A stretch of 64,000 nt of DNA from Paenibacillus sp. FSL H8-0048. GTDB taxonomy: Bacteria; Bacillota; Bacilli; Paenibacillales; Paenibacillaceae. The notes below the pieces were generated by a model. It ran no database searches. It was not told the DNA's origin and saw only the letters and a program-made list of their open reading frames with translations. Position numbers and translations under genes: made by a program. How positions within the stretch are numbered: the first letter of the stretch is position 1; each line of letters starts with the position of its first letter. Of the stretch, positions 1-64,000 are shown one piece after another. The stretch is from the NCBI RefSeq assembly GCF_038002825.1, contig NZ_JBBODF010000001.1, forward strand, positions 1,054,001 to 1,118,000, in the 5' to 3' direction.

Positions 1-2
1 AC

Positions 3-1982
3 GATTACCGCCGTATGATTGAAACCGGATTCACCATTGTACGTCTGGCTGAGTTCGCCTGGTCCATTTTTGAACCGGAAGAAGGCGTGTTTCAATATGA
101 TCTGTTTGACCGCGCGGTCGACATGGCGCACAGCCACGGGCTGAAGGTCATTCTGGGAACGCCTACGGCCACTCCGCCTGCCTGGCTTACCGAGAAGTAC
201 CCAGAGTCTCTGAATGTTACTTATGAAGGTGTGACGCTACAGCACGGCATGCGCCGCCATTACAATTACAGCAGTCCCAAATACCGCGAGCTCTGTGCCC
301 GAATCGTAACGAAGCTCGCTGAACATTACGGCAATCATCCGGGGGTTGTCGGCTGGCAGATTGACAACGAGCTGAACTGTGAGATCAATGTATTCTACTC
401 GGAGAGTGATCATCAGGCCTTCCGCCTTTGGATTCAGGACAAGTATGTCACCCTGGACAAGCTTAATCAGGCTTGGGGCACGGTGTTCTGGAATCAGACC
501 TATACGAGCTGGTCACAGGTCTGCCTCACCCGGCCTACCCCTTCACCGAACCAGCCGAACCCTCACCAGGCTCTGGATGAGAAGCGCTTCATCTCAGATA
601 ACACCATCCATTTCGCCACAATTCAGGCTGATATCCTCCGGGAACTGGCCCCTAATCAGTGGGTGACCACGAACGGTCTGTTCGGACACCTGGACAGCCA
701 TGAGCTGAATGATCAGCTGCTGGATTTCTTCAGCTATGACTCGTACCCGCAGTTCTCCACCATCGGCTTCGATCCGGCTGAGGTGAACCCGATGCTTGAC
801 CGCGGCTGGGGATTGTCCCTGTCGGCTGTACGTTCGGTCAGCAGCAACTTCTGTGTCATGGAGCAGCAATCCGGTCCGGGAGGCTGGGTTAACCGGCTGG
901 ACATGCCTTCACCAAAGCCTGGACAAATGCGGCTCTGGACGTACCAGTCCATCGCCCACGGCGCAGACATGCTGCTCTATTTCCGCTGGCGGACCGCCAC
1001 GATGGGCAATGAGATCTATTGGCATGGCTTGAACGACTACCATAACCAGCCTAACCGGAGAGTTAGAGAGGCGGAGCAGATCGGCCGCGAGCTGGCGAGC
1101 ATCGGTCCGCAGTTCATCGGCAGCCGGACTCAGGCGAGCATTGCCATCGTGCGTGATTATGACAATGAGTGGGACGGGGAATATGATGTCTGGCACGGCC
1201 CGTTCATGTGGCAGAGCAACAAGGAATGGTTCAAGGCTCTGCAGCGGAAGCATATTCCGAATGACGTGCTGTACCTGCGCAGCCATACCACCCTTGCAGA
1301 GCTTGCCCGCTATGAGGTGCTGGTCTACCCGCATCCGGCGATTATGACCGATGATACGGCAGCCCTGCTGGACCAGTATGTACAGCAAGGCGGGAAGCTG
1401 GTCTTCGGCTGCCGCACAGGCTATAAGGATATTACCGGACAATGCTACATGCGGCCTTTTCCCGGAGCGGCGCAGGAGATGTGCGGGGTTACGGTTGAAG
1501 AATTCACGCTGGTCAAAGGAACGCGCAAGCCGACCTCCATCCGGTGGAACCATGACCCTGAAGCGCTGACGGGTGCAGATGCCTTCAATGACATTTTGCA
1601 GGTGGAAGAGGATAGTGTCGAGATTATGGCAACCTATGCGACCGATTACTATGCCGGCAAACCGGCAGTAACCCGTAACACCCGGGGCCAAGGCGAGGTG
1701 TGGTATTACGGGGCTGTGTTCAATGAGCCTGCTGTGCTGCAGATGCTTGGCAGCCTGGGTCTGGTCTCGCCAGCCGCAGATTGGGCGGAGCTGCCGCCTG
1801 AGGTTGAATTGCAGATTCGCTCCACAGGGGAAGACGTCTCTTCCGGTGTTGCGTTCCTGCTCAACTACAGCGAAGAACCGGCACAGATTGTGCTTAAGAC
1901 AGCCAAGACGGATCTCTTAAGCGGCCAGACCCTGTCGGGGAGCTATACGATGGAAGGATTCGGCGTACTGGTGTTGAAATAA
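3..1982 (+). CDS. Beta-galactosidase, GH42 family (5' truncated by window edge)
   Basis: Retaining glycoside hydrolase that removes terminal beta-galactosyl residues, probably cytoplasmic because GH42 enzymes usually lack a signal peptide. The frame is open from the first in-frame codon (DYRRM), so about 20 N-terminal residues lie outside the window. Counting from the first visible Met (position 15), the acid/base Glu is E119 in the IDNELN motif and the nucleophile Glu is E283 in the MEQQSGPGGW motif. The TIM barrel is followed by a trimerisation-type domain with a flavodoxin-like look (around 370-570) and a small beta C-terminal domain. Near full family length. A strong terminator follows. 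Family assignment is secure; the natural substrate (lactose, galactan oligosaccharide) is not shown. Confidence 0.95.
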   Translation, partial: DYRRMIETGFTIVRLAEFAWSIFEPEEGVFQYDLFDRAVDMAHSHGLKVILGTPTATPPAWLTEKYPESLNVTYEGVTLQHGMRRHYNYSSPKYRELCARIVTKLAEHYGNHPGVVGWQIDNELNCEINVFYSESDHQAFRLWIQDKYVTLDKLNQAWGTVFWNQTYTSWSQVCLTRPTPSPNQPNPHQALDEKRFISDNTIHFATIQADILRELAPNQWVTTNGLFGHLDSHELNDQLLDFFSYDSYPQFSTIGFDPAEVNPMLDRGWGLSLSAVRSVSSNFCVMEQQSGPGGWVNRLDMPSPKPGQMRLWTYQSIAHGADMLLYFRWRTATMGNEIYWHGLNDYHNQPNRRVREAEQIGRELASIGPQFIGSRTQASIAIVRDYDNEWDGEYDVWHGPFMWQSNKEWFKALQRKHIPNDVLYLRSHTTLAELARYEVLVYPHPAIMTDDTAALLDQYVQQGGKLVFGCRTGYKDITGQCYMRPFPGAAQEMCGVTVEEFTLVKGTRKPTSIRWNHDPEALTGADAFNDILQVEEDSVEIMATYATDYYAGKPAVTRNTRGQGEVWYYGAVFNEPAVLQMLGSLGLVSPAADWAELPPEVELQIRSTGEDVSSGVAFLLNYSEEPAQIVLKTAKTDLLSGQTLSGSYTMEGFGVLVLK

Positions 1983-1993
1983 CCGTGAACTCC

Positions 1994-2042
1994 AAAAGGG
2001 TTCCGCTGCCGCAGATCGCTCTGCGGACGGCGGAACCCTTTT
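1994..2042 (+). terminator. Rho-independent terminator after GH42 gene
   Basis: Long inverted repeat: AAAAGGGTTCCG pairs with CGGAACCCTTTT, with further pairing inside the stem, followed by a T-rich stretch. It starts 12 nt after the GH42 stop codon. Confidence 0.85.
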
Positions 2043-2237
2043 CACAGTTTTTACAGTTACAGCTAATATTCCCTTGCAATTCGCTATGAATTATTAGATA
2101 TTAATACAATGTATTTATTACCGGCGCCTAATCCATAGATTTAAACGTGTGAATATGATCATTACCGGACCTTAATGAGCCAGTGCTAATCCCGCAGCAG
2201 TCATTCGTATGCTGTATGTTGGCGCTGGAGTGATAGC

Positions 2238-2421
2238 AACTGCATTTTGTACATTAGAATACTGTAAAAAAGACTTTGAAATAGAATCTACTGTATTCTG
2301 TACAATTGAATGTTGAGAAAGGGCTATTTTTCATCCAAAACACAACATTCTACTGTATGAAATACAATAGATTCTCATTTCACGGTCAGCTATGCATTTT
2401 CTATTGCATGAAATACAATCA
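2238..2421. repeat. Four degenerate copies of a ~21-bp imperfect palindrome
   Basis: In the 600-bp gap between the GH42 terminator and azlC, a motif close to CTACTGTAT-N3-ATACAATAG occurs four times at about 2238, 2288, 2350 and 2401. Spacings are about 50, 62 and 51 bp. The core TGTAT-N3-ATACA is palindromic. No credible coding sequence was found in 1983-2583. The motif could be an operator cluster or a short Paenibacillus intergenic repeat; the degeneracy and regular spacing favour a repeat. Confidence 0.5.
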
Positions 2422-2583
2422 CCTATTTATATGTAAGAGTAGCAGACGGCAGACGGGGCAGGATCGTCCTAATAGCAGCTCAATGTTCATTCTCAGACTT
2501 TAACACCCCTGAGGTTCATTTTTTACAGTTTTCAAGCTAACTCTGTTCTAGTCATTATTCCATTACCCGGAAGGAGCATGCCT

Positions 2584-3348
2584 GTGAAGCCAGAATCCAT
2601 TCATCAGGAGCCGCTATCCGGCGGCAGCCTGGTTACAGAGAGCCCAAGTGTGCCGGAGAGCAGCGATACGTTCTGGCAAGGGGTCAAGGACTGCCTCCCC
2701 ACTCTGCTCGGTTATCTCAGTATCGGGTTCGCCGCAGGAGTTGTGGAGAAAACAGCGGGGCTGACCCTTGCCGAAATCGCCATGATCTCAATTATCCTGT
2801 ATGCCGGTTCGGCCCAGTTTATTGCCGCTGGTATGATTGCCTCCGGGAGCAGCGCCTCCGGGATTGTCATTACGATTCTGCTGGTTAACCTGCGTCATCT
2901 GCTGTTAAGCGCAGCATTGTCGCCTTACTTCCGGCATCTGCCCCCGCTGCGCAACCTGCTGATCGGCTCATTGCTCACAGATGAGACCTTCGGCGTAGCC
3001 ATTCAGAAGAGTGCCGCAAGGAAGCAAATCAGCGAGAGATGGATGCACGGCTTGAATATTACCGCCTATCTGAACTGGTTCCTGGCCAATATCGCCGGCG
3101 CTATTCTCGGTCAATGGATATCCAGCCCCGAGAAGTGGGGACTGGATTTCGCCCTTCCGGCTATGTTCATCGGACTGCTGGTCCTGACCATTATGGGACG
3201 GCGCAAGTATAGACGGGATATCACTGTCGGAATAGCAGCTGCTGCGGTGGCCGTGCTCGTCTCTGTGCTGTGGTCACCCAGTATGGGTGTCATAGCTGCC
3301 GCGCTGGTAGCCTCAACGATTGGAGTAGTGATGGAACAATGGAAATAA
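2584..3348 (+). CDS. azlC: AzlC family branched-chain amino acid exporter subunit
   Basis: Large subunit of the AzlCD two-component permease, which exports branched-chain amino acids or analogues across the cytoplasmic membrane. The protein has a short soluble N-terminus and several hydrophobic segments between about residues 28 and 250, with the family patterns GYLSIGFAAGV and YAGSAQFIAAGM. GTG at 2584 is chosen as the start because AAGGAG (2571-2576) lies 7 nt before it; the upstream ATG at 2578 is only 1 nt from that site. The gene overlaps azlD by 10 bp, which indicates translational coupling. Family confident, substrate inferred. Confidence 0.9.
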   Translation: MKPESIHQEPLSGGSLVTESPSVPESSDTFWQGVKDCLPTLLGYLSIGFAAGVVEKTAGLTLAEIAMISIILYAGSAQFIAAGMIASGSSASGIVITILLVNLRHLLLSAALSPYFRHLPPLRNLLIGSLLTDETFGVAIQKSAARKQISERWMHGLNITAYLNWFLANIAGAILGQWISSPEKWGLDFALPAMFIGLLVLTIMGRRKYRRDITVGIAAAAVAVLVSVLWSPSMGVIAAALVASTIGVVMEQWK

Positions 3349-3665
3349 GACTTGATATTGCTATGATCATTCTCGGAGCCGCGTTCGTTACCTTCATTCC
3401 GCGTGTCCTTCCGCTGATGCTGCTAAGCCGGATCACGATCCCGGAATGGGGTATGCGCTGGCTGAGCTATGTGCCGATTGCAGTCATGGCTGCTTTGGTT
3501 GCCCAAGAGCTGCTCGTAACCGGCGGCAGGTTCGCAGTCCTGTCGACCAATGTGGAGCTAATCGCCGCCCTCCCCACCTTCTGGGTAGCCGTCAAGACCC
3601 GCAGTCTGCTGGCCACTGTAATAACCGGTATTGTGACGCTGATGCTACTGCGTCTGCTGTTCTGA
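3339..3665 (+). CDS. azlD: AzlD family small subunit of amino acid exporter
   Basis: About 108 residues with three to four hydrophobic segments, the usual size for AzlD, which pairs with AzlC in the membrane. ATG at 3339 overlaps the azlC end; a longer upstream reading frame is out of register with azlC coding and is not favoured. The 3' end overlaps the convergent hydrolase gene by 21 bp, so there is no room for a dedicated terminator between them. Confidence 0.88.
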   Translation: MEIRLDIAMIILGAAFVTFIPRVLPLMLLSRITIPEWGMRWLSYVPIAVMAALVAQELLVTGGRFAVLSTNVELIAALPTFWVAVKTRSLLATVITGIVTLMLLRLLF

Positions 3666-4622
3666 CTCTGTTGACTGATACGCTATTCTCTTAATGAAGC
3701 TGCCTATATTTCCGATGGCCTGCTGCGCTTCAGGAAGCATGGCAGCCATCAGCTGAAAGGCGCACCACATGTTCTCCCAGACTTGAAGCTCTACAGTGAT
3801 GCCCGCCGCCCTTCCTTGTTCAGCCAAGCGCTCTGCATCACTCAGCAGCACCTCATGATTCCCCGCCTGTATGAGCAAGGGTGGCAAGCCCCGGAGATCC
3901 ATTCTTAGCGGTGACAATATCGCAGGCCACGCACCGCCAAAGTCCCCCATATATTCCAGAATAATCTTCTGATTCGCTTCCCGGCTTCCTGTCGGGTCCG
4001 TTCCCGCACAGCTGTCATAAGACTCCCCGTCCAAATGAACAAGATCGGCATGGGGAGATAGAAGGCAGGCAGCAGCAGGGAGCCTATCCCCCTGCTCCCG
4101 CAGCGTAATTAAGGTCATCAGCGCAAGCGTGGCTCCGATGGAATCTCCGCAGAGTATGATATTGCCGGCATGAACGCCCCGTTCCAGCAGCCAATGGTAA
4201 GCTGCAAGGCAATCTTCATTCGCTGCCGGGTAGCAGAACTCCGGTGCAAGCCGGTACTCCACAGTTAGAACGGTAATGCCCCCAGCTGCTTCAGATAGAC
4301 GGGCTGCCAGATCCCTGTAGATCTCGCTGCTGTCCGACACAAACCCTCCGCCGTGAAAATATAGAATAACCTTGTTATCTGCGGGTTGCGGATGACCCGT
4401 ACATTGCAGACTCTCTCCATCCGCCCTGACCCACTCTCCGCTGAAGGTCTCCGCCTCAACCGGTTCAACATTCACGCCTTCAAGTAAGGGCAGTTGCCTG
4501 GAACTCTCCAGAGCCGCCGCCCGGATATCTTGAACACTTCTTTTGGAATAATTATTATTGCTTTTCAGATAAGCTGTAATGGCCTGTAACTGTTCAATGG
4601 GGGTGCTGCTTGGATACAACAT
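3645..4622 (-). CDS. Alpha/beta hydrolase of the HSL (GDXG) family with an atypical catalytic-His position
   Basis: Resembles hormone-sensitive-lipase-type esterases acting on short-chain esters in the cytoplasm. The oxyanion-hole HGGG is at residues 90-93 and the nucleophile elbow GDSIG has Ser161. The acid residue is probably Glu257 in the HEVLLSD segment. Where the family has a His in the pattern W-x-x-M-x-H-x-F-Q, this protein reads VWENMWCAFQ, with Cys287 in place of His. The codon is TGC, so the usual CAC would need two changes. AGGAGG precedes the ATG. The MerR gene is 102 bp upstream on the same strand, so the pair may be co-transcribed. It could be an inactive paralogue or use another base. 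Confidence 0.8.
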   Translation of the reverse strand: MLYPSSTPIEQLQAITAYLKSNNNYSKRSVQDIRAAALESSRQLPLLEGVNVEPVEAETFSGEWVRADGESLQCTGHPQPADNKVILYFHGGGFVSDSSEIYRDLAARLSEAAGGITVLTVEYRLAPEFCYPAANEDCLAAYHWLLERGVHAGNIILCGDSIGATLALMTLITLREQGDRLPAAACLLSPHADLVHLDGESYDSCAGTDPTGSREANQKIILEYMGDFGGAWPAILSPLRMDLRGLPPLLIQAGNHEVLLSDAERLAEQGRAAGITVELQVWENMWCAFQLMAAMLPEAQQAIGNIGSFIKRIAYQSTESEQQTQ

Positions 4623-4724
4623 ACGTTTAATTCCTCCTGTTATCCTGGGATGCCCCTACTATAAACCCTGTAGCTGTGTACAGAGTCAAGCGGCAATTCC
4701 TCCAGCATTACAGTCGGCAGCGGA

Positions 4725-5132
4725 TTAATCATTCATGTTCAACATAGCAAGCGTATCCTGCACGCCCGGGTGCCTGTCATGAGACAGAAGGCCGAACTTT
4801 AACGCTTCAAGCTGACTGCGTGTCTCGTTCCGCCGGGCAATCTCCAGATCGACAGCGGTGATCTTCCGCTCAATGACTGCAATGAAATCACTGATTCCGA
4901 TGCTGCGGTCTGCAGATTTAACGAGCGCCTTCTTAATCTCCTGAAGTGTGAACCCGCAGCTCTTGGCATTACGGATAAAAGCAATCCGGAGAAGCGTCTC
5001 CTCCGGATACAGCCGATACCCGCCTGCTGAACGCTGCGGCAGCGGGATCAGCCCCTTTTTCTCATAGAACCTGAGCGTCTCCATATTAAGCTGAGCCTCT
5101 TTTGCCAGCTCACTGCGCAGATAAGGGGTCAT
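4725..5132 (-). CDS. MerR family transcriptional regulator
   Basis: 135 residues. The N-terminal winged helix (about 3-70) contains the typical TLRFYEKKGLIPLPQRSAGGYR stretch (wing and helix-turn-helix), followed by the long dimerisation helix (about 75-115) and a short C-terminal tail. There is no cluster of cysteines as in metal-sensing MerR proteins, so a small organic or redox ligand is more likely. It lies directly upstream of the esterase-like gene on the same strand, its most probable target along with its own promoter. Confidence 0.88.
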   Translation of the reverse strand: MTPYLRSELAKEAQLNMETLRFYEKKGLIPLPQRSAGGYRLYPEETLLRIAFIRNAKSCGFTLQEIKKALVKSADRSIGISDFIAVIERKITAVDLEIARRNETRSQLEALKFGLLSHDRHPGVQDTLAMLNMND

Positions 5133-5175
5133 CCTTGCCGCTCCTCTCCCATATTCGCTGAATGAGATGATTCAG

Positions 5176-6510
5176 CTACAGCTTCAACTGCTCCTTAAGC
5201 GCTGCCACCTCAGCGGCAGTTAGTTCAGGCAGCTCCTCCTCGGTGTAACGGGCCTTATTATATAGACCGAGCAGCCGGTCTTGAATGGGTTGACCGCTGC
5301 GAGGGTGCTTGTTCGCACGCTTCTGGCCTTGCGACCAGGCAGCTACATCCGCAGCTGTCTCCTGCGGAGTCAGGTAGGGCTTCACCTCATACCCTTCCGC
5401 ATGTCTGGCCCGCAGCCAGTGCCGGTAGAGCCAACGGATGCGTTCGCGGCTTCCGTCCATCCCCTCCCAGCGGTCCCGGCGGCTGGCTGGTGTCAGCTTG
5501 GAACGCACGTACTGCCGGAAGTCCTGAACAGTCTGCTCCCAGTTGAAGAGGCTGGTCTCCTCATCCTGATACCCCGAAACTGCTGGCGTCTCCCTGCACA
5601 GCAGGGACAACAGCCTGTCCATCGCTCTGCGCAGGATACCGCCTGTATTTCTGTATAACCAACGCAGGATAAAATACAGTACCGCAAGAATGGCTGCCGC
5701 TCCCAGAATATAGAAGCCTATATTTAGAATCATCGACAGCAGGCCCGGTTCACCCGGCTCCGCAGCAGGCATGGAAGGGATGGTCTCAGGCGGTGCTTCT
5801 GCTGGCGGTGTCTCCTCAGAACCGGAGGATAACCGGCTGAGCCAGGCGAAGAATGCCCGTGTCATATTCCATAGCAGCATTCCTGCCGCCTTGCCGCCCC
5901 CCGCTGCAAGCAGTGCTGCCAGTATAATGAAACCGCCCACGAACATCCTGTTATGCCGCCGCAGGCCTTGAGGCAGATTTCCTGCACCTCCGTTCAAGGA
6001 GCTATAACGCAGGTGGGTGCTATTCGTAGCCAGCAGTGCCAGGATCAGACACAAGCTGCCGCTCCAGGTGAGCACCGCTGCACTCGGCTGGAGACCGGGT
6101 ACACGCGAGAAGACAATAGAAGCAACAAAATAAAGTATAATCCCGCTGATATACAGCCACAGCCGGTTCGCCCTTGTAGCTGCTGTCATGCCAAGGAAGG
6201 CGGATACTGCCGCTCCGGCTGCCAGCGGCAGACCTATAAGTGTCAGCGTACCGGTTAGTGCAGCTGCTATAACTCCGAGAACCAGTGCAGCCAGCAGCTG
6301 CTTCCAGCGGCGGTTGCATAGCTTCCGCAGCAGTACACCAGCTGCGGCCAGGACCGGCAGCAGATAGATCCAGCGCAGCGCCTCGGCCTCCGGCTGGAAA
6401 TAAGTCTGGAGCACCAGCCATACCGGGAGCAGCAGCAGCCATTCGATGAGGGCTGACATCCATATGGCGAAGTTTTCTTTGACAGCATCCGGGATTCGGG
6501 AAGTCATCAT
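5176..6510 (-). CDS. Membrane protein with C-terminal DUF4129 domain
   Basis: 444 residues. About six hydrophobic segments lie between residues 14 and 225, then a Pro/Glu-rich linker (about 230-250), another hydrophobic segment (about 255-285) and a soluble DUF4129-type tail containing RWLYRHWLRARHAEGYEVKPYLTPQE. It overlaps the DUF58 gene by 4 bp. In related operons this position is held by a TgpA-like protein with a periplasmic transglutaminase domain. Here the flanking membrane and DUF4129 parts are present, but no Cys-His-Asp transglutaminase core is seen. Function unknown; likely part of a MoxR-dependent envelope complex. Confidence 0.8.
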   Translation of the reverse strand: MMTSRIPDAVKENFAIWMSALIEWLLLLPVWLVLQTYFQPEAEALRWIYLLPVLAAAGVLLRKLCNRRWKQLLAALVLGVIAAALTGTLTLIGLPLAAGAAVSAFLGMTAATRANRLWLYISGIILYFVASIVFSRVPGLQPSAAVLTWSGSLCLILALLATNSTHLRYSSLNGGAGNLPQGLRRHNRMFVGGFIILAALLAAGGGKAAGMLLWNMTRAFFAWLSRLSSGSEETPPAEAPPETIPSMPAAEPGEPGLLSMILNIGFYILGAAAILAVLYFILRWLYRNTGGILRRAMDRLLSLLCRETPAVSGYQDEETSLFNWEQTVQDFRQYVRSKLTPASRRDRWEGMDGSRERIRWLYRHWLRARHAEGYEVKPYLTPQETAADVAAWSQGQKRANKHPRSGQPIQDRLLGLYNKARYTEEELPELTAAEVAALKEQLKL

Positions 6511-7592
6511 TCACCGCCCCCTTCTGCCGGAATATCCAGCCACTCTACACCGTTCCCGAGGAAGCTTAACCCTGAGGCTGCCAGCTGCAGCTCTGCCCCC
6601 CGGTGGCAGGTAATGATCAGATAATCCATATCTCCCTCCCCCTTGTCCCCTTCAATCTCCATCAGCCTGCTCATCGGCACGGTCCGGTCCAGATTCAGTC
6701 TGGCCAGCAGACCAAGGAACTCCTCGGTATGGGCTATGGACCAAGTGTCCACCGAATCTCTCGCCCCGCTTCCGTCCAGTCTTCCATTGCTGAGCAGCCG
6801 GACCTCAATTCCGTGGCTGATTGCATACTCGGCTACAGTTGCCGCATAGCGGATACCCAGCTCTATGCGCTGCACATCGGTAACCGTTCTCCACATGGAC
6901 TCACTGGTCTCCACATTCAGGCAGATGACCAGCCGGGAATCGGCGGTGTAATCCTTCTTATGCACCTGCATACTTCCCGTCCGGGCTGTCGCCTTCCAGT
7001 TAATGCTGGCCAGGGAATCCCCGGCGCTGTATTCTCTTGTACCGGCGGTCAGGAACGGATCTTCGACAATCCAGCGCTTGACCGGCAGCTCTCCAAGCCA
7101 GCTGTGGACCGGCAGCGGAAGGTCATGGAAACGCAGCAGTCCGGGGTAGACCAGCAGCTCCAGATGAAGCGGGAAGGTCTTGGCGCTGCGGCTCAGTCCG
7201 AACAGATCGCCGGTAGTCATGGTTGCCGTCTCCAGGACGAACAGTCCCCGCTCCCTGCAAGTGATATTATGGCGACGCTTGATATGGCGGAATGACCTCA
7301 GGAAGAACAGACTGACATGATTCTGTGAAATCTCTCCGCTGCTGATGCCCAGATTCTCCTGGTTACCGAATTCAAGCCCCTTGGCTATGCTGGATTCCAG
7401 CCGCAGCCATGGCAGCGGCAGCAGCTTCTTGTTCATAATCTCCTCAACCATCTCTACCTGTTCTCCGGCGTACACCGCTTTGGCAGAGAAGTAACGGGTA
7501 TAGCTGACCTTCTTCAGCGCATTCCGGTCATAGATCAGCGAGATCAGGACCAACAGAATGAACGTGCTTGCAATGAACCACGGCAGTGACAT
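6507..7592 (-). CDS. DUF58 domain protein
   Basis: 361 residues with one hydrophobic N-terminal segment (about 5-22), then a soluble part with the DUF58 signature around REYSAGDSLASINWKATAR (about 185-205) and a von Willebrand-A-like C-terminal region. DUF58 proteins are partners of MoxR AAA+ ATPases in bacterial envelope-maintenance operons. The gene lies 3 bp after moxR and overlaps the DUF4129 gene, so all three form one transcription unit. Confidence 0.9.
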   Translation of the reverse strand: MSLPWFIASTFILLVLISLIYDRNALKKVSYTRYFSAKAVYAGEQVEMVEEIMNKKLLPLPWLRLESSIAKGLEFGNQENLGISSGEISQNHVSLFFLRSFRHIKRRHNITCRERGLFVLETATMTTGDLFGLSRSAKTFPLHLELLVYPGLLRFHDLPLPVHSWLGELPVKRWIVEDPFLTAGTREYSAGDSLASINWKATARTGSMQVHKKDYTADSRLVICLNVETSESMWRTVTDVQRIELGIRYAATVAEYAISHGIEVRLLSNGRLDGSGARDSVDTWSIAHTEEFLGLLARLNLDRTVPMSRLMEIEGDKGEGDMDYLIITCHRGAELQLAASGLSFLGNGVEWLDIPAEGGGE

Positions 7593-7595
7593 GGA

Positions 7596-8573
7596 TCACT
7601 CCACCCTTCCGCCTCTGGACAGGACCGCAGGCTCAGCAGGCACCTCGATTTCACGCAGCACCTGAAGCACTACCTCTGCCGACTGGCCTTCACGGACTCC
7701 GGGACCGCGCTGAAGAATCAGCCGGTGTGCCAGAACAGGAACCGCAACCTCTTTGATATCATCCGGGATACAGTAGCTTCTGCCCTGGATCAGTGCATAT
7801 CCCTGCGAGGCGCGCAGCAGGGCGAAGGCTGCCCGGGGACTCGCTCCCAGCCGGACCGCCGGGGAGGTACGGGTAGCCTCGACTACGCGCATCATGTAAG
7901 CGAGCAGCTCGTCACTGACAGCAACCTCCGCAGCCAGACGTTGAATGTCCTGAATCTGCCGGGCCGTGGCCACCGCAGCGGTATCCTCCAGCGGGTTATT
8001 TTGACGGAATCTCTGGAGGATATGTACCCCTTCCTCAAATGTCGGATACCCGCTGGTAATCCGCATGAGGAACCGGTCCAGCTGCGCTTCCGGCAGCGGA
8101 AAGGTCCCCTGGCTGTCCACCGGATTCTGCGTAGCAATAACCAGGAACGGCCGCTCCAGCTCATGCGTCACGCCGTCAATCGTAATCTGCCGCTCCTCCA
8201 TACACTCCAGCAGACTCGACTGGGTGCGCGGCGTAGCCCGGTTGATCTCATCCGCAAGCAGAATACTGGCAAATACCGGCCCGGGGCGGAACTGAAATTC
8301 GCCGGTCTTCTGATTATAGTAATTGATGCCGCTTAAGTCGGACGGCAGCAGGTCGGGCGTGAACTGAATCCGCTTGAACGTGCAGTCCAGGGAACGGGCC
8401 AATGTTTTGGCGAGCAGCGTCTTTCCAGTGCCGGGCACATCCTCCAGCAGCACATGACCATTCGCCAGCAAGGCGGTCAGCAGCAGGTTCACGCCGCCCT
8501 CTTTGCCGATAATCACTTGTGCCAGATTACTTCGAATCGATTCAATTAGAGCGGTTGCTTCTTGAAGTTTCAT
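7596..8573 (-). CDS. MoxR family AAA+ ATPase
   Basis: Chaperone-like AAA+ ATPase thought to assist folding or metal loading of a partner, usually the VWA/DUF58 protein encoded next to it. Walker A is VPGTGKT (residues 46-52), Walker B is LLADEINRA, and sensor 1 is ATQNP. Start ATG at 8573 is chosen because family members begin with a MKLQEAT-like helix and GGATGGTG lies about 9 nt upstream; longer in-frame starts exist at 8588 and 8627. First gene of the three-gene operon. Confidence 0.93.
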   Translation of the reverse strand: MKLQEATALIESIRSNLAQVIIGKEGGVNLLLTALLANGHVLLEDVPGTGKTLLAKTLARSLDCTFKRIQFTPDLLPSDLSGINYYNQKTGEFQFRPGPVFASILLADEINRATPRTQSSLLECMEERQITIDGVTHELERPFLVIATQNPVDSQGTFPLPEAQLDRFLMRITSGYPTFEEGVHILQRFRQNNPLEDTAAVATARQIQDIQRLAAEVAVSDELLAYMMRVVEATRTSPAVRLGASPRAAFALLRASQGYALIQGRSYCIPDDIKEVAVPVLAHRLILQRGPGVREGQSAEVVLQVLREIEVPAEPAVLSRGGRVE

Positions 8574-8881
8574 GAATAATAACACCATCCTATTCCAAAA
8601 AAAGGTATGTACATATAAACTAATCATACCAGAAAGCGTCTACATTATATAATAGCTATATAAGACTCACTGAGGCTTTGAACCTGAAGCATGGTCGTCA
8701 CTGCGGTGAACATTTGGACTTCCAGCCGCTGTTGTCACCCGATTTCTTTGATTTTATCCGCTCTTCGCGGTTGAAATCGGTTGACAAAGGCGGACGCTAC
8801 CGCTCTTCCAGTTCCAAATTTCCCCTCCGCTTCTTTTGCTTTTTTGTTAATTTTTTTAGTTCACCTTATATAGAACGCACA

Positions 8882-8906
8882 AATAAGGAGCCGTCCTCCG
8901 GCTCCT
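8882..8906 (-). terminator. Terminator of the aldo/keto reductase gene
   Basis: GGAGCCGGAGGACGGCTCC hairpin on the minus strand followed by a T-rich segment, 40 bp after the reductase stop codon. The remaining gap from about 8620 to 8880 holds no supported gene. Confidence 0.7.
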
Positions 8907-8945
8907 GTTCAACTCAACAACTCAAATTATCATATAATACCAGTG

Positions 8946-9923
8946 CTAAAAGCCCATCACCGGATGAGGCACGTAAGGCTCCTCAAGCCGGCGGATCTCC
9001 TCATCAGTGAGGGTAACCGATACCGCTGCGGCAGCATCCTCCAGATGGCTCATCCGGGTTGCTCCGACTATCGGCGCTGTGACGGGCTTCTTCTGCAGCA
9101 CCCAAGCTAGTGCCACCTGTGCACGGGGAATCTCCCGCTGCTCCGCAATCTCCTTCAGCCGCAGGGCCACCAGCCGGTCCGCTTCCTCCGTCTGTGCATA
9201 CAACAGCTTGCCGAACTGATCACTCTCTGAACGGGTGCTCGTCTCCTGCCAGTCCCGGGTCAGCCGGCCACGGGCCAGCGGGCTCCACGGAATTACGCCG
9301 ATCCCTTCCGCTTCACATAGCGGCAGCATCTCCCGTTCCTCCTCCCGGTACAGCAGATTTACGTAGTTCTGCATCGATACGAACCGGGTCCAGCCATGGC
9401 GCTCTGCGGTATGCAGTGCCTTAAGGAATTGCCACGCAGGCATGGAAGAAGCACCGATATAGCGGGCTTTGCCTGCTTTTACCACATCATGCAGGGCTTC
9501 CATCGTCTCCTCAACCGGAGTGGCCGGGTCCCAGCGGTGAATCTGATACAGGTCCACATAATCTGTGCCCAGCCGCTTCAGGCTGTGATCGATTTCGCTC
9601 AGGATGGCTTTACGCGACAGGCCGCCGCCATTAGGGCCGGGACGCATGCGTCCATGCACCTTGGTGGCCAGCACAATCTCGTCACGGGAGGCGAACTCCT
9701 TGAGGGCCCGTCCGACAATCTCTTCACTGGTCCCATCCGAATAGATATTAGCTGTGTCGAAGAAATTAATGCCCACCTCCAGCGCTTTGCGGATAAACGG
9801 CCGGCTCTCCTGCTCATTCAGCGACCAGGGATGGGTTCCGCGCTCCGGCACACCATAGCTCATACACCCCAGGCAGATCCGTGATACATCCAGTCCGGTC
9901 GTCCCCAGCTTCACATAGTCCAT
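8946..9923 (-). CDS. Aldo/keto reductase
   Basis: NAD(P)H-dependent oxidoreductase with a TIM-barrel fold. The catalytic tetrad is visible as Asp and Tyr in FFDTANIYSDG, Lys in LATKVHG and His in YQIHRWD. The C-terminal NADP-binding loop contains VGATRMSHLEDA. It resembles the bacterial YghZ/YajO-like group. ATG at 9923 is preferred because GGGAGG lies 12 nt upstream, whereas the ATG at 9935 directly abuts that site. Single-gene unit with its own terminator; substrate unknown. Confidence 0.92.
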   Translation of the reverse strand: MDYVKLGTTGLDVSRICLGCMSYGVPERGTHPWSLNEQESRPFIRKALEVGINFFDTANIYSDGTSEEIVGRALKEFASRDEIVLATKVHGRMRPGPNGGGLSRKAILSEIDHSLKRLGTDYVDLYQIHRWDPATPVEETMEALHDVVKAGKARYIGASSMPAWQFLKALHTAERHGWTRFVSMQNYVNLLYREEEREMLPLCEAEGIGVIPWSPLARGRLTRDWQETSTRSESDQFGKLLYAQTEEADRLVALRLKEIAEQREIPRAQVALAWVLQKKPVTAPIVGATRMSHLEDAAAAVSVTLTDEEIRRLEEPYVPHPVMGF

Positions 9924-10038
9924 AATCGGCAGCATCCTCCCTATACGTGAAATAGATCCTATGAAATCGATTATAGTATACCTCTACAGCGCCCGAATGG
10001 AAAATCTCCCCCTGTTGTCCGCTTGGTCACAACTGCTG

Positions 10039-10899
10039 TCAATTCTGGATAAAAGGCTTCAGCTTCTGCAGCAGCTCCTGCAATTGCTCTGAACAATTTC
10101 CGTACATCTGCTTCGCCGCTTTGTTCTTGGTGGACAGACCGAACAGCTCCAGATCGGCTTCGCATTTCTTCAGCAGCGCATACAGCTGAGGCTTATCCTG
10201 CGGCTGTGGCACCTTCACATTGTCGGCATAGAGATCCACGGTAAGCTCACCGTAAGAGTCTACCTGCCCGAGGAAGACATCCTTTACAGTCAGATTCAGC
10301 TTTTCCAGCTCAGCCTGCAGCCACTTCCGGGACAGATTCAGCGTATCCAGCGGCTCATCCAGAATCTCACCATCCATAATTACTGCGAGCGTCTCCTTCT
10401 CCGGAGCGACCTTTATCCCCAGGTCCTTAGGAGTGAAGGGCTGATTCTCCTTGGTCAAAAGCACATTAATCGCACCATCCGATTCCATAATCGCAAACTC
10501 CACATCGGCCACCTTGAAGACATCCTTTTTGCGCAATTCCTCCAGCAGCTCGTCGACGCTCAGTCGCTCTTTTTTCATATTATTCTCCAGAATCTTGCCG
10601 TCCTTAATCAGCACCGTCGATTTGAAGTCAATGAAATCCCGGGCCTTCTTACTCTTGATCTGCAGATATTCGATTCCCAGCGAGCAGGCAACCCAGACGC
10701 CTAAGGCAATCAGGCCCAGATGCCAGGTCTTATCCGTATCCAGCGAGATATACGCCGCGAGGCTCCCCACCGTAATTCCCGTAATATATTCAAAAAATGA
10801 CAGCTGCGAAACCTGCCGTTTACCGAGTATCTTGGTTAGAAAAAACATTACGACCACAGCAAACAAGGTCCGCAAGACAACCTCCAGCGCTTCAGGCAT
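10039..10899 (-). CDS. DUF421 (YetF-type) membrane protein with DUF1657-like tail
   Basis: 286 residues. Three hydrophobic segments (about 5-24, 33-53, 60-80) are followed by the soluble YetF domain with SVDELLEELRKKDVFKVADVEFAI. The last ~45 residues read as a helical hairpin resembling DUF1657 (LE-F-x3-T-x-N-x2-AK spacing). The separate DUF1657 protein is encoded 220 bp away on the other strand. DUF421 and DUF1657 genes occur together in Bacillales sporulation and spore-heat-resistance (spoVA-type) operons. A membrane role in spores is therefore plausible but inferred. Confidence 0.85.
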   Translation of the reverse strand: MPEALEVVLRTLFAVVVMFFLTKILGKRQVSQLSFFEYITGITVGSLAAYISLDTDKTWHLGLIALGVWVACSLGIEYLQIKSKKARDFIDFKSTVLIKDGKILENNMKKERLSVDELLEELRKKDVFKVADVEFAIMESDGAINVLLTKENQPFTPKDLGIKVAPEKETLAVIMDGEILDEPLDTLNLSRKWLQAELEKLNLTVKDVFLGQVDSYGELTVDLYADNVKVPQPQDKPQLYALLKKCEADLELFGLSTKNKAAKQMYGNCSEQLQELLQKLKPFIQN

Positions 10900-11119
10900 T
10901 CGAATAACCCCCTGTATTGTGATATTTCATGCTCTGTGTGCTCAGGCATTCTGCTTCAGTATTTGTCAAACCAGGGGTGAATTAACCAAAAGTTTTTGTG
11001 CCGGTTGATTATGCTTTGATGAGGCTGGAGTGTTTTTCCAGAATATGAGCTGCGGGAATGCAGATACTAGAATCCGTGGATGATGATCCATTTCTATGTT
11101 ATGGAGGAGGGAACACCTG

Positions 11120-11326
11120 ATGACTGTCGCCTCACAAGTCAAGACCTGCGTAGCTTCGCTGAAAAGCGCCCAGGCCAGTCTGGAGCAATTCGCCATGGAA
11201 ACGCAAAATGAAGAAGCCAAGACCCTGTTTACCAATGCCGCCGAGCAGACTCAGCAGATTGTCCAGCAGGTGGAAGGACGCGTAACTGAGCTGGAAAAGG
11301 AAGAGCCGCAGTACCGGGGCTTCTAG
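11120..11326 (+). CDS. DUF1657 small helical protein
   Basis: 68 residues, predicted as two amphipathic helices (ASQVKTCVASLKSAQASLEQ and the EEAKTLFTNAAEQTQQIV region). ATG at 11120 has GGAGGAGG 9 nt upstream; an in-frame ATG at 11096 lacks a site. It is divergent from the DUF421 gene, whose C-terminal tail resembles it. This family is found in Bacillales spore-related operons; the biochemical role is unknown. Confidence 0.88.
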   Translation: MTVASQVKTCVASLKSAQASLEQFAMETQNEEAKTLFTNAAEQTQQIVQQVEGRVTELEKEEPQYRGF

Positions 11327-11350
11327 CCCGGGCGGGCTAAATGAAGAACA

Positions 11351-11396
11351 GGCTGATCTTAGCGTAGCGAATTGTGCTGCGGGGATCAGCCTTTTT
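11351..11396 (+). terminator. Terminator after DUF1657 gene
   Basis: GGCTGATC pairs with GATCAGCC and is followed by five T residues, 25 bp after the stop codon. Confidence 0.85.
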
Positions 11397-11417
11397 GTCA
11401 GGAGGAGATGTTATGTG

Positions 11418-11969
11418 TTATCGCTTAACGGCATCCACAATCAGCGAGACAAAACCTAATCTTTCCTCTGTATTGCGGTGGTCAAAGCGTCTGGAACGGT
11501 AGATAAATCCTCCCTCCTCATCCCAGTGGTTATAATGAAAATGCCCCGATTCATCGCAATATTCCAGCAGTCTGACCTCAAAGCCAGCCGCCGTGAACAT
11601 GCCTCGCAGAGTATTGTAATTATGTACGATACGGTGGGACGCCGCCGGATGGTCCAGGGGACCCGGTCCCCCGATCTGTACTATTCTTTGATAAGTTTCA
11701 TCCGGGAAATACCCATCCGGCACTGCACAGCGGATATACCCGCCAGGTGCCAGATACGAATAGCAGGTTCGTGCCGCCTGTATCCCCTCCTCATACGTCA
11801 GATGCTCCCAGACATGCTCCGCAAGGATGGCTAGTATAGAGCTTTTCTTGAACCTGACAGTCCACTGTTCTTCTTGCAAAAGATTAAGCTCCCTCTCCTC
11901 CGTATGCAGCCATCCCTGGTTATGCCGGCTTCCGCCGCTCCCAATCACCACTTTTAACTGTTCATCCAT
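11418..11969 (-). CDS. SAM-dependent methyltransferase-like protein
   Basis: 183 residues. The N-terminus KVVIGSGGSRHNQGWLHTE looks like a nucleotide-binding beta strand and loop, and LAEHVWEHLTYEEG matches the motif of predicted SAM-dependent methyltransferases that act on small molecules or glycans. It is shorter than a full class I methyltransferase, so a compact Rossmann fold is likely. ATG at 11969 has AAGGAG 8 nt upstream; the GTG at 11978 overlaps that site. Substrate unknown. Confidence 0.75.
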   Translation of the reverse strand: MDEQLKVVIGSGGSRHNQGWLHTEERELNLLQEEQWTVRFKKSSILAILAEHVWEHLTYEEGIQAARTCYSYLAPGGYIRCAVPDGYFPDETYQRIVQIGGPGPLDHPAASHRIVHNYNTLRGMFTAAGFEVRLLEYCDESGHFHYNHWDEEGGFIYRSRRFDHRNTEERLGFVSLIVDAVKR

Positions 11970-12107
11970 CAAGATCACTCCTTGTTCGTTACATCCACTA
12001 TCTGGTATTTATTCTAAGCTTCATTACGCAGATCTGGAATGCAGCGATGTGAGGAGGATATGGAGTTATGTGACTTTCAATTTAGCAAATATTATTCAGA
12101 CTGTCAT

Positions 12108-12122
12108 TGATAATGGTTATCA
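12108..12122 (+). promoter_or_regulatory. Fur box upstream of the AraC/lipoprotein frame
   Basis: TGATAATGGTTATCA matches the Bacillus 7-1-7 Fur consensus TGATAATNATTATCA with one mismatch and sits 45 bp before the ATG. It predicts iron repression of the downstream gene. Confidence 0.75.
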
Positions 12123-12166
12123 TTTAAAATGAGAAGTAGACAGATAACGGAGGGGAATCAAGCATC

Positions 12167-14110
12167 ATGCACATCAGCAATCAATTATTGCTTTGGGATC
12201 AGGCTGCAATTAAGCTGCTCGATATCCGGCAGAAGGAGTTAGCGCGAGGCGAAGTTCTTCCTCCATTTATAATACCTGCCAATCTATTTTTGCTTTCGGT
12301 ACAAGGAAGCGCACAAGTTCAGGCAGACCAGGCTGAGTTTGCTTGTACAGGATTTCAACTTTTGCATTGCGGCGAAGGGACAACCCTAAGCATCGTTCCC
12401 GTAAACGGCAAATTTATTTACTATATCATTTATTACAAATCCTTGCTTCATGAAGCGAATCCTTTTCAAGAGCAGTATTGTTTCAGCCCTAAGGCTCCTC
12501 TTTCACTGTATAACAAAATTCAGCAGATGCATCAGAAATGGGATCAGCCGGAAGAGCGTCTTCATGTAAAAGCACTTTTTTACCAGTTCGTTCATCTGAC
12601 ATTAAAGGAATTGCGCCTGCAAGAGCATGAGACTGAGGGCAGAACCACTTCTGTTGCTGTGCAGGTAATCACTTATATCCAGGAGCATTATGCGGAACCT
12701 ATTACCTTAGATTCACTTGCGGAAGTGTTCAAATTCAGTGCTTATCACCTGTCATCCTTATTTAAGGAGCATACCGGCATCAGTCCGATAGATTACTTAA
12801 TCCGCTACCGGCTTGACCTTGCATCAGAGCTTCTAATGACAACAAATGCTTCTGTCGGGGAAATTGCGGCGAGCGTCGGGTATAAAGACGTGTATTATTT
12901 CAGCAGGATTTATAAAAAACGAAAGGGTGTATCCCCTGCTCATCATAGAAATAGGGAGCTGAAGCAGCATAAAGTTGCTGAAAGTCCATTAAACATCCCC
13001 ACATCCTCTATTTCTGATACGGGTGCTGATCTGTATATTAATAATGATAATCATTATCATAATACGGACAAAGGGGATATACATATGTTTAAATCAAAAC
13101 CAAGCAGATCTGTGGCCATGGCTGCAATCCTGCTGTGCGGCTCCATGCTGATCAGTGCTTGCTCCAACGGGACGAACACAGCGGCGAAGGATTCAAGCAG
13201 CGGGAACAATAACGTAAATCAGGCAACTCCGGCTGCCACACAAGAAAGTCCGAAGACGCGGATCGTAACCACTCCAAGAGGAGACATTGAAGTGCCCGCA
13301 GAGCCGGTAAAAGTCGCGGCAGACCAATATATGGGCCATTTATTGAAACTGGGCATTGTCCCTGTCGGGGCAAGAACGTTCATGCTCGACGAAGGCTGGA
13401 TGGACAAGGCGGAGATTCCCCAAGAAACACTCGAAAGAATCGAAGATCTGGGGGAATTCCCGATGAATCTGGAGAAATTAACCATGCTGGAGCCAGACCT
13501 CATTATCGGTTCCATCGAAGATTACGTTGACCAATACGAGAAAATTGGCACCACTGTTTTTCTGCCATACTGGGAAGAGTTGTCAACCGCCGGACCACTT
13601 GATAAATTCAGAAGCGTAGCCGCGATATTCGGAAAAGAGCAGCAGGCAGAGGATTGGATTGCGGAATACGAACAGAAGGTTGTTGAAGCAAAGTCAAAGG
13701 TATTTAACGTCATTAAGGAAGGGGAGACGGTATCGATCGTTCAGTTTGCCGAAAAAACAGTATATGTGTTAGCAGCCACGGGCGGAAATTATGGTTCCTC
13801 CACTATCTACGAAATGCTGCAGCTGCCTCCAACAGAAAGTGCCTTACATATGAAAGAGGGGTTCGAATCGATCTCACTTGAGGTGCTTCCTGAATATTTA
13901 GGTGATTATATCTTTGTATATAATGGCGATGCTGAGATTACGAGCCAAGCAATGGAAAGTGATATATGGAAAAGTGTGCCTGCCGTGAAGAAGGGGAAAG
14001 TATTTTTATACGGGGATAATTATCATGATGAATTTGTCATGGAGGACCCCTATTCTTTGGAGCAGCAGCTGGATACGGTTGTGAACTTGTTACTGGGGAC
14101 GGATAAATAA
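12167..14110 (+). CDS. AraC regulator joined in frame to a siderophore-binding lipoprotein
   Basis: A single uninterrupted 647-residue frame. Residues 1-155 form an AraC-type sensing domain and about 165-265 the two helix-turn-helix motifs (TLDSLAEVFKFSAYHLSS and VGEIAASVGYKDVYYFSRIYKK). After a ~40-residue linker, M307 begins a lipoprotein signal peptide with lipobox LISAC (Cys332), followed by a FhuD/FecB-type substrate-binding domain to the end. Bacillus Btr is an AraC protein with a siderophore-binding domain, but it lacks a membrane segment. If translated whole, this protein would have the DNA-binding part inside and the binding domain outside the membrane. A Fur box and ribosome binding site precede M307, so the lipoprotein can also be made alone. 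No permease genes are adjacent. Confidence 0.8.
   Translation: MHISNQLLLWDQAAIKLLDIRQKELARGEVLPPFIIPANLFLLSVQGSAQVQADQAEFACTGFQLLHCGEGTTLSIVPVNGKFIYYIIYYKSLLHEANPFQEQYCFSPKAPLSLYNKIQQMHQKWDQPEERLHVKALFYQFVHLTLKELRLQEHETEGRTTSVAVQVITYIQEHYAEPITLDSLAEVFKFSAYHLSSLFKEHTGISPIDYLIRYRLDLASELLMTTNASVGEIAASVGYKDVYYFSRIYKKRKGVSPAHHRNRELKQHKVAESPLNIPTSSISDTGADLYINNDNHYHNTDKGDIHMFKSKPSRSVAMAAILLCGSMLISACSNGTNTAAKDSSSGNNNVNQATPAATQESPKTRIVTTPRGDIEVPAEPVKVAADQYMGHLLKLGIVPVGARTFMLDEGWMDKAEIPQETLERIEDLGEFPMNLEKLTMLEPDLIIGSIEDYVDQYEKIGTTVFLPYWEELSTAGPLDKFRSVAAIFGKEQQAEDWIAEYEQKVVEAKSKVFNVIKEGETVSIVQFAEKTVYVLAATGGNYGSSTIYEMLQLPPTESALHMKEGFESISLEVLPEYLGDYIFVYNGDAEITSQAMESDIWKSVPAVKKGKVFLYGDNYHDEFVMEDPYSLEQQLDTVVNLLLGTDK
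13045..13059 (+). promoter_or_regulatory. Perfect Fur box inside the coding frame, before the lipoprotein start
   Basis: TGATAATCATTATCA is an exact match to the 7-1-7 Fur consensus; the palindrome extends to 13044-13060. It lies 26 bp before the internal ATG at 13085, inside the linker of the long AraC frame. It implies an iron-controlled internal promoter for the binding protein. Confidence 0.85.
13085..14110 (+). CDS. Iron-siderophore ABC transporter substrate-binding lipoprotein (internal start)
   Basis: Alternative product from the internal ATG: 341 residues, the normal length for this family. It has a Lys-rich N-region, a hydrophobic core and lipobox LISAC with Cys26, so it would be lipid-anchored outside the membrane. 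The FecB/FhuD-type bilobal domain starts near KTRIVTTPRGDIEVP and includes LEKLTMLEPDLIIGS. AAAGGGG lies about 8 nt upstream of the ATG, and the perfect Fur box precedes it. It would deliver a ferric siderophore to an ABC importer encoded elsewhere. Confidence 0.8.
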   Translation: MFKSKPSRSVAMAAILLCGSMLISACSNGTNTAAKDSSSGNNNVNQATPAATQESPKTRIVTTPRGDIEVPAEPVKVAADQYMGHLLKLGIVPVGARTFMLDEGWMDKAEIPQETLERIEDLGEFPMNLEKLTMLEPDLIIGSIEDYVDQYEKIGTTVFLPYWEELSTAGPLDKFRSVAAIFGKEQQAEDWIAEYEQKVVEAKSKVFNVIKEGETVSIVQFAEKTVYVLAATGGNYGSSTIYEMLQLPPTESALHMKEGFESISLEVLPEYLGDYIFVYNGDAEITSQAMESDIWKSVPAVKKGKVFLYGDNYHDEFVMEDPYSLEQQLDTVVNLLLGTDK

Positions 14111-14221
14111 TTAGACCAACAAGCAGTTGTGTTAAAAAAATTGTATCTTCGCATCCCGCTTAAACAACGGTCCGTTCGCGGAGCGTCCTCACCATGAGCT
14201 GACGTATCTCTAACTCAAAAA

Positions 14222-14270
14222 CAAGGGGTGTCTCATGCAGCCAGTTTATGGCTTTTGAGACACCCCTTTT
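14222..14270. terminator. Bidirectional terminator between lipoprotein and oxidoreductase genes
   Basis: AAGGGGTGTCTCA pairs with TGAGACACCCCTTT, with A-rich and T-rich flanks, so it can serve both the plus-strand lipoprotein gene and the convergent oxidoreductase operon. Confidence 0.85.
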
Positions 14271-14305
14271 CGCATTCCATTTCGCTTCCTAAAATCCCCT
14301 ACGCC

Positions 14306-15373
14306 TTACTCCCCGCCCGCCAACTCAGCGCCGTCTATGAACTCGGCAATACTCAGCTTGCGGCCTGTCCGCGCACTCTCCAGAGCGCCCAGCACCATGG
14401 CCATGCTGTAGCGGTTATCGCGGCAATCCGTCTCGGCCGGACGGCCTTCGGCCAGCGAACGGAACATTTCATCGAGGCAGCCCTGGTGAAAGGTCTCCTC
14501 CATCTGTACCTCCGGCGCTTCCAGCCGCCCATATTCATGGAGGAACTGGCCGGAGTGTTCACTCCCGGCACTAATCACCTCGGCATACGGCAGATCCCGT
14601 CCATCCCAGATCGCAGCTCCCTTTTCACCCTGCACCCGCCATGAAGCTTCCCAGGAGGTAGGCGCGCCTTCCGCACACCAGGAGCCTTGATAGCAGAACA
14701 CGGAGCCGTCCGACATTTCAAAAATACAGACCGCCGCCGCATTCCCCGCATACCACGATCCCGGCGGATTGAACTCCTGGCAATACACGCTTACCGGATC
14801 AGCGCCGCTGATATAGCGGGCCTGATCGAAAGTGTGGATCGCCATATCCAGCAGCAGCGGGCTGTCCATCGCATCCCGGAAACCGCCGAAATGCGGAGCC
14901 AGGAAGAAATTCGCGCTGATAGAGCCTGTCCGCCCTATCACCCCTGACGTTATCAGCTCCCGCAATGAGCGGATGCGCGGATCATACCGGCGGTTCTGCA
15001 TCACCGCATGGCTTCTGCCGGTACGTTCAGCGATATTAACGATTGAATTGCACTGCTCCATCGTCTCTGCCAGCGGCTTTTCTGCGAATACATGGCACCC
15101 GGCCTCAAGCGCACTGCTGGCAATACTGTAATGGCTGGCGGGTACCGTCACATCAAATACCAGATTAGCCGCCGTACCCGAAATCGCCTGTTCCACATCA
15201 GTAAATACCGGGCAAGTAAGCCCGTGCTTCTCTGCCATGGCCAGAGCGGACTCCCGCCGGATATCCACGAGCGCTACAATCTCTATTCTATCAGCGTGCT
15301 TCAGAGCATAGCTGATCCACTCATTAGCCATAGCCCCGCAGCCCGCCACAACCACACGATATCCTGCTGTCAT
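14306..15373 (-). CDS. Gfo/Idh/MocA family oxidoreductase
   Basis: NAD(P)-dependent dehydrogenase acting on a sugar, inositol or derivative. The N-terminal Rossmann motif is VVVAGCGAMANEW (about 6-18), the middle carries the family EKPLAETMEQC motif (Lys of EKP is catalytic or nucleotide-binding), and the C-terminal half is the beta-sheet substrate domain. ATG at 15373 has GGAGG 8 nt upstream. It begins 15 bp after the TIM-barrel isomerase gene, so the two are co-transcribed and probably act on the same sugar. Confidence 0.92.
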   Translation of the reverse strand: MTAGYRVVVAGCGAMANEWISYALKHADRIEIVALVDIRRESALAMAEKHGLTCPVFTDVEQAISGTAANLVFDVTVPASHYSIASSALEAGCHVFAEKPLAETMEQCNSIVNIAERTGRSHAVMQNRRYDPRIRSLRELITSGVIGRTGSISANFFLAPHFGGFRDAMDSPLLLDMAIHTFDQARYISGADPVSVYCQEFNPPGSWYAGNAAAVCIFEMSDGSVFCYQGSWCAEGAPTSWEASWRVQGEKGAAIWDGRDLPYAEVISAGSEHSGQFLHEYGRLEAPEVQMEETFHQGCLDEMFRSLAEGRPAETDCRDNRYSMAMVLGALESARTGRKLSIAEFIDGAELAGGE

Positions 15374-15388
15374 CACTCTTTCCTCCAA

Positions 15389-16276
15389 TTACACCGGGTT
15401 CGGGATGAAGCTGCCGCCCCGGCAGGTTTTGAGATAATTCAGTGCATGGACCTGACCGGTCATCTCCAGATCGTCACGGTATACAGGGTCATGCCAGCCT
15501 TCAATATCAATCGTGCCCTTGTATCCGGCTTGGCGGAGAATTGAGATCACATCTGTCCAGTTCGTATCCCCGAAGCCCGGCGTACGGTGCCACACATACG
15601 GCTGAGGTCCGTGGATTCCGTATTCCTTGATAATATCCCAGGCGATGGTGGCGTCCTTACCGTGGACATGGAAGATCTTATCCGTCCATTTGCGCAGCTG
15701 CGGGATCGGGTCAATCAGCTGCACCATCTGGTGGCAGGGCTCCCATTCCAGGCCGAGATTATCGGCATTCACCGCGTTGAACATTTTCTCCCAGGCCGTA
15801 GGGTTATGCGCAATATTCCAGTCCCCCTTCTGCCAGTTCCCATCCATCGAGCAATTCTCAAAAGCGATCTTGACCCCGCGCTCCGCCGCCCGCTTCGACA
15901 GCTCACCGAACACCTCCGCGAACTTCGGAATCGACTCATCTATAGATACACCTGGCAGACGTCCGGTGAAGCCGGAGACCAGATCCGTCCCGAACAAATG
16001 GGCATGATCGATCAGCCGTTCCCAGCTGGCAACCGTATCCGAATTGTCACCTGTCCCTGTAAGCGGATTCCCGAATATGCCGACTGAAGAAATCGTGAAA
16101 TCATGCTCCGCAGCCAGTTCACGCACCCGTGCCGCTGTTTCCGCCAAATCAGTAGTTCCTGTAGTCTGCCAAAAGGTTAAGCTGAAGGATTCGAATCCAT
16201 GTCCAATAATCTGCGGAATGACTCTGACCGCATCCCCGCCGCCAACCAGCGTTCCGATTCTCATGGTGTCTTGCAT
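15389..16276 (-). CDS. Sugar phosphate isomerase/epimerase-like TIM-barrel protein
   Basis: About 295 residues of the xylose-isomerase-like (AP endonuclease 2) TIM-barrel superfamily. Metal-binding candidates are Glu in AFENCSMDG, the GLEWEPCHQ segment, HVHGKDA and the DIEGWHD segment near the end. ATG at 16276 follows GGAGTGG by 8 nt. First gene of a two-gene operon with the Gfo/Idh enzyme, divergent from an AraC regulator. The pair suggests an inducible sugar or polyol catabolic step. Confidence 0.88.
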   Translation of the reverse strand: MQDTMRIGTLVGGGDAVRVIPQIIGHGFESFSLTFWQTTGTTDLAETAARVRELAAEHDFTISSVGIFGNPLTGTGDNSDTVASWERLIDHAHLFGTDLVSGFTGRLPGVSIDESIPKFAEVFGELSKRAAERGVKIAFENCSMDGNWQKGDWNIAHNPTAWEKMFNAVNADNLGLEWEPCHQMVQLIDPIPQLRKWTDKIFHVHGKDATIAWDIIKEYGIHGPQPYVWHRTPGFGDTNWTDVISILRQAGYKGTIDIEGWHDPVYRDDLEMTGQVHALNYLKTCRGGSFIPNPV

Positions 16277-16399
16277 CTTGTATACCACTCCAATATTGGT
16301 TTATAGTTAGATCAACAACCCAAGTATATCTGTCATTTCACGTAAAATCTCTACTTATCTTGTGCTAAACTAGCTGAATCTTGCGGGAGTTGAATAAAG

Positions 16400-17293
16400 A
16401 TGAACTATCCGAAGGAACTTAAGGAATATCCAAGGCTGGAAGAGAAAACGTATCCGTTCCGTCTCTTCTTCAACAACTGCCGGGAGGTATCTCCTGAGCA
16501 GAACATCCTGTTTCTGCACTGGCATGAGCATTTCGAGATCATCATTATGCGCGAAGGCCAGGCCATTTTTCATGTGGACAGCAAGCCTTATGAGGCCGGG
16601 CCGGGGGATGTTCTGATGGTGCCCTCCGGCGGGCTTCATGTCGGCTATAGCCAGTGCAGCGGAGACCTGTCGTATGTCTCCATTGTGTTCCATGCCTCGC
16701 TGTTCAAGGACCGGAACCAGGATTCCCAGCATGAGCAATTCGTAGCTCCGTACCTTAATAATCTGAATCAATTCCCGGTCATGCCTGCCGCCCAGCAGCC
16801 GGAATGCGCCGCGTATTATCATTTGCTGGAGCGTGTGATTGCCGAAGTGGAGGCCAAGCAGCCGGCTTTTCAGCTCGTGGTGAAGAATCAGCTGCACCTG
16901 TTCTTTACCCTGATGTCCCGGGCCTTCCCGGCCCGGCAACGCAGCGAGCGGGAGCACAGCGAACGCCATTCGATCCACCGGGAGCGCTTCAAGCCGCTGC
17001 TGGAGCACCTGGAGAACCACGCCGATCAGAAGATGTCGATTGAGGCCGCTGCCCGTTTCGTGAATTTGAACCCTTTTCATTTCTGCAAAACCTTCAAGAA
17101 GCTCACCGGCCGGACGTTCATCGATTATGTGAATTTCTGCAGAATGGATGAGGCGCAGCGGCTGCTGCTGGAGACGGACCTGACGGTTACCGAGATCTCA
17201 GGCCGGGTCGGCTGTGACAATCCGAATTACTTCACTAAGCTGTACAAGCAGTACAAAGGCTTAACCCCTTCCCAGGCGCGGAAGCAGGAGTAA
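16400..17293 (+). CDS. AraC family transcriptional regulator with cupin sensor
   Basis: 297 residues. N-terminal cupin-like ligand domain (about 20-120) with LHWHEHFEIIIMREGQAIFHVDSKPYEAGPGD, then two helix-turn-helix motifs at about 195-295 (MSIEAAARFVNLNPFHFCKTF and VTEISGRVGCDNPNYFTKLYKQYKG). GGGAG lies 10 nt before the ATG. It is divergent from the TIM-barrel/Gfo-Idh operon, with a 123-bp shared promoter region, and is its likely activator. Confidence 0.93.
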   Translation: MNYPKELKEYPRLEEKTYPFRLFFNNCREVSPEQNILFLHWHEHFEIIIMREGQAIFHVDSKPYEAGPGDVLMVPSGGLHVGYSQCSGDLSYVSIVFHASLFKDRNQDSQHEQFVAPYLNNLNQFPVMPAAQQPECAAYYHLLERVIAEVEAKQPAFQLVVKNQLHLFFTLMSRAFPARQRSEREHSERHSIHRERFKPLLEHLENHADQKMSIEAAARFVNLNPFHFCKTFKKLTGRTFIDYVNFCRMDEAQRLLLETDLTVTEISGRVGCDNPNYFTKLYKQYKGLTPSQARKQE

Positions 17294-17596
17294 ATCCAAG
17301 TGCGAGCTCCGGCCAACCATCAGGCTTACGTGGCGCGCACGCCACTCCCGGTCCAATTGTAATCGGTTTTCCGACTACATTCCGTCCGTGCGCCGCTCCC
17401 GGTCCAATTGTGATCGGTTTTCCGACTACATTTGGCGCGCACGCCGCTCCCGGTCCAATTGTGATCGGTTTTTCGACTACATTTCGTCCGTGCGCCACTC
17501 CCGGTCCAATTGTAATCGGTTTTCCGACTACATTCCGTCCGTGCGCCGCTCCCGGTCCAATTGTGATCGGTTTTCCGACTACATTTGGCGCGCACG

Positions 17597-19009
17597 GGTA
17601 GCGTCAAGAAGTTTGTGTAAGAGAGTAGAAGTACCTCCCCCGGGTTACGGGTTGGGGTGCAGTGTTTCTGGGGGGAGGGGGAACCCCGACCCCCAGAAAC
17701 TGGATTTCTCTGCTACGCCTCTTCCGGTGCGGGTAAAGAGGGGTAGCGTGTTTCGAATAGCTCTTTTAGCTTCTTTTTAACGGCATCCATGCCAAAGCCT
17801 TGGGCGACCCGCCCTGCATGACGTTCATTGTATTCCAGCATCTCCAGGTACACGATTTTCTCTGCCGCATCCATGTTCGTCAGACTGTTCATCGGTTTCA
17901 GACGCTTGCGGATTTCCTTGTTCATCCGTTCGATGGGGTTCGACGTGTAGATCGCTTTACGGATCGATTCCGGATACTTGTAGAACGTCAGGAGTGTGGA
18001 TAACTGTTCCTCCCAGGACCTCATTTCCTTCGGATATAGCTTGTTCCACTTCGCTTTGACCGTATCAAAGTTAGCCCGGGCTACCACTTCATCCGGTGCG
18101 GTATATACGGTTTTCAACGCTTCAAGGACATCAGTTTTGTGCTCCATCCGGATTTTAGGGAACGTGGCCCGCACTTTGTGCACTACGCAATGCTGTACAT
18201 CTGCCTGAGGATAGGTCTCTTTAAACGCCGCATCCAGCCCCGGTAGTCCGTCAAACACACCCAGCAGGACTTCCTGCGCTCCGCGGTCGTACAGGTCTTT
18301 GAGTACCTCCCGCCAGCCATTCGAACTCTCTTGGCCGCCCACGTAAAACCCGAGAATTTGACGCTGTCCCTCCTCGTCAATCCCCATCGCAAAGTAGACC
18401 ACTTCGCCACGGACCGTGCCCCGTTTCAGCTTCACGTACAGCCCATCCAAGTAGATCACGGAGTACCGTTTGCTCAGGGGCCGTTTCTGCCACTGGTGGA
18501 TATCGTCCAGCACCGTAGCCGTAATATTGCTGACCGTGGTGGGGGAGTAGTGGCTGCCAAACATACTTTCAATGAACCGGGCCACATCCCGCGTGCCCAT
18601 GCCCGATTTATACATTTGGATGACAGCCTCTTCTAACCATCCGTCCCGCCGCTGGTACGGCTCAAACATCTGCGTTTGGAAAAGGCTTTGGCGGTCCCGG
18701 GGCACCTGAAGATCCTCGATATGGCCGTATTTCGTGTGCAAGTCTCGCGTATAATAGCCGTTGCGACTATTACTGGCACCCGATTCTTCACTGTCCATAA
18801 ACCCCTGGATTTCGGCGCGCAACAGGCGTTCCATGTTGTCTTTCACAAAATCTTTAACAAGTTTTTCAAATAGATTATTCAGAGAACTTTCGGGTAAAAT
18901 ATTCATTGGTAGGGTTCCTCCTTGGTGGTTTCGCAATCCCGAGGATACCCTACTTTTTTGGTGTCTGACTAGACTCCAAATCTTGGTACACAACTTACTT
19001 TACGCCATC
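17597..19009 (-). mobile_element. IS256-family insertion sequence, complete
   Basis: 1413 bp. Imperfect terminal inverted repeats: left end GGTAGCGTCAAGAAGTTTG, right end (reverse complement) GATGGCGTAAAGTAAGTTG. A perfect 8-bp target duplication CGCGCACG flanks it at 17589-17596 and 19010-19017. Removing the element and one duplication restores a normal junction between repeat copies 5 and 6. It encodes one intact transposase; a GTTTCTGGGGG/CCCCCAGAAAC hairpin at 17664-17700 follows the gene. Intact ends and duplication suggest a recent insertion. Confidence 0.95.
17713..18906 (-). CDS. IS256 family (Mutator-type) transposase
   Basis: 397 residues, full family length. The DDE catalytic triad is visible as D154 in IYLDGLYVKL, D219 in GVFDGLPGLD and E326 in TSNPIERMNKE. 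ATG at 18906 has AAGGAGG 11 nt upstream; the frame continues upstream to near the right inverted repeat, but that part is not expected to be translated. No frameshift or internal stop, so it is probably active. Confidence 0.95.
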   Translation of the reverse strand: MNILPESSLNNLFEKLVKDFVKDNMERLLRAEIQGFMDSEESGASNSRNGYYTRDLHTKYGHIEDLQVPRDRQSLFQTQMFEPYQRRDGWLEEAVIQMYKSGMGTRDVARFIESMFGSHYSPTTVSNITATVLDDIHQWQKRPLSKRYSVIYLDGLYVKLKRGTVRGEVVYFAMGIDEEGQRQILGFYVGGQESSNGWREVLKDLYDRGAQEVLLGVFDGLPGLDAAFKETYPQADVQHCVVHKVRATFPKIRMEHKTDVLEALKTVYTAPDEVVARANFDTVKAKWNKLYPKEMRSWEEQLSTLLTFYKYPESIRKAIYTSNPIERMNKEIRKRLKPMNSLTNMDAAEKIVYLEMLEYNERHAGRVAQGFGMDAVKKKLKELFETRYPSLPAPEEA

Positions 19010-19200
19010 CGCGCACGCCGCTCCCGGTCCAATTGTGATCGGTTTTTCGACTACATTTCGTCCGTGCGCCACTCCCGGTCCAATTGTGGTCGGTTTAATA
19101 CGAAAATAAAAGTACCGGAAAATGCGCAGCAGAACGGGTTTTGACAAAAAAAGACCCACCGCCCCAAAAAAACGTTTCGTTTTTTTTGAAAAAGGGAAGA

Positions 19201-20433
19201 CTATTGGATAGGATTTAATTGCACGCTATATCCTAACTGCTGGATATAGTTCACGTACCTATCTAACGTGTTTTTCTTGGACGTCTCATCGCCTAGTGAG
19301 ACGTCTATTTCTTGGTATGACCTCTTCTCCCGCATCAGGGCATGGAGGATTCGAATCAGCAAATGCGCGGTGGCGACGTTTGCTTTTTTATCGCCTCTTC
19401 TCTTACGTATTCGTCGAAAAAATTGGCCGATCCGGTTCGAGGAGCGAGAGTTCGCCCAAGCCGCCTGACACAAGGCCCCTTTCAGATGCTTGTTCCCTTG
19501 CATCGTTTTTGACTTTCTTCGCTTTCCCGCGCTTTCGTTGTTCCCTGGACACACCCCCGCCCATGATGCAAACTGCGCATCACTCGGGAACATTTCCGCG
19601 ACATGCGGCCCCACTTCGGCAAAGATGGTCACGGCAGACGTCCGCTCAATTCCTGGAATGGAGTCAATTTGTTCAATCACCTCCAGGTACGGTTCTGCCT
19701 TCGCCTCGATTCGAGCTTCCAGCTCCGTGATCCTTTTCTCCAAATAGACCAAGTGGTCCCAGTGGTCTCGAATCATCTCGCGGTGATGACGGCGCAACTT
19801 GCCATTGAGCGCGTCTAGCAACTGCGGAACTTTCTTTTTCAAACGGGTTTTGACCAGGTTTTTAACGGTCCCTTCGTCGATGACCTCGCCGTCCATGATC
19901 TTCTGGAGCAGGCCCCGTCCCGAAACCCCATATAGATCGGACATAAAGGTGGTTAGCTTAATGTTGGCATCCTGCAGGATTTTGTGAATGCGGTTTTTCT
20001 CCGCCGTCACCGCCTGCACCATCTTACTCCGGTAACGGGTCAAGTCTCGCAAATCCCGGATGTCTTGTTCGGGCACCATACTGCCTTCAATGAGCCCGCA
20101 ACGGTGCAATTGCGCTAACCAGCGCGCATCTTGCATGTCACTTTTTCGACCCGGCGTATTCTTTACCCGCTGGGCGTTGGCCAAGACCAGATCACAACTG
20201 CCCTCTAAGATGTTCCATACCGGTTTCCATAACACGCCCGTACTCTCCATCACCACCTCCCGACAGCCTTGTTCACTCAGCCAATCTTGCAGGCCTAGCA
20301 ATTCTTTGGTTGTCGTCCCAAAGGTTTTCAGGTGACATTGGGGTTTCTGTTCGATCGGTCCTTTCAACACGCAGGCCACAACGGTTTCCTGGTGCACGTC
20401 CAGACCGGCGCAACACATACGTACAGCATCCAT
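19201..20433 (-). CDS. IS110 family transposase (DEDD RuvC-like recombinase)
   Basis: About 410 residues. The N-terminal RuvC-like domain shows D12 in AGLDVHQ, E63 in VVMESTG, and D99 and D102 in RKSDMQDARW. The C-terminal transposase_20 domain has IDSIPGIERTSAVTIFAEVG and CPGNNESAGKRR, with the catalytic Ser expected in the ESAGKR segment. ATG at 20433 has GGAGG 9 nt upstream; the ATG at 20442 abuts that site. Intact, so likely active. The enzyme works with a bridge RNA encoded in the element. Confidence 0.95.
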   Translation of the reverse strand: MDAVRMCCAGLDVHQETVVACVLKGPIEQKPQCHLKTFGTTTKELLGLQDWLSEQGCREVVMESTGVLWKPVWNILEGSCDLVLANAQRVKNTPGRKSDMQDARWLAQLHRCGLIEGSMVPEQDIRDLRDLTRYRSKMVQAVTAEKNRIHKILQDANIKLTTFMSDLYGVSGRGLLQKIMDGEVIDEGTVKNLVKTRLKKKVPQLLDALNGKLRRHHREMIRDHWDHLVYLEKRITELEARIEAKAEPYLEVIEQIDSIPGIERTSAVTIFAEVGPHVAEMFPSDAQFASWAGVCPGNNESAGKRRKSKTMQGNKHLKGALCQAAWANSRSSNRIGQFFRRIRKRRGDKKANVATAHLLIRILHALMREKRSYQEIDVSLGDETSKKNTLDRYVNYIQQLGYSVQLNPIQ

Positions 20434-20459
20434 TCCAATCATCCTCCATCGTCAGCTTA

Positions 20460-20630
20460 CAAATCATGCGCTCGAGTGAGTGTAATTTAATACACGTACT
20501 TTTGGGGGCTACAATAGGCGATGCTCGAAAAGCGCAATAGAACAGTTTTTCGCACGGGGTGTATCCCAGTAACCGTTTCCGCCCTTTGATTTGTATATGT
20601 AGTGTTGACGACTACAGCCTCTTTTAGAAT
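20460..20630 (-). ncRNA. Candidate IS110 bridge RNA
   Basis: Non-coding left end of the IS110 element, read in the transposase direction. It holds TGTAGTCG (20616-20609), identical to the target repeat just left of the insertion point. Next comes CGGTT (20575-20571), which can pair with the right target side AACCG. Then GTATTAAA (20493-20486) is identical to the element's own right end (19101-19094). The order target guide then donor guide matches the IS621 bridge RNA. No good right-donor match was found. Ends are approximate and the structure was not folded. Confidence 0.45.
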
Positions 20631-21050
20631 GGATGCGACGGATGCCACCCACTTATTTTCATTCCTGGGGGTGACAAGGTCTCTGTCTTGTCATGCCTGT
20701 TTTTCGACTACATTTCGTCCGTGCGCCACTCCCGGTCCAATTGTGGTCGGTTTTTCGACTACATTTGGCGCGCACGCCACTCCCGGTCCAATTGTAATCG
20801 GTTTTCCGACTACATTCCGTCCGTGCGCCGCTCCCGGTCCAATTGTGGTCGGTTTTTCGACTACATTTGGCTCGCACGCCGCTCCCGGTCCAATTGTGAT
20901 CGGTTTTTCGACTACATTTCGTCCGTGCGCCACTCCCGGTCCAATTGTGATCGGTTTTCCGACTACATTCCGTCCGTGCGCCGCTCCCGGTCCAATTGTG
21001 GTCGGTTTTTCGACTACAACCAGCTAACAGGCCCATCCCCCCTGGCAGCC

Positions 21051-21090
21051 AAAAAAACACCGCAGGCCATCAAGCAGCCGGCGGTGTTTC
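21051..21090 (-). terminator. Terminator of second Gfo/Idh gene
   Basis: On the minus strand AAACACCGCCGGC pairs with GCCTGCGGTGTTT and is followed by seven T residues, 13 bp after the stop codon. It lies between the gene and the end of the repeat array. Confidence 0.88.
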
Positions 21091-21102
21091 CCTGTCTTCA
21101 GC

Positions 21103-22263
21103 TTACATCTCAGATATCTGTACCCAACGCCGCTGCTCAATTGAACGCTCGACCGCTTCCAGCACCGCCTGGCATTTCACGCCGTCGTTGAAGTTCGGCA
21201 CCGGCTGCCGCCCTTCCTCAATGGCATTCGACAGCTCCAGCATCTCATGAATGAAGGTATGCTCGAACCCGATCGTATGGCCCGGCGGCCACCACGCTTC
21301 CGCATAGTCATGGGACGGATCGGTGGCCAGCACCCGGCGGAAGCCCTGCACATCCTCGTCATCCGAGGTCAGGTAGACCTCAAGCTCATTCATCCGTTCA
21401 AAATCAAACTTCACACTGCCTAGGCTGCCGTTAATCTCGAAGGAATTGGTCGAACGGTGTCCGGCTGCGAAGCGTGTCGCCTCGAAGCTGCCCAGCGCAC
21501 CGCTGCTGAAGCGGGCCAGGAACAGTGTGGCATCGTCCACGGTTACCGGACCGCGCGGCGCATCCTTGCCCGCCTTGGCACTCAGTCCAGTCATCTCCGT
21601 TGCCAGCGGGCGCTCCTTGACGAAGGTCTCGCTCATGCCGATAACCTCCTCTACATCTCCGACCAGGAAATGAGCCAGATCAATCAGATGCGCCCCCAGA
21701 TCACCATGCGAGCCTGAGCCTGCAACCTCCTTCTGGAGACGCCAGACCAGCGGGAATTCCGGATCGAGAATCCAGTCTTGCAGGAACCACGCGCGGAAAT
21801 GATAGATTGTGCCCAGCCGGCCGCTCTCAATCAGCCGCTTCGCCAGCCGGACCGCCGGGGAGAAACGGTAGTTGAAGCCAATCATATGCGCAATTCCCGC
21901 CTTTTCGGCAGCCGCAAGCATCTCACGAGAATCCTCCAGATTCAGGGCCAGCGGCTTCTCGCAGAAGATATGCTTGCCTGCGGCGGCAGCCGCCAGGGCA
22001 ATCTCTTTATGGGCATTGCTTGGCGCATTAATATCGACCAGATCAATATCGCTGCGGGCGATCAGCTCCTTCCAGTCGGTCACACTCTCCGACCAGCCAA
22101 GCTGTGCTGCCGCCTCTGTAACCGCTTCCTCATTACGTCCGCAGATGACCGACATTTGCGGCTTAACTGCCTTGGGGAAGAACATTGGCAGACTGCGGTA
22201 AGCGTTGCTGTGGGCCTTGCCCATGAATTTATAACCTATCATTCCAATGCGTAGCTGTTTCAT
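21103..22263 (-). CDS. Gfo/Idh/MocA family oxidoreductase
   Basis: About 386 residues. The Rossmann motif near the N-terminus is GMIGYKFMGKAHSNAYR, the EKPLALN motif is around residue 95, and HGDLGAHLIDLAHFLVGDVEEV in the C-terminal domain holds the catalytic-type Asp and His. Similar to dehydrogenases acting on myo-inositol or other cyclic polyols and sugars. ATG at 22263 has GAGGAGG 6 nt upstream. It is distinct in sequence from the Gfo/Idh enzyme at 14306-15373, though both lie in the same carbohydrate region separated by the repeat array. Confidence 0.92.
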   Translation of the reverse strand: MKQLRIGMIGYKFMGKAHSNAYRSLPMFFPKAVKPQMSVICGRNEEAVTEAAAQLGWSESVTDWKELIARSDIDLVDINAPSNAHKEIALAAAAAGKHIFCEKPLALNLEDSREMLAAAEKAGIAHMIGFNYRFSPAVRLAKRLIESGRLGTIYHFRAWFLQDWILDPEFPLVWRLQKEVAGSGSHGDLGAHLIDLAHFLVGDVEEVIGMSETFVKERPLATEMTGLSAKAGKDAPRGPVTVDDATLFLARFSSGALGSFEATRFAAGHRSTNSFEINGSLGSVKFDFERMNELEVYLTSDDEDVQGFRRVLATDPSHDYAEAWWPPGHTIGFEHTFIHEMLELSNAIEEGRQPVPNFNDGVKCQAVLEAVERSIEQRRWVQISEM

Positions 22264-22414
22264 TTGGTGCCTCCTCACTGAATAGACTACTCGGTGTACA
22301 CGCATACATTTTCTCATTCAGGCTGCGCTTTAGTCAAATGGCTTCTTGCAGGATTTATCTACAATGTTACGTGCTGCGGAGCACATTAGATGAAAATCAT
22401 AATTTCCCAAGTGG

Positions 22415-22454
22415 AAACGGCTTTGCCGTCCTCTTAAAGGACGGTACCGTTTCA
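22415..22454. repeat. Long intergenic hairpin in the gap before sdaA
   Basis: GAAACGG and CCGTTTC flank an inner stem CCGTCCT/AGGACGG, giving a nested hairpin of about 40 nt. It is followed by an AT-rich stretch. It lies in the 318-bp gap between Gfo/Idh and sdaA, and no coding sequence is supported there. It has the look of a dispersed Paenibacillus intergenic repeat. Confidence 0.5.
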
Positions 22455-22513
22455 GCGAGAAATAGAAGGATAATTTATCGTGTGAAACATATAATTTCTT
22501 ATATTTTAAAAAA

Positions 22514-22556
22514 ACAAAAAACGCCCCCTCTGCCAAACGGCAGTAAAGGGACGTTC
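22514..22556 (-). terminator. Terminator of the serine dehydratase operon
   Basis: On the minus strand: AACGTCCCTTTACTGCC, loop GTTT, then GGCAGAGGGGGCGTTTTTTG. The stem is nested with a central CTGCC/GGCAG. It begins 26 bp after the sdaA stop codon. A nearly identical sequence terminates the exporter at 30510. Confidence 0.88.
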
Positions 22557-22581
22557 TTCGTCTGTGTCCGTTCATTATCAG

Positions 22582-23790
22582 TTAACTGCCCATGTTGTAA
22601 AACTTAGCAAGCCCGCCCTCTGAAGTTTCACGGTACCTGCTGTTCATATCGAGGCCTGTCTCATACATCGTCTGTACAACCAGGTCAAAGGATATTTTAC
22701 GGGTACCCGACAAGAACTTGGCCAGACTCAGCGCATTGATCGCCCGCATCGCACCAACAGCATTCCGTTCAATGCAAGGGATCTGAACCAGTCCTTTAAT
22801 CGGATCACAGGTTAACCCCAAGTGATGCTCCATGGCCACCTCAGCAGCATACTCGATCTGATCGATCTCCATACCGGACAATTCAGCCAATGCAGCCGCT
22901 GCCATAGAGCAAGCCGTGCCTACCTCCGCCTGACAGCCGCACTGAGCGCCGCTGATGGAGGCGTTATGCTTCACCAGATTGCCAATGAGCCCCCCGACGG
23001 CCAGCGCCCGGAGAATCCGTTCATCCGGGACCTGCAGCTTCTCCTGCATATAACGGAGCGAGGCGGGCACAACACCACAGGCCCCGCAGGTTGGAGCCGT
23101 TACCACTGTACCGGCAGCCGCATTCTGTTCATTCACGGCAAAAGCGTACGCGCTGACGATCCGGTTCTCCCGCGTCTCCGGGCTCTCATCCACAGTCCCC
23201 TGATGATACAGATATTGCGCCTTGCGCTCAACATTAAGCCCGCCCTCCAGAATGCCTGTGACAGACAGCCCTTCGTCGATCGAACGCTTCATCGCTTCCC
23301 AGATGCCTTGGAGGAACTCCCAGATCTGTGTGCCATCACGCTGCTCAACGTAATCGCTTAGGCGGATATGATTCGCTTTACAATAGGCACTGATCTCGGC
23401 AAAGCTGTTCTCCGGGTAGACATCAGGTCCCCGCGTCTCCTCCCGCCCATCAATCACGATCTCCCCGCCGCCGATACTGGCAACACGCATGGAGGCTGTT
23501 TGCTGACCACCCTTGTAAGCAAACAAGTCCATTGTATTGGGATGAGGCAGATCAAAGTCAGGCTGCGGAACAAATTGAACCTCCGTCCGGACGGGTGAGA
23601 GTGCCCGAATAATAGCCTTATCCGTCATATGGCCTTTGCCTGTTTTGGCAAGAGAACCATAGATCAACGCTTTGAACTGGTCTGCGTCTTCATTTTCTGC
23701 TTTTAAGATTCCGGCCGCCTTCTCCGGCCCCATGGTATGGGAGCTGGACGGTCCACTGCCAATCTTGAATAGCTCAGTCAACGATCTCAT
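22582..23790 (-). CDS. sdaA: L-serine ammonia-lyase, iron-sulfur dependent
   Basis: Converts L-serine to pyruvate and ammonia with a [4Fe-4S] cluster. The small-domain signature GSGPSSSHTMGPEKAA is at residues 12-27. Cluster-type cysteines lie in APTCGACGVVPASL, SGAQCGCQAEVGTACSM and LTCDPIKGLVQIPCIERNA. At 402 residues it is a single fused chain, shorter than the E. coli enzymes (about 454). It is the last gene of a four-gene operon with two crotonase-like genes and an amidohydrolase, so serine (or a close analogue) may be a product of that pathway. Confidence 0.92.
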   Translation of the reverse strand: MRSLTELFKIGSGPSSSHTMGPEKAAGILKAENEDADQFKALIYGSLAKTGKGHMTDKAIIRALSPVRTEVQFVPQPDFDLPHPNTMDLFAYKGGQQTASMRVASIGGGEIVIDGREETRGPDVYPENSFAEISAYCKANHIRLSDYVEQRDGTQIWEFLQGIWEAMKRSIDEGLSVTGILEGGLNVERKAQYLYHQGTVDESPETRENRIVSAYAFAVNEQNAAAGTVVTAPTCGACGVVPASLRYMQEKLQVPDERILRALAVGGLIGNLVKHNASISGAQCGCQAEVGTACSMAAAALAELSGMEIDQIEYAAEVAMEHHLGLTCDPIKGLVQIPCIERNAVGAMRAINALSLAKFLSGTRKISFDLVVQTMYETGLDMNSRYRETSEGGLAKFYNMGS

Positions 23791-23807
23791 AGCACCCTTA
23801 TCCCTTC

Positions 23808-24644
23808 TCAGTTGTCTTTCCTCTGAAAACGTTCCTTGAGCTTGATCAGCCGCTCTTGAATCCCCTCTTCATCAATCGCCATATCAACCAATTGGTGGGT
23901 AAGCTGAAGACCCTGATCCTCTGCCAAAGCTTGTTTCCACGGATGCGCCACAATCGAATGCGTAAGATGCCTTGTAGAGCGGGGGGCCTGCATGATCTGC
24001 TCTGCCAGCTCCCAGGCCCGTGGAAGAAGCTGTTCACGAGGCAATACCTCACTGACCAGACCGAGGTCCAGTGCCTCCTCTGCAGTAATGTTCATCCCCG
24101 TGTATGCATAGTATGCCGCTTTTTTGCTCCCCAGAATCCTTTGAAGTGCCAGGACGATTCCGTCTCCAGGCGGTACACCACCCAGATAATGGGCATCGAA
24201 GAACACGGTGTCTTCCGCACAAAGGGTAATATCACAAAGCGTTCCCAGCTGCCAGTGTGCGCCTGTGCCATTGATCGCCCCAATCGTGGGGATGTCCAGG
24301 CAATGAACCATATTTTCAATCATCCGGAGCGATTCATGATACATCTCCAGCTTCCGGCGGTTTGGCCAATCCATGAATTTGGTGGTCCAGACTTCAGGAT
24401 TGCCGGTCTGCCACAGCTCTCCTGTCCCTGTAAGAATCATGACCTCATTCTCAGGATCACGGCCAATATCTGACCAAACATGACCATATGCGGCTTGGAC
24501 CGGCCAGTCAAATTGTAACGGTCCCCCGTCAGTGTGCATACGCACTTCGAGTATCCCGTCACGGCGGGTCATGAGGAATAAGTCCTTATATTTCTCCGAG
24601 TATTCTTCGAGCCGGGTAGGTCCCGTCATCTTTCTATTGAACAT
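23808..24644 (-). CDS. Crotonase superfamily protein, 6-oxocamphor-hydrolase-like (copy 1)
   Basis: 278 residues. The pattern EYSEKYKDLFL, ILTGTG, LGGVPPGDG and LPRAWELAEQIM matches what I recall of Rhodococcus 6-oxocamphor hydrolase, a beta-diketone C-C hydrolase, more than enoyl-CoA hydratases. H130 (NGTGAHWQ) and D161 (PPGDG) correspond to its catalytic His122 and Asp154. At the position of its His45 this copy has Gln50, while the neighbour has His. Overlaps the second copy by 11 bp. Substrate unknown; a retro-Claisen cleavage or related step is inferred. Confidence 0.75.
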   Translation of the reverse strand: MFNRKMTGPTRLEEYSEKYKDLFLMTRRDGILEVRMHTDGGPLQFDWPVQAAYGHVWSDIGRDPENEVMILTGTGELWQTGNPEVWTTKFMDWPNRRKLEMYHESLRMIENMVHCLDIPTIGAINGTGAHWQLGTLCDITLCAEDTVFFDAHYLGGVPPGDGIVLALQRILGSKKAAYYAYTGMNITAEEALDLGLVSEVLPREQLLPRAWELAEQIMQAPRSTRHLTHSIVAHPWKQALAEDQGLQLTHQLVDMAIDEEGIQERLIKLKERFQRKDN

Positions 24645-25473
24645 CGTCGCCCCTCAGGCGTCCTTGCATTTTCTTCAGCCGCTCCAGCGCTCCTTCTTCA
24701 TCAATGGCCATGTCGTACATCTGGTGGGCAAGCTGGAATCCCTGATCGGCGACCAGAGCCTGCTTCCATGGCCGGGAGATAATGGAGTGAGACAGATGTC
24801 TTGTTGAACGCGGTGCCTGCATGATCATCTCCGCCAGCTCCCAAGCGCGTGGAAGAAGCTTTTCGCGGGGCAGCACTTCACTGACGATACCCAGATCCAA
24901 GGCGGTCTGACCATTGATATTCTTGCCGGTGTAGGCGTAATAGGCTGCTTTTTTGAAACCGATCATGTTCTGCAGTGTGAGCAGCATTCCATCTCCCGGA
25001 GGCGTGCCTCCCAGATAATGCGGATCGAAGAAGTCCGCGTCTTCCGTACAAATGGTAATATCGCAGAGCGTTGCAAGCTCACAGTGCGTTCCCGGCCCGT
25101 TGACCGCCCCGATGGTCGGGATGTCAATGCAGAAGATCAGATTCTCAAGCAGTCTCAGTGATTCATGATACTGTTCGAGCTTCTTTTGCTTCGGCCAGTC
25201 CATGAATTTCGTATTCCAGACCTCAGGGTCGCCAATCAGCCATTTATCCCCGGTTCCCGTAATAATCATGACTTCGTTCTCAGGGTCGCGGCCAATATCT
25301 GACCAGGCATGAGACCATGCGGTATGAGCTTCCCAATTGTGCGTGTACGAACCTCCATCCGTGTGCAGACGCACTTCAAGGATTCCGTCACGGCGGGTCA
25401 TTAACAGGAATTCCTTGTATTTCTCCGAGTACTCTTCGAATTTGGTGGGTCCAATCATACGTCTCTCTGTCAT
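24634..25473 (-). CDS. Crotonase superfamily protein, 6-oxocamphor-hydrolase-like (copy 2)
   Basis: 279 residues, clearly paralogous to its downstream neighbour over the whole length. It retains His50 (EAHTAW), His130 (NGPGTHCE) and Asp161 (PPGDG), the positions I align with the catalytic His45, His122 and Asp154 of 6-oxocamphor hydrolase. This copy is therefore the better candidate for C-C hydrolase activity. AGGAGG precedes the ATG. Two adjacent copies may form a heteromer or act on successive intermediates. Confidence 0.75.
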   Translation of the reverse strand: MTERRMIGPTKFEEYSEKYKEFLLMTRRDGILEVRLHTDGGSYTHNWEAHTAWSHAWSDIGRDPENEVMIITGTGDKWLIGDPEVWNTKFMDWPKQKKLEQYHESLRLLENLIFCIDIPTIGAVNGPGTHCELATLCDITICTEDADFFDPHYLGGTPPGDGMLLTLQNMIGFKKAAYYAYTGKNINGQTALDLGIVSEVLPREKLLPRAWELAEMIMQAPRSTRHLSHSIISRPWKQALVADQGFQLAHQMYDMAIDEEGALERLKKMQGRLRGDDVQ

Positions 25474-25502
25474 TGTAATTCCTCCTATGTTTGGTTTAGA
25501 GC

Positions 25503-26720
25503 TTAACTGTTTCGTTCAAGCCAGTCTCTGGCAAAAGCTGCATAAGCCGCAGCCCCTCTATGAAGCACCTCATCCGAGAACATTGTCTTAGGATGGTGTA
25601 CAGGGTAACTATAACCATCTTCGATATTGCCTGCGTTAAGAAACACTGTGGTACTTGGCACCGCCTGTGAGACAAAGGCGAAGTCTTCCGAGCCCATTAA
25701 TTTGCCGCCGGGTACCAGCTGGGTGATGCCGATGTAGGAATTCTCGCCAAAAGTGTTGGCAATCGAAGCCCTCATTTGCTCATTAAGTCCGCCATCCGTT
25801 TTCACCTCAGGACAACCAAGTGTATAGATCACTTCCATCTTTGCCTGAAAAGTTTCTCCGATCCCTGCGGTAATTTCACGGATACGGGTCTCCATTTTAT
25901 CCCGCAATGCGGTGTTAAATGTACGTACACTGCCTTTCAATCTGGCCGTATCGGGAATTACATTGTTCGTAGTTCCGCCTTCCATCACACCGATGGTAAG
26001 GACTGCATGTTCAATCGGCGATATTTCCCGGCTGAGGATACCCTGCAGCGCCAGATGTAGATGAGCAGCCACATTTAAGGGGTCCACTGCGGCCTCCGGC
26101 ATCGCTCCATGGGAGCCCCTCCCCCGGATGATGATTTCGAACCAATCCGAAGAAGCAGAGATCGCTCCACCTTCCTCAGGCACTACAAATTGTCCGAGAG
26201 GAAGCGGCATTCCGGTCAACACATGGAGCATCATGGCTGCATCCACCTTGGGATTGTCCAGAATCCCATTCTCCAGCATCATCTTTGCCCCGTGCAGCGT
26301 TTCCTCGCCCGGCTGGAACATAAGCTTAACCGTCCCGCGAAGCTCAGCTTCGTTAGCCTTCAGGATCTCCGCAGCTCCGAGCAGCATGGAAGTGTGCATG
26401 TCATGCCCACAGGCATGCATATTTCCATTCAACGACGCGTAAGAGAGCTCCGTTTCCTCTGAAATGGGCAAAGCGTCCATATCCGCACGGATCAGAACCA
26501 CCTTCCCGTCATGCTGTCCGCCAATGGTAACTGTTAGCCCTGATTCCCCGACGGGAGCGGGCTTCAGCCCCATCGATTCCAATGCCTCTTTTACGTATGC
26601 AGTAGTCTTAGGTAAACTTAGATCAAGCTCCGGAACCGTATGAAGATGATGCCTGTACATGACCATTTTGTCCTGCAGCTGATGAGCCATACTCGTTAAG
26701 TCTTCAGCTTCTTCACTCAC
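25503..26720 (-). CDS. M20 family metallo-amidohydrolase
   Basis: Di-metal enzyme of the hippurate hydrolase/N-acyl amino acid hydrolase type (M20D). Visible motifs: ADMDALPISEETEL, MHACGHDMHTSMLLGAA, QPGEETLHGAKMML and GSEDFAFVSQAVP, which supply the metal-binding Cys/His/Glu residues and the dimerisation domain between. GTG at 26720 has GGGAG 9 nt upstream; in-frame ATG codons at 26729 and 26741 are alternatives. First gene of the crotonase/serine dehydratase operon. It would release an amino acid from an N-acyl or amide substrate; the substrate is not known. Confidence 0.88.
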   Translation of the reverse strand: MSEEAEDLTSMAHQLQDKMVMYRHHLHTVPELDLSLPKTTAYVKEALESMGLKPAPVGESGLTVTIGGQHDGKVVLIRADMDALPISEETELSYASLNGNMHACGHDMHTSMLLGAAEILKANEAELRGTVKLMFQPGEETLHGAKMMLENGILDNPKVDAAMMLHVLTGMPLPLGQFVVPEEGGAISASSDWFEIIIRGRGSHGAMPEAAVDPLNVAAHLHLALQGILSREISPIEHAVLTIGVMEGGTTNNVIPDTARLKGSVRTFNTALRDKMETRIREITAGIGETFQAKMEVIYTLGCPEVKTDGGLNEQMRASIANTFGENSYIGITQLVPGGKLMGSEDFAFVSQAVPSTTVFLNAGNIEDGYSYPVHHPKTMFSDEVLHRGAAAYAAFARDWLERNS

Positions 26721-26792
26721 AATGAACATCTCCCGCAACATAAATTAAATGAACGTTTAGTTAGAATGAAGCTTACCCCCTTTATATTTTAG

Positions 26793-26865
26793 GACTTTTT
26801 AAGAACGTTTTTATCGTACTGGCATTTTCATCCGCTGTCAAGATATTTTTAGACTTTTTAAGAAC
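26793..26865. promoter_or_regulatory. Direct repeats in the divergent promoter region, candidate operator
   Basis: GACTTTTTAAGAAC occurs perfectly twice, at 26793-26806 and 26852-26865, 59 bp apart. Both copies are followed by a T-rich tract. A weaker relative (GAACGTTTAGTTAG) lies near 26751. They sit between the amidohydrolase operon and the divergent regulator, the usual place for the regulator's binding sites. Confidence 0.6.
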
Positions 26866-26953
26866 ATTTTTTCAGGAGCTGCCGGAACATTGTAATATCA
26901 CATTTATTGTGATATAACTCTTTTGATTGAACTGTTCATGAAAGGAATCTATT

Positions 26954-28267
26954 ATGAAAATCAAGCTGGGTATTATCACGCCAGAGTCCCATATGGATTA
27001 TTTCCGCGCCATTGAAGAAGAAATGCGGCCCCTATGCCAATTCCGCTTCCTTACCATCAGCAACTTCCGGGAAACAACGGACATTTATCTCAAAAACCTG
27101 GATTCGGTCGATGGATTTGTGATCAGCGGGAGGATGCTTTACGAGGCTATCGACAAGGAATGCCTGGATGACAAGGTACCTGTTCACATTTTGCATGATG
27201 ATGAGAATCTGCTGTACAGAGAGCTTTTCCGGCTGCTGGTTACCGAACCTGAACTTGATATCTCCCGGGTCTATGTGGATTATGCGTATGTTATTGAGTC
27301 CTTCAGCGAATTCCAGCAATATCTGACTCATGAAGGAAAGCCCGTTAACAGCGGAAATCTGCTGGAGCGGGTGGAGACCATGCTGGAGAACCATATCACG
27401 CTGTGGGAAGATAAGAAAATAGACCTGTCCATCACGGCCTTCGGTCACTTTGTTCCAGAACTCCAAAAGCACGGCGTCAAATATATCTTAATCCGGCCTA
27501 CACTGGAGAGCGTTAAAGAGACCATCAGCGAGATCATTAACGAAATTACCATCCTCAAGCTTAAGAACCAGAGGGCAGTGGTCGCATGTCTATCGGTCCA
27601 ACATGAGCAGCAGTCGTCCGAAGAGGAGCTTCACGAGCTGAACGTCCTGGTCGGCAATTTTCTGCGCAGCGTGAATCTGGCAGACACGGCCCAAATCTCA
27701 GAAGGCTATGTCAGACTGTATACCACCTACGGCAATTTCATGAGAATTACCTCTAACGCTCATAATTGTTCCCTGCTGGAGTATCTGGAGGAGCGCATAC
27801 AGGGCAAGGTGAAGATCGGGTGGGGCTCGGGGCATGAATATTTTCAAGCGAACGTTAACGCCACCAAGGCTCACAGACAGGCGGAAGCCTATACGGGCAG
27901 TTCCAGCTTTTTCATAGACGAGAATCAGAAGGTTGCCGGCCCCATGCGTAGCATGAATGTCATCCAGTTCTCTGAACAGGGGGACCCGGAAATCATCGAC
28001 TTAGCCAAGAGGATCGGAATCAACAACATCAATTTGCAGAAAATCATATCCTACGCAGAAATCATGCGGACCAATAAGCTATCCTCTGAGGATGTTGCAC
28101 AGTGCCTGTCCATGACCGTCAAAGGTGCCAACCGAATTCTTAACAAAATTGAGGAAAGCAAACAAGTACAAACGGTATTTGAAAAAAGGGACAACAGTAA
28201 GGGGCGGCCCAAAAAATATTATGAGCTGTTGTTTCTCAGCAGTGATGGGCGCAAATTAAGCGGATGA
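26954..28267 (+). CDS. Transcriptional regulator of unfamiliar architecture
   Basis: 437 residues, not confidently assigned to a named family. The N-terminal ~200 residues start KIKLGIITPESHMDYF and alternate strands and helices, like a ligand-binding Rossmann or PrpR-N-like fold. The middle (about 205-325) has KIGWGSGHEYFQANVNATKAHRQAEAYTG, possibly a degenerate cyclase/GGDEF-like module. The C-terminal ~100 residues look like a DNA-binding winged helix (LSSEDVAQCLSMTVKGANRILNKIEE) with a basic GRPKKYYEL tail. Divergent from the amidohydrolase/crotonase/serine dehydratase operon, which it probably controls. Confidence 0.6.
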   Translation: MKIKLGIITPESHMDYFRAIEEEMRPLCQFRFLTISNFRETTDIYLKNLDSVDGFVISGRMLYEAIDKECLDDKVPVHILHDDENLLYRELFRLLVTEPELDISRVYVDYAYVIESFSEFQQYLTHEGKPVNSGNLLERVETMLENHITLWEDKKIDLSITAFGHFVPELQKHGVKYILIRPTLESVKETISEIINEITILKLKNQRAVVACLSVQHEQQSSEEELHELNVLVGNFLRSVNLADTAQISEGYVRLYTTYGNFMRITSNAHNCSLLEYLEERIQGKVKIGWGSGHEYFQANVNATKAHRQAEAYTGSSSFFIDENQKVAGPMRSMNVIQFSEQGDPEIIDLAKRIGINNINLQKIISYAEIMRTNKLSSEDVAQCLSMTVKGANRILNKIEESKQVQTVFEKRDNSKGRPKKYYELLFLSSDGRKLSG

Positions 28268-28285
28268 TACACGGATTCATTTGGC

Positions 28286-28325
28286 AAAAAGGTATGTTTT
28301 CAAAATAGAAAACATGCCTTTTTTG
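28286..28325. terminator. Bidirectional terminator
   Basis: AAAAAGGTATGTTTT pairs with GAAAACATGCCTTTTTT. It serves the plus-strand regulator and the convergent LysR gene, which ends 15 bp further on. Confidence 0.88.
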
Positions 28326-28339
28326 CGCTTTTTACCAAG

Positions 28340-29221
28340 TTAAACGGCTTCTTGGCTGGACGACCAGTGCTGCACATGCTGCAAAAACCGCCGCGTGGCC
28401 GGTGAAGCATATTTCATCGAGTTGACCGCGATGCCAAGCGAACGGAAGCTCCGCTCCTCCAGCTCAAGCATGGCAACACGCTCATGCTGGAACCCGGTGA
28501 CCAGCTCCGGGAGGATGCTGATGCCCAGGCCTTTTTCCACCATGGCAATAATGGCATAATCGTCCCCGGCCGAGAACTTGACGTTCGGCTTGATGCCCGC
28601 CTTCTCCAGCACCCGCTGCACATCATAATCCGAACCTGGCTTCGGAATGATGAAGTCCTCGTAGGCGATCTGAGCCAGCGGCATATAAGGCGCTTTGCTC
28701 AGCGGATGGTCCATAGAGAGGATAGCCAGCATCCGGTCCTGCTTCAGCGGGAACACCTCGAATTTCTCGCGGGTTGGCAAGGATAGAAAGCCGCAATCAA
28801 CCACCCCGGCCTCGATCCACTGCTCAATCTCCAGATAACCGCCCTCCATCAGCTTGAACTCAATGTACGGATATTCCTCACGGAACTGCTTGATGATATC
28901 TGGCAGCCAATGGACAGAGACACTGGTAAAGGTACCGATCGTAATCGTCCCTGTCTCCAGCCCGTGAATATCCGCTACCTGCTGCTTCAGCTGCTCATTC
29001 CAGTTCAGAATCTCCCTGATCGGCTGAAGCACCTGCTCCCCGTTCACCGTCAGCTTCACGCCCGAACGGCTGCGCACGAGCAGCGGGAAGCCGAACTCGT
29101 GCTCCAGGCTGCTCAGTGTGTGGCTGATGCCGGATTGGGTGAAGCCCAGCACCTCTGCGGCCCGCGTCAGACTGCCCAGCTCCACCACTTTCAGGAACAC
29201 TTCGTACTTAATCAGACTCAT
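28340..29221 (-). CDS. LysR family transcriptional regulator
   Basis: 293 residues. N-terminal winged helix-turn-helix (about 1-60: VFLKVVELGSLTRAAEVLGFTQSGISHTLSSLE), linker helix, then the periplasmic-binding-type co-inducer domain (about 88-290) starting GTITIGTFTSVSVHWLP. GAGGAG lies before the ATG. Divergent from an EamA exporter gene, with a perfect palindrome in the 120-bp interval; typical autoregulating LysR layout controlling the transporter. Confidence 0.93.
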   Translation of the reverse strand: MSLIKYEVFLKVVELGSLTRAAEVLGFTQSGISHTLSSLEHEFGFPLLVRSRSGVKLTVNGEQVLQPIREILNWNEQLKQQVADIHGLETGTITIGTFTSVSVHWLPDIIKQFREEYPYIEFKLMEGGYLEIEQWIEAGVVDCGFLSLPTREKFEVFPLKQDRMLAILSMDHPLSKAPYMPLAQIAYEDFIIPKPGSDYDVQRVLEKAGIKPNVKFSAGDDYAIIAMVEKGLGISILPELVTGFQHERVAMLELEERSFRSLGIAVNSMKYASPATRRFLQHVQHWSSSQEAV

Positions 29222-29239
29222 GTCCAGTCTCCTCGCCCA

Positions 29240-29258
29240 ACATGAGAATTACTCATGT
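29240..29258. promoter_or_regulatory. LysR-type operator palindrome
   Basis: ACATGAG-AATTA-CTCATGT, a perfect 7-5-7 inverted repeat containing the T-N11-A pattern of LysR boxes, 18 bp upstream of the lysR ATG and 84 bp before the exporter ATG. Confidence 0.75.
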
Positions 29259-29341
29259 ATCTTATGATAAACATTCAGTTACCTTATGTATTCGAGCGTA
29301 TTATACTATATTCACTTGAAATAAAGAAGGATGATGACTGA

Positions 29342-30241
29342 ATGAAGCCGCTGAAGGCCGAGCTAATGCTCATTGTAGTAACACTGTTCTGGGGCTCCTC
29401 CTACCTGTTCATGAAGCTGGGACTGGGTACACTGGGAGAATTCAATCTGATCGCACTGCGCTTCGGGCTGGCTTTCATTCTTGCGGGGCTGCTGTTCCGC
29501 AAACGGCTGCGCAGTGTGAATGCCAGAACCTTGAAATACGGAGCCTTGCTCGGCTTCCTGCTGCTTGGCGTATTCACCTGCATTACCTTCGGGCTGAAGA
29601 CCACAACGACCTCTAATGCCGGTTTCCTGGTCGCTCTGACTGTTGTGTTCGTTCCGGTGCTGGAGGTTCTGGTCTTCCGCAAAAAAGTCGCACCCCCGCA
29701 GATCTTCGGCGCCGTTCTCGCCATCAGCGGCATCGGGCTGCTTACGCTGAACGGATCGCTGCAAATCCAGCCTGGTGATCTCCTCTGTATTCTGTCCGCA
29801 GTATTCTACGCGGTGCAGATTCTAGTGACGGGCCGGGCGGTCAAGACCTGCGACTCACTAAATATCGGCATTCTGCAGCTAGGCTTCGCCGGGGGCTATG
29901 CCCTGATTCTATCCGCTATCTTCGAGACCCCTTCGCTGCCGTCCACCCTTCCGGGCTGGATCGCGATTCTGGCTCTGGGGATCTTTTGCAGCGCCTGCGG
30001 GTTCATCCTGCAGCCGGTTGCCCAGAAGTACACTACACCGACCCGCACCGGTCTGATCTTCGCACTGGAGCCGGTATTCGCCGCCTTCTTCGGTTACTTG
30101 TTCGTACACGAACAGCTCTCGCTCCAGGGCTATACCGGTGCCGCCCTTGTGCTGCTTGGCATTCTGGCCTCAGAGCTGCTGGGCAAGCTGCATATGGTTC
30201 CTCCGGCAAGGCTGCTGAGGAAGCGGCGGGCGCACTTATAG
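29342..30241 (+). CDS. EamA family (DMT superfamily) transporter
   Basis: 299 residues with ten predicted membrane segments in two EamA repeats (about 5-135 and 145-285). The first begins LMLIVVTLFWGSSYLFMKLG, the second ends with the typical EPVFAAFFGYLFVHEQLSLQGYTGAALVLLGIL. It exports amino acids or other metabolites. Divergent LysR regulator upstream. Substrate unknown. Confidence 0.92.
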   Translation: MKPLKAELMLIVVTLFWGSSYLFMKLGLGTLGEFNLIALRFGLAFILAGLLFRKRLRSVNARTLKYGALLGFLLLGVFTCITFGLKTTTTSNAGFLVALTVVFVPVLEVLVFRKKVAPPQIFGAVLAISGIGLLTLNGSLQIQPGDLLCILSAVFYAVQILVTGRAVKTCDSLNIGILQLGFAGGYALILSAIFETPSLPSTLPGWIAILALGIFCSACGFILQPVAQKYTTPTRTGLIFALEPVFAAFFGYLFVHEQLSLQGYTGAALVLLGILASELLGKLHMVPPARLLRKRRAHL

Positions 30242-30324
30242 CTTCTTCTGGCAGATCGAGTAGATGCGGAACAATTACCTTAGGCGTTCATCTACTCCTC
30301 CCTTCAGGCTAAAGCTACTCCCTC

Positions 30325-30371
30325 GCGCCGCTCCCGGTCCAATTGTAATCGTTTTTTCGATCACATTCGCC
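30325..30371. repeat. Solitary diverged copy of the 51-bp repeat
   Basis: CCGCTCCCGGTCCAATTGT, then AATCG, six T, CGATCACATT: the same unit as the array at 17-21 kb with a few substitutions. It lies in the gap between the convergent EamA and exporter genes, 9 kb from the array. It shows that the unit is dispersed and not confined to the array. Confidence 0.85.
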
Positions 30372-30393
30372 CCTCATCACATTCATTGCGAAG

Positions 30394-30434
30394 AACAAAA
30401 AACGCCCCCTTGCCAACCGGCAGTAAGGGACGTT
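30394..30434 (-). terminator. Terminator of the DHA2 exporter gene
   Basis: On the minus strand AACGTCCCTTACTGCC, loop GGTT, GGCAAGGGGGCGTTTTTTG. Almost identical to the sdaA terminator at 22514-22556, so both may be copies of one dispersed hairpin. Confidence 0.85.
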
Positions 30435-30509
30435 ATTGATGTGCATATAACATGCGTATATAACTTGTATCTACATGTACCTATACTATGCTTTAACAGT
30501 TGTGGCAGA

Positions 30510-32009
30510 TTAATGCCCCATCATCATCGCGGCATCCGTCTGCTGTTCTTCAGGAGAAGGTGCAGCGCCTGCTGCTTTCGGACGGCGCAGAATCAGACTG
30601 AGCACCACACCAGCTACGGCGATGCAGCCCGAAAGGAAGAAGACATCCCCGAAGCCTTGCACGGCAGCGGCAAGCGGATTGCTTCCGGCCGCCATTTTAC
30701 CCATATGCACGGTAATCTGGCTGGTCAGGTAACCGGTCATGCCGGCAACGGCGAACGATACTACAACCTGCTGGGCAGCGGCGGTAAGCGGGGTAACCCG
30801 GTTCACCCATTCACGCGGCGCAGAGTTTAGAACATGGGTATTGACCGGCATCATCGACAGGCCCATACCAAGGCCCATCATGACCAGACACAGCATAATA
30901 ATAGGAAGGCTAGTGTCTACTGTAACTCCTGAGAGCAAGAACAGGGCCGTCGATATAATACTGAGACCTACAAATACCAGTGGACGCGCACCGATCCGGT
31001 CAAACAAGCGGCCGCCCAGCGGCATCCCTACTCCGGAAGCCAGTGCCTGGGGAAGCAGGATCAGCCCAGTCTCAAGCGGCGTGTAATTGCGGATTTGCTG
31101 AAGATACAGCGGAACGAACAGCATGGAGCCGAACAATGCCGCCTGAGTGACCCAAGACAAAATAATTCCGCGCGTGAAGTCTGAGGAACGGAAGACGCGC
31201 AGCTCCAGCAGCGGATGCTTTTGCAGCAGTTCAACAATGACAAATACGATCAATGCGGCTCCGCCAACCGACAAGCCTACGATAGCCCCGGTTGAAGTCC
31301 AGCTCTCTCCGCCGCCTTGATTGACGCCATAAGCCAGCATCGAGAAGGCGAGCGGAGCCAGAATGATTCCGAAGATATCGAGGTGGGCTCTTCCCTTTTT
31401 CTCAGTCACCGGCAAATATTTAAGACCCAGAATAATACCTACAATACCAATTGGCAGGTTAATCAGGAAAATCCAGTGCCAGCTCACATACTCCACCAGC
31501 CATCCCGAAAGAATCGGCCCCAGGGCCGGAGCCAGCAGCATAGGAATCCCGAGCATCCCCATAATAGAGCCTCTGCGCTCTGGCGGAGCGAGTCTGAAGA
31601 CCATCGCCATACCGATTGGAGCAACCATGCCGCCGCCAAGGCCTTGAATGACGCGGAACAAGACGAGCTGCCCCGAGGTCTGAGCTACAGAGCATAACAC
31701 AGAGCCAAGAACGAACATGGCAATGGTCGTCAGGAATACCTGCTTGGACCCGAACCGGTCCGTCATATAGCCGGCCAGCGGAATTACAGCAGCAAGGGCA
31801 AGCGTGTAGCCGGTAATCGCCCATTGAACGGTTTTCAGATCCGTATCGAAATATTGCACCAGATTCGGAACGGCCACATTGACCGCGGTGCTATCCAGAA
31901 TAACCATAATCATGCCGACAATAATCGCCAGCAATGGTGGCAGTATAGCTCTCAGCGAGAACGGCGCCTCTGCTGCTGCGGTGTTACTTGGATTCATAGG
32001 TTTTGACAT
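30510..32009 (-). CDS. MFS drug exporter, DHA2 (EmrB/QacA) family
   Basis: About 499 residues with 14 predicted membrane segments. DHA2 signatures: DSTAVNVAVPNLVQYF in segment 1, TGYTLALAAVIPLAGYMTDRFGSKQVF (motif A) and the segment-5 motif GPILSGWLVEYVSWHWIFLINLPIG (motif C). Proton-driven multidrug efflux is the family role. ATG at 32009 is chosen; the GTG at 32021 is also possible. It follows the TetR gene by 30 bp on the same strand, so it is probably repressed by TetR until a drug binds. Confidence 0.93.
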   Translation of the reverse strand: MSKPMNPSNTAAAEAPFSLRAILPPLLAIIVGMIMVILDSTAVNVAVPNLVQYFDTDLKTVQWAITGYTLALAAVIPLAGYMTDRFGSKQVFLTTIAMFVLGSVLCSVAQTSGQLVLFRVIQGLGGGMVAPIGMAMVFRLAPPERRGSIMGMLGIPMLLAPALGPILSGWLVEYVSWHWIFLINLPIGIVGIILGLKYLPVTEKKGRAHLDIFGIILAPLAFSMLAYGVNQGGGESWTSTGAIVGLSVGGAALIVFVIVELLQKHPLLELRVFRSSDFTRGIILSWVTQAALFGSMLFVPLYLQQIRNYTPLETGLILLPQALASGVGMPLGGRLFDRIGARPLVFVGLSIISTALFLLSGVTVDTSLPIIMLCLVMMGLGMGLSMMPVNTHVLNSAPREWVNRVTPLTAAAQQVVVSFAVAGMTGYLTSQITVHMGKMAAGSNPLAAAVQGFGDVFFLSGCIAVAGVVLSLILRRPKAAGAAPSPEEQQTDAAMMMGH

Positions 32010-32039
32010 TCTCTTGTCCACTCTTCTCTCTGTTAGAAA

Positions 32040-32663
32040 TTAATGATATTTGTGAAAATACAGCTCAAACAACCCGTCAATCTGTTCCTCCAGCGGGGCC
32101 AGCCTGAAAATCTGCTGAAGATCCTCACGCTCCTTCGGCAAGCTGCTCACCATAATTACCGGGAAGACAATCGCCCCGTAGATCTGCATATTCATCATCA
32201 TGAGCTTATCGCGGTCCTGTTCTCCGGTAATCTCCCCAAGTGCGTCCAGAATCCGCTCAATCCGCATCAGCTTGGAATATTTCGCATATTCATCATGAGA
32301 GCCCATGATATGATGCCGCTGGTCAAGCATCTGCCGGGCCATGCCGGGATAGCGGCCCAGATTGACAATGTACCGCTTGAAGAACAGCTTCAAGCGCTCT
32401 TTTGGCGGCAAAGATGTATCCTCCAGGACCTTAAAGGCATCGTCAAAAGTCGCCATAAGCTGCTTGACCGCATCGCCGAACAGCTTCTCCTTGGAGCCGT
32501 AGTAGTAGTTCACCAGCGCCAGATTGGTCTCTGCCCGCGCTGCGATACTGCGCAGGGTGATGCAGCGGAATCCCTCCTCACGGATTAAGTCCACGGTGGC
32601 ATCCAGAATATTCTGCTTCGTATCTTTATCCGTTGAATCCGTCTTACCGTCCGGTTTGGCCAT
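32040..32663 (-). CDS. TetR family regulator
   Basis: 207 residues. The N-terminal helix-turn-helix (about 15-65: ILDATVDLIREEGFRCITLRSIAARAETNLALVNYYYGSKEKLF) is typical; the C-terminal ligand domain is variable. GAGGAGGG lies 14 nt before the ATG, somewhat far. It is the first gene of a unit with the DHA2 exporter and probably represses both from the palindromes just upstream. Confidence 0.92.
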   Translation of the reverse strand: MAKPDGKTDSTDKDTKQNILDATVDLIREEGFRCITLRSIAARAETNLALVNYYYGSKEKLFGDAVKQLMATFDDAFKVLEDTSLPPKERLKLFFKRYIVNLGRYPGMARQMLDQRHHIMGSHDEYAKYSKLMRIERILDALGEITGEQDRDKLMMMNMQIYGAIVFPVIMVSSLPKEREDLQQIFRLAPLEEQIDGLFELYFHKYH

Positions 32664-32721
32664 AATGAAGATTGCCGCCCTCCTCTGTCACAGAATCTTA
32701 ATCCTTGATCTAATCATCGAT

Positions 32722-32744
32722 TTAAACATTGTTTAATTCGAATT
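32722..32744. promoter_or_regulatory. Candidate TetR operator palindromes
   Basis: TTAAACATTGTTTAA (6-3-6 inverted repeat, 32722-32736) overlaps the palindrome AATTCGAATT (32735-32744), 60-80 bp upstream of the TetR start. Confidence 0.55.
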
Positions 32745-32786
32745 TAAAATTACTCTCTTTCCTGCATTCTGTCAACAGAAATATAA

Positions 32787-32831
32787 AGGGAGAATTCCTG
32801 CAGCTATACTTAAGCTGTGGAATTCTCCCTT
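32787..32831 (-). terminator. Hairpin terminator after stalk-domain gene
   Basis: GGGAGAATTCC pairs perfectly with GGAATTCTCCC across a 20-nt loop; on the minus strand it is followed by a moderately T-rich stretch. 28 bp after the gene. Confidence 0.7.
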
Positions 32832-32858
32832 GGGGGTAAAGTGATGTCTTATGTGAAG

Positions 32859-33635
32859 CTAGGGTTGGGCCGGGCTGGCCCATACTTCACTGGCTGCCTG
32901 AACCGGCGTTAGAGTCAGCTCGCTGAGCTTGCCGGAAGCACCTAGTTCCAGAGTCAGTACAGCCTCCGCTTTGGTGAATGACAATACGCTTACAATCGTC
33001 ATTACTCCATCCTGCTGTGTGCTTGTGGTCGATTTCACTCCCAGGAAACTGCCCGCCGGCGTGCTGATTCCTTCCCAGCTTTGCTGGAGCACCGGAAGAG
33101 CAGCGGGCTCTGCATCCTTGGCGTAATACCGCTCCTTCAGCGCCGGATAGTTACCGGTTACAAGCAGTCCTGCTACGGCACCTGCCATTACCTCTGGTGT
33201 ATATACTTCAACCTGGCCTGTTTCCGGATTATAGGAAGTGACTAACCCGATTGCTGCAAAAAAAGTCAGCGGCGCGTACGCCTTTTTTTGTTTTAACTCA
33301 AAGCCGCCTGTAAACGGGACTTTGTTCTTGCCATCCATCACAAGCTCCTTACCGGAGAGTCTGAACTGAATGCTCTCCTGGAACCGTTCCAGCAGGAACG
33401 TCCCGGTAGCTCCACTAAAGGTGACCTTATACTTGAGAGCTTCTACCGTCTCCCGTAGTGGAAGCATGGCATCCGGTCCGTCTGTATAAGCCGATGCCCC
33501 AGCCGTCTGCAATTCCTGTCCGTTCACGATAATCCTCAAGCTGCCGGCGGCACTAACATTATGACTGGTCAATACACCTGCTCCTGCTGCAAATAACATT
33601 ACACTAAGGAATACGGCTGCGATTCTTTTGAACAA
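32859..33635 (-). CDS. Secreted stalk-domain protein (copper amine oxidase N-terminal-like)
   Basis: 258 residues. Signal peptide about 1-30 (MFKRIAAVFLSVMLFAAGAGVL, cleavage near VSAAG). Residues 31-150 form a stalk domain (IIVNGQELQ, DGPDAMLPLRETVEALKYKVTF, KKAYAPLTFFAAIGLVTSYN). The C-terminal ~100 residues look like a DUF3887-type domain (VAGLLVTGNYPALKERYY, then a beta-rich part). Such proteins are common in Paenibacillus cell envelopes. Function unknown. Confidence 0.8.
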   Translation of the reverse strand: MFKRIAAVFLSVMLFAAGAGVLTSHNVSAAGSLRIIVNGQELQTAGASAYTDGPDAMLPLRETVEALKYKVTFSGATGTFLLERFQESIQFRLSGKELVMDGKNKVPFTGGFELKQKKAYAPLTFFAAIGLVTSYNPETGQVEVYTPEVMAGAVAGLLVTGNYPALKERYYAKDAEPAALPVLQQSWEGISTPAGSFLGVKSTTSTQQDGVMTIVSVLSFTKAEAVLTLELGASGKLSELTLTPVQAASEVWASPAQP

Positions 33636-33734
33636 ATCGATCCCACCTCTCCTGTATTACAATATTATGCGCGCATGCTTCAGAGATTAACCTTACATTA
33701 TCCATTAACCCTCCAGTACAGCTTTGGAACAGCC

Positions 33735-34502
33735 CTACTCCACTTTGAAGTTAAAATATTGCTTCGGGTATGGCTCCTTAATCAGTGTGAAATGCCACCA
33801 TTCCTTGGCGTAGGGCTTGAAGCCCTGCTTCACCATCGCATCCTTCAGCAGCTTCCGGTTCACATGCTGGGTGCTGCTGATGAGCGTCGTATTATAGTAA
33901 GAGATTTCGCCGAAAAAATCATAAGGGCTGCCCATATCCACCAGCTTGCCTGTATCTTTGTGGGCCAGGGTCAGGTCGATCGTGCTGCCCCGGGAGTGCC
34001 CGGATTTCTTGGCGATGAAGCCCAGCTTGAACAGATTCCGCTTGTCCAGCTTCGGATAATATTGCGGCTTCATCTTCAGATCGGCGGCATCCTGTGACCA
34101 GCGCACGAAGTGATTAACGGCTTGCTGCGGACGGTAAGCATCATAGATCCGCAGGATATAACCCTTCTGCTCCAGATTTTCGCTAACCTTCTTCAGCGCA
34201 GCGGCGGCAGTCTTCGAGAAGATCGCGAGCGGTGCTTTATATCCGTCCACCCTGGTGCCGGTAAAATTATTCTCACTATAATAACGGATCTCATATTGCG
34301 CCGAGGGAAGTACCTCATCCAGATAGACAAAACCGCCGGGAAGATTATTTTTCTTCACAACTGTACTTGATGTAAACGGTGTCTCAGGAGTCACGGGCGC
34401 TGCTGTAGCTGTTGTCTTGACACCCAGAAACACAGCCCCGCTTACAATCATAACTCCTAGCAGTAATCCGAGTCTTGTGCCTGTATCTCGCAGCTTGTTC
34501 AC
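33735..34502 (-). CDS. D-alanyl-D-alanine dipeptidase, VanX-like (M15D), membrane-anchored or secreted
   Basis: Zn-dependent dipeptidase cleaving D-Ala-D-Ala. The zinc ligands and catalytic residues are visible: SGHSRGSTID (H169, D176) and EWWHF (E234 as base, H237), plus DAYRP with the transition-state Arg (R124). A hydrophobic N-terminus (about 10-28) is a signal peptide or anchor, so unlike cytoplasmic VanX it acts outside the cell, more likely in wall recycling than glycopeptide resistance. No vanH/vanA genes are nearby. 255 residues; start at ATG 34502. Confidence 0.88.
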   Translation of the reverse strand: MNKLRDTGTRLGLLLGVMIVSGAVFLGVKTTATAAPVTPETPFTSSTVVKKNNLPGGFVYLDEVLPSAQYEIRYYSENNFTGTRVDGYKAPLAIFSKTAAAALKKVSENLEQKGYILRIYDAYRPQQAVNHFVRWSQDAADLKMKPQYYPKLDKRNLFKLGFIAKKSGHSRGSTIDLTLAHKDTGKLVDMGSPYDFFGEISYYNTTLISSTQHVNRKLLKDAMVKQGFKPYAKEWWHFTLIKEPYPKQYFNFKVE

Positions 34503-34571
34503 AATGCTTACTCCTCACCTTCCTTATCCCATATTTACCCTTCCAGTATATGTTGCAGCCCCAAGGAGCGT

Positions 34572-35912
34572 CTATAGTGAAGATGGAGCTTGTCCCGCAG
34601 GGAGCATATCCTTCCGCCGGTAGACCCCCATCAGCAGCCCCAGAGCCGCGAATTCAATGAAGACATGTTGGCCGTAGCTCAGGAACGGGAACGGTATGGA
34701 GATCAGCGGCATTCTGCCGGTGAGTATAGTCAGCCCATAGATTAGACGAATGGAGAGCATCAGAGCCAGTGCCAGGATCAGCATCCGGCCGTAAGTGTCG
34801 CTTACCGCGCGGGCGTAGAAGACCATTTTCAGCACAAACCAACAGGTTAACATGAGGAGCAGCAGCCCCCCGGCCCAGCCGAAGGTTTGGATCAAATACA
34901 CGGGAAAAAGGTCCGTGTACGGAAACAACAATCGTTCTTCCGCAATTCTGTAGCCCATTCCCTGTCCCCTCCAGCCTGCGGAGGTTAACGTGTTGTGAAT
35001 TACACTATTTAAGTACCACCCAGCGCCGGTATCCCTCTGATCCGCTTGAAAGGCCGCGATGATCCGCTCCCGGAGATGCAGGTGATTCCAAACATAGATT
35101 GCCCCGCCCGTTAGAAATGTGACAGCAATCACCGAACCTCTAATCCAGCGGCGGGTCATCCGGACATAGAGTGTCAGGGATACAGCCATATATATAATCA
35201 GTTCAGGAAAAGCGGGGATAACCGCATAAATCACGGCCGGCAGCAGCAGTAACGACAATTCCGCCAAGTCTCTTGTTCGTCCGCTCCATGACTTCATGAA
35301 GCCCTGCCTGTTCCATATCCCTGCCAGAGCAACTACAAATACATAAGGACTATATCCGACCACGTCGAAGAAGAGTCCTAGGATGCCCACATAACGCCTA
35401 ACACCATTCGTCACCTCAAGACCCAGCAACATACTGACGCCGATCGCCATTAATGCTGCGCCATAAATCCACCCTGAACTCCGCTGCAAGTGTTTGAAAT
35501 TGATAAAATACATGATAGCCATGACCGCGATCCCAAGAACGATATACACAGATTGGCGCAGCATAAGAGCATCAGGAATTTTGTAATAATCCCCAAACCC
35601 CGCCTCCACAGCTGCCATCCCCAGCAGACTCACCGCCGACAACAACAGTACACCCGCCAGCAGACCCCAGGGAATGCGCGGTTTATGAATCCGGTGCAGC
35701 TCTTTGCCTACGGCCTGCGGGTCTCCCAGTTGCGCGATCGCATACCGCTGAGCCTCTTCTTCGTCAGCACCAAGCTCCAGCCGCTCCGTCACCAGATCTG
35801 TGAAGTGTCCGCTGAGCTCATCGCGGATTTCTCTGTGCATCCCTTTGGCTCTAACTTCTGCGCATACTGTATCCAGATAACGCTCCAAATCCTTCTTACT
35901 CTGCTCTATCAT
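34572..35912 (-). CDS. FtsW/RodA/SpoVE (SEDS) family protein with N-terminal permease-prefix domain
   Basis: 446 residues. About 1-80 is a soluble HAAS/permease-prefix-like domain (LERYLDTVCAEVRAKGMHREIRDELSGHFTD, EAQRYAIAQLGDPQAVG), followed by about ten membrane segments. SEDS features remain: a YTD segment equivalent to the conserved TDFIF loop (essential-type Asp) and IPFPFLSYG near the end. The Glu-Glu that normally follows TDFIF is replaced (IQTFGW). SEDS proteins polymerise peptidoglycan glycan chains. ATG at 35912 overlaps the PadR gene by 4 bp, so it belongs to a PadR-controlled accessory operon. Confidence 0.85.
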   Translation of the reverse strand: MIEQSKKDLERYLDTVCAEVRAKGMHREIRDELSGHFTDLVTERLELGADEEEAQRYAIAQLGDPQAVGKELHRIHKPRIPWGLLAGVLLLSAVSLLGMAAVEAGFGDYYKIPDALMLRQSVYIVLGIAVMAIMYFINFKHLQRSSGWIYGAALMAIGVSMLLGLEVTNGVRRYVGILGLFFDVVGYSPYVFVVALAGIWNRQGFMKSWSGRTRDLAELSLLLLPAVIYAVIPAFPELIIYMAVSLTLYVRMTRRWIRGSVIAVTFLTGGAIYVWNHLHLRERIIAAFQADQRDTGAGWYLNSVIHNTLTSAGWRGQGMGYRIAEERLLFPYTDLFPVYLIQTFGWAGGLLLLMLTCWFVLKMVFYARAVSDTYGRMLILALALMLSIRLIYGLTILTGRMPLISIPFPFLSYGQHVFIEFAALGLLMGVYRRKDMLPAGQAPSSL

Positions 35913-36241
35913 CCGCTGCCCTCCCCCAGAACGGTATCCATGGCACCCTTGAACAGCGCCCATTCCGCCTTCTTCTCCTGCAGCTTATGCTTGCCTTCAT
36001 CCCGTAGCCGGTAATATTTGCGTCTGCGTCCGTCTACCTCCATCCAATACGCTTCCACCCAGCGTTCACTCTCCATCGCATGGAGAATCGGGTAGAGCGT
36101 ACCCTCCTTCAGCGCAAAAACTCCCTGCGAGCGCTGCTCCAGCTCCTTAATCAGCTCGTACCCATACAGCGGCCTGTCCAGCAGCAGAGTGAGGATCATC
36201 GTACCTGTGCTCCCCTTCAGCAATTCTTTGCTTACCTTCAT
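35909..36241 (-). CDS. PadR family transcriptional regulator
   Basis: 110 residues, the short PadR form: winged helix with LLKGSTGTMILTLLLDRPLYGYELIKELEQRS, FALKEGTLYPILHAMESERWVEAYW and RRRKYYRLRDEGKHKLQ, then one C-terminal dimer helix. ATG at 36241 has AGGAGGG 7 nt upstream; the ATG at 36247 is too close. Translationally coupled to the SEDS gene, a pairing typical of PadR with permease-prefix membrane proteins. Confidence 0.93.
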   Translation of the reverse strand: MKVSKELLKGSTGTMILTLLLDRPLYGYELIKELEQRSQGVFALKEGTLYPILHAMESERWVEAYWMEVDGRRRKYYRLRDEGKHKLQEKKAEWALFKGAMDTVLGEGSG

Positions 36242-36491
36242 CGGCATTCCCTCCTGTTTGTTCATTTGGTTCGGTTAGAGACTCATACTGTCCGTTCTAA
36301 TCATTAGCATAGCTGCTTATATATACATCGTTAATCTATGCTTAATATACAGTATTAACCAAACGAAGTCCAGTATGTATATCATCATTGTCCACAAAGA
36401 TCAAGCCACCCGCACTTCAACCAGCCCTCATCAACATTTGGAAACTTAAAATCCGCCAACTCCGCAACCATCAAGCCCCTCGCCGGAGAAA

Positions 36492-36624
36492 CAATGGGAA
36501 AAACGTATCTTAATTCCTCTCCATCGCCATATTTCCCGGGAGCAAGTGGAAAAACAGCAACTAATTTTTGTGAATTCTCAACTTTGGCCGAATTCAGATA
36601 AATTGAGTGTTGTTTTTCCAACTC
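36492..36624. repeat. Dispersed ~130-bp intergenic repeat (copy A)
   Basis: Begins AATGGGAAAAACGTATCT, contains AGCAAGTGGAAAAAC near the middle and ends TTGTTTTTCCAACTC. The same blocks in the same order and spacing occur at 61694-61822. Ends are inverted relative to each other (GGAAAAAC versus GTTTTTCC), as in a MITE or a large hairpin. Short open frames over it are considered spurious. It lies in the 538-bp gap between the PadR operon and the next exporter. Confidence 0.75.
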
Positions 36625-36710
36625 CCATCCCAAAAGGGTTCAATCTTTCGTCAACAAGTGTATATAATCCAATTGTCCCCATTCTCGCTTTCTTCACAAT
36701 AACAAACACA

Positions 36711-36758
36711 AAAAAAACTCTCCCGCCAAAATGATTGCCCATTTTAGCAAGGAGAGGT
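36711..36758 (-). terminator. Terminator of second DHA2 exporter gene
   Basis: On the minus strand CCTCTCC-TTGC-TAAAATG pairs with CATTTTGGCGGGAGAG and is followed by eight T residues, 22 bp after the stop codon. Confidence 0.88.
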
Positions 36759-36779
36759 TCTTACTCAATTGCAGATTAA

Positions 36780-38246
36780 TTAATGCATCGAAGCCTGAGT
36801 CTTATGCGAAACGATGACACGCTTCAGGAAGAACGCAATCACCAGACCTATAATAGCCATGACCATTCCGAAAATAAAGGCATTCTGTACTCCATGAGTG
36901 AAGGCAGCGCCGATATTCAGCGGATCAGCCGGGTTAGTAACGGTCTGCATGTAGCTTTTGGAGCCGGAAGTCATGATGCTTACCGCCAGCGCTGTACCAA
37001 TCGCACCCGCCACCTGCTGGAGTGTATTCATAATGGCTGTACCATGCGGGTAGTATTCCAGCGGAAGCTGATTGATCCCATTTGTCTGTGCAGGCATCAT
37101 AATCATAGAGATTCCGATCATCAGTACACTGTGAAGCACGATCACGAAGACAACGGTTGAAGTAGCTGTAATCCCTGAGAAGAACCACAAGGAGACAGCG
37201 ACGAGCGCCAGCCCTGGGATAACCAGCCATTTCGGACCGTATTTGTCGAACAGACGTCCCATGACCGGCGACATCAGACCGTTGATGATTCCGCCCGGCA
37301 GCAGCAGTAATCCTGCCTTGAAGGCTGAATACCCTTGTCCCTGCTGAAGATACATAGGAAGAATCAGCATCGAGGAGAGAATGACCATCATACAGATGAA
37401 GACCATCAGCACCCCAACCACGAACATCGGGAACTTGAAGGCGCGCAGATCAATCATCGGCTGCTTCATCGTCAACTGGCGGATACAGAACAGAATAAGG
37501 GCAATCGCACCGATGACGATGGCGATAATAACCTTCGGACTTCCCCAGCCTTCTGCTTCACCAGCACTGCTGAAGCCGTAGACAATGCCGCCGAAGCCGA
37601 AGGAGGACAGAATAATGGACAGGACATCAATCTTAGGTTTTGTCACTTCCGTTACATTCTGCATGAAAAGAATTCCGCTAATCAGGGCGATCACCAGGAA
37701 CGGCAGCGATAGCCAGAAGATCCAGTGCCAGCTGAGGCTCTCAATCAGCAGACCGGCAATCGTAGGTCCAATCGCTGGAGCAACCATGATTACCAAGCCG
37801 ATAAGTCCCATCGCCGCCCCTCTTTTCTCAGCGGGAATGATGATTAGAATCGTATTGAACATCAGCGGCAGCAGCAGCGCGGTTCCCATCGCCTGCACCA
37901 CTCTAGCAGTGAGCAGAAATTCGAAATTCGGCGACATCGCTGCAAGGAACGTACCCAGAATGGAGAAGCTTAGAGCCGCTACGAATAGCTGTCTTGTGGT
38001 AAACCACTGCAGCAGCATCCCCGAGATCGGAACCAGGATGCCCAGCGTCAGCAGATAGGCGGTAGTCAGCCACTGCGCCGTCGATGGTGTAATTTGCAGG
38101 ACATTCATAAGATCGCTTAAAGCTACATTTAAGGCGGTCTCACTGAACATGCCGATGAAGCCGGCAATCAGCAGGGAGATCAGAATGGGTAAAGTCTTGA
38201 ATTGCCGGGGGTTGCTTGACCCCTTATCAGTCATAGTTGCGTTCAC
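36780..38246 (-). CDS. MFS drug exporter, DHA2 family (LmrB-like)
   Basis: 488 residues with 14 predicted membrane segments. Motifs include TAQWLTTAYLLTLGILVPISGML and the segment-5 motif GPTIAGLLIESLSWHWIFWLSLPF. It is similar in type to, but clearly diverged from, the exporter at 30510. GTG at 38246 has AGGAGG 8 nt upstream. Follows a YxaF/LmrA-type TetR gene by 54 bp, as in the Bacillus lmrAB pair for multidrug (lincomycin-type) efflux. Confidence 0.92.
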   Translation of the reverse strand: MNATMTDKGSSNPRQFKTLPILISLLIAGFIGMFSETALNVALSDLMNVLQITPSTAQWLTTAYLLTLGILVPISGMLLQWFTTRQLFVAALSFSILGTFLAAMSPNFEFLLTARVVQAMGTALLLPLMFNTILIIIPAEKRGAAMGLIGLVIMVAPAIGPTIAGLLIESLSWHWIFWLSLPFLVIALISGILFMQNVTEVTKPKIDVLSIILSSFGFGGIVYGFSSAGEAEGWGSPKVIIAIVIGAIALILFCIRQLTMKQPMIDLRAFKFPMFVVGVLMVFICMMVILSSMLILPMYLQQGQGYSAFKAGLLLLPGGIINGLMSPVMGRLFDKYGPKWLVIPGLALVAVSLWFFSGITATSTVVFVIVLHSVLMIGISMIMMPAQTNGINQLPLEYYPHGTAIMNTLQQVAGAIGTALAVSIMTSGSKSYMQTVTNPADPLNIGAAFTHGVQNAFIFGMVMAIIGLVIAFFLKRVIVSHKTQASMH

Positions 38247-38300
38247 TCTCGTATCCTCCTGGTATCTGTGTGTATCTCTCTATAGTCTTACGTAGTACGG

Positions 38301-38870
38301 TTAAGCCAGTATCGCCGGAATGCACTCTGCTGCCGCTTCCAGCGGTTGAATATTTCTGCAGGTCAACGCCTGCAGCAGCGCTCCCTCAAACAAGGAGACC
38401 ACCACTGAAGCTTTGCGCTCTGCCGTTTCCTCCTGTACCCCCTCCCGGATCAGACGCTTTGCAATAATATCCTGCCAATCCTTGAAGACACACTGGCATG
38501 CAGTGCGCAGCTCATGGCTGACACAGGAAGTCTCAACGGCTACCCAGAAGCTGAACGGAACCAGTCCTTCAAAAGAGGATTGCTCCGCCTCATTTGCCAT
38601 AGACATGATGAAATTCTGCACAGCCAAAGCCGGTGCCGCTTCACCCTCCATATAATGGCGCAATAAATGGGCTACCTCTTCACTAGTCCGGTTAATGCAG
38701 GTCAGGGCCAGCTCTTCTTTGCCGTGGGGGAAATAATAATACAAGGAACCCTTGGGCGATTCGCTGTCCTTGATGATCTGATTCAGTCCGGTAGCATGGT
38801 ACCCCTGTGTAAAAAACAACCTGGAAGCCGTATCCACAATGGCTTCGCGTGCATTAGGCTTGTTCGACAA
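38301..38870 (-). CDS. TetR family regulator, LmrA/YxaF type
   Basis: 189 residues. Helix-turn-helix region ATGLNQIIKDSESPKGSLYYYFPHGKEELA is characteristic of the LmrA/YxaF group. It starts with TTG at 38870, with AAGGAAG 8-9 nt upstream. It heads a unit with the DHA2 exporter and should repress it; the ligand is probably an antibiotic or flavonoid as in Bacillus relatives. Confidence 0.9.
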   Translation of the reverse strand: MSNKPNAREAIVDTASRLFFTQGYHATGLNQIIKDSESPKGSLYYYFPHGKEELALTCINRTSEEVAHLLRHYMEGEAAPALAVQNFIMSMANEAEQSSFEGLVPFSFWVAVETSCVSHELRTACQCVFKDWQDIIAKRLIREGVQEETAERKASVVVSLFEGALLQALTCRNIQPLEAAAECIPAILA

Positions 38871-38896
38871 GCTCTACACTTCCTTATCTTGACGAT

Positions 38897-38916
38897 CCAA
38901 CAATTATAACAATTGG
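38897..38916. promoter_or_regulatory. Candidate operator for the LmrA/YxaF-type regulator
   Basis: CCAA-N3-TTATAA-N3-TTGG, an interrupted palindrome beside a TATAGACC half-site resembling Bacillus LmrA/YxaF boxes, 27 bp upstream of the TetR start. Confidence 0.45.
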
Positions 38917-39077
38917 TCTATATAATAAAACCACAAAGAACTCCTCCTGTCAATGGATAATAATTTCAAATTTTAATTTTCACCTTGGGATCATAAGACT
39001 TAAGGATTGCTTCAACCCCGTTCTGCCGCTATAATCAAATTAAACTTAATAATTCCAATGTGAAAGGTACGATTATA

Positions 39078-39521
39078 ATGAGTCAAAAGCCTGCAATGCA
39101 GGGAATTCCCCGGCCGTTAGTGAAGCTCAATCAGGCCTTCATTGTCATATCTGTATTACTGGCCTTACTCACAGGCCTCCACTGGATTCTTGCCTTCCCG
39201 CTTGCCGCTGGAATATCAGGTCTAATCTTCGGATATAATCCCGTCATCAGGCTGTGCAGCCCGCTGCTGACGAAGCCGCGATCCGCCTATGTATTGGAAG
39301 ACCCGGAGCAGCAGCAGTTTAACCAGAAGATTGCCGTCTTCTGTCTGGCGGGCGGACTGATCAGCTTTCTCGCGGGCTGGACACTTGCCGGATATATCTT
39401 CACCATCATGGTCGGAGCCGCAGCAACGGTTGCTATTCTCGGCTTTTGCATCGGCTGCTTCATTCATTATCAGTGGAGAATGTACACCTACAGACGCAAG
39501 CAGGCTGAGCTTCATAAGTAA
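39078..39521 (+). CDS. DUF4395 family membrane protein
   Basis: 147 residues with four hydrophobic segments (about 20-38, 40-58, 88-108, 110-130) separated by a loop with LCSPLLTKPR. The family is widespread in Bacillales; function unknown. ATG at 39078 is preferred: AAAGG lies 10 nt upstream, and the upstream ATG at 39060 has no site. Monocistronic. Confidence 0.82.
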   Translation: MSQKPAMQGIPRPLVKLNQAFIVISVLLALLTGLHWILAFPLAAGISGLIFGYNPVIRLCSPLLTKPRSAYVLEDPEQQQFNQKIAVFCLAGGLISFLAGWTLAGYIFTIMVGAAATVAILGFCIGCFIHYQWRMYTYRRKQAELHK

Positions 39522-39611
39522 TTTACACAGAACAGGCCAGCCAGTCCTTGCAGCAGTCTAATACTACTGTCAAGGCCTGGATGGCCTGAATTGCCTCTTC
39601 TTCTAAACGGC

Positions 39612-39971
39612 TTACTCACAACATACATACTTCACAACGTAATCTTCAAGGATCTCTTCTACTGTAGATGCGAAGCTCTGGCCTGCGCCCCAATCCATCT
39701 TAAGAATCAAGCCTTGGGAGGCGCCTGCCGGAATGAGAGGGACATTACTCACGGTTCCCTGCAGCAGATTATCCACGATAATTACCAGCGCCGCCTGATT
39801 TCTGGACCGGAAGTAAAAGCGTTCATAAATCAGCGTCCCGATCATCCGGCCATTCCTGACCTCGTTAAGCTCCTCATACAGAAGCTCCGACCGCTGTGTC
39901 ATCCCCTCTTTGATCCGCATCATTACCTCATCCGGCTGCAATTCGACATTCAGTTGATAAGACTCTCCCAT
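39612..39971 (-). CDS. Small conserved protein, DUF6054-like
   Basis: 119 residues, soluble. The alternating pattern (RKGM.. helix, GTLIYERFYFRSRNQAALVIIVDN beta strands, GASQGLILKMDWGAGQSFASTVEEIL) resembles the DUF6054 family as I recall it. ATG at 39971 has GAGGAGG 7 nt upstream. Same strand as the next gene (48 bp apart). Function unknown. Confidence 0.7.
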   Translation of the reverse strand: MGESYQLNVELQPDEVMMRIKEGMTQRSELLYEELNEVRNGRMIGTLIYERFYFRSRNQAALVIIVDNLLQGTVSNVPLIPAGASQGLILKMDWGAGQSFASTVEEILEDYVVKYVCCE

Positions 39972-40019
39972 GCTTATCCTCCTCACGGAATTATGCTTCA
40001 AATCTCAGGTGTAACCCGT

Positions 40020-40550
40020 TCAGCGTTCACTCTCTGCCACATCCCAGCGGTGACGGAACTTCTCCAGGCGCGGATGGACCTGTGCCGGCGCTTCGGAGAG
40101 CAGCAGGCGCAGCTTCACGATCCACTCCTCGAAGGAGGCGAAGGAGGCGAACAGATTCGCCATAGCTGGAGTCAGATAGAGAAAATACGGCGCGGGATAT
40201 ATATCGCTGATATGACGCAGTGCCGAATCCAGCGGGGTATACTTCTTCCGCTTACCTTCGAGGCTCTCTACGGTGATGAAGGACTGTCCCTGCTCTTTTT
40301 TCCACTCATGCAGCCGGTCATCCCGCTTATACCAGGCCTTCACCGGCTCCTTCGTCATCCGCCGGACCGTTTCTTCGTGCAGCGGGTAGAGTACCAGCTT
40401 CATGAACCTGCGCTCCACTGCCGTCTCCGCCGCCTTAAGCAGCTCCATATCCGATATATGCTCGAACGAATCATAGAAGATGAGCGTTCCCTTACGTTCA
40501 TTGGCTGGCGGTTCATAGCCATAAGGCATATGCTGTATGTCGCGTGTCAT
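40020..40550 (-). CDS. Hypothetical protein
   Basis: 176 residues, not recognised. Soluble, charged, with KGTLIFYDSFEHISDMELLKAAETAVERRFMKLVLYPLHEETVRRM, which reads like an alpha/beta domain with a nucleotide-type HEE motif, and a helical C-terminus. GGGAGG lies before the start. It heads a small unit with the DUF6054-like gene. A long plus-strand frame over both genes is taken as a shadow. Confidence 0.65.
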   Translation of the reverse strand: MTRDIQHMPYGYEPPANERKGTLIFYDSFEHISDMELLKAAETAVERRFMKLVLYPLHEETVRRMTKEPVKAWYKRDDRLHEWKKEQGQSFITVESLEGKRKKYTPLDSALRHISDIYPAPYFLYLTPAMANLFASFASFEEWIVKLRLLLSEAPAQVHPRLEKFRHRWDVAESER

Positions 40551-40665
40551 CATATTACCTCCCGTGTATTACTGCCTATAGCATATCATGCTACCCGGGA
40601 CGGCGTACAATTCTTGAAGCTTGTCACTAAAAGTGCTGCTGCTTATTTATCCCCGGGTAAGTCCG

Positions 40666-41598
40666 CTAACCCAGCTCTTCGCGGAACCAGTCGATGGTCT
40701 CCTTAATTCCCTTCTTATACGATGTCGGATTGTATTCGGGGAACCGCATCATGAATTTATTATCATTCAGCAGGAGCGGATACTCGAATTCATAGAGAAG
40801 CTCATGGAATTCGTTCGCTTCCTTATTGAATACACCGGCTACTCCGACTGCCCAGGCCGGCAGCGCACAGCACTTCCCCTTGCTGCCAGCCGCATGCTGG
40901 ATATTCATCAGGAATTGACGCCCCTCAATAGCACCGGAGCCGGACACATGCCACTCCCCCTGTTCTCCGCTCTCCGCCAGCAGTACAGCCGCTCTGGCCG
41001 CATCACGGATATAGACCAGATCATGCGGGACATCCAGCTTCACAGGCCACTTAATCGTTCTGGCCTGAAGCGCTCCGCTGAAGATCGGTCCGAATAACCG
41101 GTTCGTGACATTGGGACCGTAATAATCCGGGTACCGCGGAATTACATAACGGAAGCCCCGCCGTTCAGACTCTGCCTTAAGCAGCTCCTCCAGTTGATTC
41201 CGCAGTTTCCCCTTGCGGGTTCGTGCCTCCTTCGGATGGCGTTCATCCGCAGGAAGATATTGGAGCTTGCCGTAGCCGTAGATATTGCCCGGAAATACCA
41301 GCGTCTGACCGGTCTTAAGCAGGCGCGTCACGCGCTCCAGTGCCTCAGGCATGACAGAGTACCAATCCTGGTACGGCACATTTAGGCAGAAATAGAGGGT
41401 CGTCACCCCATTCAGCGCTTCAGCAAGCACCTTCTCATTCATTACATCCACTGCCGCCAGAGTCAGCAGCGGGCCCTTCAGCCTGCGCAGAGCCTGACTG
41501 GAACGGTGATATGTAGCCGTCACCAGCTTCCCGCGTGACAGTAATTCTTGTGTGATGGAATGGCCCAGACCGCCATTGCCCCCAATTACGAGATTCAT
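40666..41598 (-). CDS. NAD-dependent epimerase/dehydratase family protein (extended SDR)
   Basis: 310 residues. N-terminal NAD-binding motif NLVIGGNGGLGHSI (GxxGxxG), active-site Tyr-x3-Lys as YGYGK in FPGNIYGYGKLQYLP, and a typical RYPDYYGP segment. The C-terminal part resembles NAD-dependent epimerases acting on sugar nucleotides. The substrate is unknown. Single gene, with a 670-bp gap upstream. Confidence 0.85.
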   Translation of the reverse strand: MNLVIGGNGGLGHSITQELLSRGKLVTATYHRSSQALRRLKGPLLTLAAVDVMNEKVLAEALNGVTTLYFCLNVPYQDWYSVMPEALERVTRLLKTGQTLVFPGNIYGYGKLQYLPADERHPKEARTRKGKLRNQLEELLKAESERRGFRYVIPRYPDYYGPNVTNRLFGPIFSGALQARTIKWPVKLDVPHDLVYIRDAARAAVLLAESGEQGEWHVSGSGAIEGRQFLMNIQHAAGSKGKCCALPAWAVGVAGVFNKEANEFHELLYEFEYPLLLNDNKFMMRFPEYNPTSYKKGIKETIDWFREELG

Positions 41599-42011
41599 AA
41601 CATGAACGGCTCCTTAACGAACGCATGAAGACCTTCAGCAACCTGCTAACGGTTCATTCAATCTGCCCGTGATTATAATACGCAGTATGGAAGAACCGGA
41701 TCATCCCATCTGCTTCCTTAGAAGAGGAGGATATATATTCCATTTATCTGCACTGTTATCAGTATATCGCCTGTCAGTTACTATATTCATTGGGTTAATT
41801 TGACGATTCATGTCGATTCGGGGCTTATATATGGACATATGGTGAATTATTTGAATTCAATATTTTTGCATCAGCGCATTTCTGCTCAATTAGAATAGTC
41901 TATATAAATTGAACTATTACCTTATCAGATTCAAAATAGTGGAGCAGACGCAGTTCCCCTTCAAATTACATCTTTTTACCAAGCGGGCGTTGTTCTTCAG
42001 GGGCGTTTGGC

Positions 42012-42180
42012 TTAGCGTAACGGACTGAGCTGCACTTATTTGAGAAGAAAGTCTCCAATTGGGCGAGTAACGGACTCCACAGGCCTTATCCTTTGCACGT
42101 TAGCTCCGAAACGTCTCATAGAGAAACTATAAGGTCCACTGAGTCCGTTAAGCTGCAAAAATTGGCGTTTTCGCGGGGAT
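42012..42180. repeat. Intergenic repeat with inverted ends
   Basis: TAACGGACTGAGCTGCA (42018) is inverted as CACTGAGTCCGTTAAGCTGC near 42137, and TAACGGACT appears again at 42068. This ~150-bp block lies in the 670-bp gap between the SDR and ROK genes. No coding sequence is supported in 41599-42270; the rest of the gap is AT-rich with no clear signal. It has the look of a Paenibacillus intergenic repeat family. Confidence 0.6.
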
Positions 42181-42270
42181 AAGATCTCTCCGGTCCATTA
42201 GATTTTGGGTTGATAGGGTTTAACAAGCTTGTCCATTCTTTTTAATCTGATTCTAGCTCCATTTTTTAGT

Positions 42271-43257
42271 TCAATCTATATAGTTGTGCCTGCTCTGTTT
42301 CCGATAAGCATACACAGCCGCACCCAACGTACCCGCCCTGCTGCCCAGCTCCGCCTGAACAATCCGGCACCGGCTTGCAGACAGCTTCAGCGCATGGGCA
42401 TTTACGGTATCGCGGACACTATTCAGGAGACGGTCTCCTGCTGCGGCCATGCCGCCCCCGATAATAATCAGCTCCGGGTTCAGCAGATTGATCACATTCG
42501 CCAGCCCGAACCCCAGCAGCTCCCCCGTCTCATGCATGACTTCAATGGCCAGGGGGTCTCCCAGATCATACGCCTCCGAGATCATCTGTGCCGTGATTTG
42601 CTCCTGATCCTGCTTAGTCCAGGTCTGAATCAGGCTGCCCCTCCCTGCCTCCAGCTTCTCCTTGAAGGTATTCACCATCCCCACTGCAGATACATACCTC
42701 CCCAGGCATCCAGAGCTTCCGCAGCGGCAGGGCCGCCCCTGCCGGAACATATTCATATGTCCGATTTCACCAGCACTGAAGGTTGTCCCGTAGAGCACCT
42801 TGCCGTCATGGACCATCCCTGAACCGAGCCCCGTCCCAAGTGTGAGCAGAATCAGATGCCTGTGCCCTTGTCCGGCACCCCGTTGCCATTCCCCGTAGAG
42901 ATTAACGCGCACATCATTGTCTATGTATACATTGAAGTTGTAGTATGGCTTCATTTCGTTGACCACATGGACCTGCTCCCAGCCGGGAAAATTCGGTGAG
43001 AAGACCGACAGGCCCTCCTCCGGGTCGAGGAGCCCTGGGATTCCCATACCCATACAGGCAATCTGCGACTCGTAAATTCCGCTTCCCGCACACAGCTGAG
43101 TAACGGCAAGCCTGATCCGCTCCAGCACATGGGCCGGACCCAGCTGCGCTTCTGTGGGTATTGATAGCTCCTCTAACGCTGTGAAGTGCTCATCGAATAA
43201 GCCTGCCTTAATATTAGTTCCGCCCAGATCAATGCCGACTATGTATTTGTTGTCCAT
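42271..43257 (-). CDS. ROK family sugar kinase (glucokinase-like)
   Basis: 328 residues. ATP-binding phosphate-1 motif GIDLGGTNIKAGLFD (residues 8-22), catalytic Asp in YIDNDVRVN, the ROK signature with zinc site HMNMFRQGRPCRCGSSGCLGRY, and IIIGGGMAAAGD near the end. No N-terminal helix-turn-helix, so it is a kinase not a repressor. It likely phosphorylates glucose or a similar hexose in the cytoplasm. Single gene. Confidence 0.92.
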   Translation of the reverse strand: MDNKYIVGIDLGGTNIKAGLFDEHFTALEELSIPTEAQLGPAHVLERIRLAVTQLCAGSGIYESQIACMGMGIPGLLDPEEGLSVFSPNFPGWEQVHVVNEMKPYYNFNVYIDNDVRVNLYGEWQRGAGQGHRHLILLTLGTGLGSGMVHDGKVLYGTTFSAGEIGHMNMFRQGRPCRCGSSGCLGRYVSAVGMVNTFKEKLEAGRGSLIQTWTKQDQEQITAQMISEAYDLGDPLAIEVMHETGELLGFGLANVINLLNPELIIIGGGMAAAGDRLLNSVRDTVNAHALKLSASRCRIVQAELGSRAGTLGAAVYAYRKQSRHNYID

Positions 43258-43419
43258 CCAGCTCCATCCTTCTTTCTCTCATTAGAATGCTGTAATTCTC
43301 TCCTCTTATTATGCGCTTTCAACTTTTAGTTAAGTAGCATTTTCCGAGCATATGGATAGTACGTTTCACTTGAAAACAAACATCCTGCGGATAGCGATTG
43401 CTGTTATATTATTGACAAA

Positions 43420-43463
43420 GAGGGGTGCCCCGGCAGCCAATACTCATGCTGCGGGGCACCCCT
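43420..43463 (-). terminator. Terminator of the ABC-2 exporter operon
   Basis: AGGGGTGCCCCG pairs with CGGGGCACCCCT; on the minus strand it is followed by CTTTGTCAATAAT. 38 bp after the last gene. Confidence 0.85.
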
Positions 43464-43500
43464 CACTCTATAGCTATTTCATTCCACCGTCTTAAGAACC

Positions 43501-44286
43501 TTAAGAACCGGCGCCCTTATACCGCTTCACTCCGAAGCTCCAGGCCATCAGGCCGATGCTGAGGAAGACCACACCGACCAGAGGGGTCAGCAGCGCCATC
43601 GTCCGCATCTCATCGCGGTGCAGGAACAAGGCCGCCGGATATATCCCGACAAAAGCAAACGGGATAATCCAGGTCAGCAGCACCTGAATCGCCCGGTTGT
43701 AGATCGTTACCGGATAACGTCCGTACGTCTGGATGTTATACATCAGCGGCAGAATGCCTGTCGGGGCATCCGAATAGAACGACAACGAGGTCAGTGTCGT
43801 ATAGATCCCCGTATAAATGGCTACTGCGCTGAGGGTCAGAAGAATCAGCATCGGCAGAGTCCACCATTCAAACGGCAGGCCCAGATTGCTGCCGCTGATC
43901 GCCATGATAATCAGCCCGATGATAGAGCCGAACAGGGACGGCGGGTCCACATTCTCCAGGAAGATCTGGAACAGGTTATGCGCTGGACGGGTCAGGATGC
44001 GGTCCATTTCGCCTTTGACAATATACCGTTCACTGAAGCCCCACATATTGACGAAGCAGCTGAACACGCCGAACGGCACCATGAAGAAGCCGTAGACGAA
44101 CACCACTTCGTTCTGATTCCAGCCGCCCAGGCTGTCGGTGTGCATGAAGATGACCAGGATGAAGATAAAGTTCGTCGCCTGGAACAGCAGGTCGGAGATG
44201 ACCTCCACCCAGAAATCCGCGCGGTAGGTTAACCGTGTTTTCATATAATTCTTCAGATATTCAATCAATAAGCCCAGGTAGTACAT
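43501..44286 (-). CDS. ABC-2 type permease subunit
   Basis: 261 residues with six predicted membrane segments, of the DUF990-like ABC-2 family (RADFWVEVISDLLFQATNFIFILVIF, EVVFVYGFFMVPFGVFS, GEMDRILTRPAHNLFQIFLE). It pairs with the next permease and an ATPase to form an exporter of unknown substrate. 8 bp gap to the preceding gene. Third gene of the operon. Confidence 0.88.
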   Translation of the reverse strand: MYYLGLLIEYLKNYMKTRLTYRADFWVEVISDLLFQATNFIFILVIFMHTDSLGGWNQNEVVFVYGFFMVPFGVFSCFVNMWGFSERYIVKGEMDRILTRPAHNLFQIFLENVDPPSLFGSIIGLIIMAISGSNLGLPFEWWTLPMLILLTLSAVAIYTGIYTTLTSLSFYSDAPTGILPLMYNIQTYGRYPVTIYNRAIQVLLTWIIPFAFVGIYPAALFLHRDEMRTMALLTPLVGVVFLSIGLMAWSFGVKRYKGAGS

Positions 44287-44294
44287 AGCTCAGC

Positions 44295-45167
44295 TTAACC
44301 CCCCTGCACGAACAGCCGCTGACGCGCTGCGTGATTTAGCCAGACAATCGGAATGAGCAGAATCAGGAACCAGATAACCTGGATACCCAGCACATTCCAG
44401 ATGCCTACCCCCTGCACCCGGCCTGTAAATACAGAACCCGGCAGATAGGTAATTGCCTGGAAGGGAAGAACCTTAAGCACGGAAGACAACCAGTCCGGGA
44501 ACAAAGTAATTGGCACAATCAGCCCTGAGAACAGATCCACGACCACACGCTTCATGCGCATCATCCCCTCATTGTTCTCCACGAAGAAGGCTGACAGGCC
44601 TGTGATAATATTAATCTGCGAGCTGATCAGGAAGCTGAAGAACAGCATGACCAGGAACCCGGCCCAAGCCGAAGGCTCCGTCGGGAGCTGTACCGGAAAC
44701 AGCAGAATGGCAATCAGCATGCCCGGAATCATCAGCATCATGAAGCGGAACAGGCCTTCGCCGAGACCCTGCATCATTTTGACCAGCACATAATTATAAG
44801 GACGGATGAACTGGATCGCGATGCTTCCATCACGGATATCCGTAGAGATCTCCCGGTCCAGATTGTTGAAGTAGAAGGCCCGCGCCATCCAGGACACCGC
44901 CACATAGGTGGTCATCTGCGCCCCGGTAAAGCCGCCAAGCGATTCACCATCGCCATAGATCGCTCTCCAGGTGAAATAGTTCACCCCGATATTAAGCGTG
45001 TAGATCAGAATCCCCGAATAGTAATTCACCCGGTAAGCAAGCATGGTCAGGAACCGGATACGGATAAAATCAAAATAAGCGCCAAGCAGCAGCCTCCGCC
45101 CATTCTCCCGGGAACCGCCCGGAGAACCGCCGGAGGAGGGCACTGCCGTTGCCAGCTTCTCAGACAT
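44295..45167 (-). CDS. ABC-2 type permease subunit
   Basis: 290 residues with six predicted membrane segments (about 45-290). Related in layout to its neighbour (TDIRDGSIAIQFIRPYNYVLVKMMQGLGEG corresponds to the GEMDRILTRPAHNLFQIF region). ATG at 45167 overlaps the ATPase stop by 8 bp; a longer frame to 45257 is out of register with the ATPase coding and is not favoured. Second gene of the operon. Confidence 0.86.
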   Translation of the reverse strand: MSEKLATAVPSSGGSPGGSRENGRRLLLGAYFDFIRIRFLTMLAYRVNYYSGILIYTLNIGVNYFTWRAIYGDGESLGGFTGAQMTTYVAVSWMARAFYFNNLDREISTDIRDGSIAIQFIRPYNYVLVKMMQGLGEGLFRFMMLMIPGMLIAILLFPVQLPTEPSAWAGFLVMLFFSFLISSQINIITGLSAFFVENNEGMMRMKRVVVDLFSGLIVPITLFPDWLSSVLKVLPFQAITYLPGSVFTGRVQGVGIWNVLGIQVIWFLILLIPIVWLNHAARQRLFVQGG

Positions 45168-46215
45168 GGATAACCTCTTTCTCATCGCTGAGGGCGGCAA
45201 TCCGCTCCTCCGGCTTCTCAGCTGAGCCTGACTGGTAAATACTGCGGACGATGTCATCCGTGTTCGTTTCGATGATTTTGATGTCTGTTATATCGGCCTG
45301 GCCGACGACACGGCCCAGCACATCCGATACATTCAGCTCCAGCGGAATCCAGACCTTGGCCGCCAGCTCATTCTCCGCGGTCCAGGTAACCGGCATGCCG
45401 TCCGTCCAGTGGATCAGCTGCTGCAGCTTCGTAGCCGCTCCGAACTGGAACTGCACCTCACGCCCGGTTCCCCAGCGCTGCTTCAGATCCTCCAGACCTC
45501 CGTCATAGATAATCCGCCCGTCATCAAGCATGATGACCCGCGAACAGAGCGCTTCGATGTCCTGCAGATCATGTGTTGTCAGCAGGATAGTTGTGCCATG
45601 CTCCCGGTTCATATCCTTCAGGAATTCACGGATCTCCGACTTCACGACAATATCCAGTCCAATCGTCGGCTCATCCAGGAACAGAATGGACGGATTGTGC
45701 AGCAGTGCGGCTACCAGCTCGCAGCGCATCCGCTGGCCCAGACTGAGCTTACGGACCGGACGGTTCAGCAGATCCTGAAGCTCCAGGCGTTCCACGAGCT
45801 CATCGAGCCGTTTCTTGAATTCTTGCTCGGGCACCCGGTATACCTTGCGCAGCAGCTGAAAGGATTCAATCACGCCGATATCCCACCAGAGCTGGCTCCG
45901 CTGGCCGAAAACGACGCCGATGTTTTGCACGAACTTCTCGCGCTCCTCATACGGCACGAAGCCGCCAACAGTCAGACTGCCGGCGGTAGGGACAAGAATT
46001 CCAGTGAGCATCTTGATCGTCGTCGATTTCCCAGCACCGTTCTCTCCGATATATCCGCAGATTTCACCTTCGGGAATGCTGAACGAGATATCCTTGACTG
46101 CTGTCACTTCGGAATACTGCCTTTTAAACAAATCAGCGAAGGCCCCTTTGAGGCCCTCGCGGTTTTTTTGGACTTTGAAGGTCTTGCGCAAGTCCTGCAC
46201 TTGAATTGCATTCAT
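45160..46215 (-). CDS. ABC transporter ATP-binding protein (NatA-like)
   Basis: 351 residues. Walker A GENGAGKSTTIK (about 58-69), signature KLSLGQRMRCELVAAL (variant of LSGGQ), Walker B ILFLDEPTIGLD, switch His in LLTTHDLQD. A C-terminal ~90-residue extension is present. First gene of an ABC-2 exporter operon with two permeases. Substrate unknown. Confidence 0.92.
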   Translation of the reverse strand: MNAIQVQDLRKTFKVQKNREGLKGAFADLFKRQYSEVTAVKDISFSIPEGEICGYIGENGAGKSTTIKMLTGILVPTAGSLTVGGFVPYEEREKFVQNIGVVFGQRSQLWWDIGVIESFQLLRKVYRVPEQEFKKRLDELVERLELQDLLNRPVRKLSLGQRMRCELVAALLHNPSILFLDEPTIGLDIVVKSEIREFLKDMNREHGTTILLTTHDLQDIEALCSRVIMLDDGRIIYDGGLEDLKQRWGTGREVQFQFGAATKLQQLIHWTDGMPVTWTAENELAAKVWIPLELNVSDVLGRVVGQADITDIKIIETNTDDIVRSIYQSGSAEKPEERIAALSDEKEVIHV

Positions 46216-46289
46216 AGGTTACCTCACTAAGCTAGGATTGGGTTCAGTACCCCATTATAATGGAATGGATGCATATCCGTCCAGCTTGC

Positions 46290-47072
46290 TTATTTAGCTA
46301 CTCTTCCCTCAAAAAACTCCGCACCCGGCACAGCCTCCAGATGTCCGGAACGGGCCACCTTGGTCCGCAGATACTTCTCATTGAAGACCGATACGTCACC
46401 CCATAGCGGCACCCGCTTCACCGTGTTCATTCCGGCAGCCCGCAGCGCTTCCAGCTTCTTCGGATTGTTGGTAATCAATGTCACCGGATGGCTGCGCAGG
46501 TGTTGAAGCACGCTGATCGCATCGGTGTAATCTCTGGAATCATCGGCGAATCCAAGCTCCAGATTGGCCTCCACAGTATCATACCCTTCTTCCTGGAGCA
46601 GATATGCCATTGCTTTGCTGAACAGGCCAATCCCTCTTCCTTCATGATTCGCCAGATAAAAGAGTGCTCCGGCGCCATGCTGGGCAATCATCTTCATCGA
46701 CTGGTGCAGCTGGAACCCGCAATCGCAGCGCTTGCTGCCAAAGATGTCCCCGGTGTGGCAAATGCTGTGCATCCGGATCAGCGCTTCCTCGGAATGCTCG
46801 AAATCTCCGTAGACCAGAACACTGGACTGCTGTCCATCCGCAAGCTTCATTGAGGATAAACGGCTGATGAGCAGCTCGGTAGCCTCCTTGCCTTCAGCGC
46901 GCTGAAGCTCTTCGTCCGTCACGTTCAGCCAGCTGTACCATTTGAAGGTGATGGTCTCCCCATCCAGATTAACAGGCAGAGTTATAGGTCCGACCAATAT
47001 ATTCGTGGAGTTTTCCATAGGAATCCGGCTGATTTTGTTCTGTAGTATAGAAAGGATATTTGGGTTGATCAT
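46290..47072 (-). CDS. ribA: GTP cyclohydrolase II
   Basis: First enzyme of riboflavin synthesis: GTP to 2,5-diamino-6-ribosylamino-pyrimidinone phosphate. Zinc site CHTGDIFGSKRCDCG (three Cys), and the family motifs RMHSICHTGD and NHEGRGIGL. 260 residues, stand-alone, without the RibB (DHBP synthase) domain. No rib operon neighbours and no FMN riboswitch seen. Divergent from an HxlR regulator with a palindrome between, so it may be under redox or aldehyde control. Confidence 0.9.
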   Translation of the reverse strand: MINPNILSILQNKISRIPMENSTNILVGPITLPVNLDGETITFKWYSWLNVTDEELQRAEGKEATELLISRLSSMKLADGQQSSVLVYGDFEHSEEALIRMHSICHTGDIFGSKRCDCGFQLHQSMKMIAQHGAGALFYLANHEGRGIGLFSKAMAYLLQEEGYDTVEANLELGFADDSRDYTDAISVLQHLRSHPVTLITNNPKKLEALRAAGMNTVKRVPLWGDVSVFNEKYLRTKVARSGHLEAVPGAEFFEGRVAK

Positions 47073-47192
47073 TAGAGCACCGTCCTAAAAGTTTGATAGT
47101 ATAAGCTTTCTCGACTCCAATTCGCAAACTTACTGCGAAAAGAATACACTTCGTTTTAAATTTTGATATTTAACTTTCTTCATAGTAACTAT

Positions 47193-47277
47193 TTGTAAGT
47201 TAGTTTATCATTGTAATATAACTTCGTCAAGTTATAATATATATTTAAATATTTATAATTACTTATTGTAAGTTTAT
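47193..47277. promoter_or_regulatory. Candidate HxlR operator region
   Basis: Perfect inverted repeat TATAACTT-CGTC-AAGTTATA at 47217-47236, flanked by direct copies of TTGTAAGTT at 47193 and 47269. The interval is otherwise AT-rich and lies between ribA and hxlR. Confidence 0.65.
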
Positions 47278-47304
47278 GATATAATGAATGCTGAGGTGAT
47301 CCTT

Positions 47305-47631
47305 ATGAATGATTTTGAGATGTGCCCCCGGTTTGAGAAAGCCGTGGATGTACTGAGTAAGCGGTGGGTCGCCCTGATCGTATTCGTCCTGATGGATGGT
47401 CCGCGGCGGTTCGGAGAAATTGAGCATTGCTTGTCCAACCTTAGCGGCAAGGTCTTGTCTGACCGGTTGAAGGAAATGGAGACGGAAGGGATCATACAGC
47501 GTACTGTATATCCTGAGATGCCCGTACGAATTGAGTATTCGTTAACCGATAAAGGTACGGCCCTTGCCCCCATTCTTGGAGAGATCGGTAACTGGTCTAC
47601 GGATTGGATCGAGATCGGCGTGACCAAATGA
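47305..47631 (+). CDS. HxlR family transcriptional regulator
   Basis: 108 residues. Winged helix of the HxlR/MarR-like type: CPRFEKAVDVLSKRWVALIVFVLMDGPRRFGEIEHCLSNLSGKVLSDRLKEMETEGIIQRTVYPEMPVRIEYSLTDKG. A single Cys (C6 region, EMCPRF) near the N-terminus fits redox or electrophile sensing, as in HypR/HxlR. ATG at 47305 has TGAGGTGATC 7 nt upstream. Likely controls the divergent ribA and itself. Confidence 0.92.
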   Translation: MNDFEMCPRFEKAVDVLSKRWVALIVFVLMDGPRRFGEIEHCLSNLSGKVLSDRLKEMETEGIIQRTVYPEMPVRIEYSLTDKGTALAPILGEIGNWSTDWIEIGVTK

Positions 47632-47650
47632 TTCCCGCACGGCACGCGAA

Positions 47651-47708
47651 GCAGCGCCCTTGAAGCTCCTGAACAGGAACCTTCGGGGCGCTGCTTTGTT
47701 TGTTTTTT
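47651..47708 (+). terminator. Terminator after HxlR gene
   Basis: GCAGCGCCC pairs with GGGCGCTGC, with further pairing TGAAG/CTTC, followed by TTTGTTTGTTTTTT. 20 bp after the stop codon. Confidence 0.85.
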
Positions 47709-47732
47709 AAAAATAGTAAGCATGGCTGATTC

Positions 47733-48614
47733 CTACAGATCCTTACGCTGAAAGCACAGCAGTCCCAGCCCAAAGATAACCACAGTGTAGATTACAGCGT
47801 ATACGACAAAGCTATTAGACGGGAACGAATTGAAATTCAGCAGAGTAAGCGCCCCGCTATCCATCGATACCAGGCCATTCATATCCTTCAAGCTGAACAG
47901 CTCAACAGTCATTCGGCGCTGCAGGGTATCTGCGGGCATAATCATCGAGATCATTCCCGTCAGATTATTCAGCACCTTCAGTCCATCCTCCGCAAGTCTC
48001 AGCGACCCGCTAAGCTTATCCACCATCCCCCCAAGAAATCCTGCCCCGTAGAGCATCGTCATGAACACACCGTTGCCAAGCGCGGAGAATAGTCCTGAAC
48101 CCAGCATGGATACAGAGATTAACAAGGGAACTACAGAGGCGAACAACAGAAATGACTTCGCAAGCACGACCGTATCTCTGGGAACGTTCGCGTGGGCACT
48201 TGTAATCAGCAGAATGGCAGTGAACAGAATGAGGGCATAGATCGTTCCCAGCGTGACGAAGCCCAGCCAGCGGCCAAGATACCATTTCCAGCGAGGCAGC
48301 GGCCGGGGCAACAGAGCCTGCATGACCCCCTGCTCTGCTTCACCGGCAATCACCGAGAAGGAGCTGAAGATCGCCAGAAAGGCTATAACGAACGCGCCGA
48401 AGAAGAAGCCCAGACTCAGAATAAAAGCGCCGTTCATGAACTGCATGAATAACCCGCTGCCATTCCCCAGAGTTCCGGCCCCCGGATCGTTTGTTCCCAC
48501 GGTATCCGCCACGAACCAGAAGGCAATCAGGAACACCAGGGTCAGCAGCAGGGTTAGCAGCATCACTTTTTTGCGCAGCATTTCTTTCCAGGTCATTGCC
48601 AGTATGGTTCTCAT
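47733..48614 (-). CDS. ABC-2 type permease, ECF-linked transporter
   Basis: 293 residues with six predicted membrane segments (about 16-36, 60-90, 100-125, 130-150, 160-180, 265-285). The N-terminus MRTILAMTWKEMLRKKVMLLTLLLTLVFL is typical of ABC-2 permeases (EI-like). It overlaps the ATPase gene by 4 bp and is the last gene of a sigma factor operon. Cargo unknown; such transporters often export antimicrobial peptides or lipids. Confidence 0.86.
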   Translation of the reverse strand: MRTILAMTWKEMLRKKVMLLTLLLTLVFLIAFWFVADTVGTNDPGAGTLGNGSGLFMQFMNGAFILSLGFFFGAFVIAFLAIFSSFSVIAGEAEQGVMQALLPRPLPRWKWYLGRWLGFVTLGTIYALILFTAILLITSAHANVPRDTVVLAKSFLLFASVVPLLISVSMLGSGLFSALGNGVFMTMLYGAGFLGGMVDKLSGSLRLAEDGLKVLNNLTGMISMIMPADTLQRRMTVELFSLKDMNGLVSMDSGALTLLNFNSFPSNSFVVYAVIYTVVIFGLGLLCFQRKDL

Positions 48615-49603
48615 TCCTTCTCCCCCCTATGACTGAGCCCGGCTACCGCATCCATGAACCAGTCCTCCAGCCGTTCAGACTGGCGGTTCACCTGGTACAG
48701 CGTCATCCCCTGCTCCACCATCAGCCCGTTCAGCCAGCCAGCCTGTTCCTCATGATCCAGCTCCGCCTCCAGCCACACGACACTTGAATCTGACTCCTCT
48801 TGTGCCGGATCATAGCCAGATTTACCCGCAGCAGGCACTGATTGCCGGATGGATAACCCTGTATGCTCATTTAGCCAGGACAGCAAAAAAGGCGTATATC
48901 CGCCCACTTTGAAATGCCAGCTTGTCCGTTTATTCAGCATCTCCGCTACTTTGCCGTGCCGCAGGACCGCTCCGTTACTCAGCAGAGCCATCCGGTCGCA
49001 CAGCACTTCAACATCCTCAAGTAAATGAGAGTTGAGAAAAATAGTTATTCCCCGTTCCTTCAGCTTCTGCAGAATCTTCCGCACTTCCATTCTCCCGATA
49101 GGATCAAGGGCTGAGGAGGGTTCATCCAGGAACAGAATCTCCGGGTCATTCACCAATGCACATGCAAGACCCAGCCGCTGCTGCATTCCCTTGGAATAAT
49201 GCTTGACCCGGTCTCTCCCGCGCAGCCCGATGCCTACCTCCTGCAGGAGCTGCGGAATTCTCTGATCTATGACGGACTTCGGAATCCGGCACAGCTTGGC
49301 ATGAAGCCTGACCACCTCTTCACCGGTCAGCCAGTCCTGATAGCGGTACAGCTCCGGCAGGTAGCCAATCTTCATTTTGGCTTCCATAGAGCCCAGCGGA
49401 TGTCCCAGGATGGAGGCATGGCCGCCTGTTGGCGAGATGAGTCCGACCAGCATTTTGACAAAAGTACTCTTGCCGGCACCATTGGGGCCGAGGAAGCCGA
49501 AGGCTTCCCCTTTCCCCACAGTCAGAGTAACATCCCGGCAACCGCGCCCGTTCGGATAAGCTTTGGTCAAGGCGTTCGCATCAATCGCAGGGATACTGCT
49601 CAT
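48611..49603 (-). CDS. ABC transporter ATP-binding protein, ECF-linked
   Basis: 330 residues. Walker A GPNGAGKSTFVK, signature HYSKGMQQRLGLACAL, Walker B ILFLDEPSSALD, switch His in FLNSHLLED. C-terminal ~100-residue extension follows. It overlaps the anti-sigma gene and the permease gene by 4 bp each. Works with the permease as a two-subunit exporter. Confidence 0.92.
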   Translation of the reverse strand: MSSIPAIDANALTKAYPNGRGCRDVTLTVGKGEAFGFLGPNGAGKSTFVKMLVGLISPTGGHASILGHPLGSMEAKMKIGYLPELYRYQDWLTGEEVVRLHAKLCRIPKSVIDQRIPQLLQEVGIGLRGRDRVKHYSKGMQQRLGLACALVNDPEILFLDEPSSALDPIGRMEVRKILQKLKERGITIFLNSHLLEDVEVLCDRMALLSNGAVLRHGKVAEMLNKRTSWHFKVGGYTPFLLSWLNEHTGLSIRQSVPAAGKSGYDPAQEESDSSVVWLEAELDHEEQAGWLNGLMVEQGMTLYQVNRQSERLEDWFMDAVAGLSHRGEKE

Positions 49604-50727
49604 TGTGTGATCAACTCCTGTACCTTCTGAATGAACTGCTCGCGCTCAGGATAGATATCTCCGCCGTAAAACTGCAGAAACTGCCCCCTTTGAACCCAGA
49701 CAGCCGTATAATTGTTAGTGTTACTGTACTTATTTTCAGTAAGTATCACCGGCGTACCGGCCACCGTAATCTGTTCATCATGACTGCCCTTAACCAGCGG
49801 CATCGGCAGATCTCCGGACAAGATCCGGCTCTTCTGCAGACTGCTTCGCAGATTGTCGGGAATCAGCGGGAAGTTCACAACGGCATCAACCGCTTCGTCC
49901 AGATCCACAGAAGGATCCACAGTAACGACAGGCGTGTTCATCTGCGATAAGGCTCCCCAGTGCTGATCGCTGCCCAGATCGTAATTCACCTGCTCAGGGA
50001 TATGAAGCGTAATCGGCTTGCCGTCTACAGATGCAGGCAGCAGATTGTCCGAGCCCAGGCGTTTCAGTGCCTTGTTCACTTCCTCCACCTTCAGGTTCAG
50101 TGTGATATCATGGGAGCCGCTTACCCGGACAAACTTGACTGAATCCATAACGGACCCCTTCAGCGGCCCGTAGCCCAGCAGGCCTTGGATATCCTTGAGC
50201 GGAACATTCTCCTTCATCTCACCATTAGTGATGGAGACATCACCGAAGGCCTCAAGGGATTGCTCAATATTGCCAGTGCCATTCTCTGTGATCTGATAGA
50301 ACATATCCCGCAGATCACCTTCTTCAACTACAGTAGCCTCCTGCATCTTGAACTGGTTCAGCAGGGCTGCCATGGCTGTATTCCCTACCGGAGTAGCCAG
50401 AATTGCTGCAAAAATCGCTACGCCTGCTGCCGCTGCGGCCCACTTGCGGCTACGGCTCATCATAGGCCGGCGTGACTTCCGCCCTGTATTCTGTACTGGC
50501 TCCGCTGCTGCAAGGTTATCCGCCGTTGCTGCCGGAAGCACTTCCTCTGCTGCCAATTCTGTTCTATCTGATCTATCAGTCTTGGCCGTCTGTTCCTCTA
50601 GAAGGGTCTCTTGCTTGCCCCAAGTAGCCCACACCGGATTGACCGGCTCATCTCCCAGCTTCTTCTGTAATTTAGCCCAGGCTTCATCTGTGCTCTGGGG
50701 CTGTACCTGCCCGTTTGATCTATTCAT
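49600..50727 (-). CDS. Putative anti-sigma factor, membrane-anchored
   Basis: 375 residues. A soluble cytoplasmic N-terminus (about 1-110) is followed by one membrane segment (KWAAAAAGVAIFAAILATPV, about 118-137) and a large extracellular domain. Start ATG 50727 has GGGAGG 8-9 nt upstream. Position between an ECF sigma gene and an ABC exporter, together with the topology, fits an anti-sigma factor or a DUF4367-type sensor that releases the sigma factor when the surface is stressed. No zinc-finger (ZAS) motif is seen, so the interaction mode is uncertain. Confidence 0.65.
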   Translation of the reverse strand: MNRSNGQVQPQSTDEAWAKLQKKLGDEPVNPVWATWGKQETLLEEQTAKTDRSDRTELAAEEVLPAATADNLAAAEPVQNTGRKSRRPMMSRSRKWAAAAAGVAIFAAILATPVGNTAMAALLNQFKMQEATVVEEGDLRDMFYQITENGTGNIEQSLEAFGDVSITNGEMKENVPLKDIQGLLGYGPLKGSVMDSVKFVRVSGSHDITLNLKVEEVNKALKRLGSDNLLPASVDGKPITLHIPEQVNYDLGSDQHWGALSQMNTPVVTVDPSVDLDEAVDAVVNFPLIPDNLRSSLQKSRILSGDLPMPLVKGSHDEQITVAGTPVILTENKYSNTNNYTAVWVQRGQFLQFYGGDIYPEREQFIQKVQELITQ

Positions 50728-50750
50728 GGTTTCTTTCCTCCCGGATCTCA

Positions 50751-51266
50751 TTATTCTTGCGGAATGGACTTCACGGCATGATGTTTCAGTTTGGCTGTCG
50801 CCCGGCTTAACAGGGTTCCAACCACCGGCGGCCTCACGCCCAGTTCCACTGCGATCTCTGCGTAGCTGTAGCCCGAATACTTAAGCAGTAAGGCCTGCCG
50901 GTCCCGCTGAGGAAGATCCTCGAGCCAGCTCCGTACATCCTCCTGATCCAGCTTGCTGAGGACCACTTCTTCCCCTGTAGGAGCAGAAGCCCCCGCATCA
51001 TATAACAGTTCCTGCTTGTCGATCAGACGCCGCTCTCTCACCCGCTGGTTCAGATAATCATATCCGATCCGCGTAAGCACTCTGTGCAGCCACGCCCCCA
51101 GAGCCGCCGGATCATCCGGCGGATTTCTGTAGAGTCTGATAAAAACCTCCTGTGCCAGATCATCGGCAGCACTCTCGTCCCGCACCAGTGCCGCCAGCTT
51201 ACGCCGCACACTCGGGTAATGCTCATAAAAGATTATTTTGTATGGGTCTGATTCCGGAATATTCAT
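50751..51266 (-). CDS. ECF-type RNA polymerase sigma factor (SigX-like)
   Basis: 171 residues. Sigma region 2 (YEHYPSVRRKLAALVRDESAADDLAQEVFIRLYR) and region 4 (LPQRDRQALLLKYSGYSYAEIAVELGVRPPVVGTLLSRATAKLK) are both clear. It resembles Bacillus SigX in type. AAGGAGG lies before the ATG, and a TGATAC-N17-CGTC promoter upstream suggests self-activation. The downstream genes are a putative anti-sigma factor and an ABC exporter. Confidence 0.9.
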   Translation of the reverse strand: MNIPESDPYKIIFYEHYPSVRRKLAALVRDESAADDLAQEVFIRLYRNPPDDPAALGAWLHRVLTRIGYDYLNQRVRERRLIDKQELLYDAGASAPTGEEVVLSKLDQEDVRSWLEDLPQRDRQALLLKYSGYSYAEIAVELGVRPPVVGTLLSRATAKLKHHAVKSIPQE

Positions 51267-51303
51267 TAGGTAAATCCTCCTTATCCGCTGCAGCTATAAG
51301 TAA

Positions 51304-51330
51304 GACGGAGGCTACGGCGGATTTGTATCA
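51304..51330 (-). promoter_or_regulatory. Candidate ECF autoregulatory promoter
   Basis: TGATAC (-35 like) - 17 nt - CGTC (-10 like), 37 nt upstream of the sigma factor ATG, resembling Bacillus SigX/SigW promoters (TGAAAC/TGTAAC, CGTC/CGAC). Confidence 0.6.
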
Positions 51331-51433
51331 CCTTGCCTCAAGATTTCTCTCCAGCAATGCTGATCTTCTAATTATACGGCAGGCCGGTTGGCCCGCATAC
51401 ATCCACTCCGGGCGCTGCTCTAAGCCTCATCCA

Positions 51434-51469
51434 CAAAAAATGGTCCTCCGGTTAAATCCCGGGGACCGT
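51434..51469 (-). terminator. Terminator of the stalk-domain gene
   Basis: On the minus strand, GGTCCCCGG pairs with CCGGAGGACC and is followed by ATTTTTTG, 26 bp after the stop codon. Confidence 0.8.
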
Positions 51470-51494
51470 TTGCGTCTTGCTATTCCATTCCTGA

Positions 51495-52772
51495 CTATTC
51501 CTTGTCATAATTCTCGTCGCCAACCTGGATGCTGCCGTCATCATGCTGGAAGAATAGAGAGCTGGATACTTTGCCGTTGCCAAAAGCGAATACGATGGTA
51601 TTGCCGCTTATCTTGTAGGAACCGCTGTCTGAGCCTCCTGCCCCGCCTGTTGTAGGTGCCCCGCCCTGGACGGTACCCAGCATCAGGTTATCGCTGGTGA
51701 AGGTACCATTGCTATTCAGCACTAGCGTCCGTGTCCAGGAGGTCGATCCGGCTGATATCCCGGCCAGCCCTTGGAAGCCGCGGTGAACATAAGTGCCGCT
51801 TAGGGTCAGCCCGTTCTTGACCGTCTTGACCCGGCTGAGCTCAATATCGTCAATATGCAGCTTGCCGGATTTGACCGCAATATCATAGCTGTCCCCGTTA
51901 CTTAGCTTCAGCTTACCGCTTTGTATCGTGTAAGTCTGGCAGCCGTCACGCGAGCAGTTGATTGTCTCCGGTCCGCCTTGCTTTGGAGCATCCACAACCA
52001 CTTTATTACCCGGCAGGAAGCTGATGATATTCCAGCACATCCCGCCGCATTCAAACCCGTCGTAGTCCGGGCTGAAGCCGTAGTACATTCCCTGCAGATT
52101 GCTCAGATTTACCTGGTCCGAAGCAGCTGGCTTGTAGGAACCGTCTCCGGCCGGAGCATTCGGGACAGTCCCTGGAGCCGGCGGCTTAGGCTGTGGCGGC
52201 TGGCTGGCGATCTGCTCGTCATATACTTTTTTGAATTCGGCAATTTGCTTGTCAACTGCCGCCTTCGCCGTTGCTTTGGTCAGGCCGTTCGCCGCCAGAT
52301 AAGGGTCGGTGTAGACGAGAATCTGCGGCTTATACGGGTTCCATGCCACCAGTGCCTGAGTGGACTCCCCGACGAAGCGGAGCGGGACCATGGTGTAGCT
52401 GTCTAGGATTGTTGGCGCTTGCAAAAGTTGAACACTGGTGCCATTGACAGTAGCCGTCTTGCTGCCTATCTTCATTACTATGGTCAGGCCTTCTTTCGTA
52501 CCGGTTACCGTCTGCTGTGCGGGATTCCAGCCTACCTTAAGACCCATCGCCTCGAACAGCGGACGGAACGGAACCATTGTTGTCCCTTTATCCAGCAATG
52601 GAGGCTTCTCAAAAGACAACGGTTTATCGTCCAGATTGACCTCGATCGTTTTGCCCGCTGCCGGCGAAGCTTCCGCGTGGTCCACTATACCCAGTGCCAC
52701 GGCTACTCCCAGCCATAAGACTGCCGTCCACACGCGCCAGATCACAGGTCCGGTCATTCGCCTTTTTCTCAC
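51495..52772 (-). CDS. Secreted stalk-domain protein
   Basis: 425 residues. Signal peptide about 1-35 (IWRVWTAVLWLGVAVALGIV, cleavage near HAEA). Stalk domain (copper amine oxidase N-terminal-like) about 38-160: KPPLLDKGTTMVPFRPLFEAMGLKVGWN and TMVPLRFVGESTQALVAWN. Then a helical stretch, a Pro-rich linker (QPPQPKPPAPGTVPNAPAG) and a beta-rich C-terminal domain with two Cys pairs (CGGMC; CSRDGC). GTG at 52772 is preferred over a longer frame to 52856 because AAAGGGTGG lies upstream and the signal peptide then begins at residue 1. Function unknown. Confidence 0.8.
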   Translation of the reverse strand: MRKRRMTGPVIWRVWTAVLWLGVAVALGIVDHAEASPAAGKTIEVNLDDKPLSFEKPPLLDKGTTMVPFRPLFEAMGLKVGWNPAQQTVTGTKEGLTIVMKIGSKTATVNGTSVQLLQAPTILDSYTMVPLRFVGESTQALVAWNPYKPQILVYTDPYLAANGLTKATAKAAVDKQIAEFKKVYDEQIASQPPQPKPPAPGTVPNAPAGDGSYKPAASDQVNLSNLQGMYYGFSPDYDGFECGGMCWNIISFLPGNKVVVDAPKQGGPETINCSRDGCQTYTIQSGKLKLSNGDSYDIAVKSGKLHIDDIELSRVKTVKNGLTLSGTYVHRGFQGLAGISAGSTSWTRTLVLNSNGTFTSDNLMLGTVQGGAPTTGGAGGSDSGSYKISGNTIVFAFGNGKVSSSLFFQHDDGSIQVGDENYDKE

Positions 52773-52891
52773 CCATACCCACCCTTTCCCCAGAACAAAC
52801 AGATTTTTAAGTTTATAACCGGTATGGCCCCCGTTCAAACAGAATTTTTCAATCAAATGTCAATCCTATGACTTCTAGACTTCACAGAAAT

Positions 52892-52915
52892 AGCCCTACC
52901 GCAAGCGGTAGGGCT
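52892..52915. other. Perfect hairpin upstream of the Met-rich gene
   Basis: AGCCCTACCG-CAAG-CGGTAGGGCT, a perfect 10-bp stem, not followed by a T run on either strand. It could be a transcript stabiliser or a regulatory hairpin, about 100 bp before the Met-rich gene. Confidence 0.5.
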
Positions 52916-53012
52916 GATAGCTGCTGAATATCCATAAAAAGGTTGAACTCACCAACAAAATATAGTAGTTTATTAGGTGTAAGCTATTATAAATTGAAAG
53001 GTGGAGCTAGTG

Positions 53013-53225
53013 ATGGAACAGAAATCTATGGAAATGATGATGAACATGTGTATGGAAGACATGATGTGCAAGATGAAGAACATGAAGATGTGCATGGAAA
53101 CCATGACCGAAATGGGCATGATGAACATGGATATGGATAAGATGATGACTCAAATGCAGCAGTGCGACGAAATGATGACTATGTGTATGACTATGATGCG
53201 TAATGGAATGGAAATGTCCAAGTAA
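53013..53225 (+). CDS. Methionine-rich mini-protein
   Basis: 70 residues, of which 30 are Met (43%) and 5 are Cys; Met-x-Met, Met-x2-Met and Cys-Met patterns dominate (EMMMNMCMEDMMCKMKNMKM). The start ATG 53013 has GGTGGAG 6 nt upstream. A helix-heptad-like spacing of Met is possible. Met/Cys-rich sequences of this kind bind Cu(I) or Ag(I), as in CopA/CusF-type or sperm-like methionine pools. No known family recognised. A hairpin AGTGAAT/ATTCACT follows at about 53254. Function unknown; metal binding or an oxidant sink is inferred. Confidence 0.75.
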   Translation: MEQKSMEMMMNMCMEDMMCKMKNMKMCMETMTEMGMMNMDMDKMMTQMQQCDEMMTMCMTMMRNGMEMSK

Positions 53226-53375
53226 AGTCCAAGCACACGACGACAAGCCTGAAAGTGAATCTGCGAAATTCACTCTTCAATGTGCATTTCATGGCTGAGC
53301 AGACTAACTGCATGCCATTTTCTTTCATTATATTATCTCTATCTCTACCTAATCATATCTCCGATTATTTCTTCT

Positions 53376-53690
53376 TTATCTACTCTTGATATACCGCGCT
53401 TGAAGCTGCTTGGCCACGTGAATCCGCTCCATCTTCAGCTCCCAAATCTGCTCTTTCCACAGACTGCTATCCGGTGTATCCTCTTGCTCTCTCAGCTTAT
53501 CGAATAATTGCATCAGCAATACGTTAATATCATCGAACCGCGTCCATAGCGCTCTCACACTATCCACTTGTTTCTTTTCTTCGGCAAGCTTCTCATAGTT
53601 CTTCAATTTCTCCAGGAGATCAGCCTGCCACTGTTCATCGTTAATTGCCTTGGCATAATTCAGCAAATCCAGATAATCATCTATTGACAA
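53376..53690 (-). CDS. Hypothetical protein
   Basis: 104 residues, mostly helical and charged (DYLDLLNYAKAINDEQWQADLLEKLKNYEKLAEEKKQ), with a C-terminal WELKMERIHVAKQLQARY helix. TTG at 53690 has AAGGAG about 9 nt upstream; the longer frame to 53780 would cover the terminator of the PTS operon and is not favoured. Not recognised; it may be a small cytoplasmic coiled-coil protein. Confidence 0.65.
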   Translation of the reverse strand: MSIDDYLDLLNYAKAINDEQWQADLLEKLKNYEKLAEEKKQVDSVRALWTRFDDINVLLMQLFDKLREQEDTPDSSLWKEQIWELKMERIHVAKQLQARYIKSR

Positions 53691-53760
53691 AGGTACCGAC
53701 TCCTTTTTCTTTATACCAAGTATTATACTCGGTATTGTATATATTGCAATAGCCTGCTGC

Positions 53761-53795
53761 AAAAAACAGACACCCGTCAAGGATGCCTGTCTGGA
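53761..53795 (-). terminator. Terminator of the PTS operon
   Basis: On the minus strand CAGACAGGCATCC pairs with GGGTGTCTG and is followed by TTTTTT, 33 bp after the IIBC stop codon. Confidence 0.85.
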
Positions 53796-53827
53796 AACGC
53801 TATTCTGCTCTGCTGATATTCTTCAAG

Positions 53828-55282
53828 CTACATCAGCTTCTTGATATCATCCTTGAGCTGCTCTGATTGCGGTCCGAACACAATCTGTACCGCACCCTGT
53901 CCAAGCCGCATCACACCGGAAGCACCGAGCTGCTTAAGCGCGGAGTCTTTAACCGCCTTGTCATCATTTACATTAAGGCGCAAGCGGGTGATACAGGCAT
54001 CGATGCTGCGGATGTTCCCAGGACCACCGATGTTCTCCAGAATCTTGGCGGCTCTGGAAGAGGACGGCACCGTTGCTGCGCTCTTGGACAGATCAATCAG
54101 GTCCTCTTCCATCTCATCCTCGCGTCCAGGGGTTTTGAGGTTGAACTTGACGATAATGAACCGGAACAACAGATAGTAGAGGACGAAGAAGCCAAGCCCG
54201 ACCGGAATCAGCACCCACGCATTGGTGGACTGCTTCATGTTAAGCAGATAGTCAATGAGCCCGGCAGAGAATCCGAACCCGAGCTTCACATCCAGCACAT
54301 ACATCAGGAATCCGGCAAAACCGGTCAGTAAGGCGTGTACCAGATACAGCAGCGGTGCAAGGAACATGAAGGAGAATTCCAGCGGCTCCGTGATCCCTGT
54401 CAGGAAGGAAGCAATTGCCGATCCGATGAAGATGGACGCGACCATTTTGCGTTTCTCCGGTTTGGCTGTGTGAATGAACGCCAGGGCTGCACCCGGCATA
54501 GCGAACATCATAATCGGGAAGAAGCCTGTCATGAACATTCCCGCAGTTTTATCTCCGGCGAAGAAGCGTGTCAGATCTCCGTGAACAATATCCCCGGCAG
54601 CGTTCGTGAAATCACCGAGCTGGAACCAGGCGATGGCGTTGATGACATGATGCAGGCCGAACGGGAGCAGCAGACGGTTAGCCGTCCCGAATACAAATGC
54701 ACCTGCCCCGCCGAGACCGACAACCCAGGTACCGAAGTCACTGATGACATCCTGAATCGGGCTCCAGATCATACCGATCAGCACTGCGAGAATCATGGTA
54801 GTGATAGCTGTGATAATGGGTACGAAGCGTTTGCCTGCGAAGAAGCCGAGCCAGTCCGGCATTTTAATATTATGATATTTCTTGTAGAGGTAAGCGGCCC
54901 AGGCTCCGGCAAAAATCCCGCCCAGCACGCCCATATTCAGCTTCACATCATCGGCGATGAACGGCATTTGAGCTGGGAGCACCTTGAGAATACTGTCCAG
55001 CACCTGATAAGCAATGAGGGCAGACAGCGCGGCAACCGCATCGCCTGCGAACCCGATCGCTACCCCAATTGCAAAAATCAGCGCCAGATTACCGAATATC
55101 GCGCCCGCACCCGCATTCAGAAAAGGAGCCACATACTGGTTGAGAAATCCGCCCACGGTACTGCCCAGATGGAAATCCTTCTCATAATTAATCAGTCCGA
55201 ACCCTTGCAGAATCGCTGCCGCCGGTAAAGTTGCCACTGGAAGCATCAGAGATTTCCCTAACTTCTGTAGAAAAGCCAACAT
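53828..55282 (-). CDS. nagE: PTS transporter EIIBC, N-acetylglucosamine type
   Basis: 484 residues. IIC membrane domain about 1-385 with the segment HHVINAIAWFQLGDFTNAAGDIVHGDLTRFFAGDKTAGMFMTGFFPIMMF, close to what I recall of NagE/NagP, and TEPLEFSFMFLAPLLY. IIB domain about 405-484 with phospho-Cys C430 in IDACITRLRL. It transports and phosphorylates GlcNAc (or glucose); the motif favours GlcNAc. Last gene of the glcT-IIA-IIBC operon; the IIA is encoded separately upstream. Confidence 0.88.
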   Translation of the reverse strand: MLAFLQKLGKSLMLPVATLPAAAILQGFGLINYEKDFHLGSTVGGFLNQYVAPFLNAGAGAIFGNLALIFAIGVAIGFAGDAVAALSALIAYQVLDSILKVLPAQMPFIADDVKLNMGVLGGIFAGAWAAYLYKKYHNIKMPDWLGFFAGKRFVPIITAITTMILAVLIGMIWSPIQDVISDFGTWVVGLGGAGAFVFGTANRLLLPFGLHHVINAIAWFQLGDFTNAAGDIVHGDLTRFFAGDKTAGMFMTGFFPIMMFAMPGAALAFIHTAKPEKRKMVASIFIGSAIASFLTGITEPLEFSFMFLAPLLYLVHALLTGFAGFLMYVLDVKLGFGFSAGLIDYLLNMKQSTNAWVLIPVGLGFFVLYYLLFRFIIVKFNLKTPGREDEMEEDLIDLSKSAATVPSSSRAAKILENIGGPGNIRSIDACITRLRLNVNDDKAVKDSALKQLGASGVMRLGQGAVQIVFGPQSEQLKDDIKKLM

Positions 55283-55324
55283 AATGAAATCATCCCCCTG
55301 GTTTCATATTATTACGTGTATGTT

Positions 55325-55843
55325 CTAAGGCTGTGAAGCTGTTGTTGTAAGAATACTGCTCGTTCCTGCCGTAACCTGGCCGTAATGACAATTCACCTCC
55401 GGGGTTTCCTCCCCGTTACCAGTTACTATCACTGGAGTAATGGTACGGTATCCCGCAGCCCGGATCGCCTCCAGATCGAATTCGATCAGCGTCTGCCCTG
55501 CCTGCACTTCATCTCCGGTGGCAATATGGCTGATGAAGCCTTCGCCCCGCAAGCTGACCGTATCAATTCCGATGTGCATCAGCAGCTGTAACCCGGAGGC
55601 ATGCTCCAGGATTAGAGCGTGATTAGTTTTGACCACATGCGCAATTTTTCCGTCAAAAGGGGCCGTTAAACGTCCCTCTATAGGTTCTATGGCAATGCCT
55701 TGGCCCATATGCCCACCAGCAAAGGTCTCATCCGGCACTTCCGTTAACGGTACGGACTGTCCGCTGACCGGAGCGTATATCTCTAGGCGGGTTACCGTCT
55801 CAGTAGGTTTCTCTTCTTTTTTAGCTTTCCATCTCGAAAACAT
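55325..55843 (-). CDS. PTS EIIA, glucose family
   Basis: 172 residues. IIA-Glc fold with the phospho-His in LLMHIGIDTVSL (H90 from the chosen start) and a partner His near ALILEH. ATG at 55843 has AAGGAG 8 nt upstream. Stand-alone IIA serving the downstream IIBC (43 bp gap). Soluble, cytoplasmic. Confidence 0.9.
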   Translation of the reverse strand: MFSRWKAKKEEKPTETVTRLEIYAPVSGQSVPLTEVPDETFAGGHMGQGIAIEPIEGRLTAPFDGKIAHVVKTNHALILEHASGLQLLMHIGIDTVSLRGEGFISHIATGDEVQAGQTLIEFDLEAIRAAGYRTITPVIVTGNGEETPEVNCHYGQVTAGTSSILTTTASQP

Positions 55844-55864
55844 AAAATTCACTCCTTGCCGCTG

Positions 55865-56731
55865 CTATTTATTCTTCTCTAGGGTCTGGAACAGCCGGTG
55901 CAGATGCATAGCCAGGAAGCAGATTTCTTCTTCGGGTACGTCTACACTAAGCTTGACCTGCATGAATGTGCCCATCCTGTGAGCTAGCTTGTATTCATCC
56001 TTGAATTCCTTCTTGATATGCTTTACAAAAGGATTGTCGATGAGCGAACCCTGCAGAATCCGTTCAATCGAGAATCTCAAGTGGACCATCAGCCGGACAT
56101 GATTCATACTCCCCTGCTCAAAGCGGATCTTGCGTTCACTGCGGATCATCTCCATCAGCTCGCTGACAAGATTGGAGGCCTTCACAAGCTGGCCCACCGG
56201 CACATTGCTGACCGCAGAGTAGACGTGGTAAGTAAGGAAACCGACCTCGTCTTCAGGAATCTGTACTTCAAAGCCTTCGCTGATCTTCTCAGCCGCCTTG
56301 GAAGCGATCTCAAATTCCTTGGGGAACGTCATCCGGGTCTCCTCCAGGAATGGATTCACAATGTCCATCCCGCTGCGCAAGCGGAAGATGGTGAATTGGA
56401 TATGGCTGGGGAGCGCCAAATAGATCTTGTCGTTTAACTTGCCGGGAAACTCACGGGCGATATCAGAGATAATCTCATCTGTGATCTTCATGACCTTGGG
56501 ATCAATGTCCTCCAGCAGAATCTGATACTGACTCCATTCCTCCCGGTCCTCCAGCCGAAACAGCTTCTCAATCCGGGGATCATCCGAATCAATAACACCT
56601 GTATCCTTAAGCGCAAACCCGATGCCCTTGCCAATGATTACATATTCCTTGCTCTTCTTGCCGCCCTCTACCATTACGACATTATTTCCAATCACCCGCA
56701 GCACCTGAAATTGTTCAGTGTCCCTCGCCAA
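55865..56731 (-). CDS. glcT: BglG/SacY-family transcription antiterminator (GlcT type)
   Basis: About 289 residues. N-terminal RNA-binding CAT domain (FQVLRVIGNNVVMVEGGKKSKEYVIIGKGIGFALK), then two PRD domains (about 70-165 and 175-285) with regulatory His in LTYHVYSAV and CFLAMHLHRL. TTG at 56731 has AAAGGAGG upstream. When the PTS substrate is present it binds the leader RNA and prevents termination. A leader terminator lies 40-88 nt upstream of its start, so it probably controls its own operon including IIA and IIBC. Confidence 0.9.
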   Translation of the reverse strand: MARDTEQFQVLRVIGNNVVMVEGGKKSKEYVIIGKGIGFALKDTGVIDSDDPRIEKLFRLEDREEWSQYQILLEDIDPKVMKITDEIISDIAREFPGKLNDKIYLALPSHIQFTIFRLRSGMDIVNPFLEETRMTFPKEFEIASKAAEKISEGFEVQIPEDEVGFLTYHVYSAVSNVPVGQLVKASNLVSELMEMIRSERKIRFEQGSMNHVRLMVHLRFSIERILQGSLIDNPFVKHIKKEFKDEYKLAHRMGTFMQVKLSVDVPEEEICFLAMHLHRLFQTLEKNK

Positions 56732-56770
56732 GTTCCCCCTCCTTTCCGCCCATTGCCTGATTTTTTGCAC

Positions 56771-56819
56771 AAAAAAGAGCCAAGACTGGACTCAAAGTGT
56801 TGAGTACGAATCTTGGCTC
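56771..56819 (-). terminator. Leader terminator with nested hairpin, likely GlcT-controlled
   Basis: On the minus strand GAGCCAAGA pairs with TCTTGGCTC and is followed by six T residues. A nested ACTCAA/TTGAGT hairpin lies inside the loop. It is between the promoter at 56872-56901 and the glcT start, so unless bypassed it blocks the operon. The 5' arm would overlap a ribonucleic antiterminator (RAT) site. Confidence 0.8.
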
Positions 56820-56871
56820 ATGCCCTGTTAAGGTAACACGCCACTGCATATAAATGATCATTTATGAACCC

Positions 56872-56901
56872 ATCATAAAGCATACCTTGTATTCCCGTCA
56901 A
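56872..56901 (-). promoter_or_regulatory. Candidate SigA promoter of the glcT-PTS operon
   Basis: TTGACG (-35) and TATGAT (-10) separated by 18 nt on the minus strand, just past the end of the histidine kinase gene, 50 nt before the leader terminator. Confidence 0.6.
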
Positions 56902-56917
56902 TGGGTTTTTGGAAAAG

Positions 56918-59650
56918 TCAAATGTACCGGCACATTCGTGTAATGACGTCCTGCATCAGTACCGGCTTGCTGATGAAATCAGTGGCTCCGGCGGCCAGGC
57001 AGCGCTCACGGTCTTCCTTCATTGTCTTGGCAGAGACCGCAATGATCGGGAGGTCGGTGAGATGCATCTCCTCGCGGATAATAGACAGCGTGTCATAACC
57101 ATCCAGAACCGGCATCATAATATCCAGGAGTACGATATCCACCTCCGGCTGCTCTCTAACTACTTGAAGACATTCATATCCCGTCTGAGCGGTCATGATG
57201 ATCATTCCGTAAGGCTCCAGACCCTTCTGCAAGGCATAAATATTGCGCATATCATCATCGACAATCAGGACAGTTTTGCCTTGAAGTATGGCATATTCCT
57301 TCTCGAACAGGGAGTCCTGGGTATTACCCGGCTGCCCTTCATCAGGAGGGGGCCAGGAATGCTCCTCCCCGGCTGCAGTCTGAGCCAGCTCCGCCGGATG
57401 GAACAGTTCTTCTTCACTGACCAGTTCACGGCAAGGGAGATACAAGGTGAATGTACTGCCCTTGCCCTCTTCGCTCTCCAGGCTGATGTGTCCGCCCAGA
57501 AGCTGAGCCAATTGCTGGGAGATGGATAAGCCCAGACCGGTTCCCCCGAATTTACGGGCTGTCGTTCCGTCCACTTGACGGAAGGCTTCGAAGATCAGCT
57601 CACGGTTCTCCTTAGAGATTCCGATTCCAGTATCCTGCACAGCGAAGGCCAGCACCGGCCCCTCTGTTATGTAATGCTGATCCGAATACGCCGTCAGCTT
57701 GGCAATCTCCACGTTAACAGAGCCCTGCTCAGTGAATTTGAAGGCATTAGACAGCAGATTCCGCAGAATCTGATGCAGACGCATCTCATCGGTGAAGAAC
57801 AGATCCGGAACCTCCGGGTTCAAGGTCACGTTAAACTCTACATTCTGCGCTTCGGCAAGCTTGCCGAAATAACCCTGCAGCAGTGAGGGCAGCTCGGTGA
57901 GATTAACGGCATCCATTTCCACCAGCATTTTGCCGGCTTCCACCTTGGAGAGATCCAGAATATCGTTAATCATATTGAGCAAATCACTGCCTGAATTGTA
58001 GATGACCGAGGCATAACCCAGTTCTTCCTCATTTAAGGTATGATTGCGGTTCTCCGTCAGGAGCTGCGAGAGAATCAGCATACTGTTCAGCGGTGTACGC
58101 AGCTCATGTGACATATTGGCCAGGAACTCAGACTTGTAGCGCGAGCTCTGCTCCAGCTGTTCATTGTACCGCTCCAGCTCGATCGCTGCATTCTCGGCTA
58201 CATGTTTCTGATTCTCAAGCTCCTTGTTCACGGTGAGCAGCTCGCTGGTCTGACTCTGAAGCTCCTCCGTCTGCATCTGCATCTCCTCGGACTGGGTCTG
58301 AAGCTCCTCCGATTGAACCTGAAGCTCTTCGTTCATCACCTGCGATTCATGCAGCAGCCTCTGGATCTCCATCCGGGTCTTCACCGAATTCACGGTAACC
58401 CCCATCATGTCCAGCAATTCCTTCAGCAGTCCGAAATGATATGGCGCCCAACGCGTCAGTGCAGCAATCTCCAGTACAGCAACAGTCTTATTCTCAAAAA
58501 TAATCGGAGCAATGACCGCAAACTTCGGCGGCGTTCTGCCCAGCGCAGAGTTAATGTAAATATAGTCATCAGGCAATTGCTCGATCACATTCATCCGCTG
58601 ATCCAGCGCACACTGGCCCGCCAAGCCTACTCCCGGCTGAATAACCTCCGGCCCGATGCTCTCTTCCTTATTCTCTGATCCTGCGTAGGAATAGATGCGC
58701 TCGAACAGTTCTTCATCATTCACGACGTATATAGTGGCATACTGCATTTCCAGCATAACTGACAAGCGGCTGACAAAAATTCTGCACAGCGAAGGCATAT
58801 CAACGGTCTCTTGCAGGGCAATCGACATCGAGGTAAGCTGTTCGCTCATCCACTGCTCCCGCTGCACATTATCCAGCAGCCCGTTGGTCGCTTCACCCAA
58901 ATCATAGATTTCATCCAGCGTCTTCACCTTAATACGCTCTGAGCGGTTACCGCCGGAGGCAATACTGTTAATGGCCTGTATAACGCTGTGCAGAGGATTC
59001 ACGATACTGGCTGAGAGCAGATAAGTAATGAGCAGCGCCAGTACAACTACCAATCCCCATAATATATACATAGTAATCAGCAGTTTATGGTTACTGTCCT
59101 TCAGATTGCTGATCCGGTCATTCGTGAGAGTTCGTTCAATATCACGAAAGTAGTCAGACTGGGAGCGAATCGTGTCGACCAGACTTTTCCCCGTATCGTT
59201 ACGGAAAAAAGCGTTAACCGCCTCCGTATGGCCATTCTTCTTCAGTTCAACCACATGCTGCCCGGCGACATCGACCCACTTCTCGATATTATCCGTAATC
59301 GTGTCCAGATTCCGCACCTGATTCGGGTTATCAGCAATGAGATTATTCAGCTTCGCTGCATTAATCCTCCACTGCACCAGACCGTCATTATACGGTGCCA
59401 GGTAAGACTCATCATCAGTAAGCACGTATCCCCGCTGTCCGGTCTCCATATCGAGTACATTTTTCTCAATTTGATATGTAAGTTCATGAACTTCTATATC
59501 ATGATCGCTCAAGAACACGGTTTCTTTCTCCAGGCTGTTAATCCGGCCAGAGACTATAATCAGAAATAGCCCTAGCATTAATAGTATGATGACATATCCT
59601 ATTGCGATTTTGCCGCGGATCTTCAAGCTCCACGCATGCTTCTCCGGCAA
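56918..59650 (-). CDS. Hybrid sensor histidine kinase/response regulator
   Basis: 910 residues. Membrane segment (about 15-33), extracellular CHASE3-type sensor (about 40-190), second membrane segment (about 192-215), HAMP (about 215-265), GAF (about 285-430), a coiled coil with heptads of Glu/Leu/Gln (EELQVQSEELQTQSEEMQMQTEELQSQ, about 440-510), HisKA with H515 in NMSHELRTPLN, HATPase (about 630-750; N, G1 and G2 boxes present) and a receiver with phospho-acceptor D843 in LLDIMMPVLDG. Senses an envelope signal and phosphorylates its own receiver; the output protein is unknown. Starts with TTG at 59650. Confidence 0.92.
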   Translation of the reverse strand: MPEKHAWSLKIRGKIAIGYVIILLMLGLFLIIVSGRINSLEKETVFLSDHDIEVHELTYQIEKNVLDMETGQRGYVLTDDESYLAPYNDGLVQWRINAAKLNNLIADNPNQVRNLDTITDNIEKWVDVAGQHVVELKKNGHTEAVNAFFRNDTGKSLVDTIRSQSDYFRDIERTLTNDRISNLKDSNHKLLITMYILWGLVVVLALLITYLLSASIVNPLHSVIQAINSIASGGNRSERIKVKTLDEIYDLGEATNGLLDNVQREQWMSEQLTSMSIALQETVDMPSLCRIFVSRLSVMLEMQYATIYVVNDEELFERIYSYAGSENKEESIGPEVIQPGVGLAGQCALDQRMNVIEQLPDDYIYINSALGRTPPKFAVIAPIIFENKTVAVLEIAALTRWAPYHFGLLKELLDMMGVTVNSVKTRMEIQRLLHESQVMNEELQVQSEELQTQSEEMQMQTEELQSQTSELLTVNKELENQKHVAENAAIELERYNEQLEQSSRYKSEFLANMSHELRTPLNSMLILSQLLTENRNHTLNEEELGYASVIYNSGSDLLNMINDILDLSKVEAGKMLVEMDAVNLTELPSLLQGYFGKLAEAQNVEFNVTLNPEVPDLFFTDEMRLHQILRNLLSNAFKFTEQGSVNVEIAKLTAYSDQHYITEGPVLAFAVQDTGIGISKENRELIFEAFRQVDGTTARKFGGTGLGLSISQQLAQLLGGHISLESEEGKGSTFTLYLPCRELVSEEELFHPAELAQTAAGEEHSWPPPDEGQPGNTQDSLFEKEYAILQGKTVLIVDDDMRNIYALQKGLEPYGMIIMTAQTGYECLQVVREQPEVDIVLLDIMMPVLDGYDTLSIIREEMHLTDLPIIAVSAKTMKEDRERCLAAGATDFISKPVLMQDVITRMCRYI

Positions 59651-59721
59651 TGGTCCAACCCCCGTCCAGAGTTATACTTATGCTGCATATTGTTGTCTCT
59701 CATGCTGTGGCTGCACAGGGC

Positions 59722-60117
59722 TTACAAATACCCCTCCGTGCGGGGCATAGGCAATCTGTCCTTGAGCTGACGCACATTGGCTTCCAGCTTGATGATGATA
59801 TCCTCCAGATCCTGAGGATCGATCCCCTTAATAATCGGTACTGGGGCCGGAGTGGCTGAGGTTTTCACTTCTGCCTTCAGCTCTTTCATCTCAATCTGCT
59901 GCTCCTGCCACTTATCCATCAGATCGGCTATGGTGGCATAGAACCGTTCATAATCCTTAATTACGCTGTCAAGGAACGTATCTACCTCCTCGGCATCATA
60001 GCCGCGAAGCTTCATACTGAATTCCTTCTCATGAATGGTAAGTGCATCAAGGGTAATACCGAGCTGGCTGAACAGCTTTCTCTGCTTATCCAGCCGCCGT
60101 TTCATATGTTCGTCCAT
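59722..60117 (-). CDS. DivIVA domain protein
   Basis: 131 residues. The DivIVA N-terminal membrane-curvature domain (LTIHEKEFSMKLRGYDAEEVDTFLDSVIKDYERF, about 25-65) is followed by a coiled coil. A Pro-rich linker (about 88-98) and a short C-terminal helix follow. Similar in size to GpsB. Suggests a role in polar or septal wall synthesis. It ends 71 bp before the histidine kinase gene on the same strand, so both may be co-transcribed. Confidence 0.88.
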   Translation of the reverse strand: MDEHMKRRLDKQRKLFSQLGITLDALTIHEKEFSMKLRGYDAEEVDTFLDSVIKDYERFYATIADLMDKWQEQQIEMKELKAEVKTSATPAPVPIIKGIDPQDLEDIIIKLEANVRQLKDRLPMPRTEGYL

Positions 60118-60303
60118 TTCATAACCTCCAAGTGTATGCTGCTTTCATCCGGCAGTAATTATTATAACAGGGTGAAAGCAGCCTGAAAATATCACTAAAG
60201 TTACAATTCAGCATAGAGATGTCGCTGATTGCTCTATAACACATTAGGGTAAGGAAAGATTACAACAGTGTAACTACTAATCAAGCTGAAAGGAAGATGA
60301 CAC

Positions 60304-60867
60304 ATGAGCCACTTAACCAAAGACCAATTAATTACACTCCGGGCCGCCCTTGAGGGACGCAAGGCAGAGCTGGAGCAGCATTTCTCCGGCAACGGTGCTG
60401 AAGACAGCCTGCTTGGTGATTCCCTTATTCTCTCTACGGGCGAGCTCTCTTCTGTCGATAATCATCCCGCCGATACAGGCACGGAGACATTTGAACGCAG
60501 CCGCGATCTGTCCATCAACACCTCGCTATCCGAAGAATTAACGGAGGTCGAGGCTGCTCTTGCGCGGATGGATAACGGAACGTACGGCATTTGCGAGGCC
60601 AGCAAGCAAGAGATTCCTTATGAACGGCTTGAGGCCATCCCCTACACCCGTTATACCGTGGAGCATGCCCCAACCAGCAGTGACACTGACGCACGTCCTG
60701 TGGAAGAAGAGGTCATGACTCCCCCGCCCTCCGGTGCAGGCGAAGGACGCCAGCAGAATAGCGGACGGTTCGACGACGCCGGTGCCTGGGAAGCCGTGGA
60801 GGATTATGGCAGCGCAAGCTCGCCTGTGACCCCGCCGGGCCAGGATTCTGAAGATGAGGATACCTGA
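60304..60867 (+). CDS. TraR/DksA family protein, YteA type, without full zinc finger
   Basis: 187 residues. N-terminal coiled coil (about 1-100: QLITLRAALEGRKAELEQH, SLSEELTEVEAALARMDNGTYGICEASKQEIPYERLEAIP). The zinc finger has only one Cys (YGICE), not the canonical four, as in Bacillus YteA. The C-terminal ~60 residues are acidic and low complexity (EDEDT). DksA proteins bind the RNA polymerase secondary channel; YteA is sporulation-linked. AAGGAAG upstream of ATG. Confidence 0.85.
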   Translation: MSHLTKDQLITLRAALEGRKAELEQHFSGNGAEDSLLGDSLILSTGELSSVDNHPADTGTETFERSRDLSINTSLSEELTEVEAALARMDNGTYGICEASKQEIPYERLEAIPYTRYTVEHAPTSSDTDARPVEEEVMTPPPSGAGEGRQQNSGRFDDAGAWEAVEDYGSASSPVTPPGQDSEDEDT

Positions 60868-60973
60868 TCCGGCAGTTCATAGCTTACGAGGCTCGTGGAT
60901 AGACTGATTTAGTTGAGTCCGCCGGATCTTGGCCAGATCGATAGGCATGAGCGAGCAGCTCGCGGATCTCCTA

Positions 60974-61333
60974 TCAGTAATTGTCTGCTACTGCCTTATT
61001 GAGAATTCCAAGACACCGGTCCAGGTCAGCCTTCACTTGCTTCTTATACAGCTTGGCTTTCTCCTCCCCGTCCGAAGTGAAATGATACAGGACAATTTCC
61101 TGAAAATCGACCTTCGGATCGCTCCCCTTGAGCTGCTTGGTGCGGTACAATATCCCTTGCTGTACCAGCTCATGCAGGGCGCGGTAAATTTCACTTTGGG
61201 GAGGCGAATAGCCATGAGCTTTGAAATCTCTGCGTAAATCCTCAAGCATCTGATAACCATACCCCTTGTGCTGCTCCACCATGGTAATCAGGTATACCTT
61301 TATAAACGCCCGCTGGGCAATCATAAACGCCAT
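60974..61333 (-). CDS. rtp: Replication termination protein (RTP) homologue
   Basis: 119 residues. Strong resemblance to Bacillus subtilis RTP as I recall it: QRAFIKVYLITMVEQ, EIYRALHELVQQGIL, EIVLYHFTS and KLYKKQVKADLDRCLGILNKAVADNY, with matching total length (122). A winged-helix DNA-binding protein that binds Ter sites and arrests replication forks; it may also be annotated as PadR-like. The GGGAGG ribosome site (61340-61345) lies in a small ACACC/GGTGT hairpin, which could modulate translation. Its presence suggests that the window is near the terminus, but no good Ter site was seen. Confidence 0.78.
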   Translation of the reverse strand: MAFMIAQRAFIKVYLITMVEQHKGYGYQMLEDLRRDFKAHGYSPPQSEIYRALHELVQQGILYRTKQLKGSDPKVDFQEIVLYHFTSDGEEKAKLYKKQVKADLDRCLGILNKAVADNY

Positions 61334-61693
61334 AAGACACCTCCCGGGGTGTTTTTTTGTTTGACATCATATAGCAGAAAAAAACTGTTGCCGCTTGGCA
61401 ATTTCCACTATTACTCTAGTATAAACTCTATTTCCCAGCTTTCACAACAAGTTATTTAAAATTGGGGAGGATACTGGGGGAGTACTGTCGCCGATCAAGG
61501 AAATGAGACATTTGTCATTTAGCAGTTGCCTATAGCAAGTTGCCTATTTGTCGATAATGGCTGATCTTTCACTTTTTCTGTTTTGAAGTAGATAAGTAAT
61601 TGGTTGGTATGGGATTAGGCGGCGTGGATAGGGGTAGCTATTTTGATTTTGAACTTCTATTATGAATTTTTCATATGATGAAATAATATTTTT

Positions 61694-61822
61694 AATGGAA
61701 AAACGTATCTAATTTCATCAAACTTCGAGCATTAAACGGCAGCAAGTGGAAAAAAGGTAGCTAATTTGCCCGTTTGCCTATAAGTTGGGGTATTGCGGTT
61801 TTTTAAGTGTCTTTTTTCCAAT
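61694..61822. repeat. Dispersed ~130-bp intergenic repeat (copy B)
   Basis: Begins AATGGAAAAACGTATCT, has AGCAAGTGGAAAAAA in the middle and ends GTCTTTTTTCCAATT. Same block order as copy A at 36492-36624. The 845-bp gap 61334-62178 is otherwise AT-rich and shows no supported gene, only this repeat and the terminator at 62099. Confidence 0.75.
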
Positions 61823-62098
61823 TATTGCTGATGATAATGAGTAAAGCTCATCAGTAAGTGTTGAAAATCCAACTATTCCCCGCACTATAACGGTTCGTAG
61901 CCTCCAGGCTGTCCTCTGTCTCGCTTTATGGATGTATGCTAGATCTATGCAGGATCTGGGCAGGTCGGGTGGCTTAGGGGTAGGGTTGGGGGGGTGGGGA
62001 GTATTGTGAATTTTTCATATGTTGAATTTAAATAATAAGCGGCTGTATGTGTCCATTCCCTTATGTCATATTATAATGTAGGAACACGATCCAAGCCG

Positions 62099-62138
62099 CA
62101 AAAAGAACTGCCTGGGGGTTGTCCCGCAGGCAGTTCTT
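62099..62138 (-). terminator. Terminator of the glycine-zipper stress protein gene
   Basis: AAGAACTGCCTG pairs with CAGGCAGTTCTT, followed on the minus strand by TTTTTG. 40 bp after the gene. Confidence 0.88.
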
Positions 62139-62178
62139 AGAGGTTGCTATATTAGCGGGATACTACTCCGCTATATCA

Positions 62179-62823
62179 TTAGATTTTGTCACGGTTGTAG
62201 AGGTCCGGGTCACGGTCTGCATTCATCGCGCCCCTGTTGCCCAAGGTATTGCCAACCGTGGTGTCTCTAGGGACCAGATCCGGATTCGTTGCTCCGCGAT
62301 CTGCCAGCGTATCCTCCGGGTACAGGCTGTCGTACCGGCCCGAGTTGAGTGAACGGTTACCCCGGAACACGGTATGGATATCTCTTCCGCGGCCGTTGTC
62401 ATCGACGAGGACGAGGATTTTGCCGCTGTCGATGTAGCCTTCATAATCTCTGGCCTCATCCTCGGGAATGCCGAGTCCGATTAATCCTCCCACCAGACCG
62501 CCTGCCCCTACTCCGATGGCAGCCCCTGTTAATGTAGCTGCGATTGGGCCTGCGGCAAGGATTGGACCAATTCCCGGAATAGCCAGCGCACCGATCCCGG
62601 CCAACAGTCCGGTAATTCCGCCCACTACGCCGCCGGTGGCCGCACCTGTGGCAACGCCTTCCGGCGCCATTGTTCCTGTATCTTCGGAGATGTGTTTCAG
62701 GTCATCTCGATCCTTCGTTATTACTGAAATCTCATCGTTTGTGAACCCTTGACTCTGCAAACTTTCAATTGCTCTGGTTGCTTCTTGTTCCGTATCGAAT
62801 ACACCAATAATTTTCTCTGTCAC
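62179..62823 (-). CDS. General stress protein, YflT/GspM-like with glycine-rich membrane segment
   Basis: 214 residues. The N-terminal domain MTEKIIGVFDTEQEATRAIESLQSQGFTNDEISVITKD (about 1-40) is typical of YflT-type general stress proteins. A Gly/Ala-rich segment (about 57-115: GVATGAATGGVVGGITGLLAGIGALAIPGIGPIL...) forms glycine-zipper-like helices. The C-terminal ~90 residues are charged and low complexity (PEDEARDYEGYIDSGKILVLVDD, then a basic/acidic tail). Probable SigB-type stress protein; no promoter was verified. Confidence 0.85.
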   Translation of the reverse strand: MTEKIIGVFDTEQEATRAIESLQSQGFTNDEISVITKDRDDLKHISEDTGTMAPEGVATGAATGGVVGGITGLLAGIGALAIPGIGPILAAGPIAATLTGAAIGVGAGGLVGGLIGLGIPEDEARDYEGYIDSGKILVLVDDNGRGRDIHTVFRGNRSLNSGRYDSLYPEDTLADRGATNPDLVPRDTTVGNTLGNRGAMNADRDPDLYNRDKI

Positions 62824-62931
62824 TTGAAGCCCTCCTTCGTAATTGTTGTTCGCTACTCTATTACCCGTTCACGCAGTGCCCAAACAGGAAAAGCTTCACC
62901 GGATGAATTTATATCTGATAACCTACTTATT

Positions 62932-64000
62932 CTATCTGGTAGGACGCGTACGGTTGGTGGGTACTGCCTCCAGCGGATTATCCGGCCAGTAGTGCTTGGG
63001 ATAACGGCCTTTCAGATCTTTTTTCACCTCGAAATAGGTGTTCTGCCAGAAGCTCGCCAGATCTGAGGTAATCTGCATCGGCCTTCTCGCCGGAGACAGC
63101 AGGTGAAGCAGCACCGGCACCTTCCCTCCACCGATCCTCGGAGTATCCGTCTGCCCGAACATCTCCTGCAGTCTGACTGCCAGTACCGGCGCTCCCGGAT
63201 TGCTGTAATCCAAGGGAACCCGCGAACCGCTCGGTACCGTAATATGTGTTGGCGCCTCCTTGTTCAGCTGCTGGCGGCTGTTCCAATCCAGCATCCCCTC
63301 CAGCGCCTGCGCCAGTTTCACCCGCTGCAAATCACGGAGATTCCGCATCCCTTGTATAAAGGGTGCCAGCCACTCCTCCAATGTATCCGTGAGCGCTTCA
63401 TCCGACATATCGGGCCAATCGGCCCGCAGCGAGTGCATGAATTCCATCCGCTGCCGCAGCTGAGTGGTGCTTTTTTCCCATGGCAGCAGCTGTAGCCCTT
63501 CCGCCGCGATCACCTTCAGCAATACGCTCTCTGTCTCCTCGGGAGTAGCGCGCTCATGGGTCGTCTGCTTCAGAATGAGCGCCCCCAGCCGGGTCACTCT
63601 TCGCGCCTTCACGCTTCCGCTCTCACTGTCCCAGTAGACTTCGCGCTCCTCCAGAAGGCTGTCCGCATGATGCTTCAGCAGGTCCTGCTCGGAGAGCGCT
63701 GCGGCAAGCATAATCCGGCTCTGCCCGGCACGGTCATCCACGCCGGGTGCCACGATGTAGGGCGAGCGCGCCAGCGGCTGCCCCTCGCGCATGGCCGCCC
63801 CCCGGCCGCCGGACAGCAGGAACACGCCATTGCCGCGTCCCTGCCCGATCCGGTCGGGATAGGCGAACGACAGCAGCAGGCCGCTGCGGCTGATGTCGCC
63901 TGGCCCTTCGCCCGGCGCTGCCTGCAGCTGCGCCAGGAAGCTGCGGCTCTCGCGCTGCACCGCGCGCAAGGCCGCCAGGTCCGCTCCGCCGTTACCGGCG
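62932..64000 (-). CDS. hrpB: ATP-dependent helicase HrpB, C-terminal part (truncated by window edge)
   Basis: At least 356 residues in frame to the window edge (upstream codons read GGADLAAL), so the helicase core lies outside. The visible part contains the HrpB C-terminal domain: GLLLSFAYPDRIGQGRGNGVFLLSGGRGA, VDDRAGQSRIMLAAALSEQDLL, WLAPFIQGMRNLRDLQRVKLAQAL, and HITVPSGSRVPLDYSNPGAPVLAVRLQEMFGQTDTPRIGGGKVPVLLHLLSPA. HrpB is a DEAH-box RNA/DNA helicase of unclear cellular role. Confidence 0.92.
   Translation of the reverse strand, partial: AGNGGADLAALRAVQRESRSFLAQLQAAPGEGPGDISRSGLLLSFAYPDRIGQGRGNGVFLLSGGRGAAMREGQPLARSPYIVAPGVDDRAGQSRIMLAAALSEQDLLKHHADSLLEEREVYWDSESGSVKARRVTRLGALILKQTTHERATPEETESVLLKVIAAEGLQLLPWEKSTTQLRQRMEFMHSLRADWPDMSDEALTDTLEEWLAPFIQGMRNLRDLQRVKLAQALEGMLDWNSRQQLNKEAPTHITVPSGSRVPLDYSNPGAPVLAVRLQEMFGQTDTPRIGGGKVPVLLHLLSPARRPMQITSDLASFWQNTYFEVKKDLKGRYPKHYWPDNPLEAVPTNRTRPTR

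Follow-up and report, generated by a model that had tools for sequence, protein, structure and literature searches.

An AraC-type regulator and a siderophore-binding lipoprotein encoded in one Paenibacillus reading frame with a predicted internal promoter

Introduction

At araBAD, the AraC protein uses the tandem direct half-sites I1 and I2, which are about two helical turns apart and overlap the -35 element. An AraC-type domain is combined with a FeuA-like sensory domain in Btr (YbbB) of Bacillus subtilis, the regulator of feuABC (PMC9609785). Among the membrane-integrated one-component regulators of the ToxR/CadC family, CadC signals intact (PMC5936718). Binding proteins of the FhuD type, such as FtsB, YfiY and FhuD2, are lipoproteins.

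No reported ratio of such binding-protein genes to siderophore gene clusters is higher than that of Paenibacillus, 29.43 (PMC13293324), which makes receptor-specific induction a real question in this genus. Table 1 of the same paper only counts HTH_18 together with Peripla_BP_2, and our literature search found no account of a fusion between an AraC regulator and an exported binding protein. Here we report a gene of this design in Paenibacillus sp. FSL H8-0048. It lies in a window of 64,000 nucleotides, by which we mean the whole stretch of DNA analysed. Dozens of Paenibacillus relatives share the fusion design, which appears to be undescribed.

A continuous frame from regulator to receptor

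A single frame on the forward strand covers nt 12167–14110 of the window and comprises 647 codons with no stop. The frame and its parts are as follows.

12167–14110, + strand: composite gene for a 647-aa protein, AraC regulator, linker, lipoprotein signal helix and FhuD-type siderophore-binding domain (open frame, Pfam, AlphaFold2; continuous in relatives)
12149–12156, + strand: Shine-Dalgarno site of the full-length protein, GGAGGGGA (sequence)
12716–12955, + strand: AraC-type DNA-binding domain, HTH_18, residues 184–263 (Pfam; pN/pS of the AraC part 0.28)
13109–13162, + strand: signal/transmembrane helix, residues 315–331, and lipobox ISA-Cys332 (AlphaFold2; lipobox in 73 of 73 relatives analysed)
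13247–14107, + strand: FhuD-type siderophore-binding domain with invariant Glu436 and Glu572 (Pfam, alignment, fold)

In the Pfam assignment, HTH_18 is followed by Peripla_BP_2 at residues 434–618. AlphaFold2, run with 32 aligned sequences, gives confident models for the AraC part (cupin plus HTH, residues about 14–268) and for the two-lobed binding domain (residues about 361–645). The linker, residues 269–314, is predicted to be disordered, and one helix, 315–331, ends at the lipobox ISAC, whose Cys332 is invariant in the diverse family alignment A1. The predicted arrangement is an N-terminal DNA-binding domain, one helix, and then the C-terminal domain. Across family pairs the linker has a pN/pS of 0.79, compared with 0.28 for the AraC part, indicating little constraint on the protein sequence of the linker as such.

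The closest relatives of the binding domain in sequence and fold are the ferrichrome/hydroxamate receptors, namely the FhuD-fold protein BSU3320, FtsB, YfiY and FhuD2. It shares with FhuD-like lipoproteins the Peripla_BP_2 fold, a signal peptide with lipobox, and a conserved glutamate in each lobe, and it probably binds a ferri-siderophore. Glu436 and Glu572 are located at what we take to be the positions where such receptors dock on FecCD permeases.

In some relatives the fusion gene adjoins a FecCD pair and lies directly before the permeases; Paenibacillus selenitireducens carries two tandem copies directly before such a pair. Two tandem fusion genes are found near a FecCD pair in loci L098 (6000–12144) and L101 (1622–13218). 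In other relatives, an ABC exporter-like gene and a gene for a pyridine-nucleotide oxidoreductase, perhaps a siderophore reductase, lie beside the fusion gene. Both AraC designs are adjacent in L144 (4597–9368), where a fusion gene and a gene of the Btr-like AraC-binding-domain type are divergently oriented, and the latter precedes a free lipoprotein gene.

The window gene stands alone, with no permease gene beside it. Its genome has seven fusion genes, the six others being full-length with 31–38% identity to the window gene, and five strong FecCD matches, none of which is near any of the seven. The fusions of this genome are thus probably receptors sharing permeases. Elsewhere in the window, two 51-bp tandem-repeat arrays with related units (17340–17585 and 20699–21018) flank a transposase-like frame (17713–18993); a similar repeat-coded stretch occurs at L144 17395–18228, elsewhere in the genome.

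Predicted promoter elements within the coding sequence

The linker is free of stops in the frame of the gene. Among 71 relatives no stop occurs in 2877 in-frame codons, versus 92 of 2806 and 404 of 2806 in the two other frames. The lengths of the linker segments fall into 7 and 6 classes, all of one phase, and indels are always whole codons. A weakly conserved peptide, SSI ... RYI ... DNHYQ ... KGD ... M, runs through the linker, and its motifs are predicted DNA elements. SSI(V) would correspond to the -35 region of a promoter, here called P2, and YI, YS or YN to a -10 hexamer TATATT, TATAGT or TATAAT; DNHYQ would be a Fur box, KGD a Shine-Dalgarno site, and M the start of a short product. In the window copy these are:

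13034–13039, + strand: -10 element of P2, TATATT, in frame as Tyr-Ile (-10-like hexamer conserved in relatives)
13045–13059, + strand: perfect Fur box of P2, TGATAATCATTATCA, 14/14, in-frame part of DNHYH (7-1-7 motif; synonymous rate 0.05)
13070–13076, + strand: Shine-Dalgarno site of the short product, AAAGGGG, in frame as Lys-Gly (conserved in relatives)
13085–14110, + strand: predicted short product, a 341-aa siderophore-binding lipoprotein (internal ATG at 13085–13087, codon 307)

A -10-like hexamer with at least 5/6 matches is present in 64 of the 71 relatives, versus 7% of AraC coding control stretches, and relatives aligned on it display a TTG-type -35 at 17 nt. The P2 -35 of the window copy is poor, and a generic promoter consensus scan did not call P2 in this copy. 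No terminator was found ahead of P2 on the + strand. The internal start column holds ATG in 57, GTG in 10, TTG in 3 and another codon in 3 of 73 relatives, hence a start codon in 70. Every Val or Leu codon in this column is a start codon, yet GTG makes up only 30% of the Val codons and TTG 17% of the Leu codons in these genes.

The synonymous rate has a sharp valley in this region. Over 20 non-overlapping pairs it is about 0.6 along the rest of the gene, falls to 0.16–0.32 between codons -24 and +11 relative to the Fur box, and is lowest, 0.05, at the box itself. The constrained stretch reaches 70 nt upstream of the P2 Fur box, which is more than a promoter alone needs. Protein conservation was considered as the main cause of the linker conservation and rejected, because the synonymous sites are frozen and because the linker carries a repeat (see below) whose period, 22 nt, cannot be divided by three.

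The internal Fur box is kept in the same codon phase in 71 of 73 relatives; L087 and L089 are without it and retain the ribosome site, the internal ATG and the outer Fur box. The 7.46-Mb genome contains 10 perfect Fur boxes, 4 of them inside frames of the fusion family, and a reversed-pattern control gives 0. Chance occurrence of the internal box is rejected on this count and on its conservation. The outer promoter, P1, has a Fur box as well:

12108–12122, + strand: Fur box of P1, TGATAATGGTTATCA, 13/14, upstream of the first ATG (one mismatch; conserved in relatives)

Of the 73 relatives, 52 carry a Fur box matching at 12/14 or more no further than 160 nt upstream of the full-length start, with a shuffled null of 0.1%. 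Both promoters therefore carry the 7-1-7 box of the Fur regulon (P1 13/14, P2 14/14), and repression by iron is predicted for both. The 22-nt repeat is unspecific at P1 (z = 3.2, like offset 26), and no clear match to the P2 element was found upstream of the full-length start. P1 thus looks controlled by Fur only, and P2 would be both Fur-controlled and AraC-activated.

The first-pass annotation had read this frame as an uninterrupted fusion with a perfect Fur box and a ribosome site just before the signal peptide. The 647 open codons, the conservation of the fusion in relatives, and the conservation of box and ribosome site together with an internal start all bear it out. Its idea of two products from one locus also appears right, as the internal Fur box, ribosome site and start are conserved. 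It had counted a promoter only at 12108 as a contrary finding; the boxes at 12108 and 13045 are both conserved family features, so that both starts have Fur boxes and there is no either/or choice of promoter. To this reading we add the -35 and -10 elements, the predicted operator, the Fur control common to both promoters, and the distribution of the family.

Proposed mechanism

We propose that the gene is a self-contained, self-inducing siderophore-receptor cassette, with one frame and two nested products. Taken as a whole, this model is on balance rather probable. The Fur-repressed P1 would yield the 647-aa protein, with the AraC domain in the cytoplasm, one signal/transmembrane helix, and the FhuD-type domain outside. 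P2, in frame within the linker, would yield the 341-aa lipoprotein receptor alone. Its elements would be a TATATT-type -10 behind a weak -35, a Fur box where transcription is expected to start, a ribosome site and a start codon, and Fur would shut it when iron is plentiful. Lack of iron would open P1 and give a few membrane-bound regulator-receptors. In the presence of the right siderophore these would switch on P2, with the AraC part of the long product activating it through the 22-nt tandem repeat, whose end meets the P2 -35, much as AraC does at araBAD, and the bulk of the receptor would follow. With P1 Fur-repressed and P2 AraC-activated, low iron would thus prime a little sensor-regulator, and the siderophore would then give bulk receptor. 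Binding of the repeat by the AraC part of its own gene, membrane insertion of the long product, and the ferri-siderophore as inducer are inferred parts of the model.

The long form may work intact or after cleavage at the lipobox. As the lipobox is conserved, cleavage of the long form is a serious alternative that would part the regulator from the receptor. The long product would then be a polyprotein, exported, lipidated and cut by signal peptidase II into the receptor and an AraC-transmembrane stub, which RasP or another intramembrane protease might then release. In that case regulation would report receptor export and not direct siderophore binding by an intact sensor. A lipobox in all relatives and a linker predicted to be disordered are consistent with such processing. 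However, the short product also needs the lipobox and would alone keep it conserved, so that its conservation is no proof of long-form cleavage, and a long N-terminal domain ahead of a lipobox is unusual. We consider a polyprotein unlikely.

The self-inducing cassette may have a wider meaning. The fusions might form a class of membrane-anchored AraC sensors, each sensing one external ferri-siderophore by using the transport receptor as the sensor domain, and each acting mainly in cis on the in-frame operator. Membrane insertion during transcription could hold the regulator near its own gene and so keep paralogues separate. This extension is offered tentatively, and we would sooner expect it to need revision than to stand as worded.

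A tandem repeat as the predicted operator

To the left of the P2 -10, the linkers of the family contain a sequence that is directly repeated at an interval of exactly 22 nt (best 12-mer agreement, mean 8.0 versus 5.13; z = 17.5). No comparable repeat was found at other offsets from 12 to 39. Other windows of the same genes give agreements of 4.6–5.8, so the repeat is absent elsewhere in the gene. In 25 named loci, which overlap the earlier set by at least one (L090 is L022), the agreement is 8.80 at offset 22 versus 4.5–5.8 at nearby offsets. Since 22 is not a multiple of three, this is no protein repeat. Counted from the start of the -10, the half-sites cover -59 to -44 and -37 to -22, and the second one reaches the -35, which is the position taken by an AraC-type activator. 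In the window they map as follows:

12975–12990, + strand: upstream half-site of the predicted AraC operator, TTGCTGAAAGTCCATT (22-nt repeat, mapped relative to the -10; weak here)
12997–13012, + strand: downstream half-site of the predicted AraC operator, CCCCACATCCTCTATT, touching the -35 (22-nt repeat)

The window copy is among the weaker ones, its half-sites agreeing at 7/16. Among 24 diverged representatives, the two half-sites of the same gene agree at 9.54 of 16 positions versus 7.76 for half-sites of different genes (0 of 10,000 permutations). Halves that are alike within a gene and unlike between paralogues are expected if the AraC part of each gene reads its own pair. The pattern suggests that the 22-nt repeat is a candidate operator of the gene's own regulator, an assignment that is well supported by the sequences.

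Another regulator might bind the repeat instead, with the AraC domain acting elsewhere. AraC regulators can act on distant promoters, and the weakness of the repeat in the window copy would agree with such an arrangement. It would not account for half-sites that match within a gene and differ between paralogues, nor for a spacing and a -35 overlap that fit AraC proteins. The general repeat pattern has 9 matches genome-wide (4 in the control), and 3 of the 9 fall inside fusion linkers, which also speaks against a different regulator. We hold this explanation to be improbable.

Spread and continuity of the fusion

Dozens of full-length continuous relatives were found, down to about 30% identity. 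All of the 36 named loci, some of which come from genomes already in the first relative set, are fused with the box in frame; their genera are Paenibacillus, Cohnella and Lysinibacillus. Paenibacillus silagei is one species with an orthologue. Members with E ≤ 1e-60 occur in only 3 of 199 genomes sampled evenly across the phylum, all three in the window's own family. The Lysinibacillus members (L100, L102, L103, L117, L118 and L130), which are outside the Paenibacillus family, suggest horizontal transfer. The divergence of the AraC part is correlated with that of the binding domain (r = 0.67, Mantel 0 of 999).

Because the first search favours continuous alignments, a search with the AraC part only was performed. 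In 12 genomes the AraC-only profile gave 55 members above a clear score gap (248 versus 222 bits). Intact fusions of 634–726 aa account for 53 of them; of the two exceptions, one is interrupted by a TAG in its AraC part and the other is broken within the binding domain. A free regulator followed by a separate lipoprotein gene was seen in none of the 55. Below the gap come Btr-like proteins of about 581–609 residues and then solo AraC proteins.

Three family members are broken: L035 has a TAG in its AraC part, L039 a TGA at the HTH, and L140 a disrupted frame in its binding domain; in L035 and L039 the linker motif and the entire lipoprotein part are still open. The Brevibacillus loci L126 and L129 were considered as a split ancestor and rejected, being remnants without regulator or signal peptide. 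The binding-domain remnants cover 5992–6735 in L126 and 6001–6647 in L129, the latter being divided between frames as well.

Eight members of the sister, Btr-like AraC-binding-domain group have a linker with neither a signal-like segment nor a Fur box, in keeping with the contrast to cytoplasmic Btr that had been drawn earlier. These sister proteins occur in the same genomes and are presumably cytoplasmic, and Btr itself has a FeuA-like sensory domain (PMC9609785). The long product of the window gene might not be exported and might sense the imported siderophore inside the cell, only the short product being a lipoprotein. Yet all relatives keep in the long product a hydrophobic helix preceded by basic residues, and this helix should serve as an N-in signal anchor. 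A cytoplasmic sensor is therefore, in our judgement, quite improbable.

The first-pass annotation had named a stop codon in the linker as a finding that would speak against the fusion; none is seen in the homologous linkers. Loss of a stop codon or an assembly error is rejected on the strength of the continuous homologues. That two ordinary neighbour genes lost their stop without consequence, selection acting only on the regulatory DNA between them, would suit a linker constrained at the DNA level and weakly at the protein level, but is very improbable: none of the 2877 linker codons is a stop, indels stay in phase even among deeply diverged paralogues, and 53 of 55 members are intact with none separated. 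Purifying selection acts on the AraC part, and since there is no stop between it and the receptor, a working regulator must start as a fusion, an argument of logic and not of measurement. The conserved fused frame with its embedded, predicted promoter is strongly supported by the sequence.

Significance and comparison with known systems

If the self-inducing cassette is real, it would be a transmembrane one-component system whose sensor is a transport receptor domain; one gene would give two forms, its codons doubling as promoter, operators and ribosome site. The sensing by Gram-positive bacteria of external siderophores made by others becomes directly testable with it, and so does the induction of paralogous receptors one at a time. 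It also calls for caution, as genes with an AraC part can hide transport receptors.

Like Btr, the window protein has an AraC HTH and then a siderophore-binding domain (Peripla_BP_2) in one protein, and its best NCBIfam match is the Btr model NF049932, with the best stretch on the AraC part. The score, however, is 94.9 bits against a cut-off of 900. Unlike Btr, the window protein has an export signal between the two domains (helix 315–331, lipobox Cys332), and its binding domain is of the exported lipoprotein type. The window protein is not Btr.

It does not belong to the ToxR family either, since it has no winged helix-turn-helix; its DNA-binding domain is HTH_18, of the AraC type. It further differs from ToxR and CadC in that its sensor is a transport receptor with a lipobox, in the nested short product, and in its Gram-positive host. 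It may nevertheless work like Btr or like ToxR. With FhuD, FtsB, YfiY and FhuD2 the receptor part shares fold, sequence and the conserved Glu pair, whereas the window receptor is predicted to occur in two settings, by itself and as a regulator's outer part. The predicted operator resembles that of AraC at araBAD in its tandem direct half-sites reaching the -35, and differs from it in lying inside the regulator's own coding frame, with a 22-nt period and a Fur box downstream.

Follow-up and report, generated by a model that had tools for sequence, protein, structure and literature searches.

A Conserved Methionine-Rich Protein Gene of Paenibacillaceae and Its Convergent Partner: a Two-Gene Module with a Possible Soft-Metal Role

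The 64,000-nt stretch of Paenibacillus sp. FSL H8-0048 DNA analysed here (contig NZ_JBBODF010000001.1; hereafter the window) carries at 53013..53225 (+) a gene for a 70-aa protein with 30 methionines (42.9%) and 5 cysteines, predicted to fold as a helical hairpin. The gene is real, conserved, and under purifying selection, and it forms half of a two-gene module with a convergent partner gene on the opposite strand. The Met-rich protein was best explained as a cytosolic buffer for soft metals of the Cu(I)/Ag(I) type, a reading in which we infer the metal binding and to which we give a probability of about 0.45.

Translation of 53013-53225 (+) confirmed the 70-residue frame of the preliminary description with its 30 Met and 5 Cys. 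The window copy contains no F, W, Y, L, I, V, A, P, or H, and it reaches 23 Met per 50 residues, with a maximum of 8 in the other open frames of at least 50 codons in the window. The ribosome-binding site and the following hairpin that had been reported with the frame were both present, the former as GAAAGGTGGAG at 52996..53006 (+) and the latter as two structures at 53255..53273 and 53289..53320. A GGAGG/GGTGG-like site was also found 5' of the start in the relatives' copies listed. An in-frame GTG lies upstream at 53001; the conserved start of the gene is the ATG at 53013. A promoter-like element (TTGAAC, a 17-bp spacer ending in TATAG, then TAGTTT) was located at 52943..52971 (+), and a strong 10-pair terminator-like hairpin (52892-52915, minus strand) lies between it and the start of the upstream gene. 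Of 60 loci, 36 have the generalized element (TTG, spacer ending in TATAG, TAnnTT) in their upstream 130 nt, compared with a background rate of 0.007 per 130 nt; this regular expression was composed after inspecting the sequences, and a few of the 36 matches are at odd distances.

Relatives of the Met-rich protein were found in 36 of 100 genomes of the genus using the protein as query. Profile A1 (31 rows) detected relatives, complete or partial, in 107 of 394 family genomes, spread over 11 of the 19 genera; a few of the 107 genomes hold partial copies (G061, G093, G300, and G390). The same profile matched 86 of 296 genomes drawn from the order and 20 of 398 drawn from the class, 4 of the latter lying outside the order; the family, order, and class draws overlap. 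In the three families to which the four outliers belong, the gene was present in 1/12, 2/11, and 2/34 genomes, the last count including one weak match (E 0.0063) with a stop. This sporadic occurrence outside the order suggests horizontal transfer. Named hosts among loci found by another route were Paenibacillus piscarius and P. silagei, the locus of the latter holding a C-terminal remnant of the protein only.

Median dN/dS was 0.06 for 34 genus copies (267 pairs with usable pS; L031, which shares a contig with L003, and the truncated L038 were left out). Mean conservation at the 32 Met-majority columns of these copies was 97.5%. Low-complexity ATG repeats may produce a chance frame or act as an RNA element only, and the internal repeats and the in-frame internal deletions of two loci (L113 and L153) fit such an account, to which we give almost no weight. 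Conservation is full-length in 11 of 19 family genera with the start and ribosome-binding site kept, and the low dN/dS is accompanied by synonymous drift; a chance ORF was thus rejected on the profile matches across the family and the dN/dS. The preliminary description would have been refuted by an absence of homologues or by loss of the frame in them; homologues proved many and in the main keep the frame, although several genomes have lost or truncated the gene.

The same description had pointed out that the opposite strand reads as a His-rich frame, so that on paper one segment encodes two metal-binding-like compositions. The His-rich frame exists, CAT being ATG reversed, but the two-strand idea was not supported. 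Synonymous variation was seen at 10/10 invariant non-Met columns of the 34 genus copies. At all ten it is the third codon base that changes, which on the other strand is the first position of a codon; the antisense residues are thus apparently not preserved, and an antisense His-rich gene was rejected on this ground. The antisense frame is a trivial by-product of ATG/CAT.

Composition was examined in alignment A2, comprising 57 diverse members (L112, L113, L098, and L102 were left out). Methionine made up 45.1% of residues overall (range 29-50%), which places the family in the Met-rich compositional class (>20% Met, >50 residues), and cysteine 6.5% (2-8 per protein). Leu, Ile, Val, Phe, Trp, and Tyr together accounted for 41 of 4028 residues (about 1%), and histidine for 0 of 4028. 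At the 34 Met-majority columns, 214 of 1924 cells were non-Met. The raw replacements were T 47, C 42, K 25, G 18, A 18, and S 18, with aliphatic or aromatic residues in only 24 of the 214 cells (I 11, V 7, L 5, F 1). Six of the nine possible single-base substitutions in ATG lead to L, I, or V, and measured against this the three residues are under-used on raw counts; Cys is common at Met columns although it needs more than one base change. Redundancy weighting gave a softer picture (T 52, K 35, I 34, C 31, S 24, A 23, L 10.5, V 8), with Ile about equal to Cys (34 vs 31). Most of the Cys cells are at positions 27 and 58 in one genus and therefore represent few independent events. Positions M24, M44, C51, D52, and E53 were invariant in 57/57 members. 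Taken together, the Met/Cys pattern and the scarcity of Leu/Ile/Val substitution appear to favour sulfur chemistry over plain packing, and either soft-metal binding or oxidant scavenging by the protein is plausible on this pattern.

The raw excess of Cys (42) over Leu, Ile, Val, and Phe combined (24) at Met columns counts in favour of the soft-metal buffer in particular. The fixed M24, M44, C51, D52, and E53 could serve as ligands or core, which a mere sink need not have. A His-free protein suits a Cu(I)/Ag(I) site better than one for Cu(II) or Zn. Pulling the other way are the variable Cys count of 2-8, the near equality of weighted Ile and Cys, the concentration of most Cys cells in two columns of one genus, and the frequent loss of the gene.

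AlphaFold2, run on A2, predicted a helical hairpin with helices at 2-33 and 41-69 (mean pLDDT 92.5, pTM 0.69); all folding predictions were of single chains. The confidence of this predicted hairpin counts for the soft-metal buffer. At 100 degrees the polar moment is 0.199 for helix 2, which is amphipathic, and 0.097 for helix 1, which is barely so. Met occupies every side of helix 1, and this suggests burial in an oligomer or complex. No signal-peptide pattern was evident by eye at the N-terminus. The absence of a known domain, claimed from the sequence at the outset, was borne out for the Met-rich protein by Pfam, NCBIfam, PHROGs, and PDB sequences. Across the 57 members there was no convincing Pfam or NCBIfam model match, PHROGs had no family, and PDB sequences gave no usable match, the lone single-sequence match (E 0.033, chain C6HR1_4r) being set aside. 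Foldseek returned no PDB match for the model.

Neighbours were clustered at 60 Met-rich loci (L058-L117). The sole neighbour recurring throughout was a helical protein of about 104-120 aa on the opposite strand, the other neighbours differing between genera. In the window, this partner gene lies at 53376..53690 (minus strand) and encodes 104 aa from a TTG start, convergent to the Met-rich gene, with its ribosome-binding-site region GGAGTCGGTACC at 53692..53703 on the minus strand. Its predicted structure consists of three helices (pLDDT 90.5). Using partner profile A3 (51 rows), the partner was found convergent downstream in 55 of 60 loci with 59-368 bp between profile matches. It is upstream and in tandem with the Met-rich gene in L094, outside the order, and missing in 4 of 60 loci (L093, L097, L115, and L095, where the contig ends). 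At a match cut of E ≤1e-15, a strong partner match was present in 107/107 Met-rich family genomes vs 101/287 genomes without a detected Met-rich gene (Fisher p 4e-38 over the 394 family genomes; the p value is nominal, related genomes not being independent). In L033/L115 (G074:C1), a second Met-rich copy was observed from which the partner is gone, with the partner's palindromic promoter still 103 nt downstream.

The constancy of the partner gene supports the soft-metal buffer, and it also bears on another account in which Met-coated helices form a flexible greasy surface that binds the partner or a hydrophobic client in a regulatory or chaperone complex. Such a surface has been proposed for the Met-rich signal-peptide-binding domains. 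This account draws on the pairing in 107/107 genomes, convergent in all but five loci with one of these in tandem, and on a helix 1 that looks buried (0.097 vs 0.199 for helix 2). We nevertheless consider it rather unlikely: a binding surface should accept Leu, Ile, and Val, yet these are rare at Met columns (24/214 cells even with Phe included), and 101 genomes in which no Met-rich gene was detected retain the partner, which is therefore independent of it.

The partner had no confident family in Pfam or NCBIfam. DUF7667, for which we know of no function, came nearest, though its similarity is weak: of 51 partner members, 18 matched it at E ≤1, the lowest value being 0.00085, and the window partner had no DUF7667 match at E ≤1. 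The N-terminal motif of the partner recurs in a 47-aa protein (L150 1471-1614, plus strand) and at the C-terminus of a 135-aa Cys-motif protein (L151 1504-1911, minus strand), both in the same genome; the 47-aa paralogue matched DUF7667 at E 0.00059 and 20.4 bits (cut-off 27). The motif appears to be a small helical module. PDB fold matches of the partner model all had E >0.5 and were not used. No defence or phage families were found for the window partner, and the partner was absent from phages. It was found in one plasmid record (Paenibacillus cellulosilyticus, 2.7 Mb), which has no annotated features there. The viral_contigs set contained no relative, and a Met-rich relative used as query had no match among plasmids, where the BLAST low-complexity filter may hide one. 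A phage or plasmid origin was rejected on these searches.

The partner promoter (TTGCAA, 16-bp spacer, TATAAT) lies at 53722..53749 (minus strand). Around its -10 is a 23-bp palindrome, ATACCAAGTATTATACTCGGTAT, at 53713..53735, a likely operator, with the -10 inside ATACCGAGTATAATACTTGGTAT. Allowing up to 5 mismatches, 53 of 60 loci have the palindrome near the gene pair; of the 23 partner-only loci examined, 21 have it upstream of the partner (L162 and L167 do not). A repressor site would be its natural reading, and it is not known to match any named operator. The exact palindrome occurs once in the genome, and a regulon through it was rejected on this single site.

The promoter-like element of the Met-rich gene reads as sigma-A type with its 17-bp spacer, and a sporulation-sigma motif was not established. 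This weighs against bulk production during sporulation, whether of a spore or coat component or of a methionine/sulfur reserve; for a sulfur store, fixed Met positions are also not needed. The named hosts are Paenibacillus, a genus of known spore formers, which suits a spore component. A precedent is offered by Csp3 of B. subtilis, described in the available part of one article as up-regulated late in sporulation and supplying copper to the coat laccase CotA (PMC9484137). We regard the spore or reserve role as highly improbable.

Two hairpins follow the Met-rich gene. The first, GTGAATCTGCGAAATTCAC (53255..53273, plus strand), was recognised by eye in most genus copies and in a looser form in other genera. 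The second (53289..53320, plus strand) has two stems, a GA/A internal loop, and a T-rich tail, and was described by RNA model R1, whose only match in the window is this one (39.9 bits). Its pattern is GGCA-GA-GCAG-loop-CTGC-A-TGCC; the inner stem hardly changes between copies, and the outer stem varies. In alignment A4, 7 of 10 pairs showed changes on both sides. A4 holds 41 hairpins, 40 chosen for at least 4 outer pairs and the window copy added by hand (from 44 references, two matches judged to be chance, in L107 and L108, and the near-duplicates L080 and L113 were dropped), so the outer-stem covariation is partly circular. The strand and place controls of a structure scan are free of this circularity: 44 sense and 0 antisense structures were found near the gene, compared with 9 sense and 12 antisense elsewhere in 546 kb. 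R1 matched 52 of 60 loci, most of which also built the model, with 62 of 63 matches on the sense strand of the gene at 13-173 nt downstream. In 41 genus genomes, matches above 33 bits occurred once per Met-rich locus or its remains, and the rest were below 30 bits; G074 has two Met-rich copies and two matches, and G075, G093, and G029 hold remains. A regulon through the 3' hairpin was rejected, as strong matches were at the Met-rich locus or its remains only (strict filters). Rfam gave no match at E ≤1 in window positions 52700-53900. The second hairpin is terminator-like and dedicated to the Met-rich gene.

The Met-rich gene has been lost repeatedly while the partner stays. In-frame relics of 18 and 37 residues were found in L153 and L113, a 14-residue tail in L145, and a truncated copy in L112. 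Both in-frame relics begin MEKMCM and re-enter the frame further downstream, an arrangement that recombination between repeats rich in ATG would produce. Hairpin scars (E ≤0.1) were detected at 10 of 43 partner-only loci, a set that includes one second partner copy (L166) from a genome with a complete pair as well. In L183, the Met-rich gene is wholly lost, the partner is broken too, and the 3' hairpin is left. This repeated loss suggests a protein that is useful but dispensable. In L161 and L191-L193, two tandem 3' hairpins stand behind the partner with the Met-rich gene missing.

No metal-handling gene recurred among the neighbours of the 60 Met-rich loci; a copper gene neighbourhood was sought in their neighbour clusters and was not found. 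This, and the fact that no copper-type operator was identified, count against the soft-metal buffer. The upstream gene in the window (51495-52856, minus strand) is presumably a stalk-domain protein of the copper-amine-oxidase N-terminal type. It was rejected as copper evidence since few of the examined loci have it next to the module (neighbour cluster 17). The gene convergent to the partner in L160 and L167, and by eye in L162, encodes a lipoprotein whose Cys/His/Met motif is CuA-like; this may be a copper hint, but one confined to a single genus and to partner-only loci, and it was set aside as too thin.

A sigma-factor-like gene adjoins the module in several genus loci (neighbour cluster 4, 8 of 60 loci; 50751-51266, minus strand, in the window). 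It is also found beside the lone partner in L131, L139, L165, L166, L203, and L204. With the module or the lone partner it occurs in many genus genomes, so that this is a single chromosomal site with and without the Met-rich gene. This neighbour recalls the sigma/anti-sigma neighbours of BcrX and speaks for an oxidant sink, in which peroxide or hypochlorite would oxidise sacrificial thioethers and MsrA/MsrB with thioredoxin would reduce them again, making the protein the cytosolic equivalent of MrpX/BcrX. The composition could be explained by such chemistry: in the available parts of two articles, H2O2 and hypochlorite readily oxidise Met-rich proteins, which Msr then repairs (PMC3514235), and the Met-rich BcrX and MrpX are proposed or described as HOCl scavengers (PMC8315932). 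A sink should let its methionines drift in position, yet the Met columns are conserved at 97.5% and C51-D52-E53 are invariant. The sigma neighbour is absent from most other loci, and no Msr neighbour recurs; an Msr cluster was not recognised by eye among the recurring neighbours of the 60 loci, not all of which are annotated. We consider the oxidant sink, too, rather unlikely.

The soft-metal buffer best meets four features together, namely sulfur over hydrophobics, fixed positions, no His, and no evident export signal. Mechanistically, two or more hairpins may associate into a helical bundle lined with Met and Cys. Such a bundle would hold Cu(I) (or Ag(I)) via thioether and thiolate sulfur and would act in the manner of Csp3, a copper storage bundle lined with Cys, except that most of the binding would fall to methionine. 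The partner could be a regulator, loader, or recipient of the Met-rich protein, and the palindrome on its -10 would allow control of the partner by a repressor, which might be the partner protein. The 3' hairpin would end or stabilise the Met-rich mRNA.

As a combination of two proteins, a palindromic promoter, and an RNA hairpin, the module appears to be new; its chemistry may yet turn out to follow a known type. The partner gene, its palindromic promoter, and the conservation of the RNA hairpin are additions to the preliminary description. In open-licence PMC full text, no article identifiable as dealing with the Met-rich family was found. In its boldest form, the proposal is of a new protein class: a self-assembling, His-free, Met/Cys-lined cytosolic bundle with methionine as universal hydrophobic and ligand residue, reversible Cu(I)/Ag(I) storage, a dedicated partner that senses or unloads it, and a locus-only operator and 3' RNA element, altogether a soft-metal (or redox) module unrelated to Csp, metallothionein, or MrpX. 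We hold this to be possible but doubtful. Proteins of about 45% Met that exclude other hydrophobics offer a test of how far the amino-acid alphabet can be narrowed and of a methionine-only core. If Cu(I) is bound, the protein would be the methionine equivalent of the copper stores built on cysteine, with a bearing on the question of copper pools in the bacterial cytosol; as an oxidant sink, it would represent a strategy of the periplasm transferred to Gram-positive cells and, apparently, to their cytosol. The module is present in about a quarter of the family genomes searched (107/394), yet it has no Pfam, NCBIfam, or Rfam name, and its extreme composition may conceal the family from filtered homology searches.

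Three known systems are closest, each compared here on the available part of the sources. Csp3 is a cytosolic, sulfur-lined helical bundle holding Cu(I) in bacteria (PMC10155185, PMC9484137). It shares with the Met-rich protein an apparently cytosolic location, an all-helical structure, and a high sulfur content, and Bacillus has one Csp3. Csp3 is a Cys-lined four-helix bundle, whereas the Met-rich protein is a 70-aa predicted two-helix hairpin dominated by Met with 2-8 Cys, and no sequence or fold match between the two was found. MrpX/BcrX are likewise small and very Met-rich, with conserved partner genes adjoining (PMC8315932). They carry MXKDX repeats, which are absent from the window protein by reading and from the A2 consensus, and are linked to a methionine sulfoxide reductase pair and an ECF sigma system (PMC8315932). 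MrpX is described as periplasmic (PMC8315932), whereas the Met-rich protein lacks an evident signal peptide and has a different partner. On the features compared, it belongs to neither Csp nor MrpX. Very Met-rich proteins are already known as a compositional class of up to 33% Met, in which the hypothetical proteins MRP1-MRP7 range over 7-33% Met and FeNos of Nostoc has 33% Met and 12% Cys (PMC3514235). MRP1-MRP7 resemble the present family in their high Met, FeNos also in being Cys-rich, and were soluble when made in E. coli (PMC3514235). Their Met content is lower than that of the Met-rich family, the likeness drawn here is one of composition, and the available part of that article describes no module (PMC3514235).
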